Shown in pieces: positions 1-52,666 of a stretch of DNA of 52,666 bases. The DNA lies in NCBI GenBank assembly GCA_902580215.1, contig CACHJT010000007.1:1-52666 (forward strand). The letters are read 5' to 3'. The notes beneath the pieces are model-generated. The model was not told where the DNA came from, searched no databases, and saw only the letters and a program-made list of their open reading frames with translations. The translations under genes were made by a program, and so were the position numbers. The stretch's first letter is position 1; the number at the start of each line of letters is the position of its first letter. Source of the DNA: an uncultured Candidatus Actinomarina sp. (GTDB lineage Bacteria; Actinomycetota; Acidimicrobiia; Actinomarinales; Actinomarinaceae).

Positions 1-373
1 GAAAAACACTTTCTCCAACTTCAGCTAAAGCTTCCGAACCACAAACTGAGTTTTCAAGTAGCTCAATTAGTGGTGCTGGTTCATACATTAACCCTGTGTA
101 GAAAACTAGATCTGCATCTGCTATTTTCCCAGCATCCTGTGGCGCTGGTTCATAGGTATGGGGATTAGCTTCTGGTGGCATTAATACTGTGAGATTAATG
201 CTATCTCCACCAACTTCACTAACAAACTCACCAATCATTGGTGTTGTTGCTACAACATTTAACTCTCTACCGTCAATTTCTGGACATCCTGCTTCCGAAC
301 TTCCACCGGAGCAAGCTATTAGTACTAATGACAGTGCAAGTACACCAATTTTAAAAATAGGTTTATTCTTCAA
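1..373 (-). CDS. znuA: zinc/manganese ABC transporter substrate-binding lipoprotein (ZnuA-like), partial
   Basis: Reading the minus strand from a TTG at 373 gives a signal peptide with a lipobox (LVLIAC), then a ZnuA/MntC-type start: ELNVVATTPMIGEFVSEVGG, followed by LMPPEANPHTYEP, whose His is the usual first metal ligand. The gene runs off the left edge after about 124 codons, so the rest of the binding site is not visible. An AGGAG sits just upstream of the TTG and decides the start. It is divergent from a Fur-family regulator with two operator-like palindromes between them, which points to zinc rather than manganese uptake. In the family this lipoprotein delivers metal to a ZnuBC importer at the membrane. 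Confidence 0.85.
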   Translation of the reverse strand, partial: MKNKPIFKIGVLALSLVLIACSGGSSEAGCPEIDGRELNVVATTPMIGEFVSEVGGDSINLTVLMPPEANPHTYEPAPQDAGKIADADLVFYTGLMYEPAPLIELLENSVCGSEALAEVGESVF

Positions 374-397
374 AATTCTCCTTCTAATTTATAACAA

Positions 398-457
398 TAA
401 ATGAGAATAAGTCTCATTTATTTTTATGTCAAGTATATTTGAGAATTTATCTCATTT
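398..457. promoter_or_regulatory. two Fur/Zur-box-like palindromes between znuA and zur
   Basis: Two inverted repeats lie between the divergent genes. The first (398-420) has near-perfect arms TAAATGAGA and TCTCATTTA around a 5 bp centre. The second (437-457) has the related arms ATTTGAGA and TCTCATTT. Both share the core TGAGA-N5-TCTCA. They overlap the space where both promoters must lie, so binding of the adjacent Fur-family protein would repress both directions. That it is Zur rather than Fur is inferred from the ZnuA neighbour. Confidence 0.7.
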
Positions 458-477
458 TTTTAAGTAATGAAAGTATA

Positions 478-924
478 ATGAAAAACATGACTCAAGAACC
501 AAGAAATATACTGTCTCAACACAAAGTTTCAATAACCAATCCCAGAATTATAGTTCTTGACACACTTCTTGATTTTGGGAACCCTATAACCATTGAGGAA
601 CTTCAGTCAAAACTAAAAGGTAAGGTCGCAAAGTCAACTTTGTATAGAGTTCTAAATGATCTTAAAAAAATAAATATTTTAAATGAGTTCACATCACCGG
701 ACAACGCAGTGGTTGTAGAGCTAATTCTGGAGGAAGATTCTCATCATCATCATCTTTTTTGTAGTGACTGTGGCGAAGTCATCGATGTTGAGTTAAGCGA
801 TGAATTTGAAATGATGCTTGTTAAGGAAATGGAAAAAGTTCAAAAAGAGCTTAATTTTGAAATTAAAGATCATAGAGTTGAGATGTTTGGATTATGTACT
901 GATGAATGTTCAAACTGTGAATAA
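478..924 (+). CDS. zur: Fur-family metal-dependent repressor, probably Zur
   Basis: A 148-residue protein with the Fur fold: an N-terminal winged helix (KSTLYRVLNDLKK, about residues 52-64), then a dimerisation/metal domain with HHHH at 89-92, CSDC at 95-98, and a C-terminal C140-C144-C147 cluster for structural zinc. An in-frame TTG further upstream (439) would fall inside the second operator palindrome, so the ATG at 478 is preferred; the ATG at 487 is also possible. Divergent from a ZnuA-like lipoprotein. Known family role: zinc-loaded dimer represses zinc-uptake genes. The zinc assignment is by context; ferric or manganese sensing is not excluded. Confidence 0.8.
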   Translation: MKNMTQEPRNILSQHKVSITNPRIIVLDTLLDFGNPITIEELQSKLKGKVAKSTLYRVLNDLKKINILNEFTSPDNAVVVELILEEDSHHHHLFCSDCGEVIDVELSDEFEMMLVKEMEKVQKELNFEIKDHRVEMFGLCTDECSNCE

Positions 925-927
925 ATA

Positions 928-1110
928 TTAAAAAATTAAAGCAATTAAATTAGCATTCAACAACATTGACTGAATCTGTTCAATAGTGTGATAATTTTGA
1001 ACAGCACTAGCAAGCGGTATTGTCATTGCCTCACCATTAATTGTGCTTTTAACAGCTAATGCACTTTCAATATAATCTTTTTGACTTAAACTAGTACAAG
1101 CTACACACAT
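928..1110 (-). CDS. small hypothetical protein, 60 aa
   Basis: A 60-codon reading frame convergent with zur, starting MCVACTSLSQKDY. An AGGGA is placed about 7 bases upstream of the ATG, which argues for translation. It has no membrane segment; CVAC near the start is a possible metal or disulfide pair. I do not recognise a family. It could be a chance ORF filling the gap between zur and the next gene. Confidence 0.4.
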   Translation of the reverse strand: MCVACTSLSQKDYIESALAVKSTINGEAMTIPLASAVQNYHTIEQIQSMLLNANLIALIF

Positions 1111-1176
1111 ATTATTTCCCTGTTTATATCTATATTGATTTTACAATAGTCTCAGACTTTTAAAAAGGCTAATTAA

Positions 1177-2412
1177 TTGAAATTACAAGGCAATTTATAT
1201 CACGGAATTATAAATGTTGGTGATTTGCCTATACCGTTCAATATGGTGCTTAATGCAGCGGTTTTAACTATTGTTCTTACTTTTGTATTTTTAAAAGTTT
1301 CATGGAAAGAATCAATTCTGACCTCAAAAGAAACTCTTTTCCCCACCAAACAGTCAACTAGTGGAAAGTTGTTTGGGTTGTTTATTTTAAGCTTACTTAC
1401 TGTTCCAGGGTTAATTAATAACGAACCTGCAACAGTCTCTATAACACCTTTGGTATTGTGGGTATTTTTATGGATTGGGGTTCCAGTTCTTGGCTTACTT
1501 TTTGGCGACTTGTATGCAAAATTTAACCCTCTTTCAATTTTAGTTAATAGAGAAGGTGATCCTAAAAATGTCTATCCTGCTGCTTTCTTGTTTGTATGTT
1601 TGACCTGGTTTGAGCTTGTTTGGAGTAAACCGGGAAACCCAAGACACATTGGAATTGTTTTCTTAATTTTATTTTTAACCGTGTCAGCATTACAGAGGTA
1701 CTTTAAAAAAACAATTATCGAAGTCGATCCCTTGCTTCTTTTGCATCACCTCTACAGCAAAATGAGGGTAACTAACAAAGCTCCTGTTTTTAAAACTCTC
1801 TTAAACAACTTAGCAAACCTCGCACAATTAAAAGGTATGGAGTATTTCATACTTCTTATGATTGGTACTGTCACTTATGATGGATTGAGGGAGACAACGT
1901 TTTGGTTTAATCTTTTTGGATCAAGAACATATGAAACATTTTTTTCAACTGTTGCTTTTCTCTCAATGAACTTACTTGTTATAGTTTTTTATAGATTTGC
2001 TTGCTTTTTTGCGATAAAAGTAAGTGGAGAAGATATTGAGTTAAATGAAATATCGCTTAAGTTTGGACACACAATGCTTCCAATTGCCTTTGCTTATCAT
2101 GTTACCCACTATCTAGGGTTGCTTTTATTTGAATCCCAAACAGTCCTGTATAGGCTCAATGATCCTTTTGGTTTTGGATGGAATCTTTTTAATATACAGA
2201 ATGCCACAGTTGACTACTTTTTAGAGCCTGTTGTGCTTTGGACAATAATGGTAATTGTGACACTTGCTGGACATATGATAAGTGTGGTATTGGCTCATGA
2301 TTTAGCGGTAAAAATTTTTGGCCATCAACAAAGTGATAAAACTCAATATATTTTCTTATTTATAACTGTTGCATTAACACTTCAGGCTTTGTTTGTATTA
2401 AGTGTCCCTTAA
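1177..2412 (+). CDS. multi-pass membrane protein of the actinobacterial family often labelled 'fenitrothion hydrolase'
   Basis: A 411-residue integral membrane protein with about nine to ten hydrophobic segments. The N-terminus (HGIINVGDLPIPFNMVL, then a first helix) resembles actinobacterial proteins beginning HGxGGRxDLPxPL that are annotated, on thin grounds, as fenitrothion hydrolase. Internal landmarks include NPLSILVNREGDP, an ALQRYF segment and a late FGHTMLPIAFAYHVTHY with several His residues that could bind metal. Start is TTG at 1177, with AGG ten bases upstream. Its last 15 bases overlap the convergent M48 protease gene. True function unknown; I would not trust the hydrolase label. 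Confidence 0.6.
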   Translation: MKLQGNLYHGIINVGDLPIPFNMVLNAAVLTIVLTFVFLKVSWKESILTSKETLFPTKQSTSGKLFGLFILSLLTVPGLINNEPATVSITPLVLWVFLWIGVPVLGLLFGDLYAKFNPLSILVNREGDPKNVYPAAFLFVCLTWFELVWSKPGNPRHIGIVFLILFLTVSALQRYFKKTIIEVDPLLLLHHLYSKMRVTNKAPVFKTLLNNLANLAQLKGMEYFILLMIGTVTYDGLRETTFWFNLFGSRTYETFFSTVAFLSMNLLVIVFYRFACFFAIKVSGEDIELNEISLKFGHTMLPIAFAYHVTHYLGLLLFESQTVLYRLNDPFGFGWNLFNIQNATVDYFLEPVVLWTIMVIVTLAGHMISVVLAHDLAVKIFGHQQSDKTQYIFLFITVALTLQALFVLSVP

Positions 2413-3672
2413 AGCTAGTTTATTTTCTATACTTGCAACTCTCTCTGCAATTGGAGGATGGGAGTAATAGTAAGAACTATATAAAGGGTCTGGAGTTAAA
2501 TTAGAAGCATTGTCTTTACTGAGCTTCAATAAGCCAGAAATCATATACTCACCATCAGTAAATTGGAATGAAAAATCATCGGCTTCAAACTCTCGCTTTC
2601 TAGATAGTGCTGAAGTAAACGGTTTTGTAAAGAATGTATATGAACCTGCAACTAAATAAAATAGTAAAAACTTAGAATATACTGTCAAAGATTCCAGTCC
2701 GTGATCAAGAAAGAAGTTATCACTTTTAAGTACTTCGCTTAGTATGTAGAAACCAATAAAACCAAACACTAAGGAACTAATTAGTGTCTTCCTTATGTGT
2801 CCTAACTTATAGTGTCCTAATTCATGACCAAGAATTGCTTCCATTTCATCTGGAGTAATTGTTTTTAACAGCGTATCAAAAAACACAATTCTTTTATTCT
2901 TCCCAAATCCAGTGAAAAAAGCATTGCCATGAGTACTTCGTAAACTTGCATTCATGACAAATAAGCCTTTTGATTTAAAATCTACTTTTTTTAATAATTT
3001 TTCTATTGGCTTTTTAAATTCTTCATTATCAAGTGGTTCAAATTTATTGAACAGCGGCATTATTAATACTGGGTAGAGAAAGAATATAATCGCCTGGAGA
3101 ATAAAGACAGCTCCAAATGCGTATATCCACCAATTGTCACCTAAATTTACAACTATATAGATTACAGTTGCGTAAATAATTGATGAGATAGTTGCAGAAA
3201 TTAACAAACTTTTAAACATGTCCGTTACGAATGTTTTTGTTGTTGTTTTGTTAAAGCCATGTTTTTCCTCAATAACAAATGTTGAGTATATAGATATTGG
3301 AATTGAAATTACCTGCTCAACTATCAACAATAAAAGTCCTAATAAAACTGCTCCGAGAACTTCTGATGAAGTTGTAGAGACAACTATTTCAGCTAGAAAA
3401 TTAAATAATCCTCCCAAAGTAAAAATTATCAATACTATAGCCGCAAAGAGAGCTGTAAAGATTTGAAATCTGATTCGATCAATATTGTAAACTATGGATT
3501 TCTTGTACTCTTCCTCAGTAACTACACCAACAAACCTTTCAGGAATAGCGTTTTTGTTTAATTCAATAGATTTAAGGTTTCTAATTTTCAAATATGTCTC
3601 AAGTAAAAATTTGATAGCTATCAGAGATATAAAAATAACAGTGAAGTTTGTAGAAGCTAAATATTCTTGCAT
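2398..3672 (-). CDS. M48-family membrane metalloprotease (Ste24/CAAX protease type)
   Basis: A 424-residue protein with the Ste24-type layout: an N-terminal multi-helix region with EKHGFNKTT (about 136-144), then a catalytic domain with the zinc motif HELGH (283-287) and the downstream ligand motif REFEADDFS. Membrane segments occupy roughly 10-30, 70-120, 155-205 and 295-345. The family cleaves or quality-controls membrane proteins from the cytoplasmic side using zinc. Bacterial members lack prenylated substrates, so the natural substrate is unknown. The length fits Ste24 better than the shorter HtpX. It ends by overlapping the convergent membrane-protein gene by 15 bases. Confidence 0.9.
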   Translation of the reverse strand: MQEYLASTNFTVIFISLIAIKFLLETYLKIRNLKSIELNKNAIPERFVGVVTEEEYKKSIVYNIDRIRFQIFTALFAAIVLIIFTLGGLFNFLAEIVVSTTSSEVLGAVLLGLLLLIVEQVISIPISIYSTFVIEEKHGFNKTTTKTFVTDMFKSLLISATISSIIYATVIYIVVNLGDNWWIYAFGAVFILQAIIFFLYPVLIMPLFNKFEPLDNEEFKKPIEKLLKKVDFKSKGLFVMNASLRSTHGNAFFTGFGKNKRIVFFDTLLKTITPDEMEAILGHELGHYKLGHIRKTLISSLVFGFIGFYILSEVLKSDNFFLDHGLESLTVYSKFLLFYLVAGSYTFFTKPFTSALSRKREFEADDFSFQFTDGEYMISGLLKLSKDNASNLTPDPLYSSYYYSHPPIAERVASIENKLALRDT

Positions 3673-3699
3673 AGTTGAATTAGTTTAACATAAATATTT

Positions 3700-4470
3700 T
3701 TATTGACCGAAGCGGCGTTCTCTTTGAGAGTATTCTCTCAAGCAACGAAGAAAGTCGATTTTTCTAAATTCAGGCCAGTAAACATCTTGAAAAATTACTT
3801 CAGAGTAAGCACTTTGCCATAATAAAAACCCTGACAACCTTGACTCTCCACTTGTTCTAATAATTAAATCAATATCTGGAGTTTCTGGAGAATATAAATG
3901 TTGTCGTAATTGCTCATCAGTTACATTCTCAAGTAATTCGTCAAAATCATTGTGATCGTTTCTGTTTTGGTCAATCAATCCCTTAATGGCATCTAAAATT
4001 TCTTGTCGACCTCCGTAACCCAAAGCAATTGTTAAAGTTTTTTGCCCTCCACCTCTAACTTCTTTAAGCTGTTTAATAGTTTCTTGTAAAAAATCTGGCA
4101 AAAGATCTGTGGACCCAATAAATTCAATTTTAAAGTTATCGACTACGTCATCAATTAATAGCTCTTCAAAGAGTTCATTCAGTACTTGAAAGTACGGTTC
4201 AAGTTCTTCTTGTGGTCTTGATAGATTTTCTCTTGATAAAAGCCAACTTGTGATGAAATCAATCCCCACCTCATCACACCATCCGATGCACTCCTTAAGT
4301 CTTGTCATGCCGATTTTATATGAAACTTCAAAACTTAGTAATCCTTCTTTCCTTGCGTACCTTCTGTGACCATCATGAATTAATCCGATGTGTTTAGGTA
4401 AGTTTTCATTAACTAATTTGTTACGTAAACGATTTTCATAAATTGAGTAAATTAATCTTGGAGAGGACAT
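3700..4470 (-). CDS. uppS: cis-prenyltransferase (isoprenyl diphosphate synthase, UppS family)
   Basis: A 256-residue protein with the UppS motifs: HDGHRRYAR (32-40, with the catalytic Asp at 33), TSWLLSRENLSRP, and the C-terminal IRTSGESRLSGFLLWQSAY and WPEF. It condenses isopentenyl diphosphate in the cis configuration to make the lipid carrier for peptidoglycan or a shorter precursor. The usual DGNGRW is here DGHRRY: the His and Arg replace Asn and Gly, which is closer to actinobacterial short-chain Z-prenyl synthases. Chain length therefore cannot be decided. It lies 3 bases downstream of the aminopeptidase gene on the same strand, so they are probably co-transcribed. Confidence 0.88.
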   Translation of the reverse strand: MSSPRLIYSIYENRLRNKLVNENLPKHIGLIHDGHRRYARKEGLLSFEVSYKIGMTRLKECIGWCDEVGIDFITSWLLSRENLSRPQEELEPYFQVLNELFEELLIDDVVDNFKIEFIGSTDLLPDFLQETIKQLKEVRGGGQKTLTIALGYGGRQEILDAIKGLIDQNRNDHNDFDELLENVTDEQLRQHLYSPETPDIDLIIRTSGESRLSGFLLWQSAYSEVIFQDVYWPEFRKIDFLRCLREYSQRERRFGQ

Positions 4471-4473
4471 TTT

Positions 4474-5895
4474 TTAGGCTGTAACTGCTTCTATTTCTTC
4501 GATTGTTTTTGGAGCATTCTCTGTGAGGTTCATTGGTCCGTTGTTTGTACAAACAATATCATCTTCAATTCTTACACCAATACCTAAGAGATCTTTAGGG
4601 ATTTCATGTTTTACTGTTTTAGCATTCATCATTTCTTCTTTTTCTAATTTTGTAGCTTTCTCCATACCCATAATTTTTCTACGTTCTCTGATTTCATTTG
4701 GGTCTCTTTCAAGTAATGGGAATTCAATTACAGGCTTTGTTGGTCTTACATAGATTCCTGGCTCTATGGTTGTCACCATTCCATGTTCAAATGCTCTTGG
4801 TTGTCCATTAACTTCATTGCTACCAGCATCATGAACATCAAGTCCTAGCCAGTGTCCAGTCCCATGCATAAAGAATTCGAAAAAATGCATCATTGAGATT
4901 GTTTCTTCTACACCAAGTGGCACTAGTTTTAAATTAACCAATGATTCAGATAACGTTTTTATAGTTTGTTGGTGTACCTCCTTCATTGAGTTGCCTACAA
5001 CTACTCCTTCTATGCCTTCATTTTGTACCTTTAACACTTCTTCATATACATCTTTTTGAGGTGACGTAAACTTTCCAGATACAGGAAAAGTACGGGTTAC
5101 ATCTGAAGAGTACATTCCATACTCTGCTGCTGCATCAATTAGAAGTAGGCTTCCTTCATCAAGCTGATCTCTATTTGTTGAGTAGTGAAGTATGCAAGCA
5201 TTGTGACCACCAGCAACTATTGAGGGGTAGCCTAATCTTTCTGCACCTCTATCATAAAATATCCTTTCCATCTCTGCACCAACTTGATACTCGTACATTC
5301 CAGCATTTGCAGTTTTCATTGCATGAATATGACCTTCGACGGTTATATCACAGGCTTTTGTTAGTAGCTCAATCTCTCCATCACTTTTAATTAATCTAAG
5401 TTCTGAAATGAGTGGTTGTAGTGAATACAGTGTTGCGTTACTGAAATCAGTACCTCGTTGGTCATACGGAACTGCATGGGTTAGTACTTTCTTATCGTAT
5501 TTTTCGAAATTATTTGAAGAGTAATCACAATAAATATCGTTAAATCCTCTGAGCAAGTTCGGAAGTATTTTTTCGTAGTCTTGAAATGAATAAGCTTTTA
5601 AAGCTTCATAATCATCAACGGCACCAGACTGACCTAAACGTTTACCTTCCCATGTCTCCATTTCCTCATTCCTATCTTGAACAAACAGGTGCAACTCAGG
5701 TTCTGAGTCTTTGATGAGGATTACAGCATGGGCATCAGGTTCAGGCCATTCTGTTAAATAATAAAAATTTGAATCTTGTCGAAATGGATACCAAGTGTCA
5801 TTATTTCTGTAAACAATGCTTCCACTATGTAGAATGACAGCACCATTTTTTATTTGTTTTGCCAAGTTTTCTCTGGCAATTTTTGAATTACCCAT
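4474..5895 (-). CDS. pepP: Xaa-Pro aminopeptidase (M24B, PepP type)
   Basis: A 473-residue enzyme with an N-terminal AMP_N domain (about 1-160) and a C-terminal pita-bread M24 domain. Metal ligands are visible: the two Asp in LLIDAAAEYGMYSSDVTRT (about 254 and 265), His in HGTGHWLGLDVHD, Glu in IEPGIYV and Glu in GVRIEDD. This is the complete set for a dinuclear manganese site. It removes the first residue from peptides with proline in second position, in the cytoplasm. No clear ribosome-binding site precedes the ATG, so the transcript may be leaderless. Upstream partner of the cis-prenyltransferase gene. Confidence 0.92.
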   Translation of the reverse strand: MGNSKIARENLAKQIKNGAVILHSGSIVYRNNDTWYPFRQDSNFYYLTEWPEPDAHAVILIKDSEPELHLFVQDRNEEMETWEGKRLGQSGAVDDYEALKAYSFQDYEKILPNLLRGFNDIYCDYSSNNFEKYDKKVLTHAVPYDQRGTDFSNATLYSLQPLISELRLIKSDGEIELLTKACDITVEGHIHAMKTANAGMYEYQVGAEMERIFYDRGAERLGYPSIVAGGHNACILHYSTNRDQLDEGSLLLIDAAAEYGMYSSDVTRTFPVSGKFTSPQKDVYEEVLKVQNEGIEGVVVGNSMKEVHQQTIKTLSESLVNLKLVPLGVEETISMMHFFEFFMHGTGHWLGLDVHDAGSNEVNGQPRAFEHGMVTTIEPGIYVRPTKPVIEFPLLERDPNEIRERRKIMGMEKATKLEKEEMMNAKTVKHEIPKDLLGIGVRIEDDIVCTNNGPMNLTENAPKTIEEIEAVTA

Positions 5896-5941
5896 TACTG
5901 AATAAGAATAATCTATTAAGCAATAAAAAAGCTAGTGGTTT

Positions 5942-6748
5942 TTATATTGACACTAGAAATTCACGAAGAATTGGATTCCAGTGTGTTTCGTTGTGCTGGC
6001 CTTTTTCTTTGAAAACGAAATTAGTTTTGATGTTGTTCAACTTGAGTTCCTCTTCAATTTTTTTAACACCAGAAACATAGAAATCATTATTATTTGAAAA
6101 ATCTAAATCCCATTCCTTAGGAAATATGTTTTTTACTTGGTCACCAAAAATATCTCCCTCTTTTGTTCCAACTGATAAATTGCAAATAGATTTTTTACTT
6201 AAGTTATTTAGATCGTTAACTATCCCTGGAAATCCAAACCAAAATGCTGGAGAAAGAGAGATTATGTTCTCAAAAGATGGATTTAGAATACCTGTCTTTA
6301 TTGACATTAACCCTCCCATCGATGCTCCCATGACAATTTTTTTTAAATTAGCTACATCTATGTCGTAATCACCATAAATCTGTGGTAAGTGATCTTCTAA
6401 TATGGACTCTATGTGCATAGTTGCAAAGTTTTCTTGTTCGCCTCTTGGGTAGGGGTTGTATTGTTTTTGTCTGCTAGAGTTTGAGGTCACAGCTACAACA
6501 AAATAACCTCTGTTTTCTCTTTCCTCTAAATCGGTCAACAGTGATTCTAAATTAAAAAAATAACCATATGAACTCTTTGATTTTAAGAATAAATTTTCCG
6601 CATCAAACGCAAGAATCATATGAGTAACTCTCTTGAACTTTGGAAATCTGACCAAATAGTTATTTGTGTCTCCAAGGTTTATATCTACAACCGGTTGGCT
6701 TATGTAGATGTTTTCTAAACTTTTATCGTATTCTGAAAATAGCAGCAT
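5942..6748 (-). CDS. esterase, alpha/beta hydrolase of the esterase-D family
   Basis: A 268-residue protein with a nucleophile elbow GASMGG (Ser in the middle), followed by SLSPAFWFG, and a late KGQHNETHW supplying the catalytic His; an Asp or Glu of the triad would be in VGTKEGD. These are features of the PF00756 group (enterochelin esterase, feruloyl esterase, antigen-85-like). No signal peptide is visible, so it is likely cytoplasmic. Substrate cannot be told. It starts 4 bases after the argR stop codon on the same strand, suggesting joint transcription with argR. Confidence 0.75.
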   Translation of the reverse strand: MLLFSEYDKSLENIYISQPVVDINLGDTNNYLVRFPKFKRVTHMILAFDAENLFLKSKSSYGYFFNLESLLTDLEERENRGYFVVAVTSNSSRQKQYNPYPRGEQENFATMHIESILEDHLPQIYGDYDIDVANLKKIVMGASMGGLMSIKTGILNPSFENIISLSPAFWFGFPGIVNDLNNLSKKSICNLSVGTKEGDIFGDQVKNIFPKEWDLDFSNNNDFYVSGVKKIEEELKLNNIKTNFVFKEKGQHNETHWNPILREFLVSI

Positions 6749-6752
6749 TAAG

Positions 6753-7214
6753 TTATTTTATATTATCCTCAATTGTCTTTGCTACTTCTCTTGCTTTTGA
6801 TTCATCAGTAGAAATTATTAATACAACATTATCACCTGCAATTGAAGCAACAATATTGTCGATATATAAATTATCAATGGACTCTGCAATCACTTGTGCG
6901 GCTGCTGTTGTGGTTTTAACAACAACTTGGTTTGAAACTGGTTCTACATCGAGTACAAAATCTTCTAATGCTTTTTTCGCAATTTTAACCTGCGCATTGT
7001 TATCTTGATTTTTAGGAAGCACATAAATTAGTCTTCCATTTTTTAATCTTTTCTTGATTGCTCCAAGTTCATTTAGATCTCTAGATAGTGTTGCTTGGGT
7101 AATTTGAATGTTATTTTTCTTAAGAAGTCCTTTAAGTTGATTTTGTGAAGAGACATTTTCTGAATCTATAAAATCTGCAATTAATCTTTGTCTTTGAATA
7201 GTTGATTTCTTCAT
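6753..7214 (-). CDS. argR: arginine repressor ArgR
   Basis: A 153-residue protein with the ArgR N-terminal winged helix carrying the recognition motif ITQATLSRDLNELGA, and a C-terminal hexamerisation/arginine-binding domain with TAAAQVIAESID and SIAGDNVVLI (GDN is the arginine-contact region). It represses arginine biosynthesis when bound to arginine. I choose the ATG at 7214 because the alternative ATG at 7229 lies within the ARG-box region; neither has a clear ribosome-binding site. No arginine genes are in the window; it sits between cca and an esterase gene. Confidence 0.92.
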   Translation of the reverse strand: MKKSTIQRQRLIADFIDSENVSSQNQLKGLLKKNNIQITQATLSRDLNELGAIKKRLKNGRLIYVLPKNQDNNAQVKIAKKALEDFVLDVEPVSNQVVVKTTTAAAQVIAESIDNLYIDNIVASIAGDNVVLIISTDESKAREVAKTIEDNIK

Positions 7215-7249
7215 TGTATAAATATACATGTAAATGAATATTTATACAA
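7214..7249. promoter_or_regulatory. tandem ARG-box-like operators upstream of argR
   Basis: The 36 bases upstream of argR hold a large inverted repeat with identical 12-base arms (TTGTATAAATAT and ATATTTATACAA) around a 12-base centre. Each half reads as an ARG box: TGTATAAATATACA and TGAATATTTATACA, both close to the general pattern TGAAT-N4-ATTCA. Two boxes spaced this way fit binding by an ArgR hexamer and hence autorepression. The sites fall in the short gap between cca and argR and touch the chosen argR start. Confidence 0.72.
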
Positions 7250-8623
7250 TTATAAATTATTGAAAGTTTCCTTAGCTAGTTTTATCGCTTCCTCTTTAGA
7301 AACTTCACCCTCATTAATTCTTTGCTGATATAAGGCCTTCATAATCACACCGACTTTTGGGCCTGGTTCTAAATCAAAAAGACTCATAATTTCATCTCCG
7401 CTAATTGGTGGTCTTAGTTTTGACATTTCTTCTTTTTCTAAAACTTCTTTTATTCTTGTCTCCATCTCATCAAGTTTTTCAAAAATTTCCTGAGCTTTTT
7501 GTTTATTTTTAGTTGTTACATCGGCTCTAACTAAGTTATTGAGATCTTCCAAAACTTCACCAGCATCAACAATATATCTTCTAACTGCAGAATCTGTCCA
7601 GCCCATTTTAAATGTGTGAGGTCTTAGGTGCAGCTCAACTAAACTCGCAACATTCTTGATAGTTTTTTTATCGTACTTTAAGTTTTGTAAAATTTTTTTT
7701 GTCATTTTTGCACCTACGACTTCGTGATGTCGAAAATGAACTTTTCCATTTTCAATACCTTTTGTGTTTGGTTTAGCAATATCATGAAACAAAGCTCCTA
7801 GTCTTCGAATTAGTGTGGGCGATACATTGTCAACTACCTGGAGAGTATGTTCATAAACATCTTTATGGTGATGATTAGGATCGACCTCAATTTTAAGTTC
7901 ATTTAATTCAGGAAGGATATAAGAACTTAAACCACTTTCTACAAAAGTTCTTAGGCCAAGTGAGGGATTTTTACCCACAAGTAGTTTAGATATTTCATCT
8001 CTTATTCTTTCAACAGATACTATTTTGATTCTTTCAACGTTATCTCTCATTGCTACATAAGTATCGTTATCAGGTGAAAATCCGTGAGTACTTATAAACC
8101 TACAAACCCTTAACATTCTTAAAGGGTCATCTGAAAAAGAAATAATTGGATCATCAGGAGTTCTGATTGTTCCTGAAGCTAGATCTTTTAGGCCTAAAAA
8201 TGGGTCAACAAGTTCATTTTCTTTAATCGAATAGGCTATTGAATTAATTGTAAAGTCTCTTCTGGAGAGATCTGTATTTAAGTCTGCTGCTGATTCAATA
8301 GATGGGTTTCGTGAAGAGTTTTCATATGTGTCTTTCCTGTATGTGGTTATGTGAACTGAGTTATCATCAATCTGCAGTTCAATAGTTCCAAACTCTCTAC
8401 CAATTTCTGTTGTTTTATATCCGTTATTGTTTAACAAACTTATGGACTCTTCTGGGGTTGCATTGGTTGTAAAATCAAAATCTTTAGTATCAATATCTAA
8501 TATGCCGTCTCGAACAGCCCCTCCGACAAGGTAGAACTCAAAATCATTTGATATGTAAAGATCAGAAACGACTTTTAAATATTCGTTTTTGTCAATTAGG
8601 TTTAATAAGGTTCTTGGTACCAT
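7250..8623 (-). CDS. cca: CCA-adding tRNA nucleotidyltransferase with HD domain
   Basis: A 457-residue protein. The N-terminal nucleotidyltransferase domain has GGAVRDG (about 34-40) and the catalytic DTKDFDFTT; RRDFTINSIAY follows. The middle is an RNA-binding head, and an HD phosphohydrolase domain contains LGALFHDIAKP and FRHHEVVGA. This is the actinobacterial PcnA/Cca type that adds or repairs the 3' CCA of tRNAs. Position and polarity match pcnA of Mycobacterium, divergent from a Nudix gene and near the origin. Only 37 bases separate the two start codons, so the promoters overlap. Confidence 0.93.
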   Translation of the reverse strand: MVPRTLLNLIDKNEYLKVVSDLYISNDFEFYLVGGAVRDGILDIDTKDFDFTTNATPEESISLLNNNGYKTTEIGREFGTIELQIDDNSVHITTYRKDTYENSSRNPSIESAADLNTDLSRRDFTINSIAYSIKENELVDPFLGLKDLASGTIRTPDDPIISFSDDPLRMLRVCRFISTHGFSPDNDTYVAMRDNVERIKIVSVERIRDEISKLLVGKNPSLGLRTFVESGLSSYILPELNELKIEVDPNHHHKDVYEHTLQVVDNVSPTLIRRLGALFHDIAKPNTKGIENGKVHFRHHEVVGAKMTKKILQNLKYDKKTIKNVASLVELHLRPHTFKMGWTDSAVRRYIVDAGEVLEDLNNLVRADVTTKNKQKAQEIFEKLDEMETRIKEVLEKEEMSKLRPPISGDEIMSLFDLEPGPKVGVIMKALYQQRINEGEVSKEEAIKLAKETFNNL

Positions 8624-8660
8624 ATGGATAGCTTAGAAGAAGAATGGAAACAATAGAAGT

Positions 8661-9086
8661 ATGAATTCAGGAGTAGATTTTGCAGCGGGTGGGATTGTTC
8701 TTTTGGAACAGAAAATTCTAATTGTAAAAAACAAAAGAGGCGACTCACCAGAAGACGGTGTTTCTTGGTGGGGCTATCCAAAAGGCCATATGGAAGAAGG
8801 GGAAAAGCCTGCAGATGCAGCTATAAGAGAAGTGTTTGAGGAAACAGGGTTCGAAGTAAAATTAAAAAGCAACAAACCAATCGCTGAGTCCAGATACGAA
8901 ATAAGTCGTGATGGAGAAAAGGTTCAAAAAACTGTTTGGTTCTATGAAATGGAAGTTATTGAGTCTTTCAAAAATGAACCTGATGATGAAATTGAGGAAA
9001 TTGCACTAGTTGATTTTGATACCGCTTTTGATTTACTAACCCACGAAGAAGATAAGAAAATTTTAAAATATGTTTTTAACAAATGA
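8661..9086 (+). CDS. Nudix hydrolase (MutT4-like position)
   Basis: A 141-residue protein with a complete Nudix box, GHMEEGEKPADAAIREVFEE, at about 42-61 followed by TGF, with the metal-binding REVFEE intact. It hydrolyses nucleoside diphosphate linked to X; the substrate cannot be predicted. Location divergent from the CCA enzyme matches mutT4 in mycobacterial origin regions. It overlaps the next gene by 17 bases, implying translational coupling. Confidence 0.88.
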   Translation: MNSGVDFAAGGIVLLEQKILIVKNKRGDSPEDGVSWWGYPKGHMEEGEKPADAAIREVFEETGFEVKLKSNKPIAESRYEISRDGEKVQKTVWFYEMEVIESFKNEPDDEIEEIALVDFDTAFDLLTHEEDKKILKYVFNK

Positions 9087-9777
9087 AAAAAAGAAACATA
9101 GCACATGGCAAGGTACTTTTTATACTCGAAAATGGAATGACCAAACGCCTGTTGTTTATTTTGAAAAACTATATGGTGGAAGACCTTTATTAAAGAAGAT
9201 TAATCAACTTGCATTACAAGATAATCTCATCTTTAACTCTTCTATGGTTGATGAGAATAATTCAGCAGTTTGGCAGTCAGCTGGATGGGAGGTTTTAGAA
9301 AAATTAAACGTACTGTCTTTAAATCTAAAAAACATTAAGCAGTCTGATAAAAACATAGAGAATGTTGATGTGTTTACCGATGCAAAAATTCCTGAAGTTC
9401 TCAAACTAGATCAAGACATTTTTGACCCATACTGGCAAAATTCAAGCGCTGCGTTTAAAGAAACAATTGAAAGTTGTGTTCATAATTATTTATTCATCCA
9501 AAAAGCTGATGATGATACGGTTGGTTATGGCATATTAGGTATAACTAGAAATTATGGATTTTTGCAGAGATTTGGAATTGTGAAAAAGTATCAAAATAGA
9601 GGTTTGGGTAAAAAGTTACTCGAAAACATCGTTGCATTCTCAAAACAAAAAAAACTAGTTAATGTTCGCCTAAATACACAAACTCAAAATAAACATGCTC
9701 AGAGTTTGTATTTAAATAATGGATTTGTTTATACAAAGACCAATTTTTTAATTTTGGCAACTAGCAACCATAAATAG
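9070..9777 (+). CDS. GNAT-family N-acetyltransferase
   Basis: A 235-residue protein whose C-terminal half is a GNAT domain: the acetyl-CoA loop is RFGIVKKYQNRGLGKKLLENI (about 172-192, with R/Q-x-x-G-x-G as QNRGLGKK) followed by NTQTQNKHAQSLYLNNGF, as in RimI-like enzymes. The N-terminal half lacks that motif and may be a degenerate second GNAT fold. Acceptor unknown. It occupies the place where many actinobacteria have large membrane proteins and MurJ between the Nudix gene and trxB. Confidence 0.75.
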   Translation: MFLTNEKKKHSTWQGTFYTRKWNDQTPVVYFEKLYGGRPLLKKINQLALQDNLIFNSSMVDENNSAVWQSAGWEVLEKLNVLSLNLKNIKQSDKNIENVDVFTDAKIPEVLKLDQDIFDPYWQNSSAAFKETIESCVHNYLFIQKADDDTVGYGILGITRNYGFLQRFGIVKKYQNRGLGKKLLENIVAFSKQKKLVNVRLNTQTQNKHAQSLYLNNGFVYTKTNFLILATSNHK

Positions 9778-9816
9778 AACTTCATTAATAATCCTCGTTA
9801 GCTTAATATAAGTTCT

Positions 9817-10101
9817 ATGGAACAAGAAGATAGCTTTTTAGAATCCTTTGAGAGTTTGCTAGACACTATTAAAAGATTGGTTGTTAAACCAGTAAAAAGA
9901 GTAACTGGCTTTGCTTCATTGGGTTTCCTTTTAATTGTTTTGCTGTTCTTGTCGTTAATATTTATATTTATAGGAATAATAAAAATTATGCAGGGTTTGG
10001 GGTTGCTCCTCGGAGTTAACCCAACTGGTTTCGCATTTGCTTCTCTGGGTATTCTGTTTTTATTTTTATCAGTTAAAAGTTATTGGAGAAAAAAAGTATG
10101 A
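9817..10101 (+). CDS. small two-helix membrane protein, 94 aa
   Basis: The protein has a charged, acidic start (MEQEDSFLESFE), a basic stretch KPVKRV, then two hydrophobic segments (about 35-58 and 66-87) and a basic end YWRKKV. No family recognised. Its stop overlaps the trxB start codon as ATGA, so the two are translationally coupled. Co-conservation with trxB would be the only functional clue. Confidence 0.6.
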   Translation: MEQEDSFLESFESLLDTIKRLVVKPVKRVTGFASLGFLLIVLLFLSLIFIFIGIIKIMQGLGLLLGVNPTGFAFASLGILFLFLSVKSYWRKKV

Positions 10102-11012
10102 AAAATGTAGCAATAATTGGTTCTGGACCAGCTGGATATACGGCAGGAATTTATGCAGGTAGAGCAAATCTTGAACCAGTGCTTTTTGAAGGACTTGAAT
10201 CTGGCGGTCAGCTAATGCTTACTACCGATGTTGAGAATTATCCTGGTTTTGTTGATGGAATAATGGGCCCTGAGCTAATGCAAGTTTTCAAAGGACAGGC
10301 TGAAAGATTTGGCACAGAAATTAAGACAGAAATTATTGACTCAATTGAAAATATTGATGGAGGTTTTAAGTTAACCAGTAGTAAAGGTGAGTACGAATTT
10401 AAATCTGTAATTATTGCATCGGGTGCGTCAGCCAGGTGGCTTGGCGTTGAGGGTGAAAAAGAACTTCAAGGATATGGTGTTTCTGCTTGTGCAACCTGCG
10501 ATGGATTCTTTTTTAAAGAAAAGGAAGTAGCAGTAGTTGGTGGTGGAGATTCAGCAATGGAAGAGGCTTTGTTTCTAACCAAGTTTGCAACAAAAGTATA
10601 TGTGATACATAGAAGAGATCAGTTTAGAGCTAGTCAAATAATGCAGGATAGGGTTTTAAATCATGAAAAAATTGAAGTTATCTGGAACAGTACTGTTGAA
10701 AAAATTATTGGTGATGGTGCTGTGTCTTCTGTAGTTCTAAAAAATACTGAAGACGGTTCAGAGTCTGAACTTAACTTAGACGGCGTTTTTGTAGCAATTG
10801 GTCATGATCCAAACGTAGAGTTTCTTAACAATTTCGTTGAACTAGATGAAAAGGGATATATAAAAACTGGATTTACAACAGACACTAGTACTTCTGTTCC
10901 TGGGGTCTTTGCAGCAGGAGATGTTGCAGATTCCATATATAGACAAGCAATTACTGCGGCGGGAACTGGATGTCAGGCAGCTATTGATTCTGAAAGATGG
11001 TTAGATCATTAA
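10098..11012 (+). CDS. trxB: thioredoxin reductase (NADPH)
   Basis: A 304-residue flavoprotein with an FAD-binding IIGSGPAGYTAG near the start, the redox-active CATC (131-134), an NADPH loop VVGGGDSAMEEALFL, the HRRD that contacts NADPH phosphate, and the C-terminal FAD motif GVFAAGDVAD. It reduces thioredoxin using NADPH. The ATG at 10098 is preferred over an upstream TTG (10083), because GGAG then stands at proper distance and the family usually begins a few residues before IIGSGPAG. No thioredoxin gene follows, unlike the trxB-trxA pair of other actinobacterial origin regions. Confidence 0.95.
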   Translation: MKNVAIIGSGPAGYTAGIYAGRANLEPVLFEGLESGGQLMLTTDVENYPGFVDGIMGPELMQVFKGQAERFGTEIKTEIIDSIENIDGGFKLTSSKGEYEFKSVIIASGASARWLGVEGEKELQGYGVSACATCDGFFFKEKEVAVVGGGDSAMEEALFLTKFATKVYVIHRRDQFRASQIMQDRVLNHEKIEVIWNSTVEKIIGDGAVSSVVLKNTEDGSESELNLDGVFVAIGHDPNVEFLNNFVELDEKGYIKTGFTTDTSTSVPGVFAAGDVADSIYRQAITAAGTGCQAAIDSERWLDH

Positions 11013-11022
11013 TCAAGAAAAC

Positions 11023-11931
11023 TTGAGTTATATTGATGAATTGTCACCTGATGAACTTTTAGATTTAAGTAACAAAATTCAAGCAGCAGGGTATCAGTTT
11101 CCTTCTGATTCAGTTGAGTGTAAGTCATTAGTAGAGCTTTTTTTAAATGATTACAATATAGAAAAAACTATTTCTAAAGAAAATCTCTGGCTAGAGCTTT
11201 TAAATCATGGTTACGACTTAGGTGATCGAATTCTCAATTTTTCAAATCCTGTATTAAAAGGGTCTGATGTAGAAGAACTTCAAGAAATGTTGTCTCGACT
11301 TGGGTTTTATTCTGAGCCAATCAACTCTGAGTACACAAAGGAGCTAATGAAATCTGTTGAAGCATTTCAAGAAAATCGTGGACTTAGTGTAGATGGTGTT
11401 GTCGGCTTAAATACAGCCATTGAAATTAAAAAATTGATCAGACCAACTTTAGACAAGTCTCTTAATGAAGCGATTAAAGGCTTTAAGCCCGCTAGCTCAG
11501 CGTTGAATGTGTGTATAAACATTGAAAACAACGGCGAGTACAGAGAACAAGTAGTGTTTTATGAATCAATTAAAGAATCTGGAATAGAAAATGGAATGAA
11601 TATTACTTTTGTTTCCGAAGCTGGGGAAGAGATGAGTAAAGAAAATATAATTTCTTTCGTAAATAAAATTAACCCTTCACTTTTCTTAACTTTTGAAAAC
11701 AATGAAACACAGTCCGTAGATTACTTCAAAGGAAAGCACTCTGTAAGTAATATTGGTAAAAAATTAGCTGATGAAATTGGCACAAAATTAAACCTTGATT
11801 CAGTTGGTAAAAACAATATGCTACTCAAAAATACTAAAGCCGTGTCTTTAGTAATAAATGGTAATTTTTACCAAATTAATACCAATACAGTTTTTGATAT
11901 AGTTTCTGAGATTTATTCGGAAATTTTTTGA
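11023..11931 (+). CDS. CwlM-like protein: peptidoglycan-binding domain plus degenerate amidase_3 domain
   Basis: A 302-residue protein with no signal peptide. Residues about 75-125 form a PG_binding_1 repeat (LKGSDVEELQEMLSRLGFY and AFQENRGLSVDGVVGLNTA). The C-terminal 150 residues follow the outline of an N-acetylmuramoyl-L-alanine amidase (amidase_3), but the zinc-binding His of the usual DPGHGG start is missing (CINIENNGEY) and I see no replacement ligands. Position between trxB and parB is that of cwlM, whose mycobacterial product is an inactive cytoplasmic amidase homologue regulating precursor synthesis. Function here is inferred by that analogy. Start is TTG with only a weak ribosome-binding site. 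Confidence 0.65.
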   Translation: MSYIDELSPDELLDLSNKIQAAGYQFPSDSVECKSLVELFLNDYNIEKTISKENLWLELLNHGYDLGDRILNFSNPVLKGSDVEELQEMLSRLGFYSEPINSEYTKELMKSVEAFQENRGLSVDGVVGLNTAIEIKKLIRPTLDKSLNEAIKGFKPASSALNVCINIENNGEYREQVVFYESIKESGIENGMNITFVSEAGEEMSKENIISFVNKINPSLFLTFENNETQSVDYFKGKHSVSNIGKKLADEIGTKLNLDSVGKNNMLLKNTKAVSLVINGNFYQINTNTVFDIVSEIYSEIF

Positions 11932-11933
11932 AA

Positions 11934-12731
11934 CTAATTTAATTTCTCTATAAATTTTTTAAGTGCTTCTATATTTTGAAAGTTCAGATTTACTTTAAAT
12001 GACTTTCCTGATTTTTTAACTTGAACTTTTGAACCTAGCGTGTTTTCAAGATTGCTCTTAAGGTGTAGAACTTCTTCGCTCACAGAAGACTTTCCATTTA
12101 GCTCACTCACCTTATCTTCAACCTGGCGACTATTTAAAGATAAACTAATAATTTCGGAAAGTAATTTGTCTTGTAAGTTTTCATCTAAAACTATTAAAGG
12201 TCTTGCTTGTCCAAAGGAAATCTTTTCTTCTTTTAAAGCTTCTTGAACTTTTTGACTCAGGTTTGAAATGCGTAATAAGTTAGCAATAAATGGTCTGCTT
12301 TTACCAACCAAAAGGCCTATCTCTTTTGCGTTTAAGCCGTATGTTTCTTTTAAACTTTTGTAACCAAGCGCTTCTTCAATGGTATTAAGTTGTGATCTTT
12401 GTACATTTTCCACTAGACCCAAAACTGCTGCATCCTTGTCCGTTACATCTTTTACTAAACAAGGAATTGTTTTTAAACCAGCTGCTTTACTTGCTCGGAG
12501 TCTTCTTTCGCCAGCAATTAATTGATACCTATCATTGCCTAACAATTGAACGATTATGGGTTGGAGTACACCACTTTTTTTAATTGATTCTGAAAGTTCG
12601 CCTAGCTTTTTTTCATCAAAATATGTTCTTGCCTGCGTTTTGCTTTCAGAAATTTTTCCAACTTCAATATCGACTACTTTAAATTCTCTAACATTTGTGT
12701 TTTCTATAAGCGAACTTAGGGATCTTTTCAT
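11934..12731 (-). CDS. parB: chromosome-partitioning protein ParB
   Basis: A 265-residue ParB/Spo0J. The N-terminal CTPase/clamp domain has the GERRLRASKAAG motif (about 95-106), followed by an ENVQRSQLN segment and a helix-turn-helix with YGLNAKEIGLLVGKSRPFIANLLR; the C-terminal region (about 215-265) is the dimer domain. It loads at parS and slides along DNA to organise the origin. Its ATG overlaps the parA stop by four bases. A perfect parS lies about 0.8 kb away in rsmG. Convergent with the CwlM-like gene. Confidence 0.96.
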   Translation of the reverse strand: MKRSLSSLIENTNVREFKVVDIEVGKISESKTQARTYFDEKKLGELSESIKKSGVLQPIIVQLLGNDRYQLIAGERRLRASKAAGLKTIPCLVKDVTDKDAAVLGLVENVQRSQLNTIEEALGYKSLKETYGLNAKEIGLLVGKSRPFIANLLRISNLSQKVQEALKEEKISFGQARPLIVLDENLQDKLLSEIISLSLNSRQVEDKVSELNGKSSVSEEVLHLKSNLENTLGSKVQVKKSGKSFKVNLNFQNIEALKKFIEKLN

Positions 12732-13483
12732 AAGCCAACCTTTTCTAATAATTCATTGCTTAATTCTTCAAATTCAATTCTAGCTTTACTATATTCACTA
12801 AAATCTAATACAGTTTTAGCATAGAACGGACTATCTGCAATTTCAGTTAATTGTGATATATGCGTTGTAAACAACTTATCAGACAGTATTTGTTTTAACT
12901 CTGAAACAAAGTCATGGTAGCTTGCTCGTCTTGTATCAACTTGATTCAGAACTACCCCTAGAAAATGAGGATCTGTATGAGGTACTTCAGAGATTGTTTG
13001 TTTAGCAAATGACATTGCCTGACCAACCCCCTCCACAGCTAAGAACTCTGGTTTACTTGGTATAAAGTAATAATCAGATGTTGAAAGTGCTTCCTGAACT
13101 AAAGAACTCATAGTTGGTGGTGTATCGATAAATACTATATCAAATGTCTTTATGGTCTCATTTTGTCGAATTTTTCTCATCTTTGATCCACCTACTATTT
13201 TTTCTGAATTGTGTTTTTTAATGTCTACATCAGAGGGTATTAGGTATAAATTCTCAAATACTTTTATAGGTTCTATGTTGTTTTCACCTTCTAAAATTTG
13301 AGTTGTTGAGGTGGTTAATTCAGAAGTTTTGTTTTGATTAAGGTACGTTGATACATTTCCTTGAGGGTCTGTATCAATAATTAGTGTTTTTAAGCCTTTT
13401 CTTGAAAGTACGCTTGCAAGGTTGATTACTGTTGTTGTCTTACCAACTCCACCCTTTTGACAAACCACAGCAATTGTTTTCAC
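12728..13483 (-). CDS. parA: chromosome-partitioning ATPase ParA (Soj)
   Basis: A 251-residue ParA-type ATPase: the deviant Walker A KGGVGKTT begins at residue 10, followed by DTDPQGN (switch) and VFIDTPP (Walker B). It binds DNA non-specifically as an ATP dimer and drives origin segregation with ParB. It overlaps both neighbours by four bases (ATGA junctions with rsmG and parB), giving an rsmG-parA-parB transcription unit. Confidence 0.97.
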   Translation of the reverse strand: MKTIAVVCQKGGVGKTTTVINLASVLSRKGLKTLIIDTDPQGNVSTYLNQNKTSELTTSTTQILEGENNIEPIKVFENLYLIPSDVDIKKHNSEKIVGGSKMRKIRQNETIKTFDIVFIDTPPTMSSLVQEALSTSDYYFIPSKPEFLAVEGVGQAMSFAKQTISEVPHTDPHFLGVVLNQVDTRRASYHDFVSELKQILSDKLFTTHISQLTEIADSPFYAKTVLDFSEYSKARIEFEELSNELLEKVGL

Positions 13484-14076
13484 TTAACATTTATAACATC
13501 AATGTGTCTTATATCATCTTTATTAATTTTAAAATTCTCATGTTTCACGTGAAACAGGTTTGAATCGTAATCTAAGTCTTCGCCGTTTGATGAGACCAGA
13601 TATGTGGTGTTTTTATCAGTTTTTAGAGAATTTATTACTTTTTCGCTTGAAATAAAGCATCTAGACACAAAAAAACCGCCTTTTTTAATGCGGTTATACG
13701 CATCGTCCTGAATCGCAGAAATATTATTATTATTGAGTATTTTGATTAATCGTGAAAGTTCAAAAATTCTTTTTTCTTTTACATCAATTAAGTTAACTGT
13801 AATATTTGTAGTAATTCCTATTGAAATTCCAGGTATTCCTCCTCCAGTTCCAAGATCTGAAACTACATCAACCTCACCAGGGAGTTCAGATAATATTTTT
13901 CCAAAATAAAGAGAGTGGATAACGAACTCATCCCATACAAATTGTTTGCTTTTTGGACTAATAAGTCCTGTTTTTATACCGGTATTACAAAGCCAGTCAT
14001 GATAAATGATTAGCTGGTCTAAATTATCACCAACAAGTTGTTTACCCCAGTCAGGAACTTGGGGTTCAAAAGTCAT
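13480..14076 (-). CDS. rsmG: 16S rRNA m7G527 methyltransferase RsmG (GidB)
   Basis: A 198-residue methyltransferase with the SAM-binding SDLGTGGGIPGI (about 70-81) and the GidB-type KKGGFFVSR segment. It methylates G527 of 16S rRNA. The gene contains two embedded nucleic-acid signals: a perfect parS palindrome translated as LFHVKH near the C-terminus, and an AACCGC/GCGGTT hairpin followed by a T-run on the coding strand (13669-13695). Overlaps jag upstream and parA downstream by four bases each. Confidence 0.93.
   Translation of the reverse strand: MTFEPQVPDWGKQLVGDNLDQLIIYHDWLCNTGIKTGLISPKSKQFVWDEFVIHSLYFGKILSELPGEVDVVSDLGTGGGIPGISIGITTNITVNLIDVKEKRIFELSRLIKILNNNNISAIQDDAYNRIKKGGFFVSRCFISSEKVINSLKTDKNTTYLVSSNGEDLDYDSNLFHVKHENFKINKDDIRHIDVINVK
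13541..13556. promoter_or_regulatory. parS centromere site, perfect consensus, inside rsmG
   Basis: TGTTTCACGTGAAACA is the exact 16-base palindromic consensus for ParB binding. It lies in the coding sequence of rsmG, where it encodes part of LFHVKH, about 0.8 kb from parB and 3 kb from the origin. It is the only exact copy I noticed by eye in the window. Confidence 0.93.
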
Positions 14077-14837
14077 TCTTCTTCTTCAGGCGCAAAGACT
14101 ACTGATCTGTAGGGTTCTCTTCCTTCAGAATATGACTTTATTCCTTCAAAATTTGCAGCTGCATCATGTAGGGTTTTACGATCTACAGAGTTCATTGGTT
14201 CTAACATGACTTCCTGCTTGTCTTCTAGTATTTGTTTACTTAGTCTTTCAGCGTAAATAGTAAGTGCTTCTTTACGTTTTAGTGCATAGTCTGCAACATC
14301 AAGTCTGAGTCTGGTTCCTGCACCTGTTTTTCTTTGTACCACTGTTCTGGTTAATTCGTGTAAAGATCTAATGATAAAACCTTTGTCACCAACAAGTGCT
14401 TCTGTTTGCTCTCCGGTAACTTTGACTACTAAATTATCATCTTCCAAACTACCCTCAACATCACCTTTGAGGCCAAAAGACTTGACTAGTCCTTTCAAAA
14501 AATCAATTGAAACCTTGAGTTGTTCGTCTTTATCAGCCTCAACCCTTGGTTTTTTTGAATCATATTGCTTTTTATACCCATTTTTATTGGGGTTTTTGGA
14601 ATTGTTATTTCGATTATTATTGCGTCTTTTGTTTGTATAGTTTCTGGAACCACCGTTTCTAACAGAGACTCTTACAAGCGCTTTTGTGCCACCAACACCA
14701 AATACTCCGCCTTCTGGTTCTCGAAGTATGTTTATGTTTGCTTGAGTTGCATCTTCTAAATTTAATTCGTTTAGACCTGCTTTTATTGCATCATCAATCG
14801 ACCTGGCTTCAACTTCAACCCATTTGTTATTTGCCAC
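14073..14837 (-). CDS. jag: RNA-binding protein Jag/KhpB
   Basis: A 254-residue protein with the three Jag parts: an N-terminal Jag_N domain (VEVEARSIDDAIKAGLNEL, then GVFGVGG), an asparagine/lysine-rich linker (about 70-95), a KH domain around ALVGDKGFIIRSLHELTR, and a C-terminal R3H domain with the motif EPMNSVDRKTLHDAA. It binds RNA with KhpA and affects cell division and envelope growth in other Gram-positives. Start codon overlaps yidC by one base and its stop overlaps rsmG by four. Confidence 0.93.
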   Translation of the reverse strand: MANNKWVEVEARSIDDAIKAGLNELNLEDATQANINILREPEGGVFGVGGTKALVRVSVRNGGSRNYTNKRRNNNRNNNSKNPNKNGYKKQYDSKKPRVEADKDEQLKVSIDFLKGLVKSFGLKGDVEGSLEDDNLVVKVTGEQTEALVGDKGFIIRSLHELTRTVVQRKTGAGTRLRLDVADYALKRKEALTIYAERLSKQILEDKQEVMLEPMNSVDRKTLHDAAANFEGIKSYSEGREPYRSVVFAPEEEE

Positions 14838-15652
14838 TATTTTCTCCTTCTTTTTTTGCGGTTTTTGCGAGGATCTTCTTGAATTGGATTTGACTGTGAA
14901 TCTTCATTGTTTTCCTCTTTTTTATCTTCTTTTTTAACCTCTTCGCGGTCGTCTAGCTTAACAATTAAAGCTTGTTGACCAATTCGAAATATATTTCCAG
15001 TTAAAAAGTAAACAACAAGCCCAGTGGGTAATGTCCAAGATATAAATCCAAAAAATATTGGCATTACTTTACCCACCATTTGCATTTGTTGGGCCTGAGG
15101 ATTGTCGCTTTTACCTGTTTTTTTTGTAATTTGTTGTTGCTGATATAAAGCTGTCAAAATAACAAACAATATCAGTATTAAATATGGAACCCTGTCAACC
15201 CAACCCGCTACTTCTGAGGGTGGGATTTGAAGGTCCATATTAAAAAATGTAAGACTTGTGCTTACTTCAAGATCTTTAAAAAGAACAGAAGTTGAAGGAA
15301 TAAAACTTAGCGGTTCTCTTAAAACTCTAAACAAAGCAAACCATATAGGCATCTGAATGATGAGAGGGAGAATACACCCAAGAGGGTTGATTCCTTTTTC
15401 TTTATACATTGCAGCCATGGCTTTGTTGAGCTCTTCTTTATTGTCCTTATACTGTTTCTGAAGTTTTTTAATATCTGATTGTGCGTCTTGCATTCTTTTA
15501 GTAGATCTGGTTTGTCGAAGTGTAAGAGGGAAAATTATGACGTTAATAATTACAGTTAAAATAGCAATTGCAAACCCATATGAAAGCGTAAAATCATAAA
15601 CATATGAGAGTAAAAACCCAATTGCGAGTGCGAATGGTTCTAATATTGCCAA
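14837..15652 (-). CDS. yidC: membrane protein insertase YidC
   Basis: A 271-residue YidC of the short Gram-positive type. The conserved core begins at ILTVIINVIIFPLTLRQTRS with the groove Arg in LTLRQ, then the cytosolic coiled hairpin RMQDAQSDIKKLQKQYKDNK and NPLGCILPLIIQMPIWFALFR. Five membrane segments are expected. The C-terminus is a basic tail (NRKKRRRK) for ribosome or nucleic-acid contact. Overlaps yidD by 13 bases, a conserved arrangement. There is no lipoprotein signal of the OxaA type. Confidence 0.95.
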   Translation of the reverse strand: MAILEPFALAIGFLLSYVYDFTLSYGFAIAILTVIINVIIFPLTLRQTRSTKRMQDAQSDIKKLQKQYKDNKEELNKAMAAMYKEKGINPLGCILPLIIQMPIWFALFRVLREPLSFIPSTSVLFKDLEVSTSLTFFNMDLQIPPSEVAGWVDRVPYLILILFVILTALYQQQQITKKTGKSDNPQAQQMQMVGKVMPIFFGFISWTLPTGLVVYFLTGNIFRIGQQALIVKLDDREEVKKEDKKEENNEDSQSNPIQEDPRKNRKKRRRK

Positions 15653-15855
15653 TTTTTACCAAATTTCTTATACAAAGGGTTACAAATTGCTATTCTTTTT
15701 AAAACAACAGTGGTGGTTTTAAACAAACTGTTTGTCTCAAGGCTCTCAGTTATTACCTGGGAACAGGTTGGGTAATATAAACAATTACCACTACCTAACC
15801 CGAGGTAGGAAAGCAAAGATCTACAAACCTGGTACAAAACCGTAACAATTTTCAT
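15640..15855 (-). CDS. yidD: membrane protein insertion efficiency factor YidD
   Basis: A 71-residue protein with the YidD signature CLYYPTCSQVITESLE and CNPLYKKFG, near the usual length of 70-90. It lies between rnpA and yidC as is standard. Known role: peripheral membrane protein assisting YidC insertion. Its end overlaps the yidC start by 13 bases, so translation is coupled. Confidence 0.93.
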   Translation of the reverse strand: MKIVTVLYQVCRSLLSYLGLGSGNCLYYPTCSQVITESLETNSLFKTTTVVLKRIAICNPLYKKFGKNWQY

Positions 15856-15864
15856 TTTTATGTC

Positions 15865-16176
15865 TTAAAGCAGTGGATGTCTAGTTAATATTTTTTTGAT
15901 TTCAATTAATTTAAGCTCCGATGCTTTTGAGCTTCCCTCAACCAAAATATCTAAATTTAACTCTGTATCTAAACCCCTAACTGCTTCTTTAATCCTTCTT
16001 TTAAATCTATTCCTGTTTACAGCGTTGGCGTATTTGCTTGAAATGCTGATACCGAGTCTGTTTGTACCAACAATATTCTCTTTTACAAAAACTTTTACGC
16101 CTTTATCTGCAAAGCAGAACTCTTCTTTTCTTAGGTTTTCAAAATGACTTTTTTTATTTAGTGCAGTAAATTTCAC
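15865..16176 (-). CDS. rnpA: ribonuclease P protein component
   Basis: A 103-residue protein with GISISSKYANAVNRNRFKRRIKEAVR, the RNR-type motif that binds the RNase P RNA. It is basic throughout and matches the usual length. Start is GTG at 16176, 7 bases after rpmH ends, as in almost all bacteria. It helps the RNA subunit cleave tRNA 5' leaders. The RNA subunit gene is not in this window. Confidence 0.95.
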   Translation of the reverse strand: MKFTALNKKSHFENLRKEEFCFADKGVKVFVKENIVGTNRLGISISSKYANAVNRNRFKRRIKEAVRGLDTELNLDILVEGSSKASELKLIEIKKILTRHPLL

Positions 16177-16183
16177 TAATAAC

Positions 16184-16318
16184 CTAGGCAGATATAATTT
16201 TACGACCTTTTTTTCTTCTTCTTTTAAGAATTTCGCGACCAGCTCTGGTTCGCATTCTTGATCTAAAACCGTGTTTTCTGCTTCTTTTTCTATTACTAGG
16301 TTGATAAGTTCTTTTCAT
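16184..16318 (-). CDS. rpmH: 50S ribosomal protein L34
   Basis: A 44-residue, strongly basic protein translated as [20 protein letters not shown] followed by [19 protein letters not shown]. This is the complete L34 sequence pattern. It is too short for usual ORF thresholds. It is the first gene leftward from the origin and leads the rpmH-rnpA-yidD-yidC-jag-rsmG-parA-parB unit. Confidence 0.96.
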
Positions 16319-16605
16319 TTTTTACCTTTAACTAACAATAAATGAATAGAGTATTTAAACAAACCAAAAATTTTTTTTAATTTCACATGTTCGCGAAAAC
16401 ATTTTTTAACTCGCGAAAAACAAACTAACTAGGATTCTATAACCACAATGAATTGTTGGTTATTTGATAGTTTTCAACATATAATCCTCAGTAAACATTG
16501 GGTTTTTCGAATTATTGATAAACCTTTTGAAAAATTAATATGTTTTTCACACTCTATGAAATTTTTAAACTGTCGTTTAAGTTTAATGAAGTTGTAAGCG
16601 GAGTT
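16319..16605. other. probable origin of replication (rpmH-dnaA intergenic region)
   Basis: A 287-base gene-free, AT-rich segment between divergent rpmH and dnaA, the classic oriC site. It holds an A/T tract at 16366-16382, two TCGCGAAAA motifs exactly 20 bases apart (16391 and 16411), and an imperfect inverted repeat at 16441-16461 (AACCACAAT and ATTGTTGGTT). I find no exact DnaA box TTATCCACA; the nearest is TTTTCAACA at 16471-16479, matching at 7 of 9 positions. The dnaA and rpmH promoters must also lie here. The origin function is inferred from synteny and from the strand switch. Confidence 0.8.
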
Positions 16606-17922
16606 ATGAATAGTAAGGTTGATGAATTTCTGTCTTGTTTAAACAATGAGATAGAAAACAAGACAGATAAATATTGGTTGGAACAAGTTGTCTTCGAAAT
16701 TGGGGGTGATCAAAACCTAAACATCATTGTAAATTCAGAGTTTATTAAGAACTCTATTGAAAAGAAGGTTTTTACCACCATAAAAAGAGTTTATAAAAAC
16801 ATAAATAAGTTTGGTGATTGTGTTTTTGTTCTTGATAAAACCTTGTCTGTTCCTGCCAACGAATTTGAGATTGTAGAGGAAGTTGAGGTTGTAGAAGATA
16901 TAACTGTTCAAGATCAAACCGCCTACGAACTTGATGTTTTTGACGAGCTGTTTGTTGGAAGTTGTAATAATCTTGCAATAACTGCTGCTAAAAATGTTGT
17001 AACAAGTCCCGGAAAAAGGTTTAACCCTTTGTTTGTCTATGGAAAACCTGGGGTTGGCAAGACCCACTTACTAAAAACAATTGAGAGGTCCTCGTTTTCT
17101 TCTTTTTATATTGATTCTGAGTCTTTTCTTGAGTCATATATAAATGGAATTAAAAATAAAGACATAGATGTTTTTAAAAACAAAATCAGGTCGGTGGATA
17201 TTTTACTGATTGACGATATTCAGTTTTTTCTAGGAAAAAAAGGAGTTTCCGAAGAACTATTTCATACAATTAATTACTTTCTAAACAACTCAAAAGCGGT
17301 GGTTTTAGCATCAGACCAAAAACCCCAAGAACTCATTGGTTTTCCTGAAAGGTTGGTTTCAAGAATTCTAAACGGATTAGTTACAGACATAGAAAAACCT
17401 GATCAGAAAATGTTTTCTGAAGTTTTAAATAAAAACAACAATGAATATGGTGGAAACCTTATAACCAAGAAAGAGTTCGATTTATTAACCTCTTTAGAGT
17501 TTCAAAGCTTCAGAGAAATTAATGGTGTTGTGAACAACTTAATAATCAACAAACAAACAGGGACTGGAAACGCTAACTATGTTGCAGAGCTTGTTTCTAT
17601 GTACTCTAACAACAAAGTCTTGGAACTTACCCCAGAGTTTATTCTTGATTATTGCTCCGATCTATATCAAGTAGATAAAAGGTTAGTGTTGTCAAAAAAC
17701 AGAAGTGAGCAGGTTAGTAATGCTAGACATCTTTTTATTTACTTAATGAGAAAACACACCGAGTACTCGTTAAATCAAATTGGTTTATACGTGGGTAATA
17801 GGTCTCACTCTACAGTTTTATCTTCAATTAAAAAAGTTGAAGACTCTCCTGGTTTGAAGAAAGAAATAAACATTTTCAACAATAAAGTTTCTTCTAAAGA
17901 AAATCTGTTAACAAAGGTCTAA
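16606..17922 (+). CDS. dnaA: chromosomal replication initiator DnaA
   Basis: A 438-residue DnaA from the ATG at 16606; upstream in-frame codons back to 16540 add residues unlike domain I, so this start is preferred although GGAG is only two bases from it. Domain I is about 1-70, an acidic linker about 80-110, the AAA+ core has GKPGVGKT (146-153) and LLIDDIQFF (about 200-208), and domain IV is about 345-438. The DNA-recognition motif usually read as RDHTTV or RDHSTV is NRSHSTV here (Ser at 400 in place of Asp). It loads replication at oriC next door. Confidence 0.95.
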   Translation: MNSKVDEFLSCLNNEIENKTDKYWLEQVVFEIGGDQNLNIIVNSEFIKNSIEKKVFTTIKRVYKNINKFGDCVFVLDKTLSVPANEFEIVEEVEVVEDITVQDQTAYELDVFDELFVGSCNNLAITAAKNVVTSPGKRFNPLFVYGKPGVGKTHLLKTIERSSFSSFYIDSESFLESYINGIKNKDIDVFKNKIRSVDILLIDDIQFFLGKKGVSEELFHTINYFLNNSKAVVLASDQKPQELIGFPERLVSRILNGLVTDIEKPDQKMFSEVLNKNNNEYGGNLITKKEFDLLTSLEFQSFREINGVVNNLIINKQTGTGNANYVAELVSMYSNNKVLELTPEFILDYCSDLYQVDKRLVLSKNRSEQVSNARHLFIYLMRKHTEYSLNQIGLYVGNRSHSTVLSSIKKVEDSPGLKKEINIFNNKVSSKENLLTKV

Positions 17923-18026
17923 AATGTTTAAAACTTACAACATAAATTTGTCGTTGTTTAAGTCTTTAATGGGTTTATTAAACAATTTAAACAGTTTTAT
18001 TGTTGTTATATATATAAAGGAATAAT
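17923..18026. other. dnaA-dnaN intergenic region, AT-rich
   Basis: A 104-base spacer made almost entirely of A/T with several TTTAAAC-like words (GTTTAAA, TTTAAAC, TTAAAC) and a TATATATA run before the dnaN ribosome-binding site AAAGG. In some Gram-positives this spacer carries part of the origin. No exact DnaA box seen. It may hold the dnaN promoter. Confidence 0.45.
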
Positions 18027-19145
18027 TTGAAATTTAAAACGAAAACAAAAGATCTAAAAGAAGTAGTTTTGTCCGTTTCTAGAGCTGTTGATGTTAAGCC
18101 ATCCACCCCCTCTCTTCAGGGTTTGTATATAAAAGTTGAAGACGGTTCTTGTGAGGTTATAGGTTCTGATTTGGATTTAGTCATTAAGGCGAAACTTAGT
18201 GTTGACTCAATGGTTGATGGAGAGTGTTTAGTTAACGCAAGGATTTTATCCGAAGTGGTGAGGAAAATGTCCTCAGGAGAAATTGTGTTCTCTGATCTTG
18301 GTAATGAAGTAATGATTGAAGCTGACAAATCAGAATATAAACTGAGAAAACTAGATCACCTAACATACCCCAAAGCTTTACTAGAGAACTCTTTTGAACA
18401 AGAAAACAGCCAAAAACTGGCTCCTTTTGAACTTTTTACAGCACTTAGAAAAGTAGGCATAGCAGCATCCCCAGAAGGTGGAAAACCAATACTTACAGGT
18501 GTTTTCTTTGATAACGATGGAGAAAAAACAACACTTGTCTCGACAGACAGCTACAGGTTGGCAACAAACATAATATCCAACTTACCTATAGACGATGCAG
18601 GAATCGTTTCTTATAGGTCTTTAAACGAAACCATAAAACTTTTTGAAGACAATGAACAAGACATTTATATAAACTCAACAGAAAGAGAACTTCATTTTTA
18701 TAACGAAAAATACTACACATCTGTTAGAAAACTCGAAGGAAACTACCCCGAATACCAAGCTCTTTTTCCAAAAGAGAATGTTTTCTCAATAGAGGTTGAT
18801 AAAAAAAAGATATTGGAATCCCTCGACAGATCGACTGTAGTTGCTGAAGGGTTTATACCTGTGACATTAAAAGTGGTTGACGAAAACAATCTCAACATAT
18901 CTTCCACAAACAAAGATATTGGTGGTGGTGTAGAAGAAATAGACATAAACATTCTTGGACTTGAAGTAGGGGACGTGACAGATTTTCAAATCTCCTTCAA
19001 CCCAAATTATTTAATCCAAGGTATAGAAGTCTTAGATGGAAACAAAGCTTTTTTACGATTTTCTGGGAACGACAAACCAGCTGTTATTCAAGGTGAAGAA
19101 GAAACATATCAATATTTACTTATGCCTGTTAGAACTAACGAATAG
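18027..19145 (+). CDS. dnaN: DNA polymerase III beta subunit (sliding clamp)
   Basis: A 372-residue clamp with the expected three-domain length. Landmarks include VSRAVDVKPSTPSLQGLYI at the start, KVGIAASPEGGKPILTGVFF opening domain two, STDSYRLA, and the C-terminal QYLLMPVR, which is the typical end. It encircles DNA and tethers the polymerase. Start is TTG at 18027 with AAAGG six bases before. Its stop overlaps the next GTG start by one base. Confidence 0.97.
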   Translation: MKFKTKTKDLKEVVLSVSRAVDVKPSTPSLQGLYIKVEDGSCEVIGSDLDLVIKAKLSVDSMVDGECLVNARILSEVVRKMSSGEIVFSDLGNEVMIEADKSEYKLRKLDHLTYPKALLENSFEQENSQKLAPFELFTALRKVGIAASPEGGKPILTGVFFDNDGEKTTLVSTDSYRLATNIISNLPIDDAGIVSYRSLNETIKLFEDNEQDIYINSTERELHFYNEKYYTSVRKLEGNYPEYQALFPKENVFSIEVDKKKILESLDRSTVVAEGFIPVTLKVVDENNLNISSTNKDIGGGVEEIDINILGLEVGDVTDFQISFNPNYLIQGIEVLDGNKAFLRFSGNDKPAVIQGEEETYQYLLMPVRTNE

Positions 19146-19432
19146 TGCTGAATAAAGAACCAGAAAAAATTAATCCAAATAATAATTCTTTAGGTATAAA
19201 TTTTAAAAACTCTAAAAAAATAGAAAACTACATTACCAACAGTCACTACAAGTGGGTCGACGATGTTGTGACAGGACCAGTTTTAGGAGAAACACTAGTG
19301 GTTTATGTTGACAACTCCAGAGTGAAAAAAATCGTGAAATTAGACGAACAAAACTTAATTATAAACATTGAGAAAAATACCAAAATAAGCCTTAAAAACA
19401 TAGATGTTCAAATATCTAATCTCAAGCAATAA
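19145..19432 (+). CDS. DUF721/DciA-like protein
   Basis: A 95-residue protein starting GTG, overlapping the dnaN stop by one base. Its C-terminal half shows the DUF721 pattern: W at YKWVDDVVTGP, hydrophobic strand LVVYVDNSRVKKIV, LNLIINIE-type stretch and IDVQIS. It lies where DUF721 genes lie in Actinobacteria, just before gyrB. DciA proteins help load the replicative helicase. The N-terminus is short and lysine/asparagine-rich. recF, which normally precedes it, is missing here. Confidence 0.68.
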   Translation: MLNKEPEKINPNNNSLGINFKNSKKIENYITNSHYKWVDDVVTGPVLGETLVVYVDNSRVKKIVKLDEQNLIINIEKNTKISLKNIDVQISNLKQ

Positions 19433-19506
19433 TCTAGAAATCTAGTAAAATAGGAGTTCAGCAGGGGCTGTAACAAATAAATAGAAGCGTATCTTGGAGA
19501 TAATTC

Positions 19507-21429
19507 GTGTCTAAAAAAGATTCAAATAGTTATGATTCAAAAGATATAAAAATTCTTGAGGGTCTAGAAGCAGTAAGAAAAAGACCAGCAATGTATATTG
19601 GTTCGACCGGACCAAACGGTTTACACCATCTTATCTGGGAAGTGTTAGACAACTCTGTTGACGAAGCTATGGCCGGAAGGTGTTCAACAATCAAGGTAGC
19701 TCTAGAGAAAAATGGATCTGTTACGGTGGAAGACGATGGAAGCGGAATACCAGTAAAACCTCATCCGAAAACAAAAGTTTCAGCACTTACTACAGTTTTA
19801 ACCACACTTCATGCTGGTGGAAAGTTTGAATCCGGAGCATATACAGTTAGCGGTGGCTTACACGGAGTTGGAATTTCAGTGGTTAATGCTCTATCAACCT
19901 TCGTAAAAGTCGAAGTTCAAAGAGACGGGTATTTTTGGAATCAGGATTTTGATTTAGGTAAACCAAAATCGAAAATTAAACGAGGAAAAGTTTCAAAAAA
20001 GACCGGAACAAAAGTCAACTTTTTAGCTGACCCTGAAATATTTGATGAAACACAAACCTACGACTACAACATTGTTTCCGAGAGACTGAGACAAACTGCT
20101 TTTCTAAATAAAGGCTTAAAAATAACTCTTGTTGACAACAGGGTAAAACCAGCAACAAAGGAACAGTTTCACTTTAAAGGTGGATTGGTTGATTTTGTTG
20201 AGTATCTAAATGAGGGATTCGAACCACTACACGATAAAATCATATCTTTTTCAGATCAAACAAAGGACTCAGAGATAGAAGTTGCTCTACAGTGGAAAAA
20301 CGAAGACGATGTTACGGTAAAAAGCTTTGCAAACAACATTCACACACTTGAAGGTGGTACTCACGAAGAGGGACTTAGAACTGCAGTAACAAAAGCTATT
20401 AATGATTTCGCAAAAAAAAGAAACCTACACTCAGATATTTCACTAACTGGAGATGATATTAGAGAAGGTATGACAGGAGTAGTTTCGGTCAGAGTTAAAG
20501 AGCCACAATTTGAGGGTCAAACAAAGACAAAACTTGGAAATACTGAGATGAAATCCAAAGTCCAAGTATTAATAAACGAAGAGTTTCCAAAGTGGCTTTC
20601 AAAAAACACAAAAGAAGGTAGAGCCATTGTAGAGAGATGTGCGGTGGCTGCTAAAGCTCGCATGAGTGCAAAAAAAGCAAGAGAGCTAACCAAAAGAAAA
20701 AGCATTTTAGAGACTTCTGGATTGCCTGGAAAACTTGCAGACTGTTCATCAACAGATCCAACCGAAAGTGAACTTTTTATTGTTGAGGGAGACTCTGCTG
20801 CTGGTCCTGCAAAGCAAGCTAGAGACTCTAGGGTACAGGCCATACTTCCAATTAGAGGAAAAATTATTAATGTTCAAAAAGTTACTGAGAACAGAGCACT
20901 TCAAAATGAAGAAATTAGTGCGTTAATAAAAGCAATTGGTACTGGAATAAAGGCACAATTTAATGAAGAAGAGTCAAGGTATGACAAGATTATATTTTTA
21001 ACAGACGCTGATGTAGACGGAGCCCACATCAGAACACTTTTATTAACCTTTTTCTTTAAATTTATGCCAGGTCTCATTACAAGTGGAAAAGTATGGATTT
21101 CAGAACCACCACTTTACAGGTTAAAAGCTGCTTCTGGAATCACCTACTTAAAAGATGATGAAGCACTAAATGCATTTAAAAAAGAAAACAAGAACAAAAA
21201 ATTTGACATAAGCAGATTCAAAGGTCTGGGTGAAATGAATGCCGGAGAGTTGTGGGATACCGCAATGAACCCAGAAACAAGAACGCTTATTAAAGTAACT
21301 CTTGCTGATGCAAAAGGTGCAATGGCAAAAGCCTCAGACATGTTTGAAGTTCTTATGGGCAATGATGTTTCAAAGAGAAAACTGTTTATTGAAAAGAACG
21401 CAAAAGACGTAAGGTTCTTGGACGTATAA
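19507..21429 (+). CDS. gyrB: DNA gyrase subunit B
   Basis: A 640-residue GyrB: ATPase domain with EVLDNSVDEAMAG, DDGSGIPV, and GGLHGVGISVVNALS; toprim domain with EGDSAAGPAKQARD, the PIRGKIINV segment and DADVDGAHIRTLLLT; C-terminal GLGEMNAGELWDTAMNP. Supplies ATP-driven supercoiling with GyrA. Start is GTG with GGAG at 19494. The 74-base upstream gap has a CAGC...GCTG hairpin and TCTAG repeats but no recognised control site. Overlaps gyrA by one base. Confidence 0.97.
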   Translation: MSKKDSNSYDSKDIKILEGLEAVRKRPAMYIGSTGPNGLHHLIWEVLDNSVDEAMAGRCSTIKVALEKNGSVTVEDDGSGIPVKPHPKTKVSALTTVLTTLHAGGKFESGAYTVSGGLHGVGISVVNALSTFVKVEVQRDGYFWNQDFDLGKPKSKIKRGKVSKKTGTKVNFLADPEIFDETQTYDYNIVSERLRQTAFLNKGLKITLVDNRVKPATKEQFHFKGGLVDFVEYLNEGFEPLHDKIISFSDQTKDSEIEVALQWKNEDDVTVKSFANNIHTLEGGTHEEGLRTAVTKAINDFAKKRNLHSDISLTGDDIREGMTGVVSVRVKEPQFEGQTKTKLGNTEMKSKVQVLINEEFPKWLSKNTKEGRAIVERCAVAAKARMSAKKARELTKRKSILETSGLPGKLADCSSTDPTESELFIVEGDSAAGPAKQARDSRVQAILPIRGKIINVQKVTENRALQNEEISALIKAIGTGIKAQFNEEESRYDKIIFLTDADVDGAHIRTLLLTFFFKFMPGLITSGKVWISEPPLYRLKAASGITYLKDDEALNAFKKENKNKKFDISRFKGLGEMNAGELWDTAMNPETRTLIKVTLADAKGAMAKASDMFEVLMGNDVSKRKLFIEKNAKDVRFLDV

Positions 21430-23987
21430 TGCCTGCTAAAAAACCACCAGCAAAAAAAACCGCAGCTAAAAAGCCAGCTACTAAAAAAGCTCCTGCAAAA
21501 AAAACCGCAGCTAAAAAGCCAGCTACTAAAAAACCACCAGCAAAGAAGACAGCAACTGCAACCAAAGAGTCTAAACCAAAAGAAGCAATTACAAGCAATG
21601 GCACAATTGCAGTTGAAGATGAAATTTCAAAATCATTCTTAGATTATGCGATGTCCGTTATTGTTTCAAGAGCGTTACCAGATGTAAAGGATGGCTTAAA
21701 ACCCGTTCAAAGAAGAATTCTATATTCAATGTATGAAACAGGAATTAGACCCACAGGTCCTTTTAGAAAATGTTCAAAGGTTGTTGGTGATGTAATGGGT
21801 AACTATCACCCTCACGGCAACGAAGCAATTTATGGAACCTTAGTTAGACTCGGTCAACATTTCAGTACAAGGTATCCGTTAATCGAGCCTCAAGGAAATT
21901 TTGGCACCCCAGACGATCCTCCAGCAGCGATGAGGTACACAGAGTCTCGAATGTCCTCTCTCTCATCCCAACTTCTAGATGGCATTGATGAAGATACTGT
22001 AAATTTTGAACCAAACTATTCGGGAGAAACTTCAGAACCAAAAGTTCTTCCAGCAAGGTTTCCAAACCTCTTAGTTAATGGAGCAGAAGGCATCGCAGTT
22101 GCAATGGCTACTAACATGCCACCATATAATTTACGTGAAGTTACAGAGGCTGTTAAGTTTGCAATCGCAAATAAGGACGCAAAGCCAAGAGACTTTTTGA
22201 AAATAATTACAGGACCGGACTTCCCTACAGGAGGTTTGGTCGTCGACACTCCAACTATCAAAGATGCAATTTTGAAGGGAAGAGGCTCTATAAAAATTAG
22301 AGCAGTTGCAGATGTGGAAGAGCTCGGAAGAGGTCGGTCTGCGATTGTCGTAAAAGAACTTCCTTACCAAGCTTCTACAGATCGTATTATGGAGAAAATT
22401 GCCACACTTGTGCAAGATAAAAAACTTCAGGGAATATCTGATCTAAGAAATGAAAGCAGCGATAGAAATGGTACAAGGTTGGTTGTTGAGCTTAAGAGAG
22501 ATGCGGTTCCACAGGTTGTTTTAAATCAACTTTTCAAACAAACACAACTACAAGACACATTCTCTGTTAACTCGGTTGCTCTTGTGGACGGTGTTCCTAA
22601 GGTTCTCTCTGTTCCTGAGTTGATAAATTACTACATCGATCATCAAATTGATGTAATACAAAGAAGAACAAAATACAGACTAGACAAAGCTGAAAACAGA
22701 CTACATATTGTAGAAGGTCTTCTTTTAGCACTTAACAAAATTGATCAAATTATTAAAGTCATTAAAGCATCTAAAGATGTCGATACAGCGAGAAAATCTT
22801 TGATGACAAAATTTAAATTATCAGAAGTTCAGGCTTCACACATTTTGGATATGCCTCTCAGAAGACTTACAGCACTGGAAATGGAAAAACTCGAAGAAGA
22901 AAAGAAAGAGTTAAAGGAAACAATTAAAGAATTAGCAGCGATTTTGAAAAGCAGAGCCAAGCAAAACACAATATTAATCGAAGAATTAGAAGCTATTACT
23001 GACAAATTCGGCGATGAGAGAAGATCAAGAATTGTTCCAGATGTAGGAGAGGTTTCTATAGAAGACCTTATAGAAGACGAAGAAATTATCGTATCTGTTT
23101 CATCAAATGGATATGTTAAATCTGTACCTTCCACCTCTTACAAGAAACAAGGAAGGGGCGGAAAAGGAGTGAAAGCTGCTTCATCAGACGAAGACGTGAT
23201 AGAACATCTTCTTTCTACTTCAGTACACTCTTACCTACTCTTTTTTACTGATCAAGGAAAAGTCTATAGGGCTAAAGCGCACGAGATTCCAAAAACCAAC
23301 AGAACCGCAAGAGGCTCTCTAATTCAAAACGTGTTGTCAATGAGTCAAGATGAAAAAGTACAGGCAATCATAGACACCAGAGATTATGAGACAGAAAAAT
23401 TCTTATTAATCATGACAGAAAAGGGCACTGTCAAAAAATCTAAGTTTAAAGATTTCGACTCTAACTACAAATCTCTACAAGCTATAAAGCTTAAGGATGA
23501 TGACAAAGTTGTCTCCGTTAAAACAACTTCAGGTAAAGAAGATGTGATACTTGTTTCGCAAAAGGGCCAGGCTATAAGGTTTGACGAAACAAATCTTAAA
23601 GCTCAAGGTAGATCAGCAATGGGAGTTAGAGGAATCAAACTTCGAGAAGGAGACAAAGTAGTTGGTGCCGCAACCTCAAGAGATGAAACGCTTTTATTTA
23701 TTACTGCAAAAGGATACGGAAAACGTACTAAGTTAGATGAATTTAGAAGAGCCGGAAGAGGTGGCATGGGAGTAAAAGCTCTAAAAGTTACAGAAACTAA
23801 AGGAAATTTAGTAGGTGCAAGGTCTGTAGATGAAGATACAGAGGTTATGCTTATGAGTACAGGTGGAACTGCAATAAGATGTGCAGTGAAGCAAATTAAA
23901 CAAATGAGTAGAGCAGCACAAGGAGTTAGGGTTATGAAGCTTTCTTCCGAAGAAGAAGTATCAGCTTTCATACCAATTAAAAGTTAA
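21429..23987 (+). CDS. gyrA: DNA gyrase subunit A with lysine/alanine-rich N-terminal extension
   Basis: An 852-residue GyrA. The conserved part starts near residue 60 (VEDEISKSFLDYAMSVIVSRALPD); the active-site Tyr is in AAMRYTE (about 170); the C-terminal pinwheel includes a GyrA box QGRGGKG. Residues 1-56 are an added tail of PAKK and TKK repeats resembling histone-H1-like tails. In the quinolone pocket HPHGNEAIYG, the usual D-S/A at positions 82-83 (E. coli numbering) is N-E, and Asp87 is Gly. It cuts and rejoins DNA in supercoiling. Coupled to gyrB by a one-base overlap. Confidence 0.96.
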   Translation: MPAKKPPAKKTAAKKPATKKAPAKKTAAKKPATKKPPAKKTATATKESKPKEAITSNGTIAVEDEISKSFLDYAMSVIVSRALPDVKDGLKPVQRRILYSMYETGIRPTGPFRKCSKVVGDVMGNYHPHGNEAIYGTLVRLGQHFSTRYPLIEPQGNFGTPDDPPAAMRYTESRMSSLSSQLLDGIDEDTVNFEPNYSGETSEPKVLPARFPNLLVNGAEGIAVAMATNMPPYNLREVTEAVKFAIANKDAKPRDFLKIITGPDFPTGGLVVDTPTIKDAILKGRGSIKIRAVADVEELGRGRSAIVVKELPYQASTDRIMEKIATLVQDKKLQGISDLRNESSDRNGTRLVVELKRDAVPQVVLNQLFKQTQLQDTFSVNSVALVDGVPKVLSVPELINYYIDHQIDVIQRRTKYRLDKAENRLHIVEGLLLALNKIDQIIKVIKASKDVDTARKSLMTKFKLSEVQASHILDMPLRRLTALEMEKLEEEKKELKETIKELAAILKSRAKQNTILIEELEAITDKFGDERRSRIVPDVGEVSIEDLIEDEEIIVSVSSNGYVKSVPSTSYKKQGRGGKGVKAASSDEDVIEHLLSTSVHSYLLFFTDQGKVYRAKAHEIPKTNRTARGSLIQNVLSMSQDEKVQAIIDTRDYETEKFLLIMTEKGTVKKSKFKDFDSNYKSLQAIKLKDDDKVVSVKTTSGKEDVILVSQKGQAIRFDETNLKAQGRSAMGVRGIKLREGDKVVGAATSRDETLLFITAKGYGKRTKLDEFRRAGRGGMGVKALKVTETKGNLVGARSVDEDTEVMLMSTGGTAIRCAVKQIKQMSRAAQGVRVMKLSSEEEVSAFIPIKS
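21450..21533 (+). repeat. 39-bp perfect direct repeat encoding the GyrA tail
   Basis: Positions 21450-21488 and 21495-21533 are identical for 39 bases, with a 45-base period, and each encodes AKKTAAKKPATKK. The following bases continue the pattern less exactly. The perfect identity at DNA level suggests recent tandem duplication, or slippage, rather than selection on residues alone. Confidence 0.9.
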
Positions 23988-23989
23988 TT

Positions 23990-24589
23990 ATGGTTCGTGT
24001 AAATAGAGTTAGAAGAATAATTCGAAAGATTGATCCGTGGACAGTTTTAAAAGTCACTCTTGTACTTAACTTTGTCGTTGCATTAACAGTTGTTCTTGGT
24101 TTCTCAATTATGTGGGTGTTATTAGTAAATGCTGGAGTTCCACAAGGACTAGAAGATATTGCAAGACGACTAGCTCTATTAGATCAAGACGCTTCTCTGG
24201 TTGGAAACATAGAGCCACTATTTACCGGTTTAGTTTCCCTCGCAGCTGTTTATATGTTGACCCAGACCGCAATCGCTACAGTAGGTGCGTTCTTTTACAA
24301 TTTAGTTTCAGATTTAGTCGGAGGTATTGAAGTTGTTGTCCTCGAAGAGTCACACTTAGTTGCTCCAGAAAAACCACAGAAAGTTAAGAATGCTTCAAGT
24401 AATGAATCAAAAGAAACAGTAATGATGTCATTTGTAAACTCTATAAAAAAAGCAAGAGCAGACAGAACAGCAGAACAAACACCATCTACATCAGACCTTC
24501 CAAGGCCAGATGTTCCTAGGGATATTGAAGAACCAACATTGATGGATGTATTAAAAAACGCAGAAAACGAAGAAGACGACTCTATTTAA
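23990..24589 (+). CDS. DUF3566 membrane protein
   Basis: A 199-residue protein directly after gyrA, as in most Actinobacteria (Rv0007-like). The N-terminus is basic (VRVNRVRRIIRKIDPW), followed by two membrane segments at about 20-45 and 75-100, an acidic NYNLVSDLVGGIEV-type junction, and a hydrophilic lysine/glutamate-rich tail (about 120-199). The mycobacterial relatives have the hydrophilic part first; here it is C-terminal. Function unknown. Two bases separate it from gyrA, so it is in the gyrBA transcription unit. Confidence 0.85.
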   Translation: MVRVNRVRRIIRKIDPWTVLKVTLVLNFVVALTVVLGFSIMWVLLVNAGVPQGLEDIARRLALLDQDASLVGNIEPLFTGLVSLAAVYMLTQTAIATVGAFFYNLVSDLVGGIEVVVLEESHLVAPEKPQKVKNASSNESKETVMMSFVNSIKKARADRTAEQTPSTSDLPRPDVPRDIEEPTLMDVLKNAENEEDDSI

Positions 24590-24610
24590 TCTGCTATTAT
24601 CTTAAAAGAA

Positions 24611-24762
24611 TAATGAAGCGAAGTTAGTGAAAACCTAACACTGTCCCGCAACTGTGATTCGAAAGATAAGTCAGGTCGCCTTCAATATTTGTAAAACAAC
24701 AATCCTCGAGAGAAGGAATGAAGTTTCTAAAATTTCTTACATTTTCTCAAGGTAAGAAAGGA
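24611..24762 (+). promoter_or_regulatory. cobalamin riboswitch
   Basis: The conserved cobalamin aptamer core is present at 24621-24680: AGTGAAAACC, CTGTCCCGCAACTGTGA and the B12 box AAGTCAGGTCGCC. A second element at 24733-24759, a perfect 8-base stem (TTTCTTAC and GTAAGAAA), ends within the ribosome-binding site AAAGGA, giving a likely switch on translation. The downstream gene encodes a B12-binding-type protein, which fits. The ligand may be adenosyl-, methyl- or hydroxocobalamin. Confidence 0.93.
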
Positions 24763-24766
24763 ATTT

Positions 24767-25690
24767 ATGAAATTTAAACTAGTTTTTCTTGCCTTGTTAT
24801 TTTCGATGTGCTCGAATGTAACACAAGAAGCATCCGAAGAAATCAGGGTGGTGTCTTTGTCCACGACCCACACAGAGATAATACAATCCCTGGAAGCAGA
24901 AGAAACATTAATTGCTGTCGACTCTTTTTCAGAAGTTGATTTTCCAGTTGAAGTAATAGACGCGTACACAGTAACAGCCGAAGAACTTGCACCACTAAAT
25001 CCAGATGTGGTGATTTTAGCCTTTGACTTCAATGGGATTGTGGAAGGATTAGAAAACCAGGAAATAAACTATGTGTTATTACCTCCTGCAAAAAACTTTG
25101 AAGATGTTTACTCACAAATTGAAACAATAGGATCACTTGTTAACAAAAAGAGTGAAGCATTTTCAACTACAAGAGATATGAAAATTGAGATAAACAGGAT
25201 TTTAGACAATTCAAACTTTGGAAATACTTCTGTGTACCACGAAATAGGCTATTCTTACGGCATTTACAGCGTTAACTCCAACTCGCTAATTGGCCAGATT
25301 TACAATTCTTTGGGTGTTGTAAATATTGCAAACAACATTGAAGACCCTTATGGAAGTGGATATCCGGCACTAACAGAAGAACAAGTCATTGAGTCTAACC
25401 CAGAGTATATAGTCATAGGCCACTCTGATTATTTGAATAAAGACCTATCAACACGCATGGGCTGGGAAGACATAAATGCAATTGAGAACTCTAATGTTTA
25501 CTTTCTTGATGAAAACTTAGCTAATAACTGGGGAACCACCACGGTGGAGCTAGTGGAGCAGATTGCTTTAACATTTGAAGAAAGTGCTCAAACCAACCCA
25601 TATTCAGATTATTTGCTATTAGTATCATTATTGATTTTGGTAATGGTTGTATTTTTTACAAATAGAATTAATACAAAAGAAAGGGTTTAA
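24767..25690 (+). CDS. btuF: BtuF-like cobalamin-binding protein, anchored by a C-terminal membrane helix
   Basis: A 307-residue substrate-binding protein with a signal peptide (MKFKLVFLALLFSMCS), then the periplasmic-binding fold: IRVVSLSTTHTEIIQSLE, LAPLNPDVVIL, and VIESNPEYIVIGHSD near the second lobe. Residues about 282-299 form a hydrophobic segment (LLLVSLLILVMVVFFT), so it is probably tethered at both ends or only there; the Cys after SM is a poor lipobox. The riboswitch upstream supports B12 uptake. No BtuC or BtuD gene lies nearby. Confidence 0.8.
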   Translation: MKFKLVFLALLFSMCSNVTQEASEEIRVVSLSTTHTEIIQSLEAEETLIAVDSFSEVDFPVEVIDAYTVTAEELAPLNPDVVILAFDFNGIVEGLENQEINYVLLPPAKNFEDVYSQIETIGSLVNKKSEAFSTTRDMKIEINRILDNSNFGNTSVYHEIGYSYGIYSVNSNSLIGQIYNSLGVVNIANNIEDPYGSGYPALTEEQVIESNPEYIVIGHSDYLNKDLSTRMGWEDINAIENSNVYFLDENLANNWGTTTVELVEQIALTFEESAQTNPYSDYLLLVSLLILVMVVFFTNRINTKERV

Positions 25691-25699
25691 TTAAACATC

Positions 25700-26608
25700 A
25701 TGAAGGGTTATTCAAACGACTTATACATTTTAGCTTTTGACCACAGAGGAACCTTAACTAAAGGACTACTCGGTGTTGAAGGTAGAGAACCAACCGATGA
25801 AGAGATTGCAAGAGTGTCTTCAATGAAAGACATAATCTTTGATGGATTTCTAGAAGCAAAAAACAAAGGAATTTCTGGTGGAGACCCAGCAATATTAGTT
25901 GATGAAGCTTTTGGACTACAAGTACAAGAAAAAGCAAAAGAAATGGGAATTAAATTTGCTGCACCTGTAGAAAAGTCTGGACAAAAAGTATTCGACTTTG
26001 AATACGGGGACGACTTTGGTGAAAAAATAAAAGAGGTCAATGCAGACTTTGTAAAAATTTTAGTTCGTTGGAACCCAGACGATGATGCAGACACAAGACA
26101 AATTCAGGGCGAGAGAATTAAAAGATTGTCTGATTGGCTTGATGAAAACGAAAGAAAATTTCTTTTAGAGTTTTTAGTTCCTGCATCCGAACAACAGTTA
26201 GAAAGTGTTGGCGGTGATCAGGCTATATATGACTCAGAAATCAGACCAAAGCTTGCTGTTCAGGTAGTTGAGGAAATGAGAGAGCGAGGAGCTGATCCAG
26301 ATATTTGGAAGATTGAAGGATTAGACACTACTGATGACTGTGAAAATGTTTCTAAAGTAATCAAAGATGGTGGCAGAGAAGATGTTATAGCAGTTGTTCT
26401 TGGTAGAGGCGCAAATGATGAAAAAGTGAATGAGTGGTTAAGAGCAGGATCATCAGTTGAGGGATATAAGGGCTTCGCAATTGGAAGATCTATCTTTTGG
26501 GATTCTCTTAAAGGATGGAATGCTGGTGAGAAATCACGTGAAGAGGCTGTTTCAGAGATAGCAAACTCTTACCTAAGTTTTATATCTGTATATCAAAACG
26601 GGAGTTAA
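25700..26608 (+). CDS. DUF2090 class-I aldolase-like protein
   Basis: A 302-residue protein beginning YILAFDHRGTLTKGLLG, with FVKILVRWNP, LLEFLVPASEQQ, WKIEGLDTTDDC and VVLGRGAN, a TIM-barrel aldolase pattern matching DUF2090, the domain fused to IolC kinases in inositol breakdown and related to deoxy-ketogluconate-phosphate aldolases. It likely forms a Schiff base through the Lys in KILVRW or WKIEG. It lies 3 bases before a phosphofructokinase gene, so it may cleave a sugar bisphosphate in glycolysis; that is inference. Confidence 0.72.
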   Translation: MKGYSNDLYILAFDHRGTLTKGLLGVEGREPTDEEIARVSSMKDIIFDGFLEAKNKGISGGDPAILVDEAFGLQVQEKAKEMGIKFAAPVEKSGQKVFDFEYGDDFGEKIKEVNADFVKILVRWNPDDDADTRQIQGERIKRLSDWLDENERKFLLEFLVPASEQQLESVGGDQAIYDSEIRPKLAVQVVEEMRERGADPDIWKIEGLDTTDDCENVSKVIKDGGREDVIAVVLGRGANDEKVNEWLRAGSSVEGYKGFAIGRSIFWDSLKGWNAGEKSREEAVSEIANSYLSFISVYQNGS

Positions 26609-26611
26609 AAA

Positions 26612-27814
26612 ATGCCACAAGGCAAAGCAGTAATTGGACAATCTGGAGGTCCAACAGCTGTTATAAATAAATCACTAGTTGGGTTTATTAAAGAGGCTAC
26701 AAAGTCAGATTTCGACGAAATCCTTGGTGCAAGACATGGGTTGGCGGGGATGCTCAGTGAAGATTTTGTTGATTTATCAAATTTATCTGAAGCTCAGCTT
26801 TATGGAATGGGTAAAACGCCTGCGGCAGCACTTGGTTCAGTAAGAAAAAAACCTACAGATTCTGATATAGAACAGCTTGTATCAATATTTGAAAAACAAA
26901 ATATTAGAAACTTCTTTTACATAGGGGGTAATGATTCTGCTGAAACAGCAAACTTAGTTTCTGAAGGAGCAAAGTCTATTGGGTATGATATGAAAGCATT
27001 TCATATTCCAAAAACTATTGATAATGACTTACTTGAAACAGATCACTGCCCAGGTTATGGTTCAGCTGCTCGTTTTGTTGCTCACGCTTTTCAAGGTGAT
27101 GATGCAGACAATAGAAGCCTAAAAGGAATCAAGATAAATGTTTTAATGGGAAGACATGCTGGGTGGCTGACTGCTGCGAGTACCTTAGGAAAGTCTACTG
27201 AAGAGGACGGCCCACATTTGGTGTACGTTCCTGAAAAAGTGTTCAAAATTGATGAATTTTTAAAGGAAGTCAAAGAGGTTTATGATTCGCTTGGAAGATG
27301 TGTTGTTGCTGTTTCAGAAGGGATTCATAACGAAGAAGGAGAATACTTCTTACAAACCTATGCAAGTGAAACAGGATCTGGTCTAGCTGGAAAAAAAGAT
27401 AGTCATGGAAACATCCAGTTATCAGGGTCAGGCGCACTGGGTGATACGTTAACCAATATAGTTTCAGAACACATTGATGGAGTAAGAGTTAGGGCTGATA
27501 CTTTTGGATACCTACAAAGATCTTTCCTAGCCGATGTCTCCGAGGTAGATGCTGAAGAAGCTGAGAGAGTTGGACAACATGCCGTTGTTGCCTCAAAAGA
27601 AATGCAAAGTGGTTCTGTAATTCTTAAAAGACAATTGTCAGAAACATATAGTTGCGATGTAGATGTTGTAGAGCTAAAAAAAGTTGCTAAGCACACAAAA
27701 GACATGCCACAAGAATTTTTAGATGAAAGCAAACCATATGTTACCAATGAATTTTTTGAGTACGCTATGCCATTAACTGGTGGAATAGAACCTAAAACAC
27801 AAATATTTGTATAG
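26612..27814 (+). CDS. pfp: 6-phosphofructokinase, pyrophosphate-dependent type
   Basis: A 400-residue PFK. GQSGGPTAVINKSLVG opens it, then YIGGNDSAETA and PKTIDNDL, and MGRHAGWLTAAS. In ATP-using enzymes the phosphoryl-donor positions read GGDGS and PGTIDND; here they carry Asp after GGN and Lys before TIDND, the residue pair seen in PPi-dependent enzymes. It converts fructose 6-phosphate to the 1,6-bisphosphate reversibly using pyrophosphate. Between the DUF2090 aldolase and a thioesterase gene in one operon. Confidence 0.86.
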   Translation: MPQGKAVIGQSGGPTAVINKSLVGFIKEATKSDFDEILGARHGLAGMLSEDFVDLSNLSEAQLYGMGKTPAAALGSVRKKPTDSDIEQLVSIFEKQNIRNFFYIGGNDSAETANLVSEGAKSIGYDMKAFHIPKTIDNDLLETDHCPGYGSAARFVAHAFQGDDADNRSLKGIKINVLMGRHAGWLTAASTLGKSTEEDGPHLVYVPEKVFKIDEFLKEVKEVYDSLGRCVVAVSEGIHNEEGEYFLQTYASETGSGLAGKKDSHGNIQLSGSGALGDTLTNIVSEHIDGVRVRADTFGYLQRSFLADVSEVDAEEAERVGQHAVVASKEMQSGSVILKRQLSETYSCDVDVVELKKVAKHTKDMPQEFLDESKPYVTNEFFEYAMPLTGGIEPKTQIFV

Positions 27815-28249
27815 ATGTCAAAAATCACTTTATCAAGGAATGATTTTCAAGCTTTTTGGTCTGTGAGCATAAGATACTATGAGCTTGACCCACAAGGTGT
27901 GGTGCACAATGCTAATTACGTGTCGTTTTTTGACGAGGCAATTACTGGTTATTTTAAATATGTAAATTATGACTACTGGACAGATATTGAAGAAACTAGA
28001 AAAGATTTTCATACCGTTCAAATAAAAGTGCAATACAACAAACCTCTCCAGTACGGTCACGAAATAGAAATAGGAACAAAAATTAAAGAAATAGGAAACT
28101 CTAGTATCACATGGGTAATGGGTATGTTCTTAAAAGATTCTGATGAATTAGTGAGTTCTTGTGAGGCTGTTCACGTATATACAGACCAAACGACAATGAA
28201 GCCCACACCAATTACAGAAGATCTTAAAGAAAAGCTACAGTTTAATTAA
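27815..28249 (+). CDS. hotdog-fold acyl-CoA thioesterase
   Basis: A 144-residue 4HBT-family protein with VSIRYYELDPQGVVHNANYVSFFDEA (about 16-41), in which Asp25 is the catalytic acid of the YbgC/FcbC pattern D-x-x-G-x-x-x-x-x-x-Y. It begins immediately at the stop codon of the phosphofructokinase gene, so it is coupled. Specific acyl-CoA unknown; a link to glycolysis is not evident. Confidence 0.8.
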   Translation: MSKITLSRNDFQAFWSVSIRYYELDPQGVVHNANYVSFFDEAITGYFKYVNYDYWTDIEETRKDFHTVQIKVQYNKPLQYGHEIEIGTKIKEIGNSSITWVMGMFLKDSDELVSSCEAVHVYTDQTTMKPTPITEDLKEKLQFN

Positions 28250-28277
28250 TCAAAACGTACGCACTAACATTATCAAT

Positions 28278-29369
28278 ATGAATCAAAGAAGATATGATAT
28301 TGATGCGTTGCGATCTATAGCAATGTTCCTACTTATTTTTTATCATCTTGGCATTTCATTTACCTCTCTTGCTAGACAAACGCTTTTCATCCAGAACAAA
28401 AGAGTAGTAGATGGGATATGGCCATTATTAAACCTAATGAATAGCTGGAGAATACCACTCGTTTTCTTAATTGCCGGGGTTGCTTTACGACTTTCGTTTA
28501 GAAAGAGAACGAGGATACAAATTTTTAAAGAGAGATCAAAAATCCTTATCCTACCTTGGGTCTTTGGAACTCTAGTATTTTCTAGCTCGTCAGCTTATAT
28601 AGTTGGTAGATTTTATGATTATTGGTTTTTGGACGAAATTAGTGATGCAGTTTTTTTTGCTTTGGAATATGAAGGTCTACATTTATGGTTTTTGACTAAT
28701 ATTTTTATTTACTGTCTGGTACTTATTCCGATTTTGAACTTTATTTCGAAAGAAAATTTTATTGCATCGCTACTCAGCAAACCAGGCGGAGTCTTTCTAT
28801 TTTCATTACCCATAATTGCTGAGGGACACTTGTTAAATTTATCTAGATTCAGGACCGAAACATACGGAGATTACTACAGCGAATATGCATTAACGGACCA
28901 CGGTTTTGTACTCGGGTTTTTATGGTTTTTTATAGGCATCATTCTTACTTCTCAGGGTGATGCGTTCTGGGAATCGAGTGTAAAGAATTGGAAATTACAC
29001 CTAGCTCTTGGTATGACATCATATTTTTACAGATGGCTTAACAATTTTTTAGAAGATTATGCCCTGGATAATCGGCTCATAGCTTTTGAATCCTTTAATT
29101 TTATTTTTGCACTGTTAGGAATCGCTGCAGTGTATTTAAACAAAGACTCACCACAACTTACCTATTATAAAACAGCTGTATATCCTGTTTATATTGTTCA
29201 CCTACCAGTACAAATGGCAGTTATGTATTTTTTTGCTGGTATAAATATTCATCCAATCATTAAATTCCCAATTGCTCTGTTTTTGATTTGTTTTCTTTCT
29301 TTAACGATTTATCACGCCATAAAAAATATCAAGCCACTAAGACCTTTATTTGGCTTGAGAAACCAATAA
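28278..29369 (+). CDS. acyltransferase-3 family membrane protein
   Basis: A 363-residue protein with about ten membrane segments. The beginning RRYDIDALRSIAMFLLIFYHLG holds the R/D...H pattern that identifies acyltransferase 3 proteins, followed by SWRIPLVFLIAGVALRLSF, as in OpgC- and O-acetylase-like enzymes. Such proteins move acyl groups to surface glycans or lipids. The late YPVYIVHLPVQM matches the family's terminal motif. Substrate unknown. It ends just before the first lipoprotein of the cysteine-repeat family. Confidence 0.82.
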   Translation: MNQRRYDIDALRSIAMFLLIFYHLGISFTSLARQTLFIQNKRVVDGIWPLLNLMNSWRIPLVFLIAGVALRLSFRKRTRIQIFKERSKILILPWVFGTLVFSSSSAYIVGRFYDYWFLDEISDAVFFALEYEGLHLWFLTNIFIYCLVLIPILNFISKENFIASLLSKPGGVFLFSLPIIAEGHLLNLSRFRTETYGDYYSEYALTDHGFVLGFLWFFIGIILTSQGDAFWESSVKNWKLHLALGMTSYFYRWLNNFLEDYALDNRLIAFESFNFIFALLGIAAVYLNKDSPQLTYYKTAVYPVYIVHLPVQMAVMYFFAGINIHPIIKFPIALFLICFLSLTIYHAIKNIKPLRPLFGLRNQ

Positions 29370-29371
29370 AA

Positions 29372-29863
29372 TTGAAAAAAATATATTTAATAATTTTTAC
29401 CCTTCTTTTTAGCTTATGTTCAACCTCTAATGATGAAGGAGTAGCCTCTCTATCAAATGACACAACAACTACTTCGGTTATAGCGGAAGAGGATTATCCA
29501 ATTGTTTTAACTCAGTGCCTAAACGAAGAAATGGGATACAACATAGCAACACCGTTTGATATCGAAGATTTAAAAACAACTCTTGATAGCATGAGTAATA
29601 CAAAAGAAGAGAGAACACAACTTTTGGAAGATGTCGGCACTTGTGTGAATAAATACAACCTCTGGTCGGACTCATCTTCTTTGAGTCCAGAAGAGTCTGC
29701 AAAATTATATGATGAAAATCTTGAATTGGCTAAATGCTTAAGAGAAAAAGGATTAAATGTTCCTGATCCTAGCCAACAAGAACCCAAGGTTGATTTAAGC
29801 GGGCTCAAGGAATCTAAAGATGACATTATGCCGTTGTTACAAGAATGTGGTTGGCAAAAATAA
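29372..29863 (+). CDS. small lipoprotein with paired CxxE-cysteine half-repeats (paralogue A)
   Basis: A 163-residue lipoprotein. The start is TTG at 29372: lysine-lysine then a hydrophobic segment ending LFSLC. An in-frame upstream ATG would lie in the preceding gene and give no signal peptide at the end. The mature part has four cysteines in two similar halves: TQCLNEEMGY...GTCVNKYNLW, then AKCLREKGLNVPDP...QECGW. The same arrangement appears in three other lipoproteins nearby. The pattern CxRExG-DP is typical of lipoproteins found beside MacAB-like systems in Actinobacteria. Function unknown. Confidence 0.7.
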   Translation: MKKIYLIIFTLLFSLCSTSNDEGVASLSNDTTTTSVIAEEDYPIVLTQCLNEEMGYNIATPFDIEDLKTTLDSMSNTKEERTQLLEDVGTCVNKYNLWSDSSSLSPEESAKLYDENLELAKCLREKGLNVPDPSQQEPKVDLSGLKESKDDIMPLLQECGWQK

Positions 29864-29917
29864 GTATTAGATTTGTATAATAAAAAAATAAAGAAACTAA
29901 AAACACAGAAACACCTT

Positions 29918-30358
29918 ATGAAAAAATTAATACCTGAAACAATCGAAAACAAAATTCCAAAAAATAAATTTGTCTACTACTTTTGTTGGTTACTAGTTGG
30001 ATTCAATTTTTTTAGAAGTCTTGAACACATATTTGCTGAAGATGGTGGAGCAGAATCTATTGCAGGCATTCCACTAAGCAGTTATTCACCTGAAGCTGCA
30101 AACAACATTGTTTCAATATTTGCTCAGTGGGGTTTTTCACAACTAGTTTTAGCTTGCATTTTGCTTATAGTTGTTTTAAAAATTAGAGAACTTATTCCGC
30201 TTATGTTGCTAATTATTGCTTTAGAAAACATATTCAGAGCAGGAATTGGTCAATACAAGTCCTTAATCATTGACTCAGCTCCTCCAGGAGCACTTACCCC
30301 TTTAATAGGTTTGGTGACTTTAATTTTCTTTTTTATTTCAGTAAGGGAAAAAAATTAA
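29918..30358 (+). CDS. membrane protein, about four helices
   Basis: A 146-residue integral membrane protein from ATG 29918 (MKKLIPETIENK); the in-frame TTG at 29873 adds a lysine-rich stretch and seems less likely. Hydrophobic segments occur at about 17-32, 62-80, 82-100 and 115-138, with FRSLEHIFAEDGG between the first two. No family recognised. It sits between two lipoprotein paralogues and probably belongs to the same locus. Confidence 0.55.
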   Translation: MKKLIPETIENKIPKNKFVYYFCWLLVGFNFFRSLEHIFAEDGGAESIAGIPLSSYSPEAANNIVSIFAQWGFSQLVLACILLIVVLKIRELIPLMLLIIALENIFRAGIGQYKSLIIDSAPPGALTPLIGLVTLIFFFISVREKN

Positions 30359-30362
30359 AATT

Positions 30363-30953
30363 ATGAAAAAATATTCAAACATCTTCTTATTAATTCTATT
30401 TGTACTTTTCTCTGCGTGTTCATCATCAGATGAATCACAAGGAGTTGTTTCTACAAAAGATTTATCAAGTGATACAACAGTTACAACAATTGCAGAGGAA
30501 GCTACCGAAGAAGTAGTTTCAATAGAAGATGCACAACTTTTACTAGCTAGTTGCTTAAGAGAAAATGGATATGACATTACAGATCCTAAAAATGATGAGA
30601 GTTTACAGAGTGTTTTACGCCCAGTATTTTTAGCTGCTGATCAAAAAGGGAGAGAAGAACTTTTTGAGACAATTCAAACATGTGCTGATGAAAATGATAT
30701 TCCACTTGGTGGCACAGCAGACTTTGAGAATCCTGAAGAAGTTGCTGATACTTTAGACACTGAGTTGGAATTTGCACAATGCTTGCGGGAAAAAGGTATA
30801 GAGGTGGAAGATCCGAATGCTGAAAGACCACTTAGATCTATCCTTATTAGCCTTGTGCAGTCTGGACAATACCTTGAAGATCAAATTAGAGAAGCTGCTG
30901 GGGAGTGCTTTGATGACCTTGGGCTTGAACCACCACAACAAGGTAGAGGATAA
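30363..30953 (+). CDS. small lipoprotein with paired cysteine half-repeats (paralogue B)
   Basis: A 196-residue lipoprotein with lipobox LFSAC followed by SSSDES. The mature half-repeats are ASCLRENGYDITDP...QTCADEND and AQCLREKGIEVEDP...GECFDDLG, giving the four spaced cysteines of the family and clear CLRExG-DP sequences. The region between lipobox and first repeat is acidic, suggesting an extended linker. Adjacent to paralogue C (26 bases) and close to the MacA-like gene. Confidence 0.75.
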   Translation: MKKYSNIFLLILFVLFSACSSSDESQGVVSTKDLSSDTTVTTIAEEATEEVVSIEDAQLLLASCLRENGYDITDPKNDESLQSVLRPVFLAADQKGREELFETIQTCADENDIPLGGTADFENPEEVADTLDTELEFAQCLREKGIEVEDPNAERPLRSILISLVQSGQYLEDQIREAAGECFDDLGLEPPQQGRG

Positions 30954-30978
30954 GACTAGGGTTCTTTATAATTTTCTT

Positions 30979-31578
30979 ATGTATAAAAAAGCTTCAGTAA
31001 TACTTGTTCTTTTAACAGCATGCTCTTTTTTTCAACAAGATGAGCAAGCTGTGGTCTCTGTTGCGGATACTGACAAAGGCAAAGAGGCAATTGCTTCTGG
31101 TGTGCAGCTTACAGATGAACGAGAAGAAATTTCAGATGAGGACGCACCCTTAGTACTTGTACAGTGTGTTAATGAATCTGGTTATAAATTTAAAGAACCA
31201 AAAAACTTTTTAGACCTCTACACCACGATTGCATCTTATTTTGAAACAATAACCGAACAAGAGGCTGAGGAACTTTGGGATATAATCGAAGAATGTGCTT
31301 TGAAATATAATTTATGGGGTGTAGCAGATGAAAATCAATTCGAAGATCCGGCACAAGTCTCCAAGGAAATTGACCGATCATTATTTATGGCTAAGTGTTT
31401 TAGAGAAAGTGGATATCCTAAAGTGCCAGACCCAGATTATTTCAACAGAGAAGTCAGGCTAGACGCCTATATTGATGAAGATTGGGAGCTTAGAGAAGAC
31501 GACCCACTAGTCCAGACATGGCAAGCTTGTGAAGATAAACTACCAGAAGAGTTAAAAGATGAGGAGTGGGATGCATAA
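30979..31578 (+). CDS. small lipoprotein with paired cysteine half-repeats (paralogue C)
   Basis: A 199-residue lipoprotein; the ATG at 30979 begins MYKKASVILVLLTACSFFQQ, a good lipobox (LLTAC). Upstream in-frame codons lie in paralogue B and are ignored. The half-repeats read VQCVNESGYKFKEP...EECALKYNLWG and AKCFRESGYPKVPDP...QACEDKLP, keeping all four cysteines but varying the CLRE part. Highly acidic. Followed 63 bases later by the MacA-like adaptor, which suggests a shared transcription unit. Confidence 0.73.
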   Translation: MYKKASVILVLLTACSFFQQDEQAVVSVADTDKGKEAIASGVQLTDEREEISDEDAPLVLVQCVNESGYKFKEPKNFLDLYTTIASYFETITEQEAEELWDIIEECALKYNLWGVADENQFEDPAQVSKEIDRSLFMAKCFRESGYPKVPDPDYFNREVRLDAYIDEDWELREDDPLVQTWQACEDKLPEELKDEEWDA

Positions 31579-31641
31579 AAAACTTAATAAAAAAATTTCT
31601 CAGAATGCACACAGGTTTAATAAACTACTCTAATTGGAACA

Positions 31642-33228
31642 ATGATGAAAAATATATTTAAATTAAAAAATTTGTACATTTTAATAGCGGTGCTCGCACT
31701 AGGTTATGGTGGTTATTATTTTGGTACTCAGAACACAGAATCATCTACAAGCAACAAAACTCTAGAACTTACTACTGTTGCTATACAAAAAGGTGACTTA
31801 GCAAAAAAGGAAGAATACAACGGAACCTTAAGACAAACTGACAGTAAAGTGCTCAACTCACCAATGTCAGGAGTTGTTACCTATGTTCCTAAAGAAGGAA
31901 CCATTATTAATTTTGGAGAAGTCTTATTTGCTGTTGACAATAAACCTGTAATTTTAGTTGAAGGAGCGACACCCTTTTATAGAACTTTAGATTTAAATTC
32001 TGATGCTGGTCCCGATGTTTTACAACTTGAAGAAGCACTTGTGTTCTTGGGTTATGCAGCAGAAGACTTTGTACCTGATGAAACTTTTGATGAAACTACT
32101 TCAAACATGCTTAATGCACTATACGTTGACTATAAGATTGATACAAAATCTGAAGTCACACCAGCAGAACAGGTTGCAATTAATTTAAAAAAGACTGAAG
32201 TAGAAAATATTGAAGAGACAATTTCAGATGGCGGAACTACATTGGCACAAGTTAATGACAAAAAGAAAAAACTAGATGATGCAAAAGAGGCGGCTACCGA
32301 AGAAAGCGCAGCATGGAAAGCAGCTGATACAGCTATTGAAAATGCTGAACAAAGCATTACCTTACTAAAAGACGACACAAATCCTCAGACAAAAGAAAAA
32401 ATTGCAAACAACACTAGAGACTCTGAAATAGAAGATTTAGAACAAGAAATTGAAAAACAAAAAAGAATCAAGGATTTAGAAAAAGGTAAAGAATCTGGGA
32501 TTGATGCTACAGAAGCTTTAGCTATTGAGACAGCACAAAAAGCATATGATGATACATTAAAAAGCTACAACGATGGAGTTGATCAAGCAGCTGAGTTAGC
32601 AAAAGCCAAAGAAGAGCTCGAAGAGCTAAAACTTGCCTCAAAGTCAGAAACTTTTAGTCCAACAAATGCCTATGCTTCAGAAACACCATTAATTGTTGGC
32701 TCTTATGTTAATGATGTTGGTTCTGCTGTTGCACTAAATTCACCACTGTACAACATTTCTTCTATTGGAATTGAAGTTGTCTTTCAAGTTGATGCTACAG
32801 ATCAGGAAACAGTTTCACTTGGTGACAGTGTTGAAATAGAACTTCCTACAGATGAAAGAGTCCCAACAGTTATTACCTTTATAGATCAGGTTGTAACACA
32901 AACTCAAGCAGGAGAATTTATAGAAGTTACTCTAGAAGTTCTAAACCCAGAAGAGATTGAAGCTTATGATCAAGCTCCAGTGAAAGTATTTGTGATAACA
33001 GAGATTTCTGAAAATGTTCTTTATGTTCCAGTCAATGCCCTCCTTGCTTTAGCAGAAGGAGGGTACGCTTTAGAAGTTTATGACGGAGTGCTTGATACCG
33101 GAACATTTGAAGGAGAATCTGGCGTTGATACAAATTACGTTGCTGTTGAAATAGGAGTATTTACTGACGGCTTTGTAGAAGTAAAAGGAAATATCTCAGA
33201 GGGTCAAATAGTAGTTGTACCAAGATGA
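31642..33228 (+). CDS. MacA-like efflux adaptor with peptidoglycan-binding domain and coiled coil
   Basis: A 528-residue membrane-fusion protein. One N-terminal membrane anchor (about 11-28) is followed by a lipoyl/barrel part (VLNSPMSGVVTYVPKEGTII), a PG_binding_1-like helix pair (AGPDVLQLEEALVFLGY, about 117-134), and a long coiled coil of about 190-335 (EKQKRIKDLEKGKES), then a second barrel half with LYVPVNALLAL. This layout is common in actinobacterial MacAB-like systems, which have no outer membrane channel. Overlaps the ATPase gene by four bases. Confidence 0.85.
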   Translation: MMKNIFKLKNLYILIAVLALGYGGYYFGTQNTESSTSNKTLELTTVAIQKGDLAKKEEYNGTLRQTDSKVLNSPMSGVVTYVPKEGTIINFGEVLFAVDNKPVILVEGATPFYRTLDLNSDAGPDVLQLEEALVFLGYAAEDFVPDETFDETTSNMLNALYVDYKIDTKSEVTPAEQVAINLKKTEVENIEETISDGGTTLAQVNDKKKKLDDAKEAATEESAAWKAADTAIENAEQSITLLKDDTNPQTKEKIANNTRDSEIEDLEQEIEKQKRIKDLEKGKESGIDATEALAIETAQKAYDDTLKSYNDGVDQAAELAKAKEELEELKLASKSETFSPTNAYASETPLIVGSYVNDVGSAVALNSPLYNISSIGIEVVFQVDATDQETVSLGDSVEIELPTDERVPTVITFIDQVVTQTQAGEFIEVTLEVLNPEEIEAYDQAPVKVFVITEISENVLYVPVNALLALAEGGYALEVYDGVLDTGTFEGESGVDTNYVAVEIGVFTDGFVEVKGNISEGQIVVVPR

Positions 33229-33908
33229 AAACCAGTACAAAAACTGTCATCTCTATAAATAATATCTCAAAAGTTTACGAAGGCCCTCCGCCAGTAAGAG
33301 CTTTAGATGGTGTCTCACTTGAAATTAAAGAAGGAGATTTTGTCTCAATAGTCGGTCAATCAGGAAGTGGTAAATCCACTTTCTTAAATATGATTGGATT
33401 ATTAGATAGCATAACGAATGGCTCTATAGAAATTGAAGGTAAAGACGTCTCAGAACTCTCAGACAATGAGTTATCAAAGTTTAGAGGTGAAAAGATTGGG
33501 TTTATATTTCAAAGTTTTTTTCTACTCCCAGGATTAACTGCTCAAGAAAATGTTGCTGAAGGTCTTTTATACCAAGGTATTTCAAGATCGGAGAGATTAG
33601 AAAAAGCAAAGGAAGTTTTAGAACAAGTAGGTCTTGGTGACAGGTTGACTCATTTGCCTAAAGAATTGTCTGGTGGGCAACAACAAAGAGTTGCGATTGC
33701 TCGTGCTCTAGTGCAAGATCCGGCATTCGTACTAGCAGATGAACCAACAGGAAATTTAGATAAGGAATCCGGTATCAACATACTCAATATTTTGAAAGAT
33801 CTAAATAATCAAGGCAAAACAGTGATAATGATCACTCACAACCAAGAACACGCAAGTATGTTTAAAAAAGTTATAGAACTAGTTGATGGAAAAATAGTAA
33901 ATCAATGA
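33225..33908 (+). CDS. ABC transporter ATPase of MacB/LolD type
   Basis: A 227-residue ATPase with Walker A GQSGSGKST (about 43-51), Q-loop FQSFFLLPGLTAQENV, signature LSGGQQQR, Walker B LADEPTGNLD and H-loop MITHNQEH, all intact. These match the MacB/LolD/FtsE group whose partner permeases have a single large extracytoplasmic domain. It lies between the adaptor and the permease, both with four-base overlaps, so the three make one transporter. Confidence 0.95.
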   Translation: MKTSTKTVISINNISKVYEGPPPVRALDGVSLEIKEGDFVSIVGQSGSGKSTFLNMIGLLDSITNGSIEIEGKDVSELSDNELSKFRGEKIGFIFQSFFLLPGLTAQENVAEGLLYQGISRSERLEKAKEVLEQVGLGDRLTHLPKELSGGQQQRVAIARALVQDPAFVLADEPTGNLDKESGINILNILKDLNNQGKTVIMITHNQEHASMFKKVIELVDGKIVNQ

Positions 33909-35089
33909 AAAGAAATAGACTTAAAATCAAAGATTTGTTTTTTGTAGCCCTATATGGCGTTAGGGCAAGAAAAGGTAGAGCAACTCTTACCTCAATTGGG
34001 ATTGGTATTGGAATCGCTGCAATTGTTGCAGTATCTGGTATTTCAGCTTCAGGTAGGGCAGACCTTCTCTCAACACTAGAATCTCTAGGTACAAACTTAG
34101 TTAAAGCATCACCCCAGGCTGGTTTTTTTGGAACCCAGGAAGAACTCCCAAAAGGAGTTTTAGGCATGGTTGAAAGGATAGGCCCAGTTCAAGAAGTTAC
34201 TTCTACAACCCAAACAGACCTTCTAGTAAGGAGAAGTAATTTTATTTCAGAATTTGAAGGCGGTGGTATTTCAACAATTGTTACGAGTGCTGAACTATTA
34301 GATGTTATAGGCGGCAATTTAATTGATGGTAGGTTTATTGAGGACGGGCTCTCTGATATTCCAGTAACAGTTTTAGGTAACGTTACTGCACAGCGACTAG
34401 GAATTAATAACTTATCTAAACCTACAAAGATTCTGATTGAAAATGAATGGTTTGGTGTAGTTGGAATATTAGAAGAGCTCAAAATTCATCCAGACCTAGA
34501 TAGGTCTGTATTCATTGGATATGGTGTGGCAAAAACACTATTTGATATTAATGAAGAACCAACAACTATTTATTTAAGAGCTAACCCAACATTTATAGAG
34601 GATGTTGTTGAAGTACTTGCGCCCTCAATGAATCCTGAAAATCCAGATCAGGTTGAGGTTACTCGTCCATCCGATGCACTTGAAGCTCAACAAGCAGCCG
34701 AAGAAGCATTCACTAACTTACTTTTAGGACTTGGTTCAGTTGCTCTTCTTGTTGGAGGTGTCGCCATTGCAAATGTTATGGTCATGTCAGTTTTAGAAAG
34801 AAGAATGGAAATTGGAGTTAGAAGATCCATCGGTGCAACTAGAAGAGAAATACGATATCAGTTTTTATTAGAAAGCATTGTTTTGTCAGGAATAGGAGGT
34901 TTAGTTGGAGTGCTTCTCGGAACAGCTATAACCCTGGGTTATACTAATTACACAAATATTGTATTCTCAATACCTGTATGGCAAATATTTGGAGCAGTAC
35001 TTTTAGCGTTATTAATCGGAGCTATTTCTGGTGTATATCCAGCCATAAAGGCTTCAAAAATTCAGCCAGCAGAGGCAGTTCGAAAGTAA
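33905..35089 (+). CDS. ABC transporter permease, MacB/FtsX type
   Basis: A 394-residue permease with an N-terminal helix (about 23-45), a large extracytoplasmic MacB_PCD domain (about 48-255), and three C-terminal helices in an FtsX domain with VLERRMEIGVRRSIGATRREIRYQFLLE, the coupling helix, and a last helix ending PAIKASKIQPAEAVRK, the typical end of the family. It likely transmits mechanical force rather than transporting through a channel. Terminates where lipoprotein D begins. Confidence 0.94.
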   Translation: MKRNRLKIKDLFFVALYGVRARKGRATLTSIGIGIGIAAIVAVSGISASGRADLLSTLESLGTNLVKASPQAGFFGTQEELPKGVLGMVERIGPVQEVTSTTQTDLLVRRSNFISEFEGGGISTIVTSAELLDVIGGNLIDGRFIEDGLSDIPVTVLGNVTAQRLGINNLSKPTKILIENEWFGVVGILEELKIHPDLDRSVFIGYGVAKTLFDINEEPTTIYLRANPTFIEDVVEVLAPSMNPENPDQVEVTRPSDALEAQQAAEEAFTNLLLGLGSVALLVGGVAIANVMVMSVLERRMEIGVRRSIGATRREIRYQFLLESIVLSGIGGLVGVLLGTAITLGYTNYTNIVFSIPVWQIFGAVLLALLIGAISGVYPAIKASKIQPAEAVRK

Positions 35090-35607
35090 AAATCTTAGCC
35101 TTCATTGCGGTATTTACCGCATGCACAATTGGTGGAGAAGAATCTCAAGGAGTTGTAACTATTGAATCTACTACTGCCACAACAGTTGTAGACGAGGAAA
35201 CAACTTTTGAAGAGGGTGTCCTTGAGTTTGCTCAATGCATGAGAGAAGAAGGTATTAATTTTCCTGACCCAACATTTGATATAGACGGAAACCCTCAATT
35301 TGATAATTTAGAAATTGAAAATGAAGAAGAGTTTGAGAGTGCTTTTGAAAACTGTGAAGATATTTTAAGAAATGCTCTTCCAGAACAATTTGATTTAGAC
35401 CCAGAAGTTGAAGCGGCTTTAGTTGATGCTTCTTTAGAGTTTTCGCAGTGTATGAGAGACCAAGGAATTGATTTTCCAGATCCAAAACCTGGGGAGTTTG
35501 GGTTCTTTGCATTTAGAGATGCAGACATAGATTTTAGCTCGGAGGCAGTACAAGAAGCGTTTGAAATTTGCCAGCCAGAAAATCCTTTAGAAAATTTAGA
35601 CGATTAA
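35086..35607 (+). CDS. small lipoprotein with paired cysteine half-repeats (paralogue D); start codon unclear
   Basis: From 35086 it would read xKILAFIAVFTACTIGGEES, a typical lipoprotein with lipobox VFTAC, but that codon is GTA and no ATG, GTG or TTG lies in frame between it and an ATG at 34978, which is deep inside the permease gene. AUU at 35104 or AUC at 35092 are other candidates. The mature part has two near-perfect half-repeats: AQCMREEGINFPDP...ENCEDIL and SQCMRDQGIDFPDP...EICQPEN. Overlaps the permease stop by four bases, consistent with coupling. Coding is convincing; the exact start is not. Confidence 0.7.
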   Translation, partial: VKILAFIAVFTACTIGGEESQGVVTIESTTATTVVDEETTFEEGVLEFAQCMREEGINFPDPTFDIDGNPQFDNLEIENEEEFESAFENCEDILRNALPEQFDLDPEVEAALVDASLEFSQCMRDQGIDFPDPKPGEFGFFAFRDADIDFSSEAVQEAFEICQPENPLENLDD

Positions 35608-36059
35608 ATACCTGATTGAAAATATTCTGGTGCAGTCACAGCAATTGTTAGCCAACACTGTTGTTTTAATTCCGGACAATCCGTTTTCTCAAAAACCCAT
35701 GTAATTACAAAATAATTATTAGTTTTAGCAAGTACCTTAACTTCATAATGTACATTTGTTTCATTTTCATAAGTTACTTCATATGAATATTCTTTAAGAT
35801 CAACAATGGAGTCGTATGGTTCGCTAACCAACATTTGAGCAAATCTCTCTTTTGGTCCCGTGATTTCTTTATTGTCCTCATGTGCAAAGCCCCAGATTAC
35901 ATCAACAGCTTTTTCTGGATTATCTGAAAAGTTTTTATAGCTCTCAAATATTACATTAAGTACTTCTTCAGAATTTAAAGATTTTGTTTCCTCAATTACA
36001 GTTTCACTACCTGTACAAGAAACTAAGAATAGAAGAACAAGTAAAGTTTTTTTAACCAC
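35604..36059 (-). CDS. lipoprotein with DUF4864-like domain
   Basis: A 151-residue lipoprotein starting GTG, lipobox LFLVSC. The mature part, ESYKNFSDNPEKAVDVIWGF, AHEDNKEITGPKERFAQMLVSEPYDSIV and strand-rich end, resembles DUF4864, a small alpha+beta domain whose role is unknown. It meets lipoprotein D tail to tail with a four-base overlap. The neighbour upstream on its strand is a 30-residue ORF. Confidence 0.6.
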   Translation of the reverse strand: MVKKTLLVLLFLVSCTGSETVIEETKSLNSEEVLNVIFESYKNFSDNPEKAVDVIWGFAHEDNKEITGPKERFAQMLVSEPYDSIVDLKEYSYEVTYENETNVHYEVKVLAKTNNYFVITWVFEKTDCPELKQQCWLTIAVTAPEYFQSGI

Positions 36060-36144
36060 CGATGAGAGAAATGACTAGATACAAATGTAAGACAAATGCA
36101 ATAGCTAGGAATCCAAAGAATGATTTCTTTTCAACTTTATTCAC
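36052..36144 (-). CDS. possible 30-residue membrane peptide
   Basis: A reading frame from GTG at 36144 gives NKVEKKSFFGFLAIAFVLHL followed by YLVISLIGG: a basic start and one hydrophobic helix. Its stop lies within the first codons of the DUF4864-like lipoprotein gene, an eight-base overlap that could couple translation. No ribosome-binding site precedes the GTG, so it may be chance. Confidence 0.35.
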   Translation of the reverse strand: MNKVEKKSFFGFLAIAFVLHLYLVISLIGG

Positions 36145-36185
36145 AATCAAATACTAGTAAGGTTTAAATTTATACCTAAACCAAG

Positions 36186-36341
36186 TTACTTATTTGCTTG
36201 TTCGTAAGCCTGGCTATAAAGAATTAACGTTGGTGCCCATAGACCTACATAAATCGCAAGTTGAGAATCATCTAAAACAATATAAATAAGCACTGATGCT
36301 ATTACAGACACCATGCTTGCGTATAAACCAAGTTTTACCAT
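36186..36341 (-). CDS. small membrane protein, 51 aa
   Basis: An ATG at 36341 preceded by AGAGGAG at ideal distance opens a 51-residue frame: MVKLGLYASMVSVIASVLIY, then LDDSQLAIYVGLWAPTLILY, and a hydrophilic SQAYEQANK end. Two short helices joined by an acidic turn. It resembles widespread actinobacterial small proteins with a VGLWAPT motif, function unknown. It is divergent from another small membrane protein gene at 36392. Confidence 0.65.
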   Translation of the reverse strand: MVKLGLYASMVSVIASVLIYIVLDDSQLAIYVGLWAPTLILYSQAYEQANK

Positions 36342-36391
36342 ATTTCTCCTCTGGATTTAATTATACTATATAAATTTGTTAATATAAAAAC

Positions 36392-36547
36392 ATGCTAGAG
36401 ACATTAACTTCTTCACCACTGTTTTTAATTCTTCTATTTCCGGTCGGCACATTAACCGTATTTGTTATTGGTCTAATTCGTGTAGATATTCAAGACTTAA
36501 GAGGAAAAAAAACAGCAGGTCAGAAACTAGCTCTAGAAGAAGAATAG
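36392..36547 (+). CDS. small membrane protein, 51 aa
   Basis: An ATG at 36392 starts a 51-residue protein with one hydrophobic helix (LFLILLFPVGTLTVFVIGLI) and a charged C-terminus with DIQDLRGKKTAGQKLALEEE. No ribosome-binding site is visible; a TATATAAAT box about 20 bases upstream suggests a leaderless transcript. Divergent from the 36186-36341 gene, with a 50-base shared promoter space. Confidence 0.55.
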   Translation: MLETLTSSPLFLILLFPVGTLTVFVIGLIRVDIQDLRGKKTAGQKLALEEE

Positions 36548-36580
36548 GAAAGTGTCTTACTTGACTGTTTATATGTAATT

Positions 36581-37081
36581 ATGGACAGAGAAAATCTTGA
36601 AAACTTAGACGAGGAATCACTATTTCAGATCCAAAATACAATTTCTGAAATCATAAAAGAGAGAAATTTTAAAAAAGGTGATATTGAGGCAATTGTTGAC
36701 GATTCATTTAATATAGCTTTTCCAAAAATCGATGGTTTAGGTTTAAACCCGTGGGTTGAGGGGTCAATGCTGGTTTGCCCTGGAGCAAGAATAGACAAAT
36801 CACAGACAAAACACATATGTAAGTTTGTTGCTGTTGGCGATGATTGGTCCTGGGAGTCAAGCAATATGATTAGTGATGTAATCCGAAGAGATCAATCGTC
36901 AAAAAAATTTAGACAACACTCAATAACTTTAATCTCACCTTATGAGGGCATGACGGTTGATGTAATTATGCAAAAATCACAAAATGGAAAACATTTAGTC
37001 GATAGTGTTGAATCTTATATATTTTCTAATGGCTCTCTAGAAAAGACAATGTCTAACTCATCTAGATCAAGAGAACATTAA
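36581..37081 (+). CDS. conserved-looking hypothetical protein, 166 aa
   Basis: A cytoplasmic-looking protein with no signal or membrane segment. Features are an acidic helical start, NPWVEGSMLVCPGARIDKSQ, DDWSWESSNMISDVIRRDQ, and SITLISPYEGMTVDVIMQKS. I do not recognise a named domain, though the W-x-W-E and PYEGM elements look structured. It starts 33 bases after the small membrane protein gene. Confidence 0.55.
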   Translation: MDRENLENLDEESLFQIQNTISEIIKERNFKKGDIEAIVDDSFNIAFPKIDGLGLNPWVEGSMLVCPGARIDKSQTKHICKFVAVGDDWSWESSNMISDVIRRDQSSKKFRQHSITLISPYEGMTVDVIMQKSQNGKHLVDSVESYIFSNGSLEKTMSNSSRSREH

Positions 37082-37082
37082 T

Positions 37083-37574
37083 TTAAGAAAACCAACTGTG
37101 TCTACCAAATTGATTATTTGGAACAGGAGTTTTCTCTTTAAGATACCATTCAATACCACTGAGTACTGAGAACAAATAAGATTTCAATTTTATATTTATA
37201 TATAAAAAATAAGGTAAAAAAGAAAACACCTTTGGCCATGAGCTTAACAAAAATGGATAAACCGTAATGGTAAGCTTTGATCCAGTACTTACCTTTTCTA
37301 ACCTCCACTCAACAAAAGACTGATTCTTATTGCTATCACCAATCCAGAGATCGTACCCCTCTAAATCTCTCCAACTTACAAATCTTCTAATATAAGTTCT
37401 CTCATTTAAATAGAGTATTTTGTCTTCGTGATGCTCGTTGCTCCACTGAATAATTGAGTTCTCTTTACAAAAAGGGTGTACATTGTTTAAGTAATTAGGG
37501 GATGAAATAATTTCCCACAAGCTTTCAACAGAGCAATCATACGTCAAACTATTTGAGGTTTTAAATCTTTGCAT
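37083..37574 (-). CDS. SRPBCC/START-like hydrophobic-ligand-binding protein
   Basis: A 163-residue protein with the opening typical of the polyketide-cyclase/SRPBCC group, SLTYDCSVESLWEIISSPNYLNNVHPFC, beta-strands in the middle, and a C-terminal helix. Residues 105-140 are rather hydrophobic (FLLSSWPKVFSFLPYFLYI), so membrane association is possible. Ligand unknown. It is convergent with the 36581-37081 gene, one base apart. Confidence 0.6.
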   Translation of the reverse strand: MQRFKTSNSLTYDCSVESLWEIISSPNYLNNVHPFCKENSIIQWSNEHHEDKILYLNERTYIRRFVSWRDLEGYDLWIGDSNKNQSFVEWRLEKVSTGSKLTITVYPFLLSSWPKVFSFLPYFLYINIKLKSYLFSVLSGIEWYLKEKTPVPNNQFGRHSWFS

Positions 37575-37687
37575 AAATTAAGAATAAATATTTTAGGGTA
37601 TATATAAAATCAGGCATAGGCCAACCACTTATGGAAGTGTGTTTGAGTGATTTTCAACGCATACACGTGATTGACCAATAAAATCAG

Positions 37688-37900
37688 TATAATTCTTATT
37701 TCACAACCCTGCAAGATTGTGATATTTATTTCACAAGATACATTTATTTGTGAAAATAGCAGTAGCAAAGATTTCTCATCCTCTTATTTATATAATGAAA
37801 TAGGGAGAAATAAAACTTCTCATGAACTTCGTGAAACATTTTGGGGGAAATTTTCACAGGTCACTGACAGCAAGCCGGGAGCGATCCCGGTTTGTTTGTT
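37688..37900 (+). ncRNA. candidate non-coding RNA ending in an intrinsic terminator
   Basis: A 320-base gene-free gap lies between two minus-strand genes, yet a strong plus-strand terminator ends it at 37875-37900. TATAAT occurs at 37688 with TTGACC 11 bases upstream, a weak promoter fit. The stretch carries repeated TTTCAC/GTGAAA words (near 37700, 37729, 37748, 37831, 37852) that can pair in alternative ways, including TTTCACAA (37729-37736) with TTGTGAAA (37748-37755). It does not show the RNase P, tmRNA or SRP conserved sequences. Boundaries and promoter are uncertain. Confidence 0.5.
37875..37900 (+). terminator. intrinsic terminator with GNRA loop
   Basis: CCGGGA-GCGA-TCCCGG followed by TTTGTTTGTT: a perfect six-base GC-rich stem, a GCGA tetraloop and a U-rich tail on the plus strand. 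It ends where the minus-strand permease stop codon begins, so it serves a plus-strand transcript from the gap upstream. Confidence 0.8.
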
Positions 37901-39065
37901 AAAGAATTAATAAAGCAATTGCAAAGACAAGACAGGCTGAAAATCCATAGAAAGCAGTTGCGACAGAATAAAGTCGATCATCTTTTTTCAGCTTGATTAC
38001 ACACAAGTTCGTAATCGTATAATATATCAAAATAAAAAAGGAACTTAGTTTTATAGACCCAACAACATCAAAACTATAAACACCCACTATCACAGAGATG
38101 AGTACAAAGCCTTCTGAAAAGTAAGCAGAGTTAAATTTTTTATGAATTTTTGAAAAAGATTTTGGAAGTACACTGTCTCTAGAAAGCGCAACATATATTC
38201 TGCTAATCCCAGGCATGAGAGCAAGAAATACAGAAACCATCGCAATTGAAGAAGCAAAAACAATTAAAAATGAAAATTCTGAAAACTTACTTACGTCCAT
38301 GGCAACAAGAAGAGGTGTATTAGAGTTCATAATTAGTTCAGGACTGATTATTGATAGCGTTAACCATGTAATTCCAAAATACAATAAGATTGTTACTCCC
38401 AATCCAGTAAAAATTGCTGTAGGTATAATTTCTTTAGGGTTTTTTATTTCCTCTCCAAATGTCGCAAGCCTCGAATATCCGGTAAAAGCAAAAAACCATA
38501 TACTTGCAGATAACAAAATACTATCAATTGAAACCACCTCAAAGATTGGAATACTTAAATCAACATTTGGTGTTGAGAGGATAGAGACAGCATAAAATAA
38601 AAGTAGTCCAAAAATTATCCAAACAAACCATTTAGCAATTTCTGCAGTTTTGTGAATCCCAGAAAAACTTAACAAAAAGACTAAAAGACATAAAACAACA
38701 CCAATCTCTTTCCCATACACAGGAGAGAGATAGTTTCCTACTGTTAGCGCTATTGCAACACAGCTAATTGTTTTACCAATAATGAACACTGAACCAGCGA
38801 TAATTGCATAAGGTTTTCCTAGTATTTCATTTGCATACAAATATGTACCACCAGTTTTAGGAAACAGTGATGAGAGTTGAGCAGAGGAAGAAGCATTTGC
38901 TATAGCTAATGTTGAAGCTAAAAGTAATCCAAGGACTGAACCGTAAGAACTTATTTTTGCTGTAGGGGCAATATTATTAAAAAGTCCAGCTCCGATCATT
39001 GAGCTTAAGCCCAAATAAATAGAACTTTTTAAAGTAAGTGTACGGTTGAACTCTTTGTTTTCCAC
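37899..39065 (-). CDS. APC-superfamily amino-acid permease
   Basis: A 388-residue transporter with about 11 to 12 membrane segments. The first helix LGLSSMIGAGLFNNIAPTAK carries the G-[SA]-G-x-F unwinding motif, and FPKTGGTYLYANEILGK and FFAFTGYSRLATFGEEIKNP follow as in the APC family. It imports an amino acid or polyamine; the substrate is not readable. Preceded by the ncRNA candidate region, and divergent from the next membrane gene with about 68 bases between. Confidence 0.86.
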   Translation of the reverse strand: MENKEFNRTLTLKSSIYLGLSSMIGAGLFNNIAPTAKISSYGSVLGLLLASTLAIANASSSAQLSSLFPKTGGTYLYANEILGKPYAIIAGSVFIIGKTISCVAIALTVGNYLSPVYGKEIGVVLCLLVFLLSFSGIHKTAEIAKWFVWIIFGLLLFYAVSILSTPNVDLSIPIFEVVSIDSILLSASIWFFAFTGYSRLATFGEEIKNPKEIIPTAIFTGLGVTILLYFGITWLTLSIISPELIMNSNTPLLVAMDVSKFSEFSFLIVFASSIAMVSVFLALMPGISRIYVALSRDSVLPKSFSKIHKKFNSAYFSEGFVLISVIVGVYSFDVVGSIKLSSFFILIYYTITNLCVIKLKKDDRLYSVATAFYGFSACLVFAIALLIL

Positions 39066-39133
39066 AGACTTATTTTATCTTGCGTGACTTAATTTCGTAA
39101 ATACCAAGAAACCTTTGGGTTTATACTATTTAT

Positions 39134-40111
39134 ATGTTCAATAAATTATCGCCTGTTGTTATTACAGATGAAAAAGATAGAAAACTGTTTATCATCGCAA
39201 TGCTCTGGTTTTTTATTGGCGCATGGATAGATTCGAGCGCTCACACATATTTAATCGATGATATAGAAACTTTTTTTACACCCTGGCACGGTGTTTTATA
39301 TTCGGGTTATGCTTTTTCAGTTTTAGTTGCAATGTATGTAAAAAATAAAATGAAAGACTACAAGTTTGATGTCGGAGTTTTAGGTGCAGTTATCTTTGGA
39401 GCTGGTGGGGCATCAGATGCTGTGTGGCATACGTTACTTGGTATTGAAACAGGCGTAGAGCCACTCGTTTCTCCATCACACCTAATGTTATTTCTTGGAG
39501 CATTTTTAATGTTGGATTATGTCTTTACAACAAGACCTAGTAAAGACCAGCTAGACACAGCATCAGTTGTAGCGGTATCAACAATCTATGCTTTGGTCAT
39601 GTTTATCACGCAGTTCCTTCATCCATATTTACAGTACGGAGTGTTTTTTGGTTACGATGACGCTTTTGCGGCAGGGACTTTATTTTTTCAATCTATGCTT
39701 GCAAGCATTGTATATGTTTATGCGATACGATTTAAAATGTCATCAAAGCAAATGTTCTTACTTTATTTTCTTTCTTTTTTGTATGTATCAGTGCATGCTT
39801 CTTTAGGAAACATAAGACTAATGCTGTTGATTATTGGCATAGGAAGTCTTTTTAGTTTCGGGGTATTTAGAGTAACAAACTGGTATTACACCACTGATCA
39901 TGATCGAAAAATACAAGTAAGTGCAGCTGCAATTGCTTCACTATATGGATTATTTTTTGTTTTATACCTACTTATCAACCAAACACAGAGCGATTATGAG
40001 TTAACTTGGAGGTTTTATGGACTTGGCGGTTTAGTTACTACACCACTTTTATTTGGATATATGGTTGGAAACTTAGGTGTTAGCCCAAGCACTGGTGAAG
40101 TTGTAGAGTGA
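39134..40111 (+). CDS. multi-pass membrane protein with conserved-looking histidine motifs
   Basis: A 325-residue protein with about nine hydrophobic segments. Candidate metal or ligand residues cluster as SSAHTYLIDDIETFFTPWHGVLYSGY, GGASDAVWHTLLGIE and VSPSHLMLFLGA. The DxxxH and TPWH patterns occur in membrane hypotheticals of other Actinobacteria and Chloroflexi as far as I recall. Function unknown. It ends 2 bases before the convergent acyltransferase gene. Confidence 0.55.
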   Translation: MFNKLSPVVITDEKDRKLFIIAMLWFFIGAWIDSSAHTYLIDDIETFFTPWHGVLYSGYAFSVLVAMYVKNKMKDYKFDVGVLGAVIFGAGGASDAVWHTLLGIETGVEPLVSPSHLMLFLGAFLMLDYVFTTRPSKDQLDTASVVAVSTIYALVMFITQFLHPYLQYGVFFGYDDAFAAGTLFFQSMLASIVYVYAIRFKMSSKQMFLLYFLSFLYVSVHASLGNIRLMLLIIGIGSLFSFGVFRVTNWYYTTDHDRKIQVSAAAIASLYGLFFVLYLLINQTQSDYELTWRFYGLGGLVTTPLLFGYMVGNLGVSPSTGEVVE

Positions 40112-40113
40112 GC

Positions 40114-40965
40114 TTATCTTAAATTTCTCAGGTAAATAAACCTATTTAACTTCAATAAAGCCTTTTTTCGTAGACTCTCTGATTTGTATCGCAACTGATT
40201 TATTGCAATATCGCTATTATCACTTAACGAACTCACACTTACTGGTTTGCCAATCTTTATAGATATATTTTTATCTCTTTTATTAAATAACTCGTTTAAT
40301 TGTGAAACATCTCTAAGTTGTTTATTTACATAGGAGGCAAAATAAAAGAACCAAGAGTTTCTCCCCTCTACATAGACTGGAATTAACGGGAAATTATATT
40401 TTTTTGCGAGCGCAATTGGAGTTTTCTCCCAAGGTCTATCCCATAAGCCAAAAAAAGTAAGTCTAGATAGGCGACCAGAGGGGAAAATAATGCCAGGCCT
40501 TCCGTCACCAAAGAAAACACTAAGCCGTTCAAGTGTTACTTTATTTGCAGAGTGAGTTTCTTTTTCTTTATTCCAAACAACAGGTGCTAGTAGGTCATGG
40601 AAAGCACCCAACAGATATACAAAAAGTTCATTTGCAAAAAAGAAAAGATCATTACGGGCTGGATAAATTGTATGATATAAAGCAATAGCATCTGCAGCTC
40701 CCATAGGGTGATTTGATACAATTAAAAACTTTCCATCTTTTGGTATATTTTCAAGACCTTCAACAGAAGAGTTACTTGTATACTCACTACCCAACCAATT
40801 AAAAGCCTCCTCGCCAGTCATGCTCTGGATATGATCTCCAACAAAAACAGTTTCATCATATCTAAGATATTTTTTCAATAAGGTGTAAATAGTTTTAGAC
40901 AGGAAGCTATTTTTCAACAACCAAGGGTTCCTCTCTTTTATGAGTTGGTAGATCTTTTCTTCCAT
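40114..40965 (-). CDS. lysophospholipid acyltransferase, PlsC type (hemolysin-like group)
   Basis: A 283-residue protein with NHPMGAADAI (H86, D92), where H-x5-D replaces the classic H-x4-D, as in the hemolysin-like acyltransferases. A second motif is FPSGRLSRLT, standing for the FPEGTRS block. One central hydrophobic stretch (about 108-125) fits membrane contact. It probably acylates a glycerol or ornithine lipid. It shares one base with the next gene (40965), which encodes a second acyltransferase, making a pair. Confidence 0.78.
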   Translation of the reverse strand: MEEKIYQLIKERNPWLLKNSFLSKTIYTLLKKYLRYDETVFVGDHIQSMTGEEAFNWLGSEYTSNSSVEGLENIPKDGKFLIVSNHPMGAADAIALYHTIYPARNDLFFFANELFVYLLGAFHDLLAPVVWNKEKETHSANKVTLERLSVFFGDGRPGIIFPSGRLSRLTFFGLWDRPWEKTPIALAKKYNFPLIPVYVEGRNSWFFYFASYVNKQLRDVSQLNELFNKRDKNISIKIGKPVSVSSLSDNSDIAINQLRYKSESLRKKALLKLNRFIYLRNLR

Positions 40966-41633
40966 TAAGCCTTAAACCTACTTTTTCTTCCCTTAATTCC
41001 ATCAAAACAGGAACGAAGCCTTTGTATTACCTCTTCCTCAGAACCATAAAGATTTAAACTTTCTAAAAACTTTAAAGTGTCATGTTCATAATCGATTTGT
41101 ACTGGCATCACTTCAGCCTCTAATTCTTTGGCTAAATATAAAAAACTACTTCTAAACCTCGTAGCATCAAACCTGCCCTCTGGAGTAATGATCAATAAAA
41201 AGTTATCTCTTTTAAGCAGCTCTTGTACCACAGATTCGTACTGCCCACTATTACCTTTTCTATCTACAGGAATGGCACCAAATTTTCTAAACACTATTTC
41301 TTGTAGCCAACCTAATGGCCAAGGAATTCCTTGATTATCAATATCTTTTGGCTTAACAAATGGAATAGGAATTCTTCTCATAGTCCATTTTGCGGAAAGA
41401 TAACAGACATCTATATCCAAAGCTAAGATCATCAAAATCATCAAATATTCATCTTTCCCGGACTGATGTGGCGCAGCAGTTACAATTACTCGTTTATTAT
41501 CTAAAAAAGACCCCTTTGCTTTAACGCTTTCAAACAACAGTAAAAATCTTGCGAGATGTTTTAAAAAGAATCTTCTTTTTCTTGGCGTAAGCTCGCTTAT
41601 CGTTACCTCAGGTAAAACTCTTGTATAAGGCAT
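40965..41633 (-). CDS. PlsC-type acyltransferase
   Basis: A 222-residue protein with the motif APHQSGKDE (H56, D61: H-x4-D), then GWLQEIVFRKFGAIPVDR and ITPEGRF, which corresponds to the FPEGTRS block. It fits the 1-acylglycerol-phosphate acyltransferase family. It likely transfers an acyl chain to a lysolipid. Overlaps the downstream acyltransferase by one base, suggesting the two act in sequence in one lipid pathway. Confidence 0.8.
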   Translation of the reverse strand: MPYTRVLPEVTISELTPRKRRFFLKHLARFLLLFESVKAKGSFLDNKRVIVTAAPHQSGKDEYLMILMILALDIDVCYLSAKWTMRRIPIPFVKPKDIDNQGIPWPLGWLQEIVFRKFGAIPVDRKGNSGQYESVVQELLKRDNFLLIITPEGRFDATRFRSSFLYLAKELEAEVMPVQIDYEHDTLKFLESLNLYGSEEEVIQRLRSCFDGIKGRKSRFKA

Positions 41634-41657
41634 AATTTTTTTGTAGTTAAAATTATC

Positions 41658-42353
41658 TTAGTATGTTTGTTCTTCGTCACTATCAGTAAAAGATACATTA
41701 TTAAATTCTTTAAGTCTAAAAAAGTGACCACCTGAAGTCGGACTTGATTTTAATGTAGTGTGTCCAGTGTGTCTTGGAAGAAACTTTCTCCATGTCCATG
41801 CATATAGTGGCATATTTAAAAAATATGATAGCAAGACTGACATTGTGCCAGCATGAGAAATGATCATTAGCCTTTCAATACTTGCTCCACTTAAATCAAA
41901 CCTTCTATCAAACTTAGCATCCAAAGACATAACCCCTCTGTTGCCAAGTTCTATTTCTAGGTTAGAAATAATATTTTTACCAAAGGCTTCCATGTACTTT
42001 CCATGAGTACCTTCACGCCATTCTTCAAAAGTCTGAGAGTTTCTTTTTGCAAAAAAAGCCTCTACTTCTTCTAAGCCTTTTCCATATAATTCCTCTTCAT
42101 CTTCATCATGCATCTCTTGTAGCCAGTCATATGTGTGAGTAGATCTTCCTATATTTTTTTCTTTAAATGGAGTGAATGTTTCTTGAGCACGCTTTATAGG
42201 TGATACCCATATTTCATCAACACTATTTTCTACAAATACAGCAGAAGATTTTTCAGACTGCAGTTTCCCAAGTGAAGTTAAACCTGGGTTTTTTGTATAC
42301 ACATCTCCTACCATCCACTCTGGCTGGCCATGTCTAATCAATACAATTTCCAT
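41658..42353 (-). CDS. histidine phosphatase family protein
   Basis: A 231-residue protein opening MEIVLIRHGQPEW, the RHG motif with catalytic His8, followed by SPIKRAQETFTPF and the second catalytic His in LMIISHAGTMSVLL. It belongs to the phosphoglycerate-mutase-like superfamily; the HGQ form is typical of broad-range phosphatases rather than glycolytic mutase. Substrate unknown. Divergent from the small membrane gene at 42405. Confidence 0.85.
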   Translation of the reverse strand: MEIVLIRHGQPEWMVGDVYTKNPGLTSLGKLQSEKSSAVFVENSVDEIWVSPIKRAQETFTPFKEKNIGRSTHTYDWLQEMHDEDEEELYGKGLEEVEAFFAKRNSQTFEEWREGTHGKYMEAFGKNIISNLEIELGNRGVMSLDAKFDRRFDLSGASIERLMIISHAGTMSVLLSYFLNMPLYAWTWRKFLPRHTGHTTLKSSPTSGGHFFRLKEFNNVSFTDSDEEQTY

Positions 42354-42404
42354 ACAAAAACAATAGCTAAATTAGGTTATTCTGATAGCTTAAGAGAAAA
42401 ATAT

Positions 42405-42854
42405 ATGAAGCTTTATCGTGATAGAAGTAGTTTGTTTCTTCCATTCTTAAGAGGAAGTGTGCTTACATATGTTGGCATTGACAACATTATTACTGGTCCC
42501 TTTAGACAATTAATGATTAAATATTTTAGACTTGGAGATTTTGGAACTAACGCAAGAGAAGAGTATTTGTACTACCTACTATTGTTTTTTGGTCTTTTAC
42601 AATTATTTATAACATTACAAAGTGCATTCCAACCAGTTATTGAAATAATAGATACCAAAGTTATTCTTCGAACTAAAGAGAGAACACTTTCTGTTATAAA
42701 AAACACTTTTGATATTACCAATTTGGAAATTGTTGAGGATAATTTCTTACAGTTTTCGTTTGGTGACGAAATATACAATGTCCAAGTAGACGACGTCTCC
42801 ACCAAAGAGATTCAAGAAATATTTACATCCTTTAATTTCTACGAAGAAGAATAA
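42405..42854 (+). CDS. membrane-associated hypothetical protein, 149 aa
   Basis: From the ATG at 42405 (MKLYRDRSSLFLPFLRGSVL) the protein has one or two hydrophobic helices (about 62-84) and a C-terminal part with strands resembling a small PH-like domain (PVIEIIDTKVILRTKERTLS). An upstream in-frame ATG at 42330 would overlap the opposite gene's start and is less likely; AAGAG sits about eight bases before 42405. No family recognised. Confidence 0.5.
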   Translation: MKLYRDRSSLFLPFLRGSVLTYVGIDNIITGPFRQLMIKYFRLGDFGTNAREEYLYYLLLFFGLLQLFITLQSAFQPVIEIIDTKVILRTKERTLSVIKNTFDITNLEIVEDNFLQFSFGDEIYNVQVDDVSTKEIQEIFTSFNFYEEE

Positions 42855-42904
42855 CAGTCAAAAATTTAGTACTATTATTTTGTATTTTTTAATAAAGGAG
42901 AAAT

Positions 42905-43435
42905 ATGTTTGATTTAAAAGATGGGGATTTAAAAATCGCAAAAGTATTGTGGAACATAGCAATTCCATTATTCCTTGCAGCACCTGTAGCTTTTTTTGCA
43001 GGAATTGAGTTTCCTTTTGGCTTTTTTAATTTGTTTATGTCCGTTGCAACTTATTACGCATTAAAACTGTGTACAGATGCTGAGAAGTCTTTGATGACTC
43101 CTTTTTATCTATTTTTTCTTGGGAGCGGCGTAATTGACGCCTTTGCACAGGGAAACACTATTGCTTATGGTACAGAGTATGATATTTACTCTCCAGGTTC
43201 ACACATTATGTTTATGATGTTTTTACTATCTTCATACTGGGGGTTCAAATCTCTTATTCCAAACTGGGCAAGAATCGCAGTACTGATTGCTGGTATAAGT
43301 CAAATAGTTGCTTCTTATGCATCACTAATTGACGACACAGCTTTACATGACATTGCTGATACAGGTGCTTTTCTAATGCTGTTCTTTTTATTTGCAGTTA
43401 GAAATGCAGTTGTTGATGCTGCAAAAGGTAGCTAA
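42905..43435 (+). CDS. multi-pass membrane protein, 176 aa
   Basis: About five hydrophobic segments, starting after MFDLKDGDLKIAKVLWNIAI. Preceded by AAAGGAG, a strong ribosome-binding site. A central GSGVIDAFAQGNTIAYGTEYDIYSPGSHIMFMMF contains Asp, Glu and His that could bind something in the membrane. No family recognised. It is followed directly by the promoter of the first small RNA. Confidence 0.5.
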   Translation: MFDLKDGDLKIAKVLWNIAIPLFLAAPVAFFAGIEFPFGFFNLFMSVATYYALKLCTDAEKSLMTPFYLFFLGSGVIDAFAQGNTIAYGTEYDIYSPGSHIMFMMFLLSSYWGFKSLIPNWARIAVLIAGISQIVASYASLIDDTALHDIADTGAFLMLFFLFAVRNAVVDAAKGS

Positions 43436-43438
43436 AGC

Positions 43439-43493
43439 TCGCGAAAAATACATTAGTAAATCTCTTGCATAAGAACAAAAACTAACGTATATT
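43439..43493 (+). promoter_or_regulatory. promoter of small RNA A with upstream TCGCGAAAA motif
   Basis: TCGCGAAAA (43439-43447), then TTGCAT (43465-43470), a 17-base spacer, and TATATT (43488-43493). The same elements with the same 17-base spacer recur at copy B (44109-44163). TCGCGAAAA overlaps the stop region of the preceding gene and also occurs twice in the origin region. Confidence 0.7.
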
Positions 43494-43500
43494 TATAGAA

Positions 43501-43585
43501 CACTATCGGAAAAGAAATCGCAAGATAGAAAAGAAGATAGAACAGAAAATCCCGAAGGGTCGCAAGATCAATCGGGATTTTTGCT
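43501..43585 (+). ncRNA. small RNA, copy A of a two-member family
   Basis: About 85 bases. A CTATC/GATAG pair (43503-43507 with 43536-43540) encloses the hairpin ATC-GCAA-GAT (43517-43526). Then a ten-pair stem AAAATCCCGA with TCGGGATTTT (43546-43555 with 43572-43581) has a 2-by-2 internal loop and an inner hairpin GGTC-GCAA-GATC (43558-43569), and ends in TTTTTGCTTTT as an intrinsic terminator. Copy B has the same plan with changed bases that keep pairing. Function unknown. Confidence 0.75.
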
Positions 43586-43586
43586 T

Positions 43587-44066
43587 TTAGTTGAGGTTTT
43601 TCTCGTATAAATAGTTATCAATCCAAACATCATCTAATTTACCAATCTTTTCTCTGACGCCAACTTGTCTAAAACCATGTTTTTCAAAAAATGTTTTTGA
43701 TGGAGTGTTTTCTGTAAAAAGCTGTGCCTGTATTGTCCAATACCCTGATTCTCTTGCTTTTTCTTCTAAGTGTTTATACAACTTGCTACCAATATGATGT
43801 TGCTTGTGATCAGGATGAACGTATATTGAAATCTCACCGACACCTTCATAGGCACATCGACTTGATACTTTGCTTAATACAATCCAACCAAGGACACTAT
43901 TTTCACTTTCAAACACAAACGCATTGTCGGAATCAATTTTTTTTATCCATTGAATATAATCATTAGGCGGGGAAGTCTCGAATGTTGCTACTTTAGTATC
44001 GATACCCAATTGATAGATCATCTTAATATCGGGCCAGTCCGACTCTTCTATTTTTCTTACCCCCAC
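43587..44066 (-). CDS. GNAT acetyltransferase of the phosphinothricin-type (Pat) group
   Basis: A 159-residue protein reading VATFETSPPNDY, then EISIYVHPDHKQHHIGSKLYKHLEEKARESGY, the acetyl-CoA loop with QHHIGS in the Q-x-x-G-x-G position, and EKHGFRQVGVREKIGKLDDVWIDNYLYEKNL, the typical end of Pat-like enzymes. In this group the acceptor is often an amino acid or small amine. It lies opposite the two small RNAs, between them. Confidence 0.85.
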   Translation of the reverse strand: MGVRKIEESDWPDIKMIYQLGIDTKVATFETSPPNDYIQWIKKIDSDNAFVFESENSVLGWIVLSKVSSRCAYEGVGEISIYVHPDHKQHHIGSKLYKHLEEKARESGYWTIQAQLFTENTPSKTFFEKHGFRQVGVREKIGKLDDVWIDNYLYEKNLN

Positions 44067-44108
44067 ATTTAAATGATATTCAAATTTATTAAAATAATGT
44101 ATAAAAGT

Positions 44109-44163
44109 TCGCGAAAAAAACTAAACAAAAAATCTTGCCAAAGTATCAAAAATACAGTATTTT
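44109..44163 (+). promoter_or_regulatory. promoter of small RNA B with upstream TCGCGAAAA motif
   Basis: TCGCGAAAA (44109-44117), TTGCCA (44135-44140), 17-base spacer, TATTTT (44158-44163). Layout and spacing match copy A exactly in spacer length. Confidence 0.7.
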
Positions 44164-44168
44164 TATAT

Positions 44169-44256
44169 AACTATCAGAAATGAAGTCGCAAGACCGAATA
44201 GAAGATAGTAAGAAAATCCCGGAGGGTCGCAAGATCAATCGGGATTTTCACTTTTT
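44169..44256 (+). ncRNA. small RNA, copy B of a two-member family
   Basis: The same architecture as copy A: CTATC (44171-44175) pairs with GATAG (44204-44208) around GTC-GCAA-GAC (44185-44194), where copy A has ATC-GCAA-GAT, so one pair changes from A-U to G-C on both sides. The terminal stem AAAATCCCGG with TCGGGATTTT (44213-44222 with 44239-44248) contains GGTC-GCAA-GATC (44225-44236). A U-rich tail follows. Two pairs of changes that keep the structure support selection on RNA folding. Confidence 0.75.
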
Positions 44257-44420
44257 ATGGCCTTTTTTCTCTAAAAATAGCAAAAGACTCCCTGTGGCTG
44301 TAAATTTTTGTTTTATCGTCTTTAAAAGTGGCTCAAAGCACGAAAGGAAGTCCTACTTCTTATTTTAATATTCTTAAATTATTCTTTTAAAAACTACAAA
44401 AAATTCAATATAATTAAGTC

Positions 44421-46838
44421 ATGAAAAAGTCAATAAATATAGGACTTATCATCTTTTTGCTGCTTCAGGCATGTTCTAGCTCAGAAAATACTGAAAATCA
44501 GGCTTCTGTCGAACCTATTTCAGAAGACACACCAATTAATGAACCAGCTGAACCAAACAACCCACCACCACCAGAAGGTAACAACCCACCACCTCCAGAA
44601 GGTAACAACCCACCACCACCAGAAGGAAACAATCCTCCACCACCAGAAGGTGGAAATGATATAGACAGAGCTATCCAGATAATTAATGATGCTGATGACG
44701 AAGTATTAGATTGTATTTCCAGAGCTTTTCCTACAGATGTTTATCAAAAAATTGTAAATGATTTAAATCCAGATAATTTTGAAGCTGGTGTGATTATCGG
44801 TTGTTTTGAAGATCCAACATCTTCTCCTGGTACTGCACAACCACCTCCACCAAGTGAAGGAGGTTACGGGGGAGATGGTACAACACCAACTACAGTACCA
44901 TCAGATTCTAATTCGGGTGGCGCTAGTCAACCAACCGGTCCAGAGGGAAACCAAGGTAACTCTTGGTATGATCTCAATATTTACGAATACACTCCAAGCT
45001 ACTCAGTTGCAACATCTAATGGAAATACAGGATTTGGATTAAATGAATCTGGTGATATCTTACTTTCTGGTTATGGATTTAATAACTCTGGTGGATCAAC
45101 AAAATTAAATCACCCAGTTTCTATATCTGCAAACGCTGGAAAAATGGCAGTCACAGACAGGTTCAACAATAGAGTGTTAATTTGGAATTCTATTCCAACC
45201 TCTAATACTGCACCAGACTTAGTCTTGGGTCAGGCAAACTTCACAACTCATAACTCTGGAACAGGTCTAAACAATATGAACTTTCCTGGACAGGTAGTAG
45301 TAACACCAGATGGAAAAGTTTTGGTTGCTGATTCAGATAACAACAGAGTTTTAGTTTGGACTTCATTTCCAACATCTTCAGGTCAGGCAGCTGATTACGC
45401 TATACCAACAACAAATTATGTTAATTTTGGTGACTCATGGCCTTGGGGAGTTTGGTCAGATGGTACAAAAGTTATTGTTACAGCGACAGTTGCAAGATCA
45501 GTATTATTTTGGAATTCATTTCCAGGACCTAATGATGCTCCAGATGTTGTTTTAACATCTAGTCAGGTAGGAACTCCACGATCAATTACATCAGATGGTA
45601 ATTATGTAATGCTTGGTGATGAGAATGCAAACGGACCTTGTATTGGCCAAAATGGTACACGGTCTACACATATATGGACATCTTGGCCGACATCTTCTAG
45701 AGATCCTGATGCTTGTATTGATAACTGGCTAGCTAGTGCAATATATGACTCAAAAATATACGGTATTGCTGCAGGTGGTGAGACCATGTATTTTTATGAT
45801 GATCTTTATACAACTACCCAAGAACTACAAGCAAATGTAAAACTAGCAAATCCAAATGAAGGCCATAGATGGGCTGGCGGTGATGATGGAGGAGCTACAG
45901 TTGTAGACGGAAAATTATTTGTTGCAGAATATAATGGAAACAGAATCTCTGTTTTTGATACCATTCCTACTTCACCTGCTGAAAAACCAGACTGGGCACT
46001 GTTGGCAAATGAGCCAACTGATTATCCACTTTTAGATGAATTTATTATCCAAAACCCAATTATTGATTCAAATGGAAGTATGTTGTTTGTCTCTTCAGAT
46101 TTCGATAGATCTCTCTCTATCTGGAAACAACTTCCTGGAAGTTCGGGTGCAAAACCAGATATAGTCATGAGGAGGTTCGATCAAGCTCCATGGGATATGG
46201 TTGTTGAGGGTAAAGAAGTGTACTTAGCTGGAGGCAATAGTGTGTTTGGATGGAGCGATATAGAATCTGCGATGAACAGCGGCAACTACAGTTTTACTTT
46301 GAATGCAAAAGCAATTGGTAATGTCACATTCCAAGGTGTAAGGGGACTTGCCTACAACGGTACATATTTTGCAGTTGCTGATGCAGGTGCAGACACAATT
46401 TATATATGGGAGGGTGTACCAAGTGCATCTGATAATCCAGCATATTCACTGCCGAACCTTACAAACCTTGGAAGAATTGATATGAACGATACACATTTAG
46501 CAATCGGGTGTTATCCAGGTGGATCTAGTTTTAAAGTGTTAGAGCTTTCAACACTTAGCTCACCAACGTATCAAACAGTACCTGGAAAAGATTGCCCTTC
46601 AGAAGTTAGTTTTAACGATAAAGGATTTTTTATTCCTGATAATGACAACATTATTGGGTGGAACTCAGTTGCCGACGCTTTGGCTGGAAGCTCTCCAACA
46701 ATGAGCTTTGGTGGAAGAACTGATAAATCCAATATGGGAACAAAGATGGCATCTGGTATTGGCTGGGATGGATATCATTTCTGGGTTGGAGAATACAAGT
46801 TCTCAAATAGACTGCTTGGCTTTGCTCCTTCAAAATAA
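44421..46838 (+). CDS. lipoprotein with proline-rich stalk and NHL-type beta-propeller
   Basis: An 805-residue lipoprotein; lipobox LLLQAC at residue 18. Residues 46-78 are four tandem NNPPPPEG repeats, a rigid stalk. A short helical part follows (about 82-125), then a glycine/serine/proline linker. From about 180 the protein has repeated blades ending W-x-S-x-P-T-S and DLVLGQ or the like, e.g. VLIWNSIPTS, VLVWTSFPTS, VLFWNSFPGP, LSIWKQLPGS, with NNRVLVW-type NHL turns. Probably a cell-surface propeller binding a ligand or partner. Leader length and lipobox fit secretion. Partner unknown. Confidence 0.8.
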   Translation: MKKSINIGLIIFLLLQACSSSENTENQASVEPISEDTPINEPAEPNNPPPPEGNNPPPPEGNNPPPPEGNNPPPPEGGNDIDRAIQIINDADDEVLDCISRAFPTDVYQKIVNDLNPDNFEAGVIIGCFEDPTSSPGTAQPPPPSEGGYGGDGTTPTTVPSDSNSGGASQPTGPEGNQGNSWYDLNIYEYTPSYSVATSNGNTGFGLNESGDILLSGYGFNNSGGSTKLNHPVSISANAGKMAVTDRFNNRVLIWNSIPTSNTAPDLVLGQANFTTHNSGTGLNNMNFPGQVVVTPDGKVLVADSDNNRVLVWTSFPTSSGQAADYAIPTTNYVNFGDSWPWGVWSDGTKVIVTATVARSVLFWNSFPGPNDAPDVVLTSSQVGTPRSITSDGNYVMLGDENANGPCIGQNGTRSTHIWTSWPTSSRDPDACIDNWLASAIYDSKIYGIAAGGETMYFYDDLYTTTQELQANVKLANPNEGHRWAGGDDGGATVVDGKLFVAEYNGNRISVFDTIPTSPAEKPDWALLANEPTDYPLLDEFIIQNPIIDSNGSMLFVSSDFDRSLSIWKQLPGSSGAKPDIVMRRFDQAPWDMVVEGKEVYLAGGNSVFGWSDIESAMNSGNYSFTLNAKAIGNVTFQGVRGLAYNGTYFAVADAGADTIYIWEGVPSASDNPAYSLPNLTNLGRIDMNDTHLAIGCYPGGSSFKVLELSTLSSPTYQTVPGKDCPSEVSFNDKGFFIPDNDNIIGWNSVADALAGSSPTMSFGGRTDKSNMGTKMASGIGWDGYHFWVGEYKFSNRLLGFAPSK
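44556..44651 (+). repeat. 24-bp tandem repeat, four units, encoding NNPPPPEG
   Basis: Four 24-base units encode identical octapeptides but differ at third positions (CCA or CCT, GGT or GGA, AAC or AAT). Synonymous drift shows that the peptide has been kept by selection for some time. Slippage between units could alter stalk length. Confidence 0.9.
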
Positions 46839-46876
46839 TTAATTTCTTATTAAGTGAATGCTTTTATACTTAACCC

Positions 46877-47644
46877 ATGAATATTGGTGCACATATACCT
46901 TCAAAAAATGCAGTTGAAGAGATAAAACTAAGAAAAGGTGATACGTTTCAGATTTTTATCTCTAGTCCACAGATGTGGAAAAGCCCAAAGCCCCGTGAAG
47001 ATGTATATATGTTACAAGATTATGATGGTCCAATTTATGTCCATGCGCCTTATTTAATTAATGTTGCGACTCCAAACAATAAAGTTCGACACCCAAGTAG
47101 AAAACTTCTAAAAGACACCTGTAAAGTTGCAGCTAGTTTTGGTGCAAAAGCAGTTATTGTGCACGGTGGATCTGTTGGAGAAGGTGGAGATATTGGTGAG
47201 GGTTATGAAAACTGGAGAAAAGCAATTGAACATGTTGAAGATACTGGCATGAGAGTGTTAGTCGAGAACACCGCAGGTGGAAAAAACTCTGTGGCCAGGT
47301 ATATGGATTCTATTGAGAGACTTTGGGAAGTCATAGGAGACTTAAATGTTGGTCTATGCCTAGATACCTGTCACACCTGGGCTGGCGGCATTCCAACAGA
47401 AGAGGCAGTCAAAGGATTTAAAAAACTCACTAAAAAAATAGACCTTGTGCACTTTAATGATTCTAAAGACGGCTTTGAGAGCTCAAGGGATCGTCATGAA
47501 AATCTTGGCAAAGGAAATATTCCTAAAGCTGAACTTGAATATGTGATTAAAAACTGCAAAACAGATATTGTTGTGGAGACCCCAGGTGGTTTAGAGCAAC
47601 AGAAAAAAGATATTGCGTGGATTAAACGTCGCTTAAAGAAATGA
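46877..47644 (+). CDS. nfo: endonuclease IV (AP endonuclease, Nfo family)
   Basis: A 255-residue TIM-barrel protein starting IGAHIPSKNAVEE and containing the family zinc motifs: VHAPYLINVA, VIVHGGS, VLVENTAGG, GLCLDTCHTWAGG, LVHFNDSKDG and RHENLGKGNI. It cuts at abasic sites in DNA repair, cytoplasmic. Length is a little below the usual 280, but every ligand-bearing motif is present. Its last bases overlap the lysA start by four. Confidence 0.93.
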   Translation: MNIGAHIPSKNAVEEIKLRKGDTFQIFISSPQMWKSPKPREDVYMLQDYDGPIYVHAPYLINVATPNNKVRHPSRKLLKDTCKVAASFGAKAVIVHGGSVGEGGDIGEGYENWRKAIEHVEDTGMRVLVENTAGGKNSVARYMDSIERLWEVIGDLNVGLCLDTCHTWAGGIPTEEAVKGFKKLTKKIDLVHFNDSKDGFESSRDRHENLGKGNIPKAELEYVIKNCKTDIVVETPGGLEQQKKDIAWIKRRLKK

Positions 47645-48909
47645 ATTACTTACCATCCAACCTCGAATTTAAGGATGGAGTCGCTTTTATCGGAGAGACT
47701 TCACTTCTTGATGTTGCCAAAGAGTATGGCACTCCCCTCTATGTCTATGACTGGGAACATCTTAGAGATAATATTGATCACTTTACAAATGCGTTTGGTG
47801 AGGATACTTACTTTAGATATGCAGCAAAAGCGTTTATCTGTAAAGCCTTAGTCAAAGAGTTAGATGAGAAAGACTGGGGAGTAGATGTTGTTTCTGGTGG
47901 GGAGATGGCAACAGTCCAAGCTGTCACTGGAACCTTAGAAAACTCTTTATTTAATGGAACCTTTAAGCATAAAGATGAGATTGAGTTCTTCATGCAACAT
48001 AACGGAGGCCATATCTCAGTTGACAATCGTTTTGAGATTCCAATGTTAGAAGAGGTTGCAGCAAAATTAGACAGAAAACAACCAGTGATTATGCGAATAA
48101 ATCTAGACGTTGGAGCCGAAACGCATCCAATGGTGTTGACTTCAGGGTACGATCAACAGTTTGGTATTTCTATTGGCTTTGCTGAAGAAGCGCTACAACA
48201 GATCTATAACTCAAAACATTTACTCTTTTCTGGAGTCCATGTCCATATTGGAAGCCAGATTAAAGATCCCGAACGCTACAAAAAAGCAATGAGCGAGTGT
48301 GCAGATTTTCTCAATGCTCATCCTGCAAGTGTAGAACGAGAGATAGTCTTTGATGCCGGTGGTGGTTTCTTTTCACCCTACGCTGGTGATGAAGTAGACC
48401 ATGAACTAAAAGTCTACGCTGATGCAATTCATGAAGGGATTAAAGAACACTGGAGTGGATCCTATAAAGTGATGATTGAACCAGGAAGAGCCTTAGTAAA
48501 TAATCCAGGAGTTATTTTATATACTGCTGGAGCTATTAAAGATGATAGAGGTGAGAAACCATACATCTTGGTAGACGGTGGTATGTCAGATAATCCAAGG
48601 CCTGCACTGTATGGAAGTGAACATAAGCTCTTTAATATCTCTGGTGACAAAGCTGGAGAAGATGTAGTGCATGCTGTCTCTGGTAGACACTGTGAAAGTG
48701 GAGATTTATTAGTAAAAGATGCAATGTTGCCAAGTGATACTGTGTCAGGAGATATTTTAATGTCTACTTCTACTGGAGCCTATACCTTTGCTATGGCAAG
48801 TAACTATAACCGAGTGCCTAAATCTGGTGTAGTTGCTGTTACAAGTAGTGGAGTTGTTGAGTTAGTGAATAGACAGAGTTTTCAAGATACGTTTATAAAC
48901 GACCTTTAA
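47641..48909 (+). CDS. lysA: diaminopimelate decarboxylase
   Basis: A 422-residue PLP enzyme. The PLP-binding Lys is in YAAKAF (Lys63); HVHIGSQI, EPGRALV and VDGGMSDNPRPALYGSEH and the catalytic Cys region SGRHCESGD follow, all as in LysA. It converts meso-diaminopimelate to lysine. Overlaps nfo by four bases, an unusual pairing of lysine synthesis with DNA repair. Its stop overlaps the end of a minus-strand reading frame. Confidence 0.95.
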   Translation: MNYLPSNLEFKDGVAFIGETSLLDVAKEYGTPLYVYDWEHLRDNIDHFTNAFGEDTYFRYAAKAFICKALVKELDEKDWGVDVVSGGEMATVQAVTGTLENSLFNGTFKHKDEIEFFMQHNGGHISVDNRFEIPMLEEVAAKLDRKQPVIMRINLDVGAETHPMVLTSGYDQQFGISIGFAEEALQQIYNSKHLLFSGVHVHIGSQIKDPERYKKAMSECADFLNAHPASVEREIVFDAGGGFFSPYAGDEVDHELKVYADAIHEGIKEHWSGSYKVMIEPGRALVNNPGVILYTAGAIKDDRGEKPYILVDGGMSDNPRPALYGSEHKLFNISGDKAGEDVVHAVSGRHCESGDLLVKDAMLPSDTVSGDILMSTSTGAYTFAMASNYNRVPKSGVVAVTSSGVVELVNRQSFQDTFINDL

Positions 48910-49031
48910 ACTCCACACATTCCTTCACACTCATCATCAAATAATGAGTACTGAGGATCTTCGTTAACTTCTAAACTAGCATCTCTAAGAGGAACTCTAG
49001 ATTTATGTATATATAATTCTGAATCAAATCT
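48906..49031 (-). other. open frame with no start codon, ending ECEGMCGV
   Basis: A 41-codon frame on the minus strand reads RFDSELYIHKSRVPLRDASL, then EVNEDPQYSLFDDECEGMCG and V, stop overlapping that of lysA. No ATG, GTG or TTG lies in it; the nearest ATG (three codons before) is cut by a TAA. The acidic, cysteine-pair end looks designed rather than random. It could be a decayed gene end, a stop-codon readthrough or an unusual start. The GMCGV resembles the mycofactocin precursor tail lacking its final Tyr, but no partner genes are seen. Confidence 0.3.
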
Positions 49032-49035
49032 TTAG

Positions 49036-49389
49036 TTATTCATTAGTTAAAGAAACAGCCATTCCATAAAGATTAATTTCCATTTCTTTACCTTCATCTG
49101 CTTCCTCAGCACTAATACCGGTTTTTTCTTCAAACAATCTGTTGAACTCTTTTTGACCTTCTTCTAAGTCATATGTAGCTCCCCAGGCCTCTCTTTTTTC
49201 AACTGAGGGAAACATATTTATTGAGAAATAATACACTCCGTCTTCTTGCTCTTGATAGCCCCAGTAGTATTTAACATCTGTTGCTTCAACAAACTCTTTG
49301 GAGTATTCAGTCCAAATTTCTTTCCATGCTTCATAATTTTCAGCACTATGTTCCTTAAATTTACTAACAGATACTGTCATTGCTTCCAT
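49036..49389 (-). CDS. small hypothetical protein, 117 aa
   Basis: A soluble protein with alternating strands and helices (MTVSVSKFKEHSAENYEAWK, YYFSINMFPSVEKREAW, LYGMAVSL at the end), possibly a ferredoxin-like or antibiotic-monooxygenase-type barrel fold. Strong ribosome-binding site GGAGG upstream of the ATG at 49389. Highly acidic. No family identified with confidence. Confidence 0.6.
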   Translation of the reverse strand: MEAMTVSVSKFKEHSAENYEAWKEIWTEYSKEFVEATDVKYYWGYQEQEDGVYYFSINMFPSVEKREAWGATYDLEEGQKEFNRLFEEKTGISAEEADEGKEMEINLYGMAVSLTNE

Positions 49390-49519
49390 TATTTACCTCC
49401 TTTTTTTAGGATATCAAAACCCCAAAAACCTTGCATATTTAGTTGTTAAACCTTTGTTAACGAAAATTTAACACTAAAAATTACTGATAAATTTCAAAAC
49501 TATGTATTTTTATAACACT

Positions 49520-49705
49520 ATGAAAGACAAAGTAAATAAATTTCTAGAAATAGAAGATAGAGTTTTTAGAGCTCCATACAACTATTTAAAAGAAAAAGGC
49601 ATAATCGATAAAGTAATCGAGTTAAAAGCTAGATTTGTCGAAATTTATGAAAAAGATGAACATATTCCCTATGGTGGAAATCAAATGTTCTTCGGTGACG
49701 ACTAA
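49520..49705 (+). CDS. small hypothetical protein, 61 aa
   Basis: From ATG 49520, MKDKVNKFLEIEDRVFRAPY and an amphipathic, charged helix ending GGNQMFFGDD. A TATTTTTATA box about 15 bases upstream and lack of a ribosome-binding site suggest a leaderless transcript. Last four bases overlap the convergent trhO gene. Not recognised. Confidence 0.5.
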   Translation: MKDKVNKFLEIEDRVFRAPYNYLKEKGIIDKVIELKARFVEIYEKDEHIPYGGNQMFFGDD

Positions 49706-50532
49706 ACCGTCTTTTTTACGCAGTACGGACAGTACTCGTTAATTTTAAAATCTGGAGAAGCCTTTTCCTCGGCTGATAGCGGCTCTCTACATATATAACA
49801 GTAAATATAATCTGTCTCGTTTAATTCTGTATCTAAAGCTACACGTTCATCAAAAACAAAACAATCACCCTCCCAGTATGCACCACCAGTCTCTTTAAAA
49901 TAATCTAGGACACCACCTTCTAGTTGTTTTACATCTGCAAACCCAGCTTTCATCATGACAGCAGAGGCTTTCTCACAACGAATTCCACCTGTACAGTACA
50001 TGACGATTTGTTTATCTTTGTACTCTTCAGGTAGAGATTCAATTGCTTTTGGAAAATCTCTGAAAGTATCAAGATTAAGATCAATGGCATTTTCAAATTT
50101 ACCTACTCTAGTTTCGTACTCATTTCTAGTATCGAGTACAAGAACATCTTCTTTGTTGTCTAAAAGATTTTTCAAGTCTTGTGGTGATATTCTCTCACCA
50201 GTAAGCTCTCTTGGATTAATGTCTTTACGACCGAGTGAGATAATTTCTTTTTTTAGACGAACTTTCATTCTTCTAAACGGCTGGGTCTCGCTATAGGTTA
50301 CTTTAAGTGGAATATTTAAAAATCTATTGTCTTCTTCAAGAAAAGCAATAATTGTGTCTGTAGCTTGCTGAGTACCGGCAAGAGAAAAGTTAATGCCGTT
50401 TTTACTAATTAGCATTGTTCCTTTTAACTTAAGCTCATCACACTTTTGTTGATACATACGAACTAAATCAACAGGATTTTCCAGTGGCTCAAATTTGTAG
50501 CCCGCAATATTTACTACAGAGTTTTCATTCAC
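49702..50532 (-). CDS. trhO: tRNA uridine-5-oxyacetic-acid pathway hydroxylase TrhO (rhodanese family)
   Basis: A 276-residue protein: an N-terminal acylphosphatase-like domain (about 1-95), a rhodanese domain with the active-site loop CTGGIRCEK (Cys180) and a C-terminal part with FVFDERVALD and a CYICRE-CPYC pair likely holding zinc. These are the YceA/TrhO features; the enzyme hydroxylates U34 of tRNA using O2. It is complete and matches length. Confidence 0.9.
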   Translation of the reverse strand: MNENSVVNIAGYKFEPLENPVDLVRMYQQKCDELKLKGTMLISKNGINFSLAGTQQATDTIIAFLEEDNRFLNIPLKVTYSETQPFRRMKVRLKKEIISLGRKDINPRELTGERISPQDLKNLLDNKEDVLVLDTRNEYETRVGKFENAIDLNLDTFRDFPKAIESLPEEYKDKQIVMYCTGGIRCEKASAVMMKAGFADVKQLEGGVLDYFKETGGAYWEGDCFVFDERVALDTELNETDYIYCYICREPLSAEEKASPDFKINEYCPYCVKKTV

Positions 50533-50555
50533 AGAAGTATTTTATATCCTCAGAG

Positions 50556-51545
50556 TTATTTAACGAGACCTCTTTTTTGAAAAAATTCAACAGTGTCATA
50601 TATGGTCTCTTTAAAAGGCCTCGGACTGTGCCCCAGTTCCTCTCTAGCTAATGAACTCGGTACAACCTTATTTCCTGTTTGAGCTGTATGAATTGCATCA
50701 AGTGTTAAAACCCTCGGTTTGTTGGTGATTAGTGCTCGGATATATTCAAAAGGCAGAGGGAGATATGTAATAAATTCAGGCAGTGCACCATAGACTACTT
50801 TTTTGCTCAGCTGCTCTCCCATCAATTCTCCAATATAAAGGTACATATGATACTCACCACCGATAATGTAATTCTGACCAGTTTTTCCATTTTCTACAGC
50901 AGAGATTGCTGCATCACAGAGGTCTCTAACATCAATAAAGTTGTACCCCCAATTTGGCATGAGTTTTCTTTTTCCATTAGCCATATCTACAAAAGCCTGC
51001 ATAGGAAGGCCTGGCTTGAAATCATTTGGACCAACTATAGAAGTTGGATGAATAATCGATGCATCCAAACCCTTTTTGCAAAACTCATATACAATTCTTT
51101 GACCTTCAGCTTTTGAAAAGTCATAAGGCATACCTTTCCGGTCTTCAATAAGTTTTCTATCTTCTAAAAGAGGCTCCTCTATTGGAAACCGATAAAATGC
51201 GTCAACAGAAGAGAAGTGAATTAGTTTTTTTACACCTTTTTCAAGAGCTACCTCACAAACATTTCGAGTACCCTCAATATTCACTAGTTCTATTGCAGAT
51301 CTAAATCTTCTATCTAAATTAATAAGAGCTGCTGTATGAAAAACCACATCTACATCTGTGAATATTTCATCCAAGGATTCTTTTTTCGTAATATCACCTT
51401 TTATGACTTCAACGTCGTAACCTTCATAAGCCCTATGGTCTCCATCAAAATCAATACATCGAATTTTGTAATCTAATTGAGAAAGTTTTCTGATGAGGTT
51501 AGAGCCAACATGACCTGAGCTACCTGTGATTAATGCTAGGTTCAT
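50556..51545 (-). CDS. NAD(P)-dependent extended-SDR epimerase/reductase
   Basis: A 329-residue protein with the Rossmann GSSGHVG (G-x-x-G-x-x-G) at 8-14, DVVFHTAALI, HFSSVDAF, and the active-site YDFSK, as in dihydroflavonol-reductase and HpnA-like enzymes. Several substrates are possible, including steroid-like or sugar compounds. Six bases separate it from the esterase gene upstream, and it follows trhO closely; together with the esterase it may form an operon. Confidence 0.82.
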   Translation of the reverse strand: MNLALITGSSGHVGSNLIRKLSQLDYKIRCIDFDGDHRAYEGYDVEVIKGDITKKESLDEIFTDVDVVFHTAALINLDRRFRSAIELVNIEGTRNVCEVALEKGVKKLIHFSSVDAFYRFPIEEPLLEDRKLIEDRKGMPYDFSKAEGQRIVYEFCKKGLDASIIHPTSIVGPNDFKPGLPMQAFVDMANGKRKLMPNWGYNFIDVRDLCDAAISAVENGKTGQNYIIGGEYHMYLYIGELMGEQLSKKVVYGALPEFITYLPLPFEYIRALITNKPRVLTLDAIHTAQTGNKVVPSSLAREELGHSPRPFKETIYDTVEFFQKRGLVK

Positions 51546-51551
51546 TTAGTT

Positions 51552-52517
51552 TTAAACTTTAGTTCCAATATATGAATTTAAGAAATCTCTAAACATTTCA
51601 AAAGATTTTGTAGACTCTTCCATCTCACCGTCTAACTGAAATACATGCCAAAGATTCTCCCATTCTTTGTATTCGTGAATAACACCATCTCTCTCAAATG
51701 CTTTGACCATTGAACGAGAATCTGAAAGTAAAAGCTCATCAGCACCAACCTGAATCATTACAGGGGGGCAACCAGAGAAATCACCATTGATTGGACAAAT
51801 AAAAGGGTTAGATTGGTCAACATCTTCTTTTTTGACGTAATAACCTATTGCGCTTTTCATATTAAATTTGCTCCAAATTTTCTTAAACAAAGGACCTATT
51901 AAAGGGTCTTTATCAGCCATTTCTTCATTGTAAGACTCACCGGTTGCGGCTGGATCTGCCCACGGAGAGATACAAATCATTGCAGCGGGTAAAGCTTCGT
52001 TTAGTTCTCTCAATTTTAAGAAAGTAACTAAGGAGAGATTACCACCAGCAGAGTCACCGCCTATTGCGATTTCATCGTTTGAGTAACCATGGTCGTCAAT
52101 CAGTGCTTTATATGTGGCGACACCATCTTCAAGCTGGGATGGAAAAAGATTTTCAGGAGCAAGTCTATAGTCTGGAACAAAAACAGTGAACCCTGTTATA
52201 TCTGCCATATAAGACATCATTGGATAGTACGCTTTTGGAGATCCCACCATATAAGCGCCACCATGAAAGAAAAGTAAGACTTTTTTTGGATCAGAGTTTG
52301 GTGTAGTCACTTTCCAAGTTGGCACTCCACCTAAAGAAATTTCTTCATATTTTGCACCTTTTGCAACATTAAAAAACTTTGCCATATTGTTGAAGTTATA
52401 TCTAACAAAACCAGCCATAAATTTTGAAACTTTGCCTGGTTCAGCAACACCTAAAGACAGGAAAAAGCTCATTCTTTTGTATATGTTTTTAGTTTTTTCA
52501 GCTTTTTCACTTAACAT
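51552..52517 (-). CDS. alpha/beta hydrolase, hormone-sensitive-lipase type esterase
   Basis: A 321-residue esterase with oxyanion-hole HGG (85-87), nucleophile elbow GGDSAGGN (Ser156), VPDYRLAPENLFPSQLED, an acid in VGADELLLSD and catalytic His in LWHVFQLDG. These are group IV lipase features; it hydrolyses short acyl esters. No signal peptide. Upstream partner of the epimerase gene. Confidence 0.9.
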   Translation of the reverse strand: MLSEKAEKTKNIYKRMSFFLSLGVAEPGKVSKFMAGFVRYNFNNMAKFFNVAKGAKYEEISLGGVPTWKVTTPNSDPKKVLLFFHGGAYMVGSPKAYYPMMSYMADITGFTVFVPDYRLAPENLFPSQLEDGVATYKALIDDHGYSNDEIAIGGDSAGGNLSLVTFLKLRELNEALPAAMICISPWADPAATGESYNEEMADKDPLIGPLFKKIWSKFNMKSAIGYYVKKEDVDQSNPFICPINGDFSGCPPVMIQVGADELLLSDSRSMVKAFERDGVIHEYKEWENLWHVFQLDGEMEESTKSFEMFRDFLNSYIGTKV

Positions 52518-52666
52518 AATTACTATATTTACAATCTATGCATATTCACGAACAAAAACAAGTCGAATATGTTTATTATTCAATATGACCATTAAAAATA
52601 TTTCATTTTTTAATAGCAGCCATTCTTGGCTTTATCGCTCTTTTGAATATAGAAAATGATATAAAT

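Follow-up and report, generated by a model that had tools for sequence, protein, structure and literature searches.

The window, by which we mean the whole stretch of DNA analysed (52,666 nucleotides from an uncultured Candidatus Actinomarina sp.), carries two plus-strand cassettes 670 bases apart, with TCGCGAAAA at 43439 and at 44109. The earlier note had described them as two related small-RNA genes that share an upstream box, a -35/-10 pair with a 17-base spacer, CTATC/GATAG, a GNRA-capped hairpin, GGTC-GCAA-GATC within a terminator stem and a U-rich tail, and all of these elements were present in both cassettes, with promoters reading TTGCAT-17-TATATT and TTGCCA-17-TATTTT. The acetyltransferase that it had placed between them on the opposite strand is a GNAT gene (minus strand, 43587-44066). 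This gene resembles ArsN1 family A (NCBIfam NF040503) at 133.9 bits, below the cut-off of 170. The features of the two cassettes are as follows.

43438..43447, plus: copy A activator-like box CTCGCGAAAA; TCGCGAAAA (at 43439) is present in 65/65 copies
43465..43470, plus: copy A -35 element TTGCAT, 17 bases past the box; TTG is so spaced in 63/65 copies
43488..43493, plus: copy A -10 element TATATT after a 17-base spacer, which among homologues is constant in length and variable in sequence
43500..43588, plus: copy A RNA, predicted transcript of ~88 nt, its 5' end placed from the -10 position; 114 bits, E 1.9e-19, with a covariance model built from the RNA's own family
43503..43540, plus: copy A hairpin 1, CUAUC/GAUAG, 9x9 purine rod and AUC-GCAA-GAU (RNAalifold, pair counts, register test)
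43545..43588, plus: copy A hairpin 2, predicted intrinsic terminator with GGUC-GCAA-GAUC tip and U-rich tail (shuffle folding, RNAalifold, pair counts)
44108..44117, plus: copy B activator-like box TTCGCGAAAA, with TCGCGAAAA at 44109 (box counts in the window and in 65 copies)
44135..44140, plus: copy B -35 element TTGCCA (promoter alignment of copies)
44158..44163, plus: copy B -10 element TATTTT after a 17-base spacer (promoter alignment of copies)
44168..44255, plus: copy B RNA, predicted transcript; 105.9 bits, E 8e-18, with the same own-family model
44170..44209, plus: copy B hairpin 1, ACUAUC/GAUAGU, purine rod and GUC-GCAA-GAC (shuffle folding, RNAalifold, pair counts, register test)
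44212..44255, plus: copy B hairpin 2, predicted intrinsic terminator with U-rich tail (shuffle folding, RNAalifold, pair counts)

A small-RNA family of Candidatus Actinomarina

Copies A and B are 79% identical across ~152 bases (E 1.5e-31, search within the genome). The folding z-scores of both RNAs lie between -4.3 and -5.1, and none of 200 dinucleotide shuffles equalled them. By these comparisons the cassettes are paralogous small-RNA genes, with predicted products of ~88 nt. That the genes possess promoters and terminators of their own, as the earlier note proposed, was borne out by 46 distinct homologues, by covariation and by a constant promoter geometry.

A covariance-model search of relatives, the check that the note had suggested, recovered homologues that are confined to the genus Actinomarina. 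The model, based on the 46 distinct sequences, found the RNA in 36 of 42 Actinomarina genomes at 1-4 copies each; it matched none of 353 genomes from the rest of the class, nor any of 396 others sampled across the phylum, a sample that overlaps that of the class, and these large-scale searches ran with stricter filters that very diverged relatives may have escaped. The genus genomes that gave no match are incomplete (51-87%), and in one of them, G001, the end of a contig cuts the copy. With a DNA search, 32 of 59 relatives proved to carry the RNA, every one a member of this genus; 65 copies were extracted in total. The window is assigned to Candidatus Actinomarina because loci with the neighbouring lysA-like gene at 96-98% protein identity come mostly from Actinomarina single-cell genomes. 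Searches for viral copies by terminator pattern returned none, the promoter pattern occurred in 35 viral contigs with no covariance-model match better than E 0.2, and phage records held no copy of the RNA. Because the family is confined to one genus, its structure goes without the test that a distant homologue would provide.

At the cassettes, Rfam 15 gave only chance-level matches (E ~1 or worse, far below gathering thresholds), in agreement with the earlier statement that no named family has this plan. The sole match in the window to reach an Rfam threshold is an AdoCbl riboswitch (RF01482, 24596-24729, 57.3 bits). Among the papers listed in literature searches, none described an Actinomarina twin-hairpin RNA or a transcription factor for TTCGCGAA. 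Judged by sequence comparison, this is a previously uncatalogued RNA family of the free-standing small-RNA kind; its body plan is unusual and its predicted regulon unexpected.

Fold, covariation and the proposed purine rod

The RNAalifold consensus for the alignment of 46 sequences consists of an outer stem, a three-pair stem closed by a GNRA loop, and a terminator stem of 11+4 pairs that has a GNRA loop of its own; 6 of its 23 pairs are changed on both sides. With one outer pair added to the count, 96.4% of cells are standard, and there are 37 double-change cells, where shuffles give 12.9 and slid registers 11 at most. The pair probability of the outer stem is ~0.75 or above in all 46 sequences. 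An unpaired second hairpin in relatives, or a lack of homologues, had been named beforehand as evidence against the small-RNA reading; neither was encountered.

Covariation in the outer stem takes the form of C-G to U-A, while the terminator stem offers the series A-U to G-U to G-C and G-C to G-U to A-U; in sequence L120 there is a single change from U-A to C-G, with a GAGA loop. These outer-stem and terminator-stem changes are better evidence of covariation than the change from AUC/GAU to GUC/GAC in hairpin 1, to which the earlier note had drawn attention. That change is real and is carried by 19 sequences, but it counts as few events because it largely follows the split between A and B paralogues. 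The GNRA loops keep their pattern while varying in sequence (GCAA and GAAA in hairpin 1; GCAA, GGAA and GAGA in hairpin 2), which is the behaviour of GNRA tetraloop hairpins, and this variation would fit a structural cap equally well as a docking loop. Within one genome, hairpin 1 of A and hairpin 1 of B differ at 7.9 positions on average and hairpin 2 at 1.5, compared to 3.8 and 2.3 positions for same-type copies between genomes. Hairpin 1 is, on these figures, paralogue-specific, and hairpin 2 common to A and B.

An open reading frame of 62 aa (44180-44368) that begins inside copy B appears in a mechanical ORF list, and a small protein gene was considered on this account. Neither its start nor its frame is conserved, no frame is open throughout the sequences (lengths 87-89), each frame is interrupted by a stop in more than half of them, and sequence changes follow base pairing; we regard a coding function as hardly credible and the candidate was rejected.

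Between its two short stems, hairpin 1 has nine bases on each side, nearly all of them A or G. Aligned antiparallel at register 0, these tracts give no G.G cell: 183 cells are G.A or A.G, 144 are A.A and 63 are A-U or wobble. A slide by one base in either direction turns 70 or 19 cells into G.G. T stands opposite A in 62 of 64 cases at register 0, and one-base slides lower this to 47 of 63 and 32 of 54; one position is G.A in 34 sequences and A.G in 9. Slid registers are mostly worse, but a slide of three is also free of G.G, so base composition alone is not unique to register 0, which was chosen by the T-faces-A count and the flanking stems. The symmetric "internal loop" looks like a continuous helix of A.A, A-U and tandem sheared G.A pairs, the non-canonical pairs being read from register and composition, which the bias of an A/G-rich loop could partly mimic. 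A kink-turn would place a bulge of three bases beside tandem G.A pairs; here the G.A pairs are tandem, the two sides of the loop are equal (9x9), and no asymmetric bulge was found. Since the purine loop appears to pair with itself in register, hairpin 1 would be rod-like, with almost no unpaired seed left. In the consensus fold only the 2-4 base linker is clearly unpaired, and the purine tracts behave as paired by sequence comparison.

The same tracts are the basis for an antisense interpretation, in which the repeated GAAAAGAA tracts of hairpin 1 would pair with UUCUUUUC in mRNAs, offering two near-identical sites per RNA. The rod purines, if open, could indeed pair with pyrimidine tracts in mRNAs, the two tracts are near-identical and sometimes change together (GAAAATAA on both sides in L116, L130 and L137), and multi-copy siblings are common among base-pairing sRNAs. 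In register, however, the same changes convert G.A to U-A and A.G to A-U, as for opposed strands, and the RNA starts and ends in hairpins joined by a linker of 2-4 bases. The earlier note had thought a protein or RNA partner likely; we consider antisense action possible and rather unlikely, and favour a protein-binding regulatory RNA, as the sequence comparisons suggest.

Promoter geometry, neighbouring genes and the shared box

The promoter is as constant as the fold. TCGCGAAAA is kept in 65/65 copies, TTG follows exactly 17 bases past it in 63/65 and is off by one in the remaining two, and the -10 element, TAnnTT, comes after a 17-base spacer of poor sequence conservation. A spacing pattern of 21-24 bases from box to TTGC had no match, because the true spacing is 17. 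In 39 genomes the arrangement of box, 17 bases and TTG is nearly exclusive to the RNA loci; one extra occurrence, in genome G030, has no RNA match. In most copies hairpin 1 starts ~8 bases past the -10, which implies that the first stem lies almost at the very 5' end of the RNA. The family was thus found to have the attributes of a free-standing bacterial small-RNA gene: constant promoter geometry, an intrinsic terminator and no coding capacity.

At locus 1, A comes first and then B; the interval between them is empty or holds a GNAT gene, a P450-like gene, a gene for an NHL-repeat protein, or genes of other kinds. A third copy, of A type, follows metK-metY(-metX) at locus 2 and precedes a 5'-3' exonuclease-like gene and tilS. 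(Pfam and NCBIfam were applied to the genes of the window, to the gene divergent from nrdJ and to the WhiB-like gene; other gene names were read from sequence.) The third copy lies directly past metK-metY(-metX) in many genomes (L111, L112, L114, L116, L117, L125 and others). A link of the RNA to methionine was rejected: metK-metY-metX is a conserved address for third copies, and we do not rely on it because locus 1 copies have no such neighbours. The A and B copies flank an exchangeable gene (window 43430-44260; L111-L150) as if direct repeats aided cargo exchange.

The variable cargo at locus 1, together with the duplication of copies as whole units (L113), would suit a cis element, that is, a leader, an attenuator or a mobile repeat at gene borders that aids the exchange of the gene between copies. 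Against this, the identity of the downstream gene changes and its strand may be the opposite one, every copy retains the box, promoter, fold and terminator as a set, and the A and B forms of hairpin 1 remain distinct. We give this interpretation little credence; cargo exchange may be a by-product.

Outside the RNA genes the box is rare. TCGCGAAAA occurs 4 times in the window, compared to 0.27 expected, and only 7 times in the whole of the genome: at the two RNAs, twice between rpmH/rnpA and dnaA, upstream of one WhiB-like gene, upstream of nrdJ, and once in the interior of a coding gene. Other box sites that were fetched lie inside unrelated ORFs. The shared sites are as follows.

16390..16419, plus: a pair of TCGCGAAAA boxes spaced by exactly 20 bp, in the rpmH/rnpA-dnaA interval; so paired in 27/30 dnaA loci of the genus
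L160 844-970 (own genome C19:844): nrdJ promoter with the box and ACACTATATTTAGTGT
L153 1208-1510 (own genome C8:35971): TTCGCGAAAAAAA upstream of a WhiB-like gene

The remaining 3 of the 30 dnaA loci have one box each. A conserved TTAACTAG-like stretch follows the box pair in the dnaA region. Comparison of 15 nrdJ and 15 WhiB-like upstream sites revealed that at nrdJ the box lies 16 bases ahead of TTGAAA, nearly the geometry of the RNA genes, and is followed by the NrdR-like palindrome ACACTATATTTAGTGT. The WhiB-like promoter, TTTACA/TTTGCC-17-TAnnGT-6-ATG, is apparently leaderless, with the box ~11 bp, or one helical turn, nearer the start. This geometry suggests an activator acting from one face of the helix. 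Since the dnaA region, nrdJ and the WhiB-like gene have the box in common with them, the RNAs seem to belong to a small activator regulon connected with replication and dNTP supply, a link absent from the earlier note.

Of the genome's three WhiB-like genes, the box-bearing one has WhiB3 as its nearest relative of solved structure (E 6e-16). As in auto-regulated promoters of the WhiB3/WhiB7 type, the gene carries the box in its own promoter; unlike them, the Actinomarina box lies ~47-58 bp upstream of the start and not against the -35, so that it is no more than a guess that a WhiB-like protein reads the box.

Proposed mechanism and relation to known RNAs

Comparison of sequences establishes the gene family along with its fold, its promoter geometry and the box that it shares. 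Beyond them, the reading that we favour, as somewhat more likely than not, is that of a free-standing, transcribed RNA, driven by an activator together with nrdJ and the WhiB-like gene, and working through a protein. Housekeeping (sigma-A type) RNA polymerase would start ~7 bases past the -10, aided by an activator on TTCGCGAAAA, centred ~58 bases upstream of the start, and the same activator would serve nrdJ, the WhiB-like gene and probably the dnaA/rpmH region. Transcription would end at the intrinsic terminator, giving an RNA of ~88 nt that is two hairpins and little else: hairpin 1 a GNRA-capped purine-rich rod of tandem G.A and A.A/A-U pairs that would carry the A/B specificity, and hairpin 2, the terminator with a second GNRA tip, the common part. 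Protein binding, as a decoy or scaffold, seems the most likely mode of action because the molecule presents two GNRA-capped rods and no evident unpaired seed.

A more specific proposal is tentative, and we think it more likely wrong than right: the RNA pair might be the post-transcriptional arm of a replication-linked regulon in a cell that ranks among the smallest free-living ones. A single TTCGCGAAAA activator would then drive the RNAs along with nrdJ, the dnaA region and the WhiB-like regulator, and replication or growth would be tuned by a protein for which the RNAs act as titrant or scaffold.

Actinomarina is an abundant, extremely streamlined ocean bacterium, whose published genomes have a median intergenic spacer of 2-3 bp and very few paralogues (PMC7771536). 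For such a genome to retain a 155-bp RNA gene, complete with a putative activator site, in as many as four copies argues for an important function of the RNA. The family would also serve as a marker for Actinomarina activity in ocean metatranscriptomes, and the conserved box ties a small RNA to dnaA and nrdJ in a way that is directly testable.

Among known systems, the Actinomarina RNA resembles multi-copy sibling small RNAs in being a short free-standing gene with 1-4 paralogues, a sigma-A type promoter and a 3' terminator hairpin; it differs from them in having no evident seed, two GNRA-capped hairpins, a purine rod and no Rfam 15 match. It might share with 6S RNA (RF00013) and mycobacterial Ms1 the character of a growth-linked structured RNA that acts on a protein, and a functional stand-in for them, binding RNA polymerase, would agree with its multiple copies and with a box common to growth-related genes. 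The Rfam 6S model, positive in 5 of 14 controls, had no match in 34 genomes of Actinomarina and the class; the missing 6S is weak evidence for a stand-in, since it holds for the whole class sample. Set against that role, the RNA is about half the length of 6S RNA, no RF00013 match was found, and the consensus fold has no long duplex with a central open bubble; we consider it quite improbable. CsrB/RsmZ differ in their repeated GGA loops, whereas the loops here are GNRA, with GGAA just once in the aligned sequences and no Rfam match to that family. The likeness to CsrB/RsmZ is a candidate one, in the sense of how the RNA may work: by offering its hairpins to a protein.
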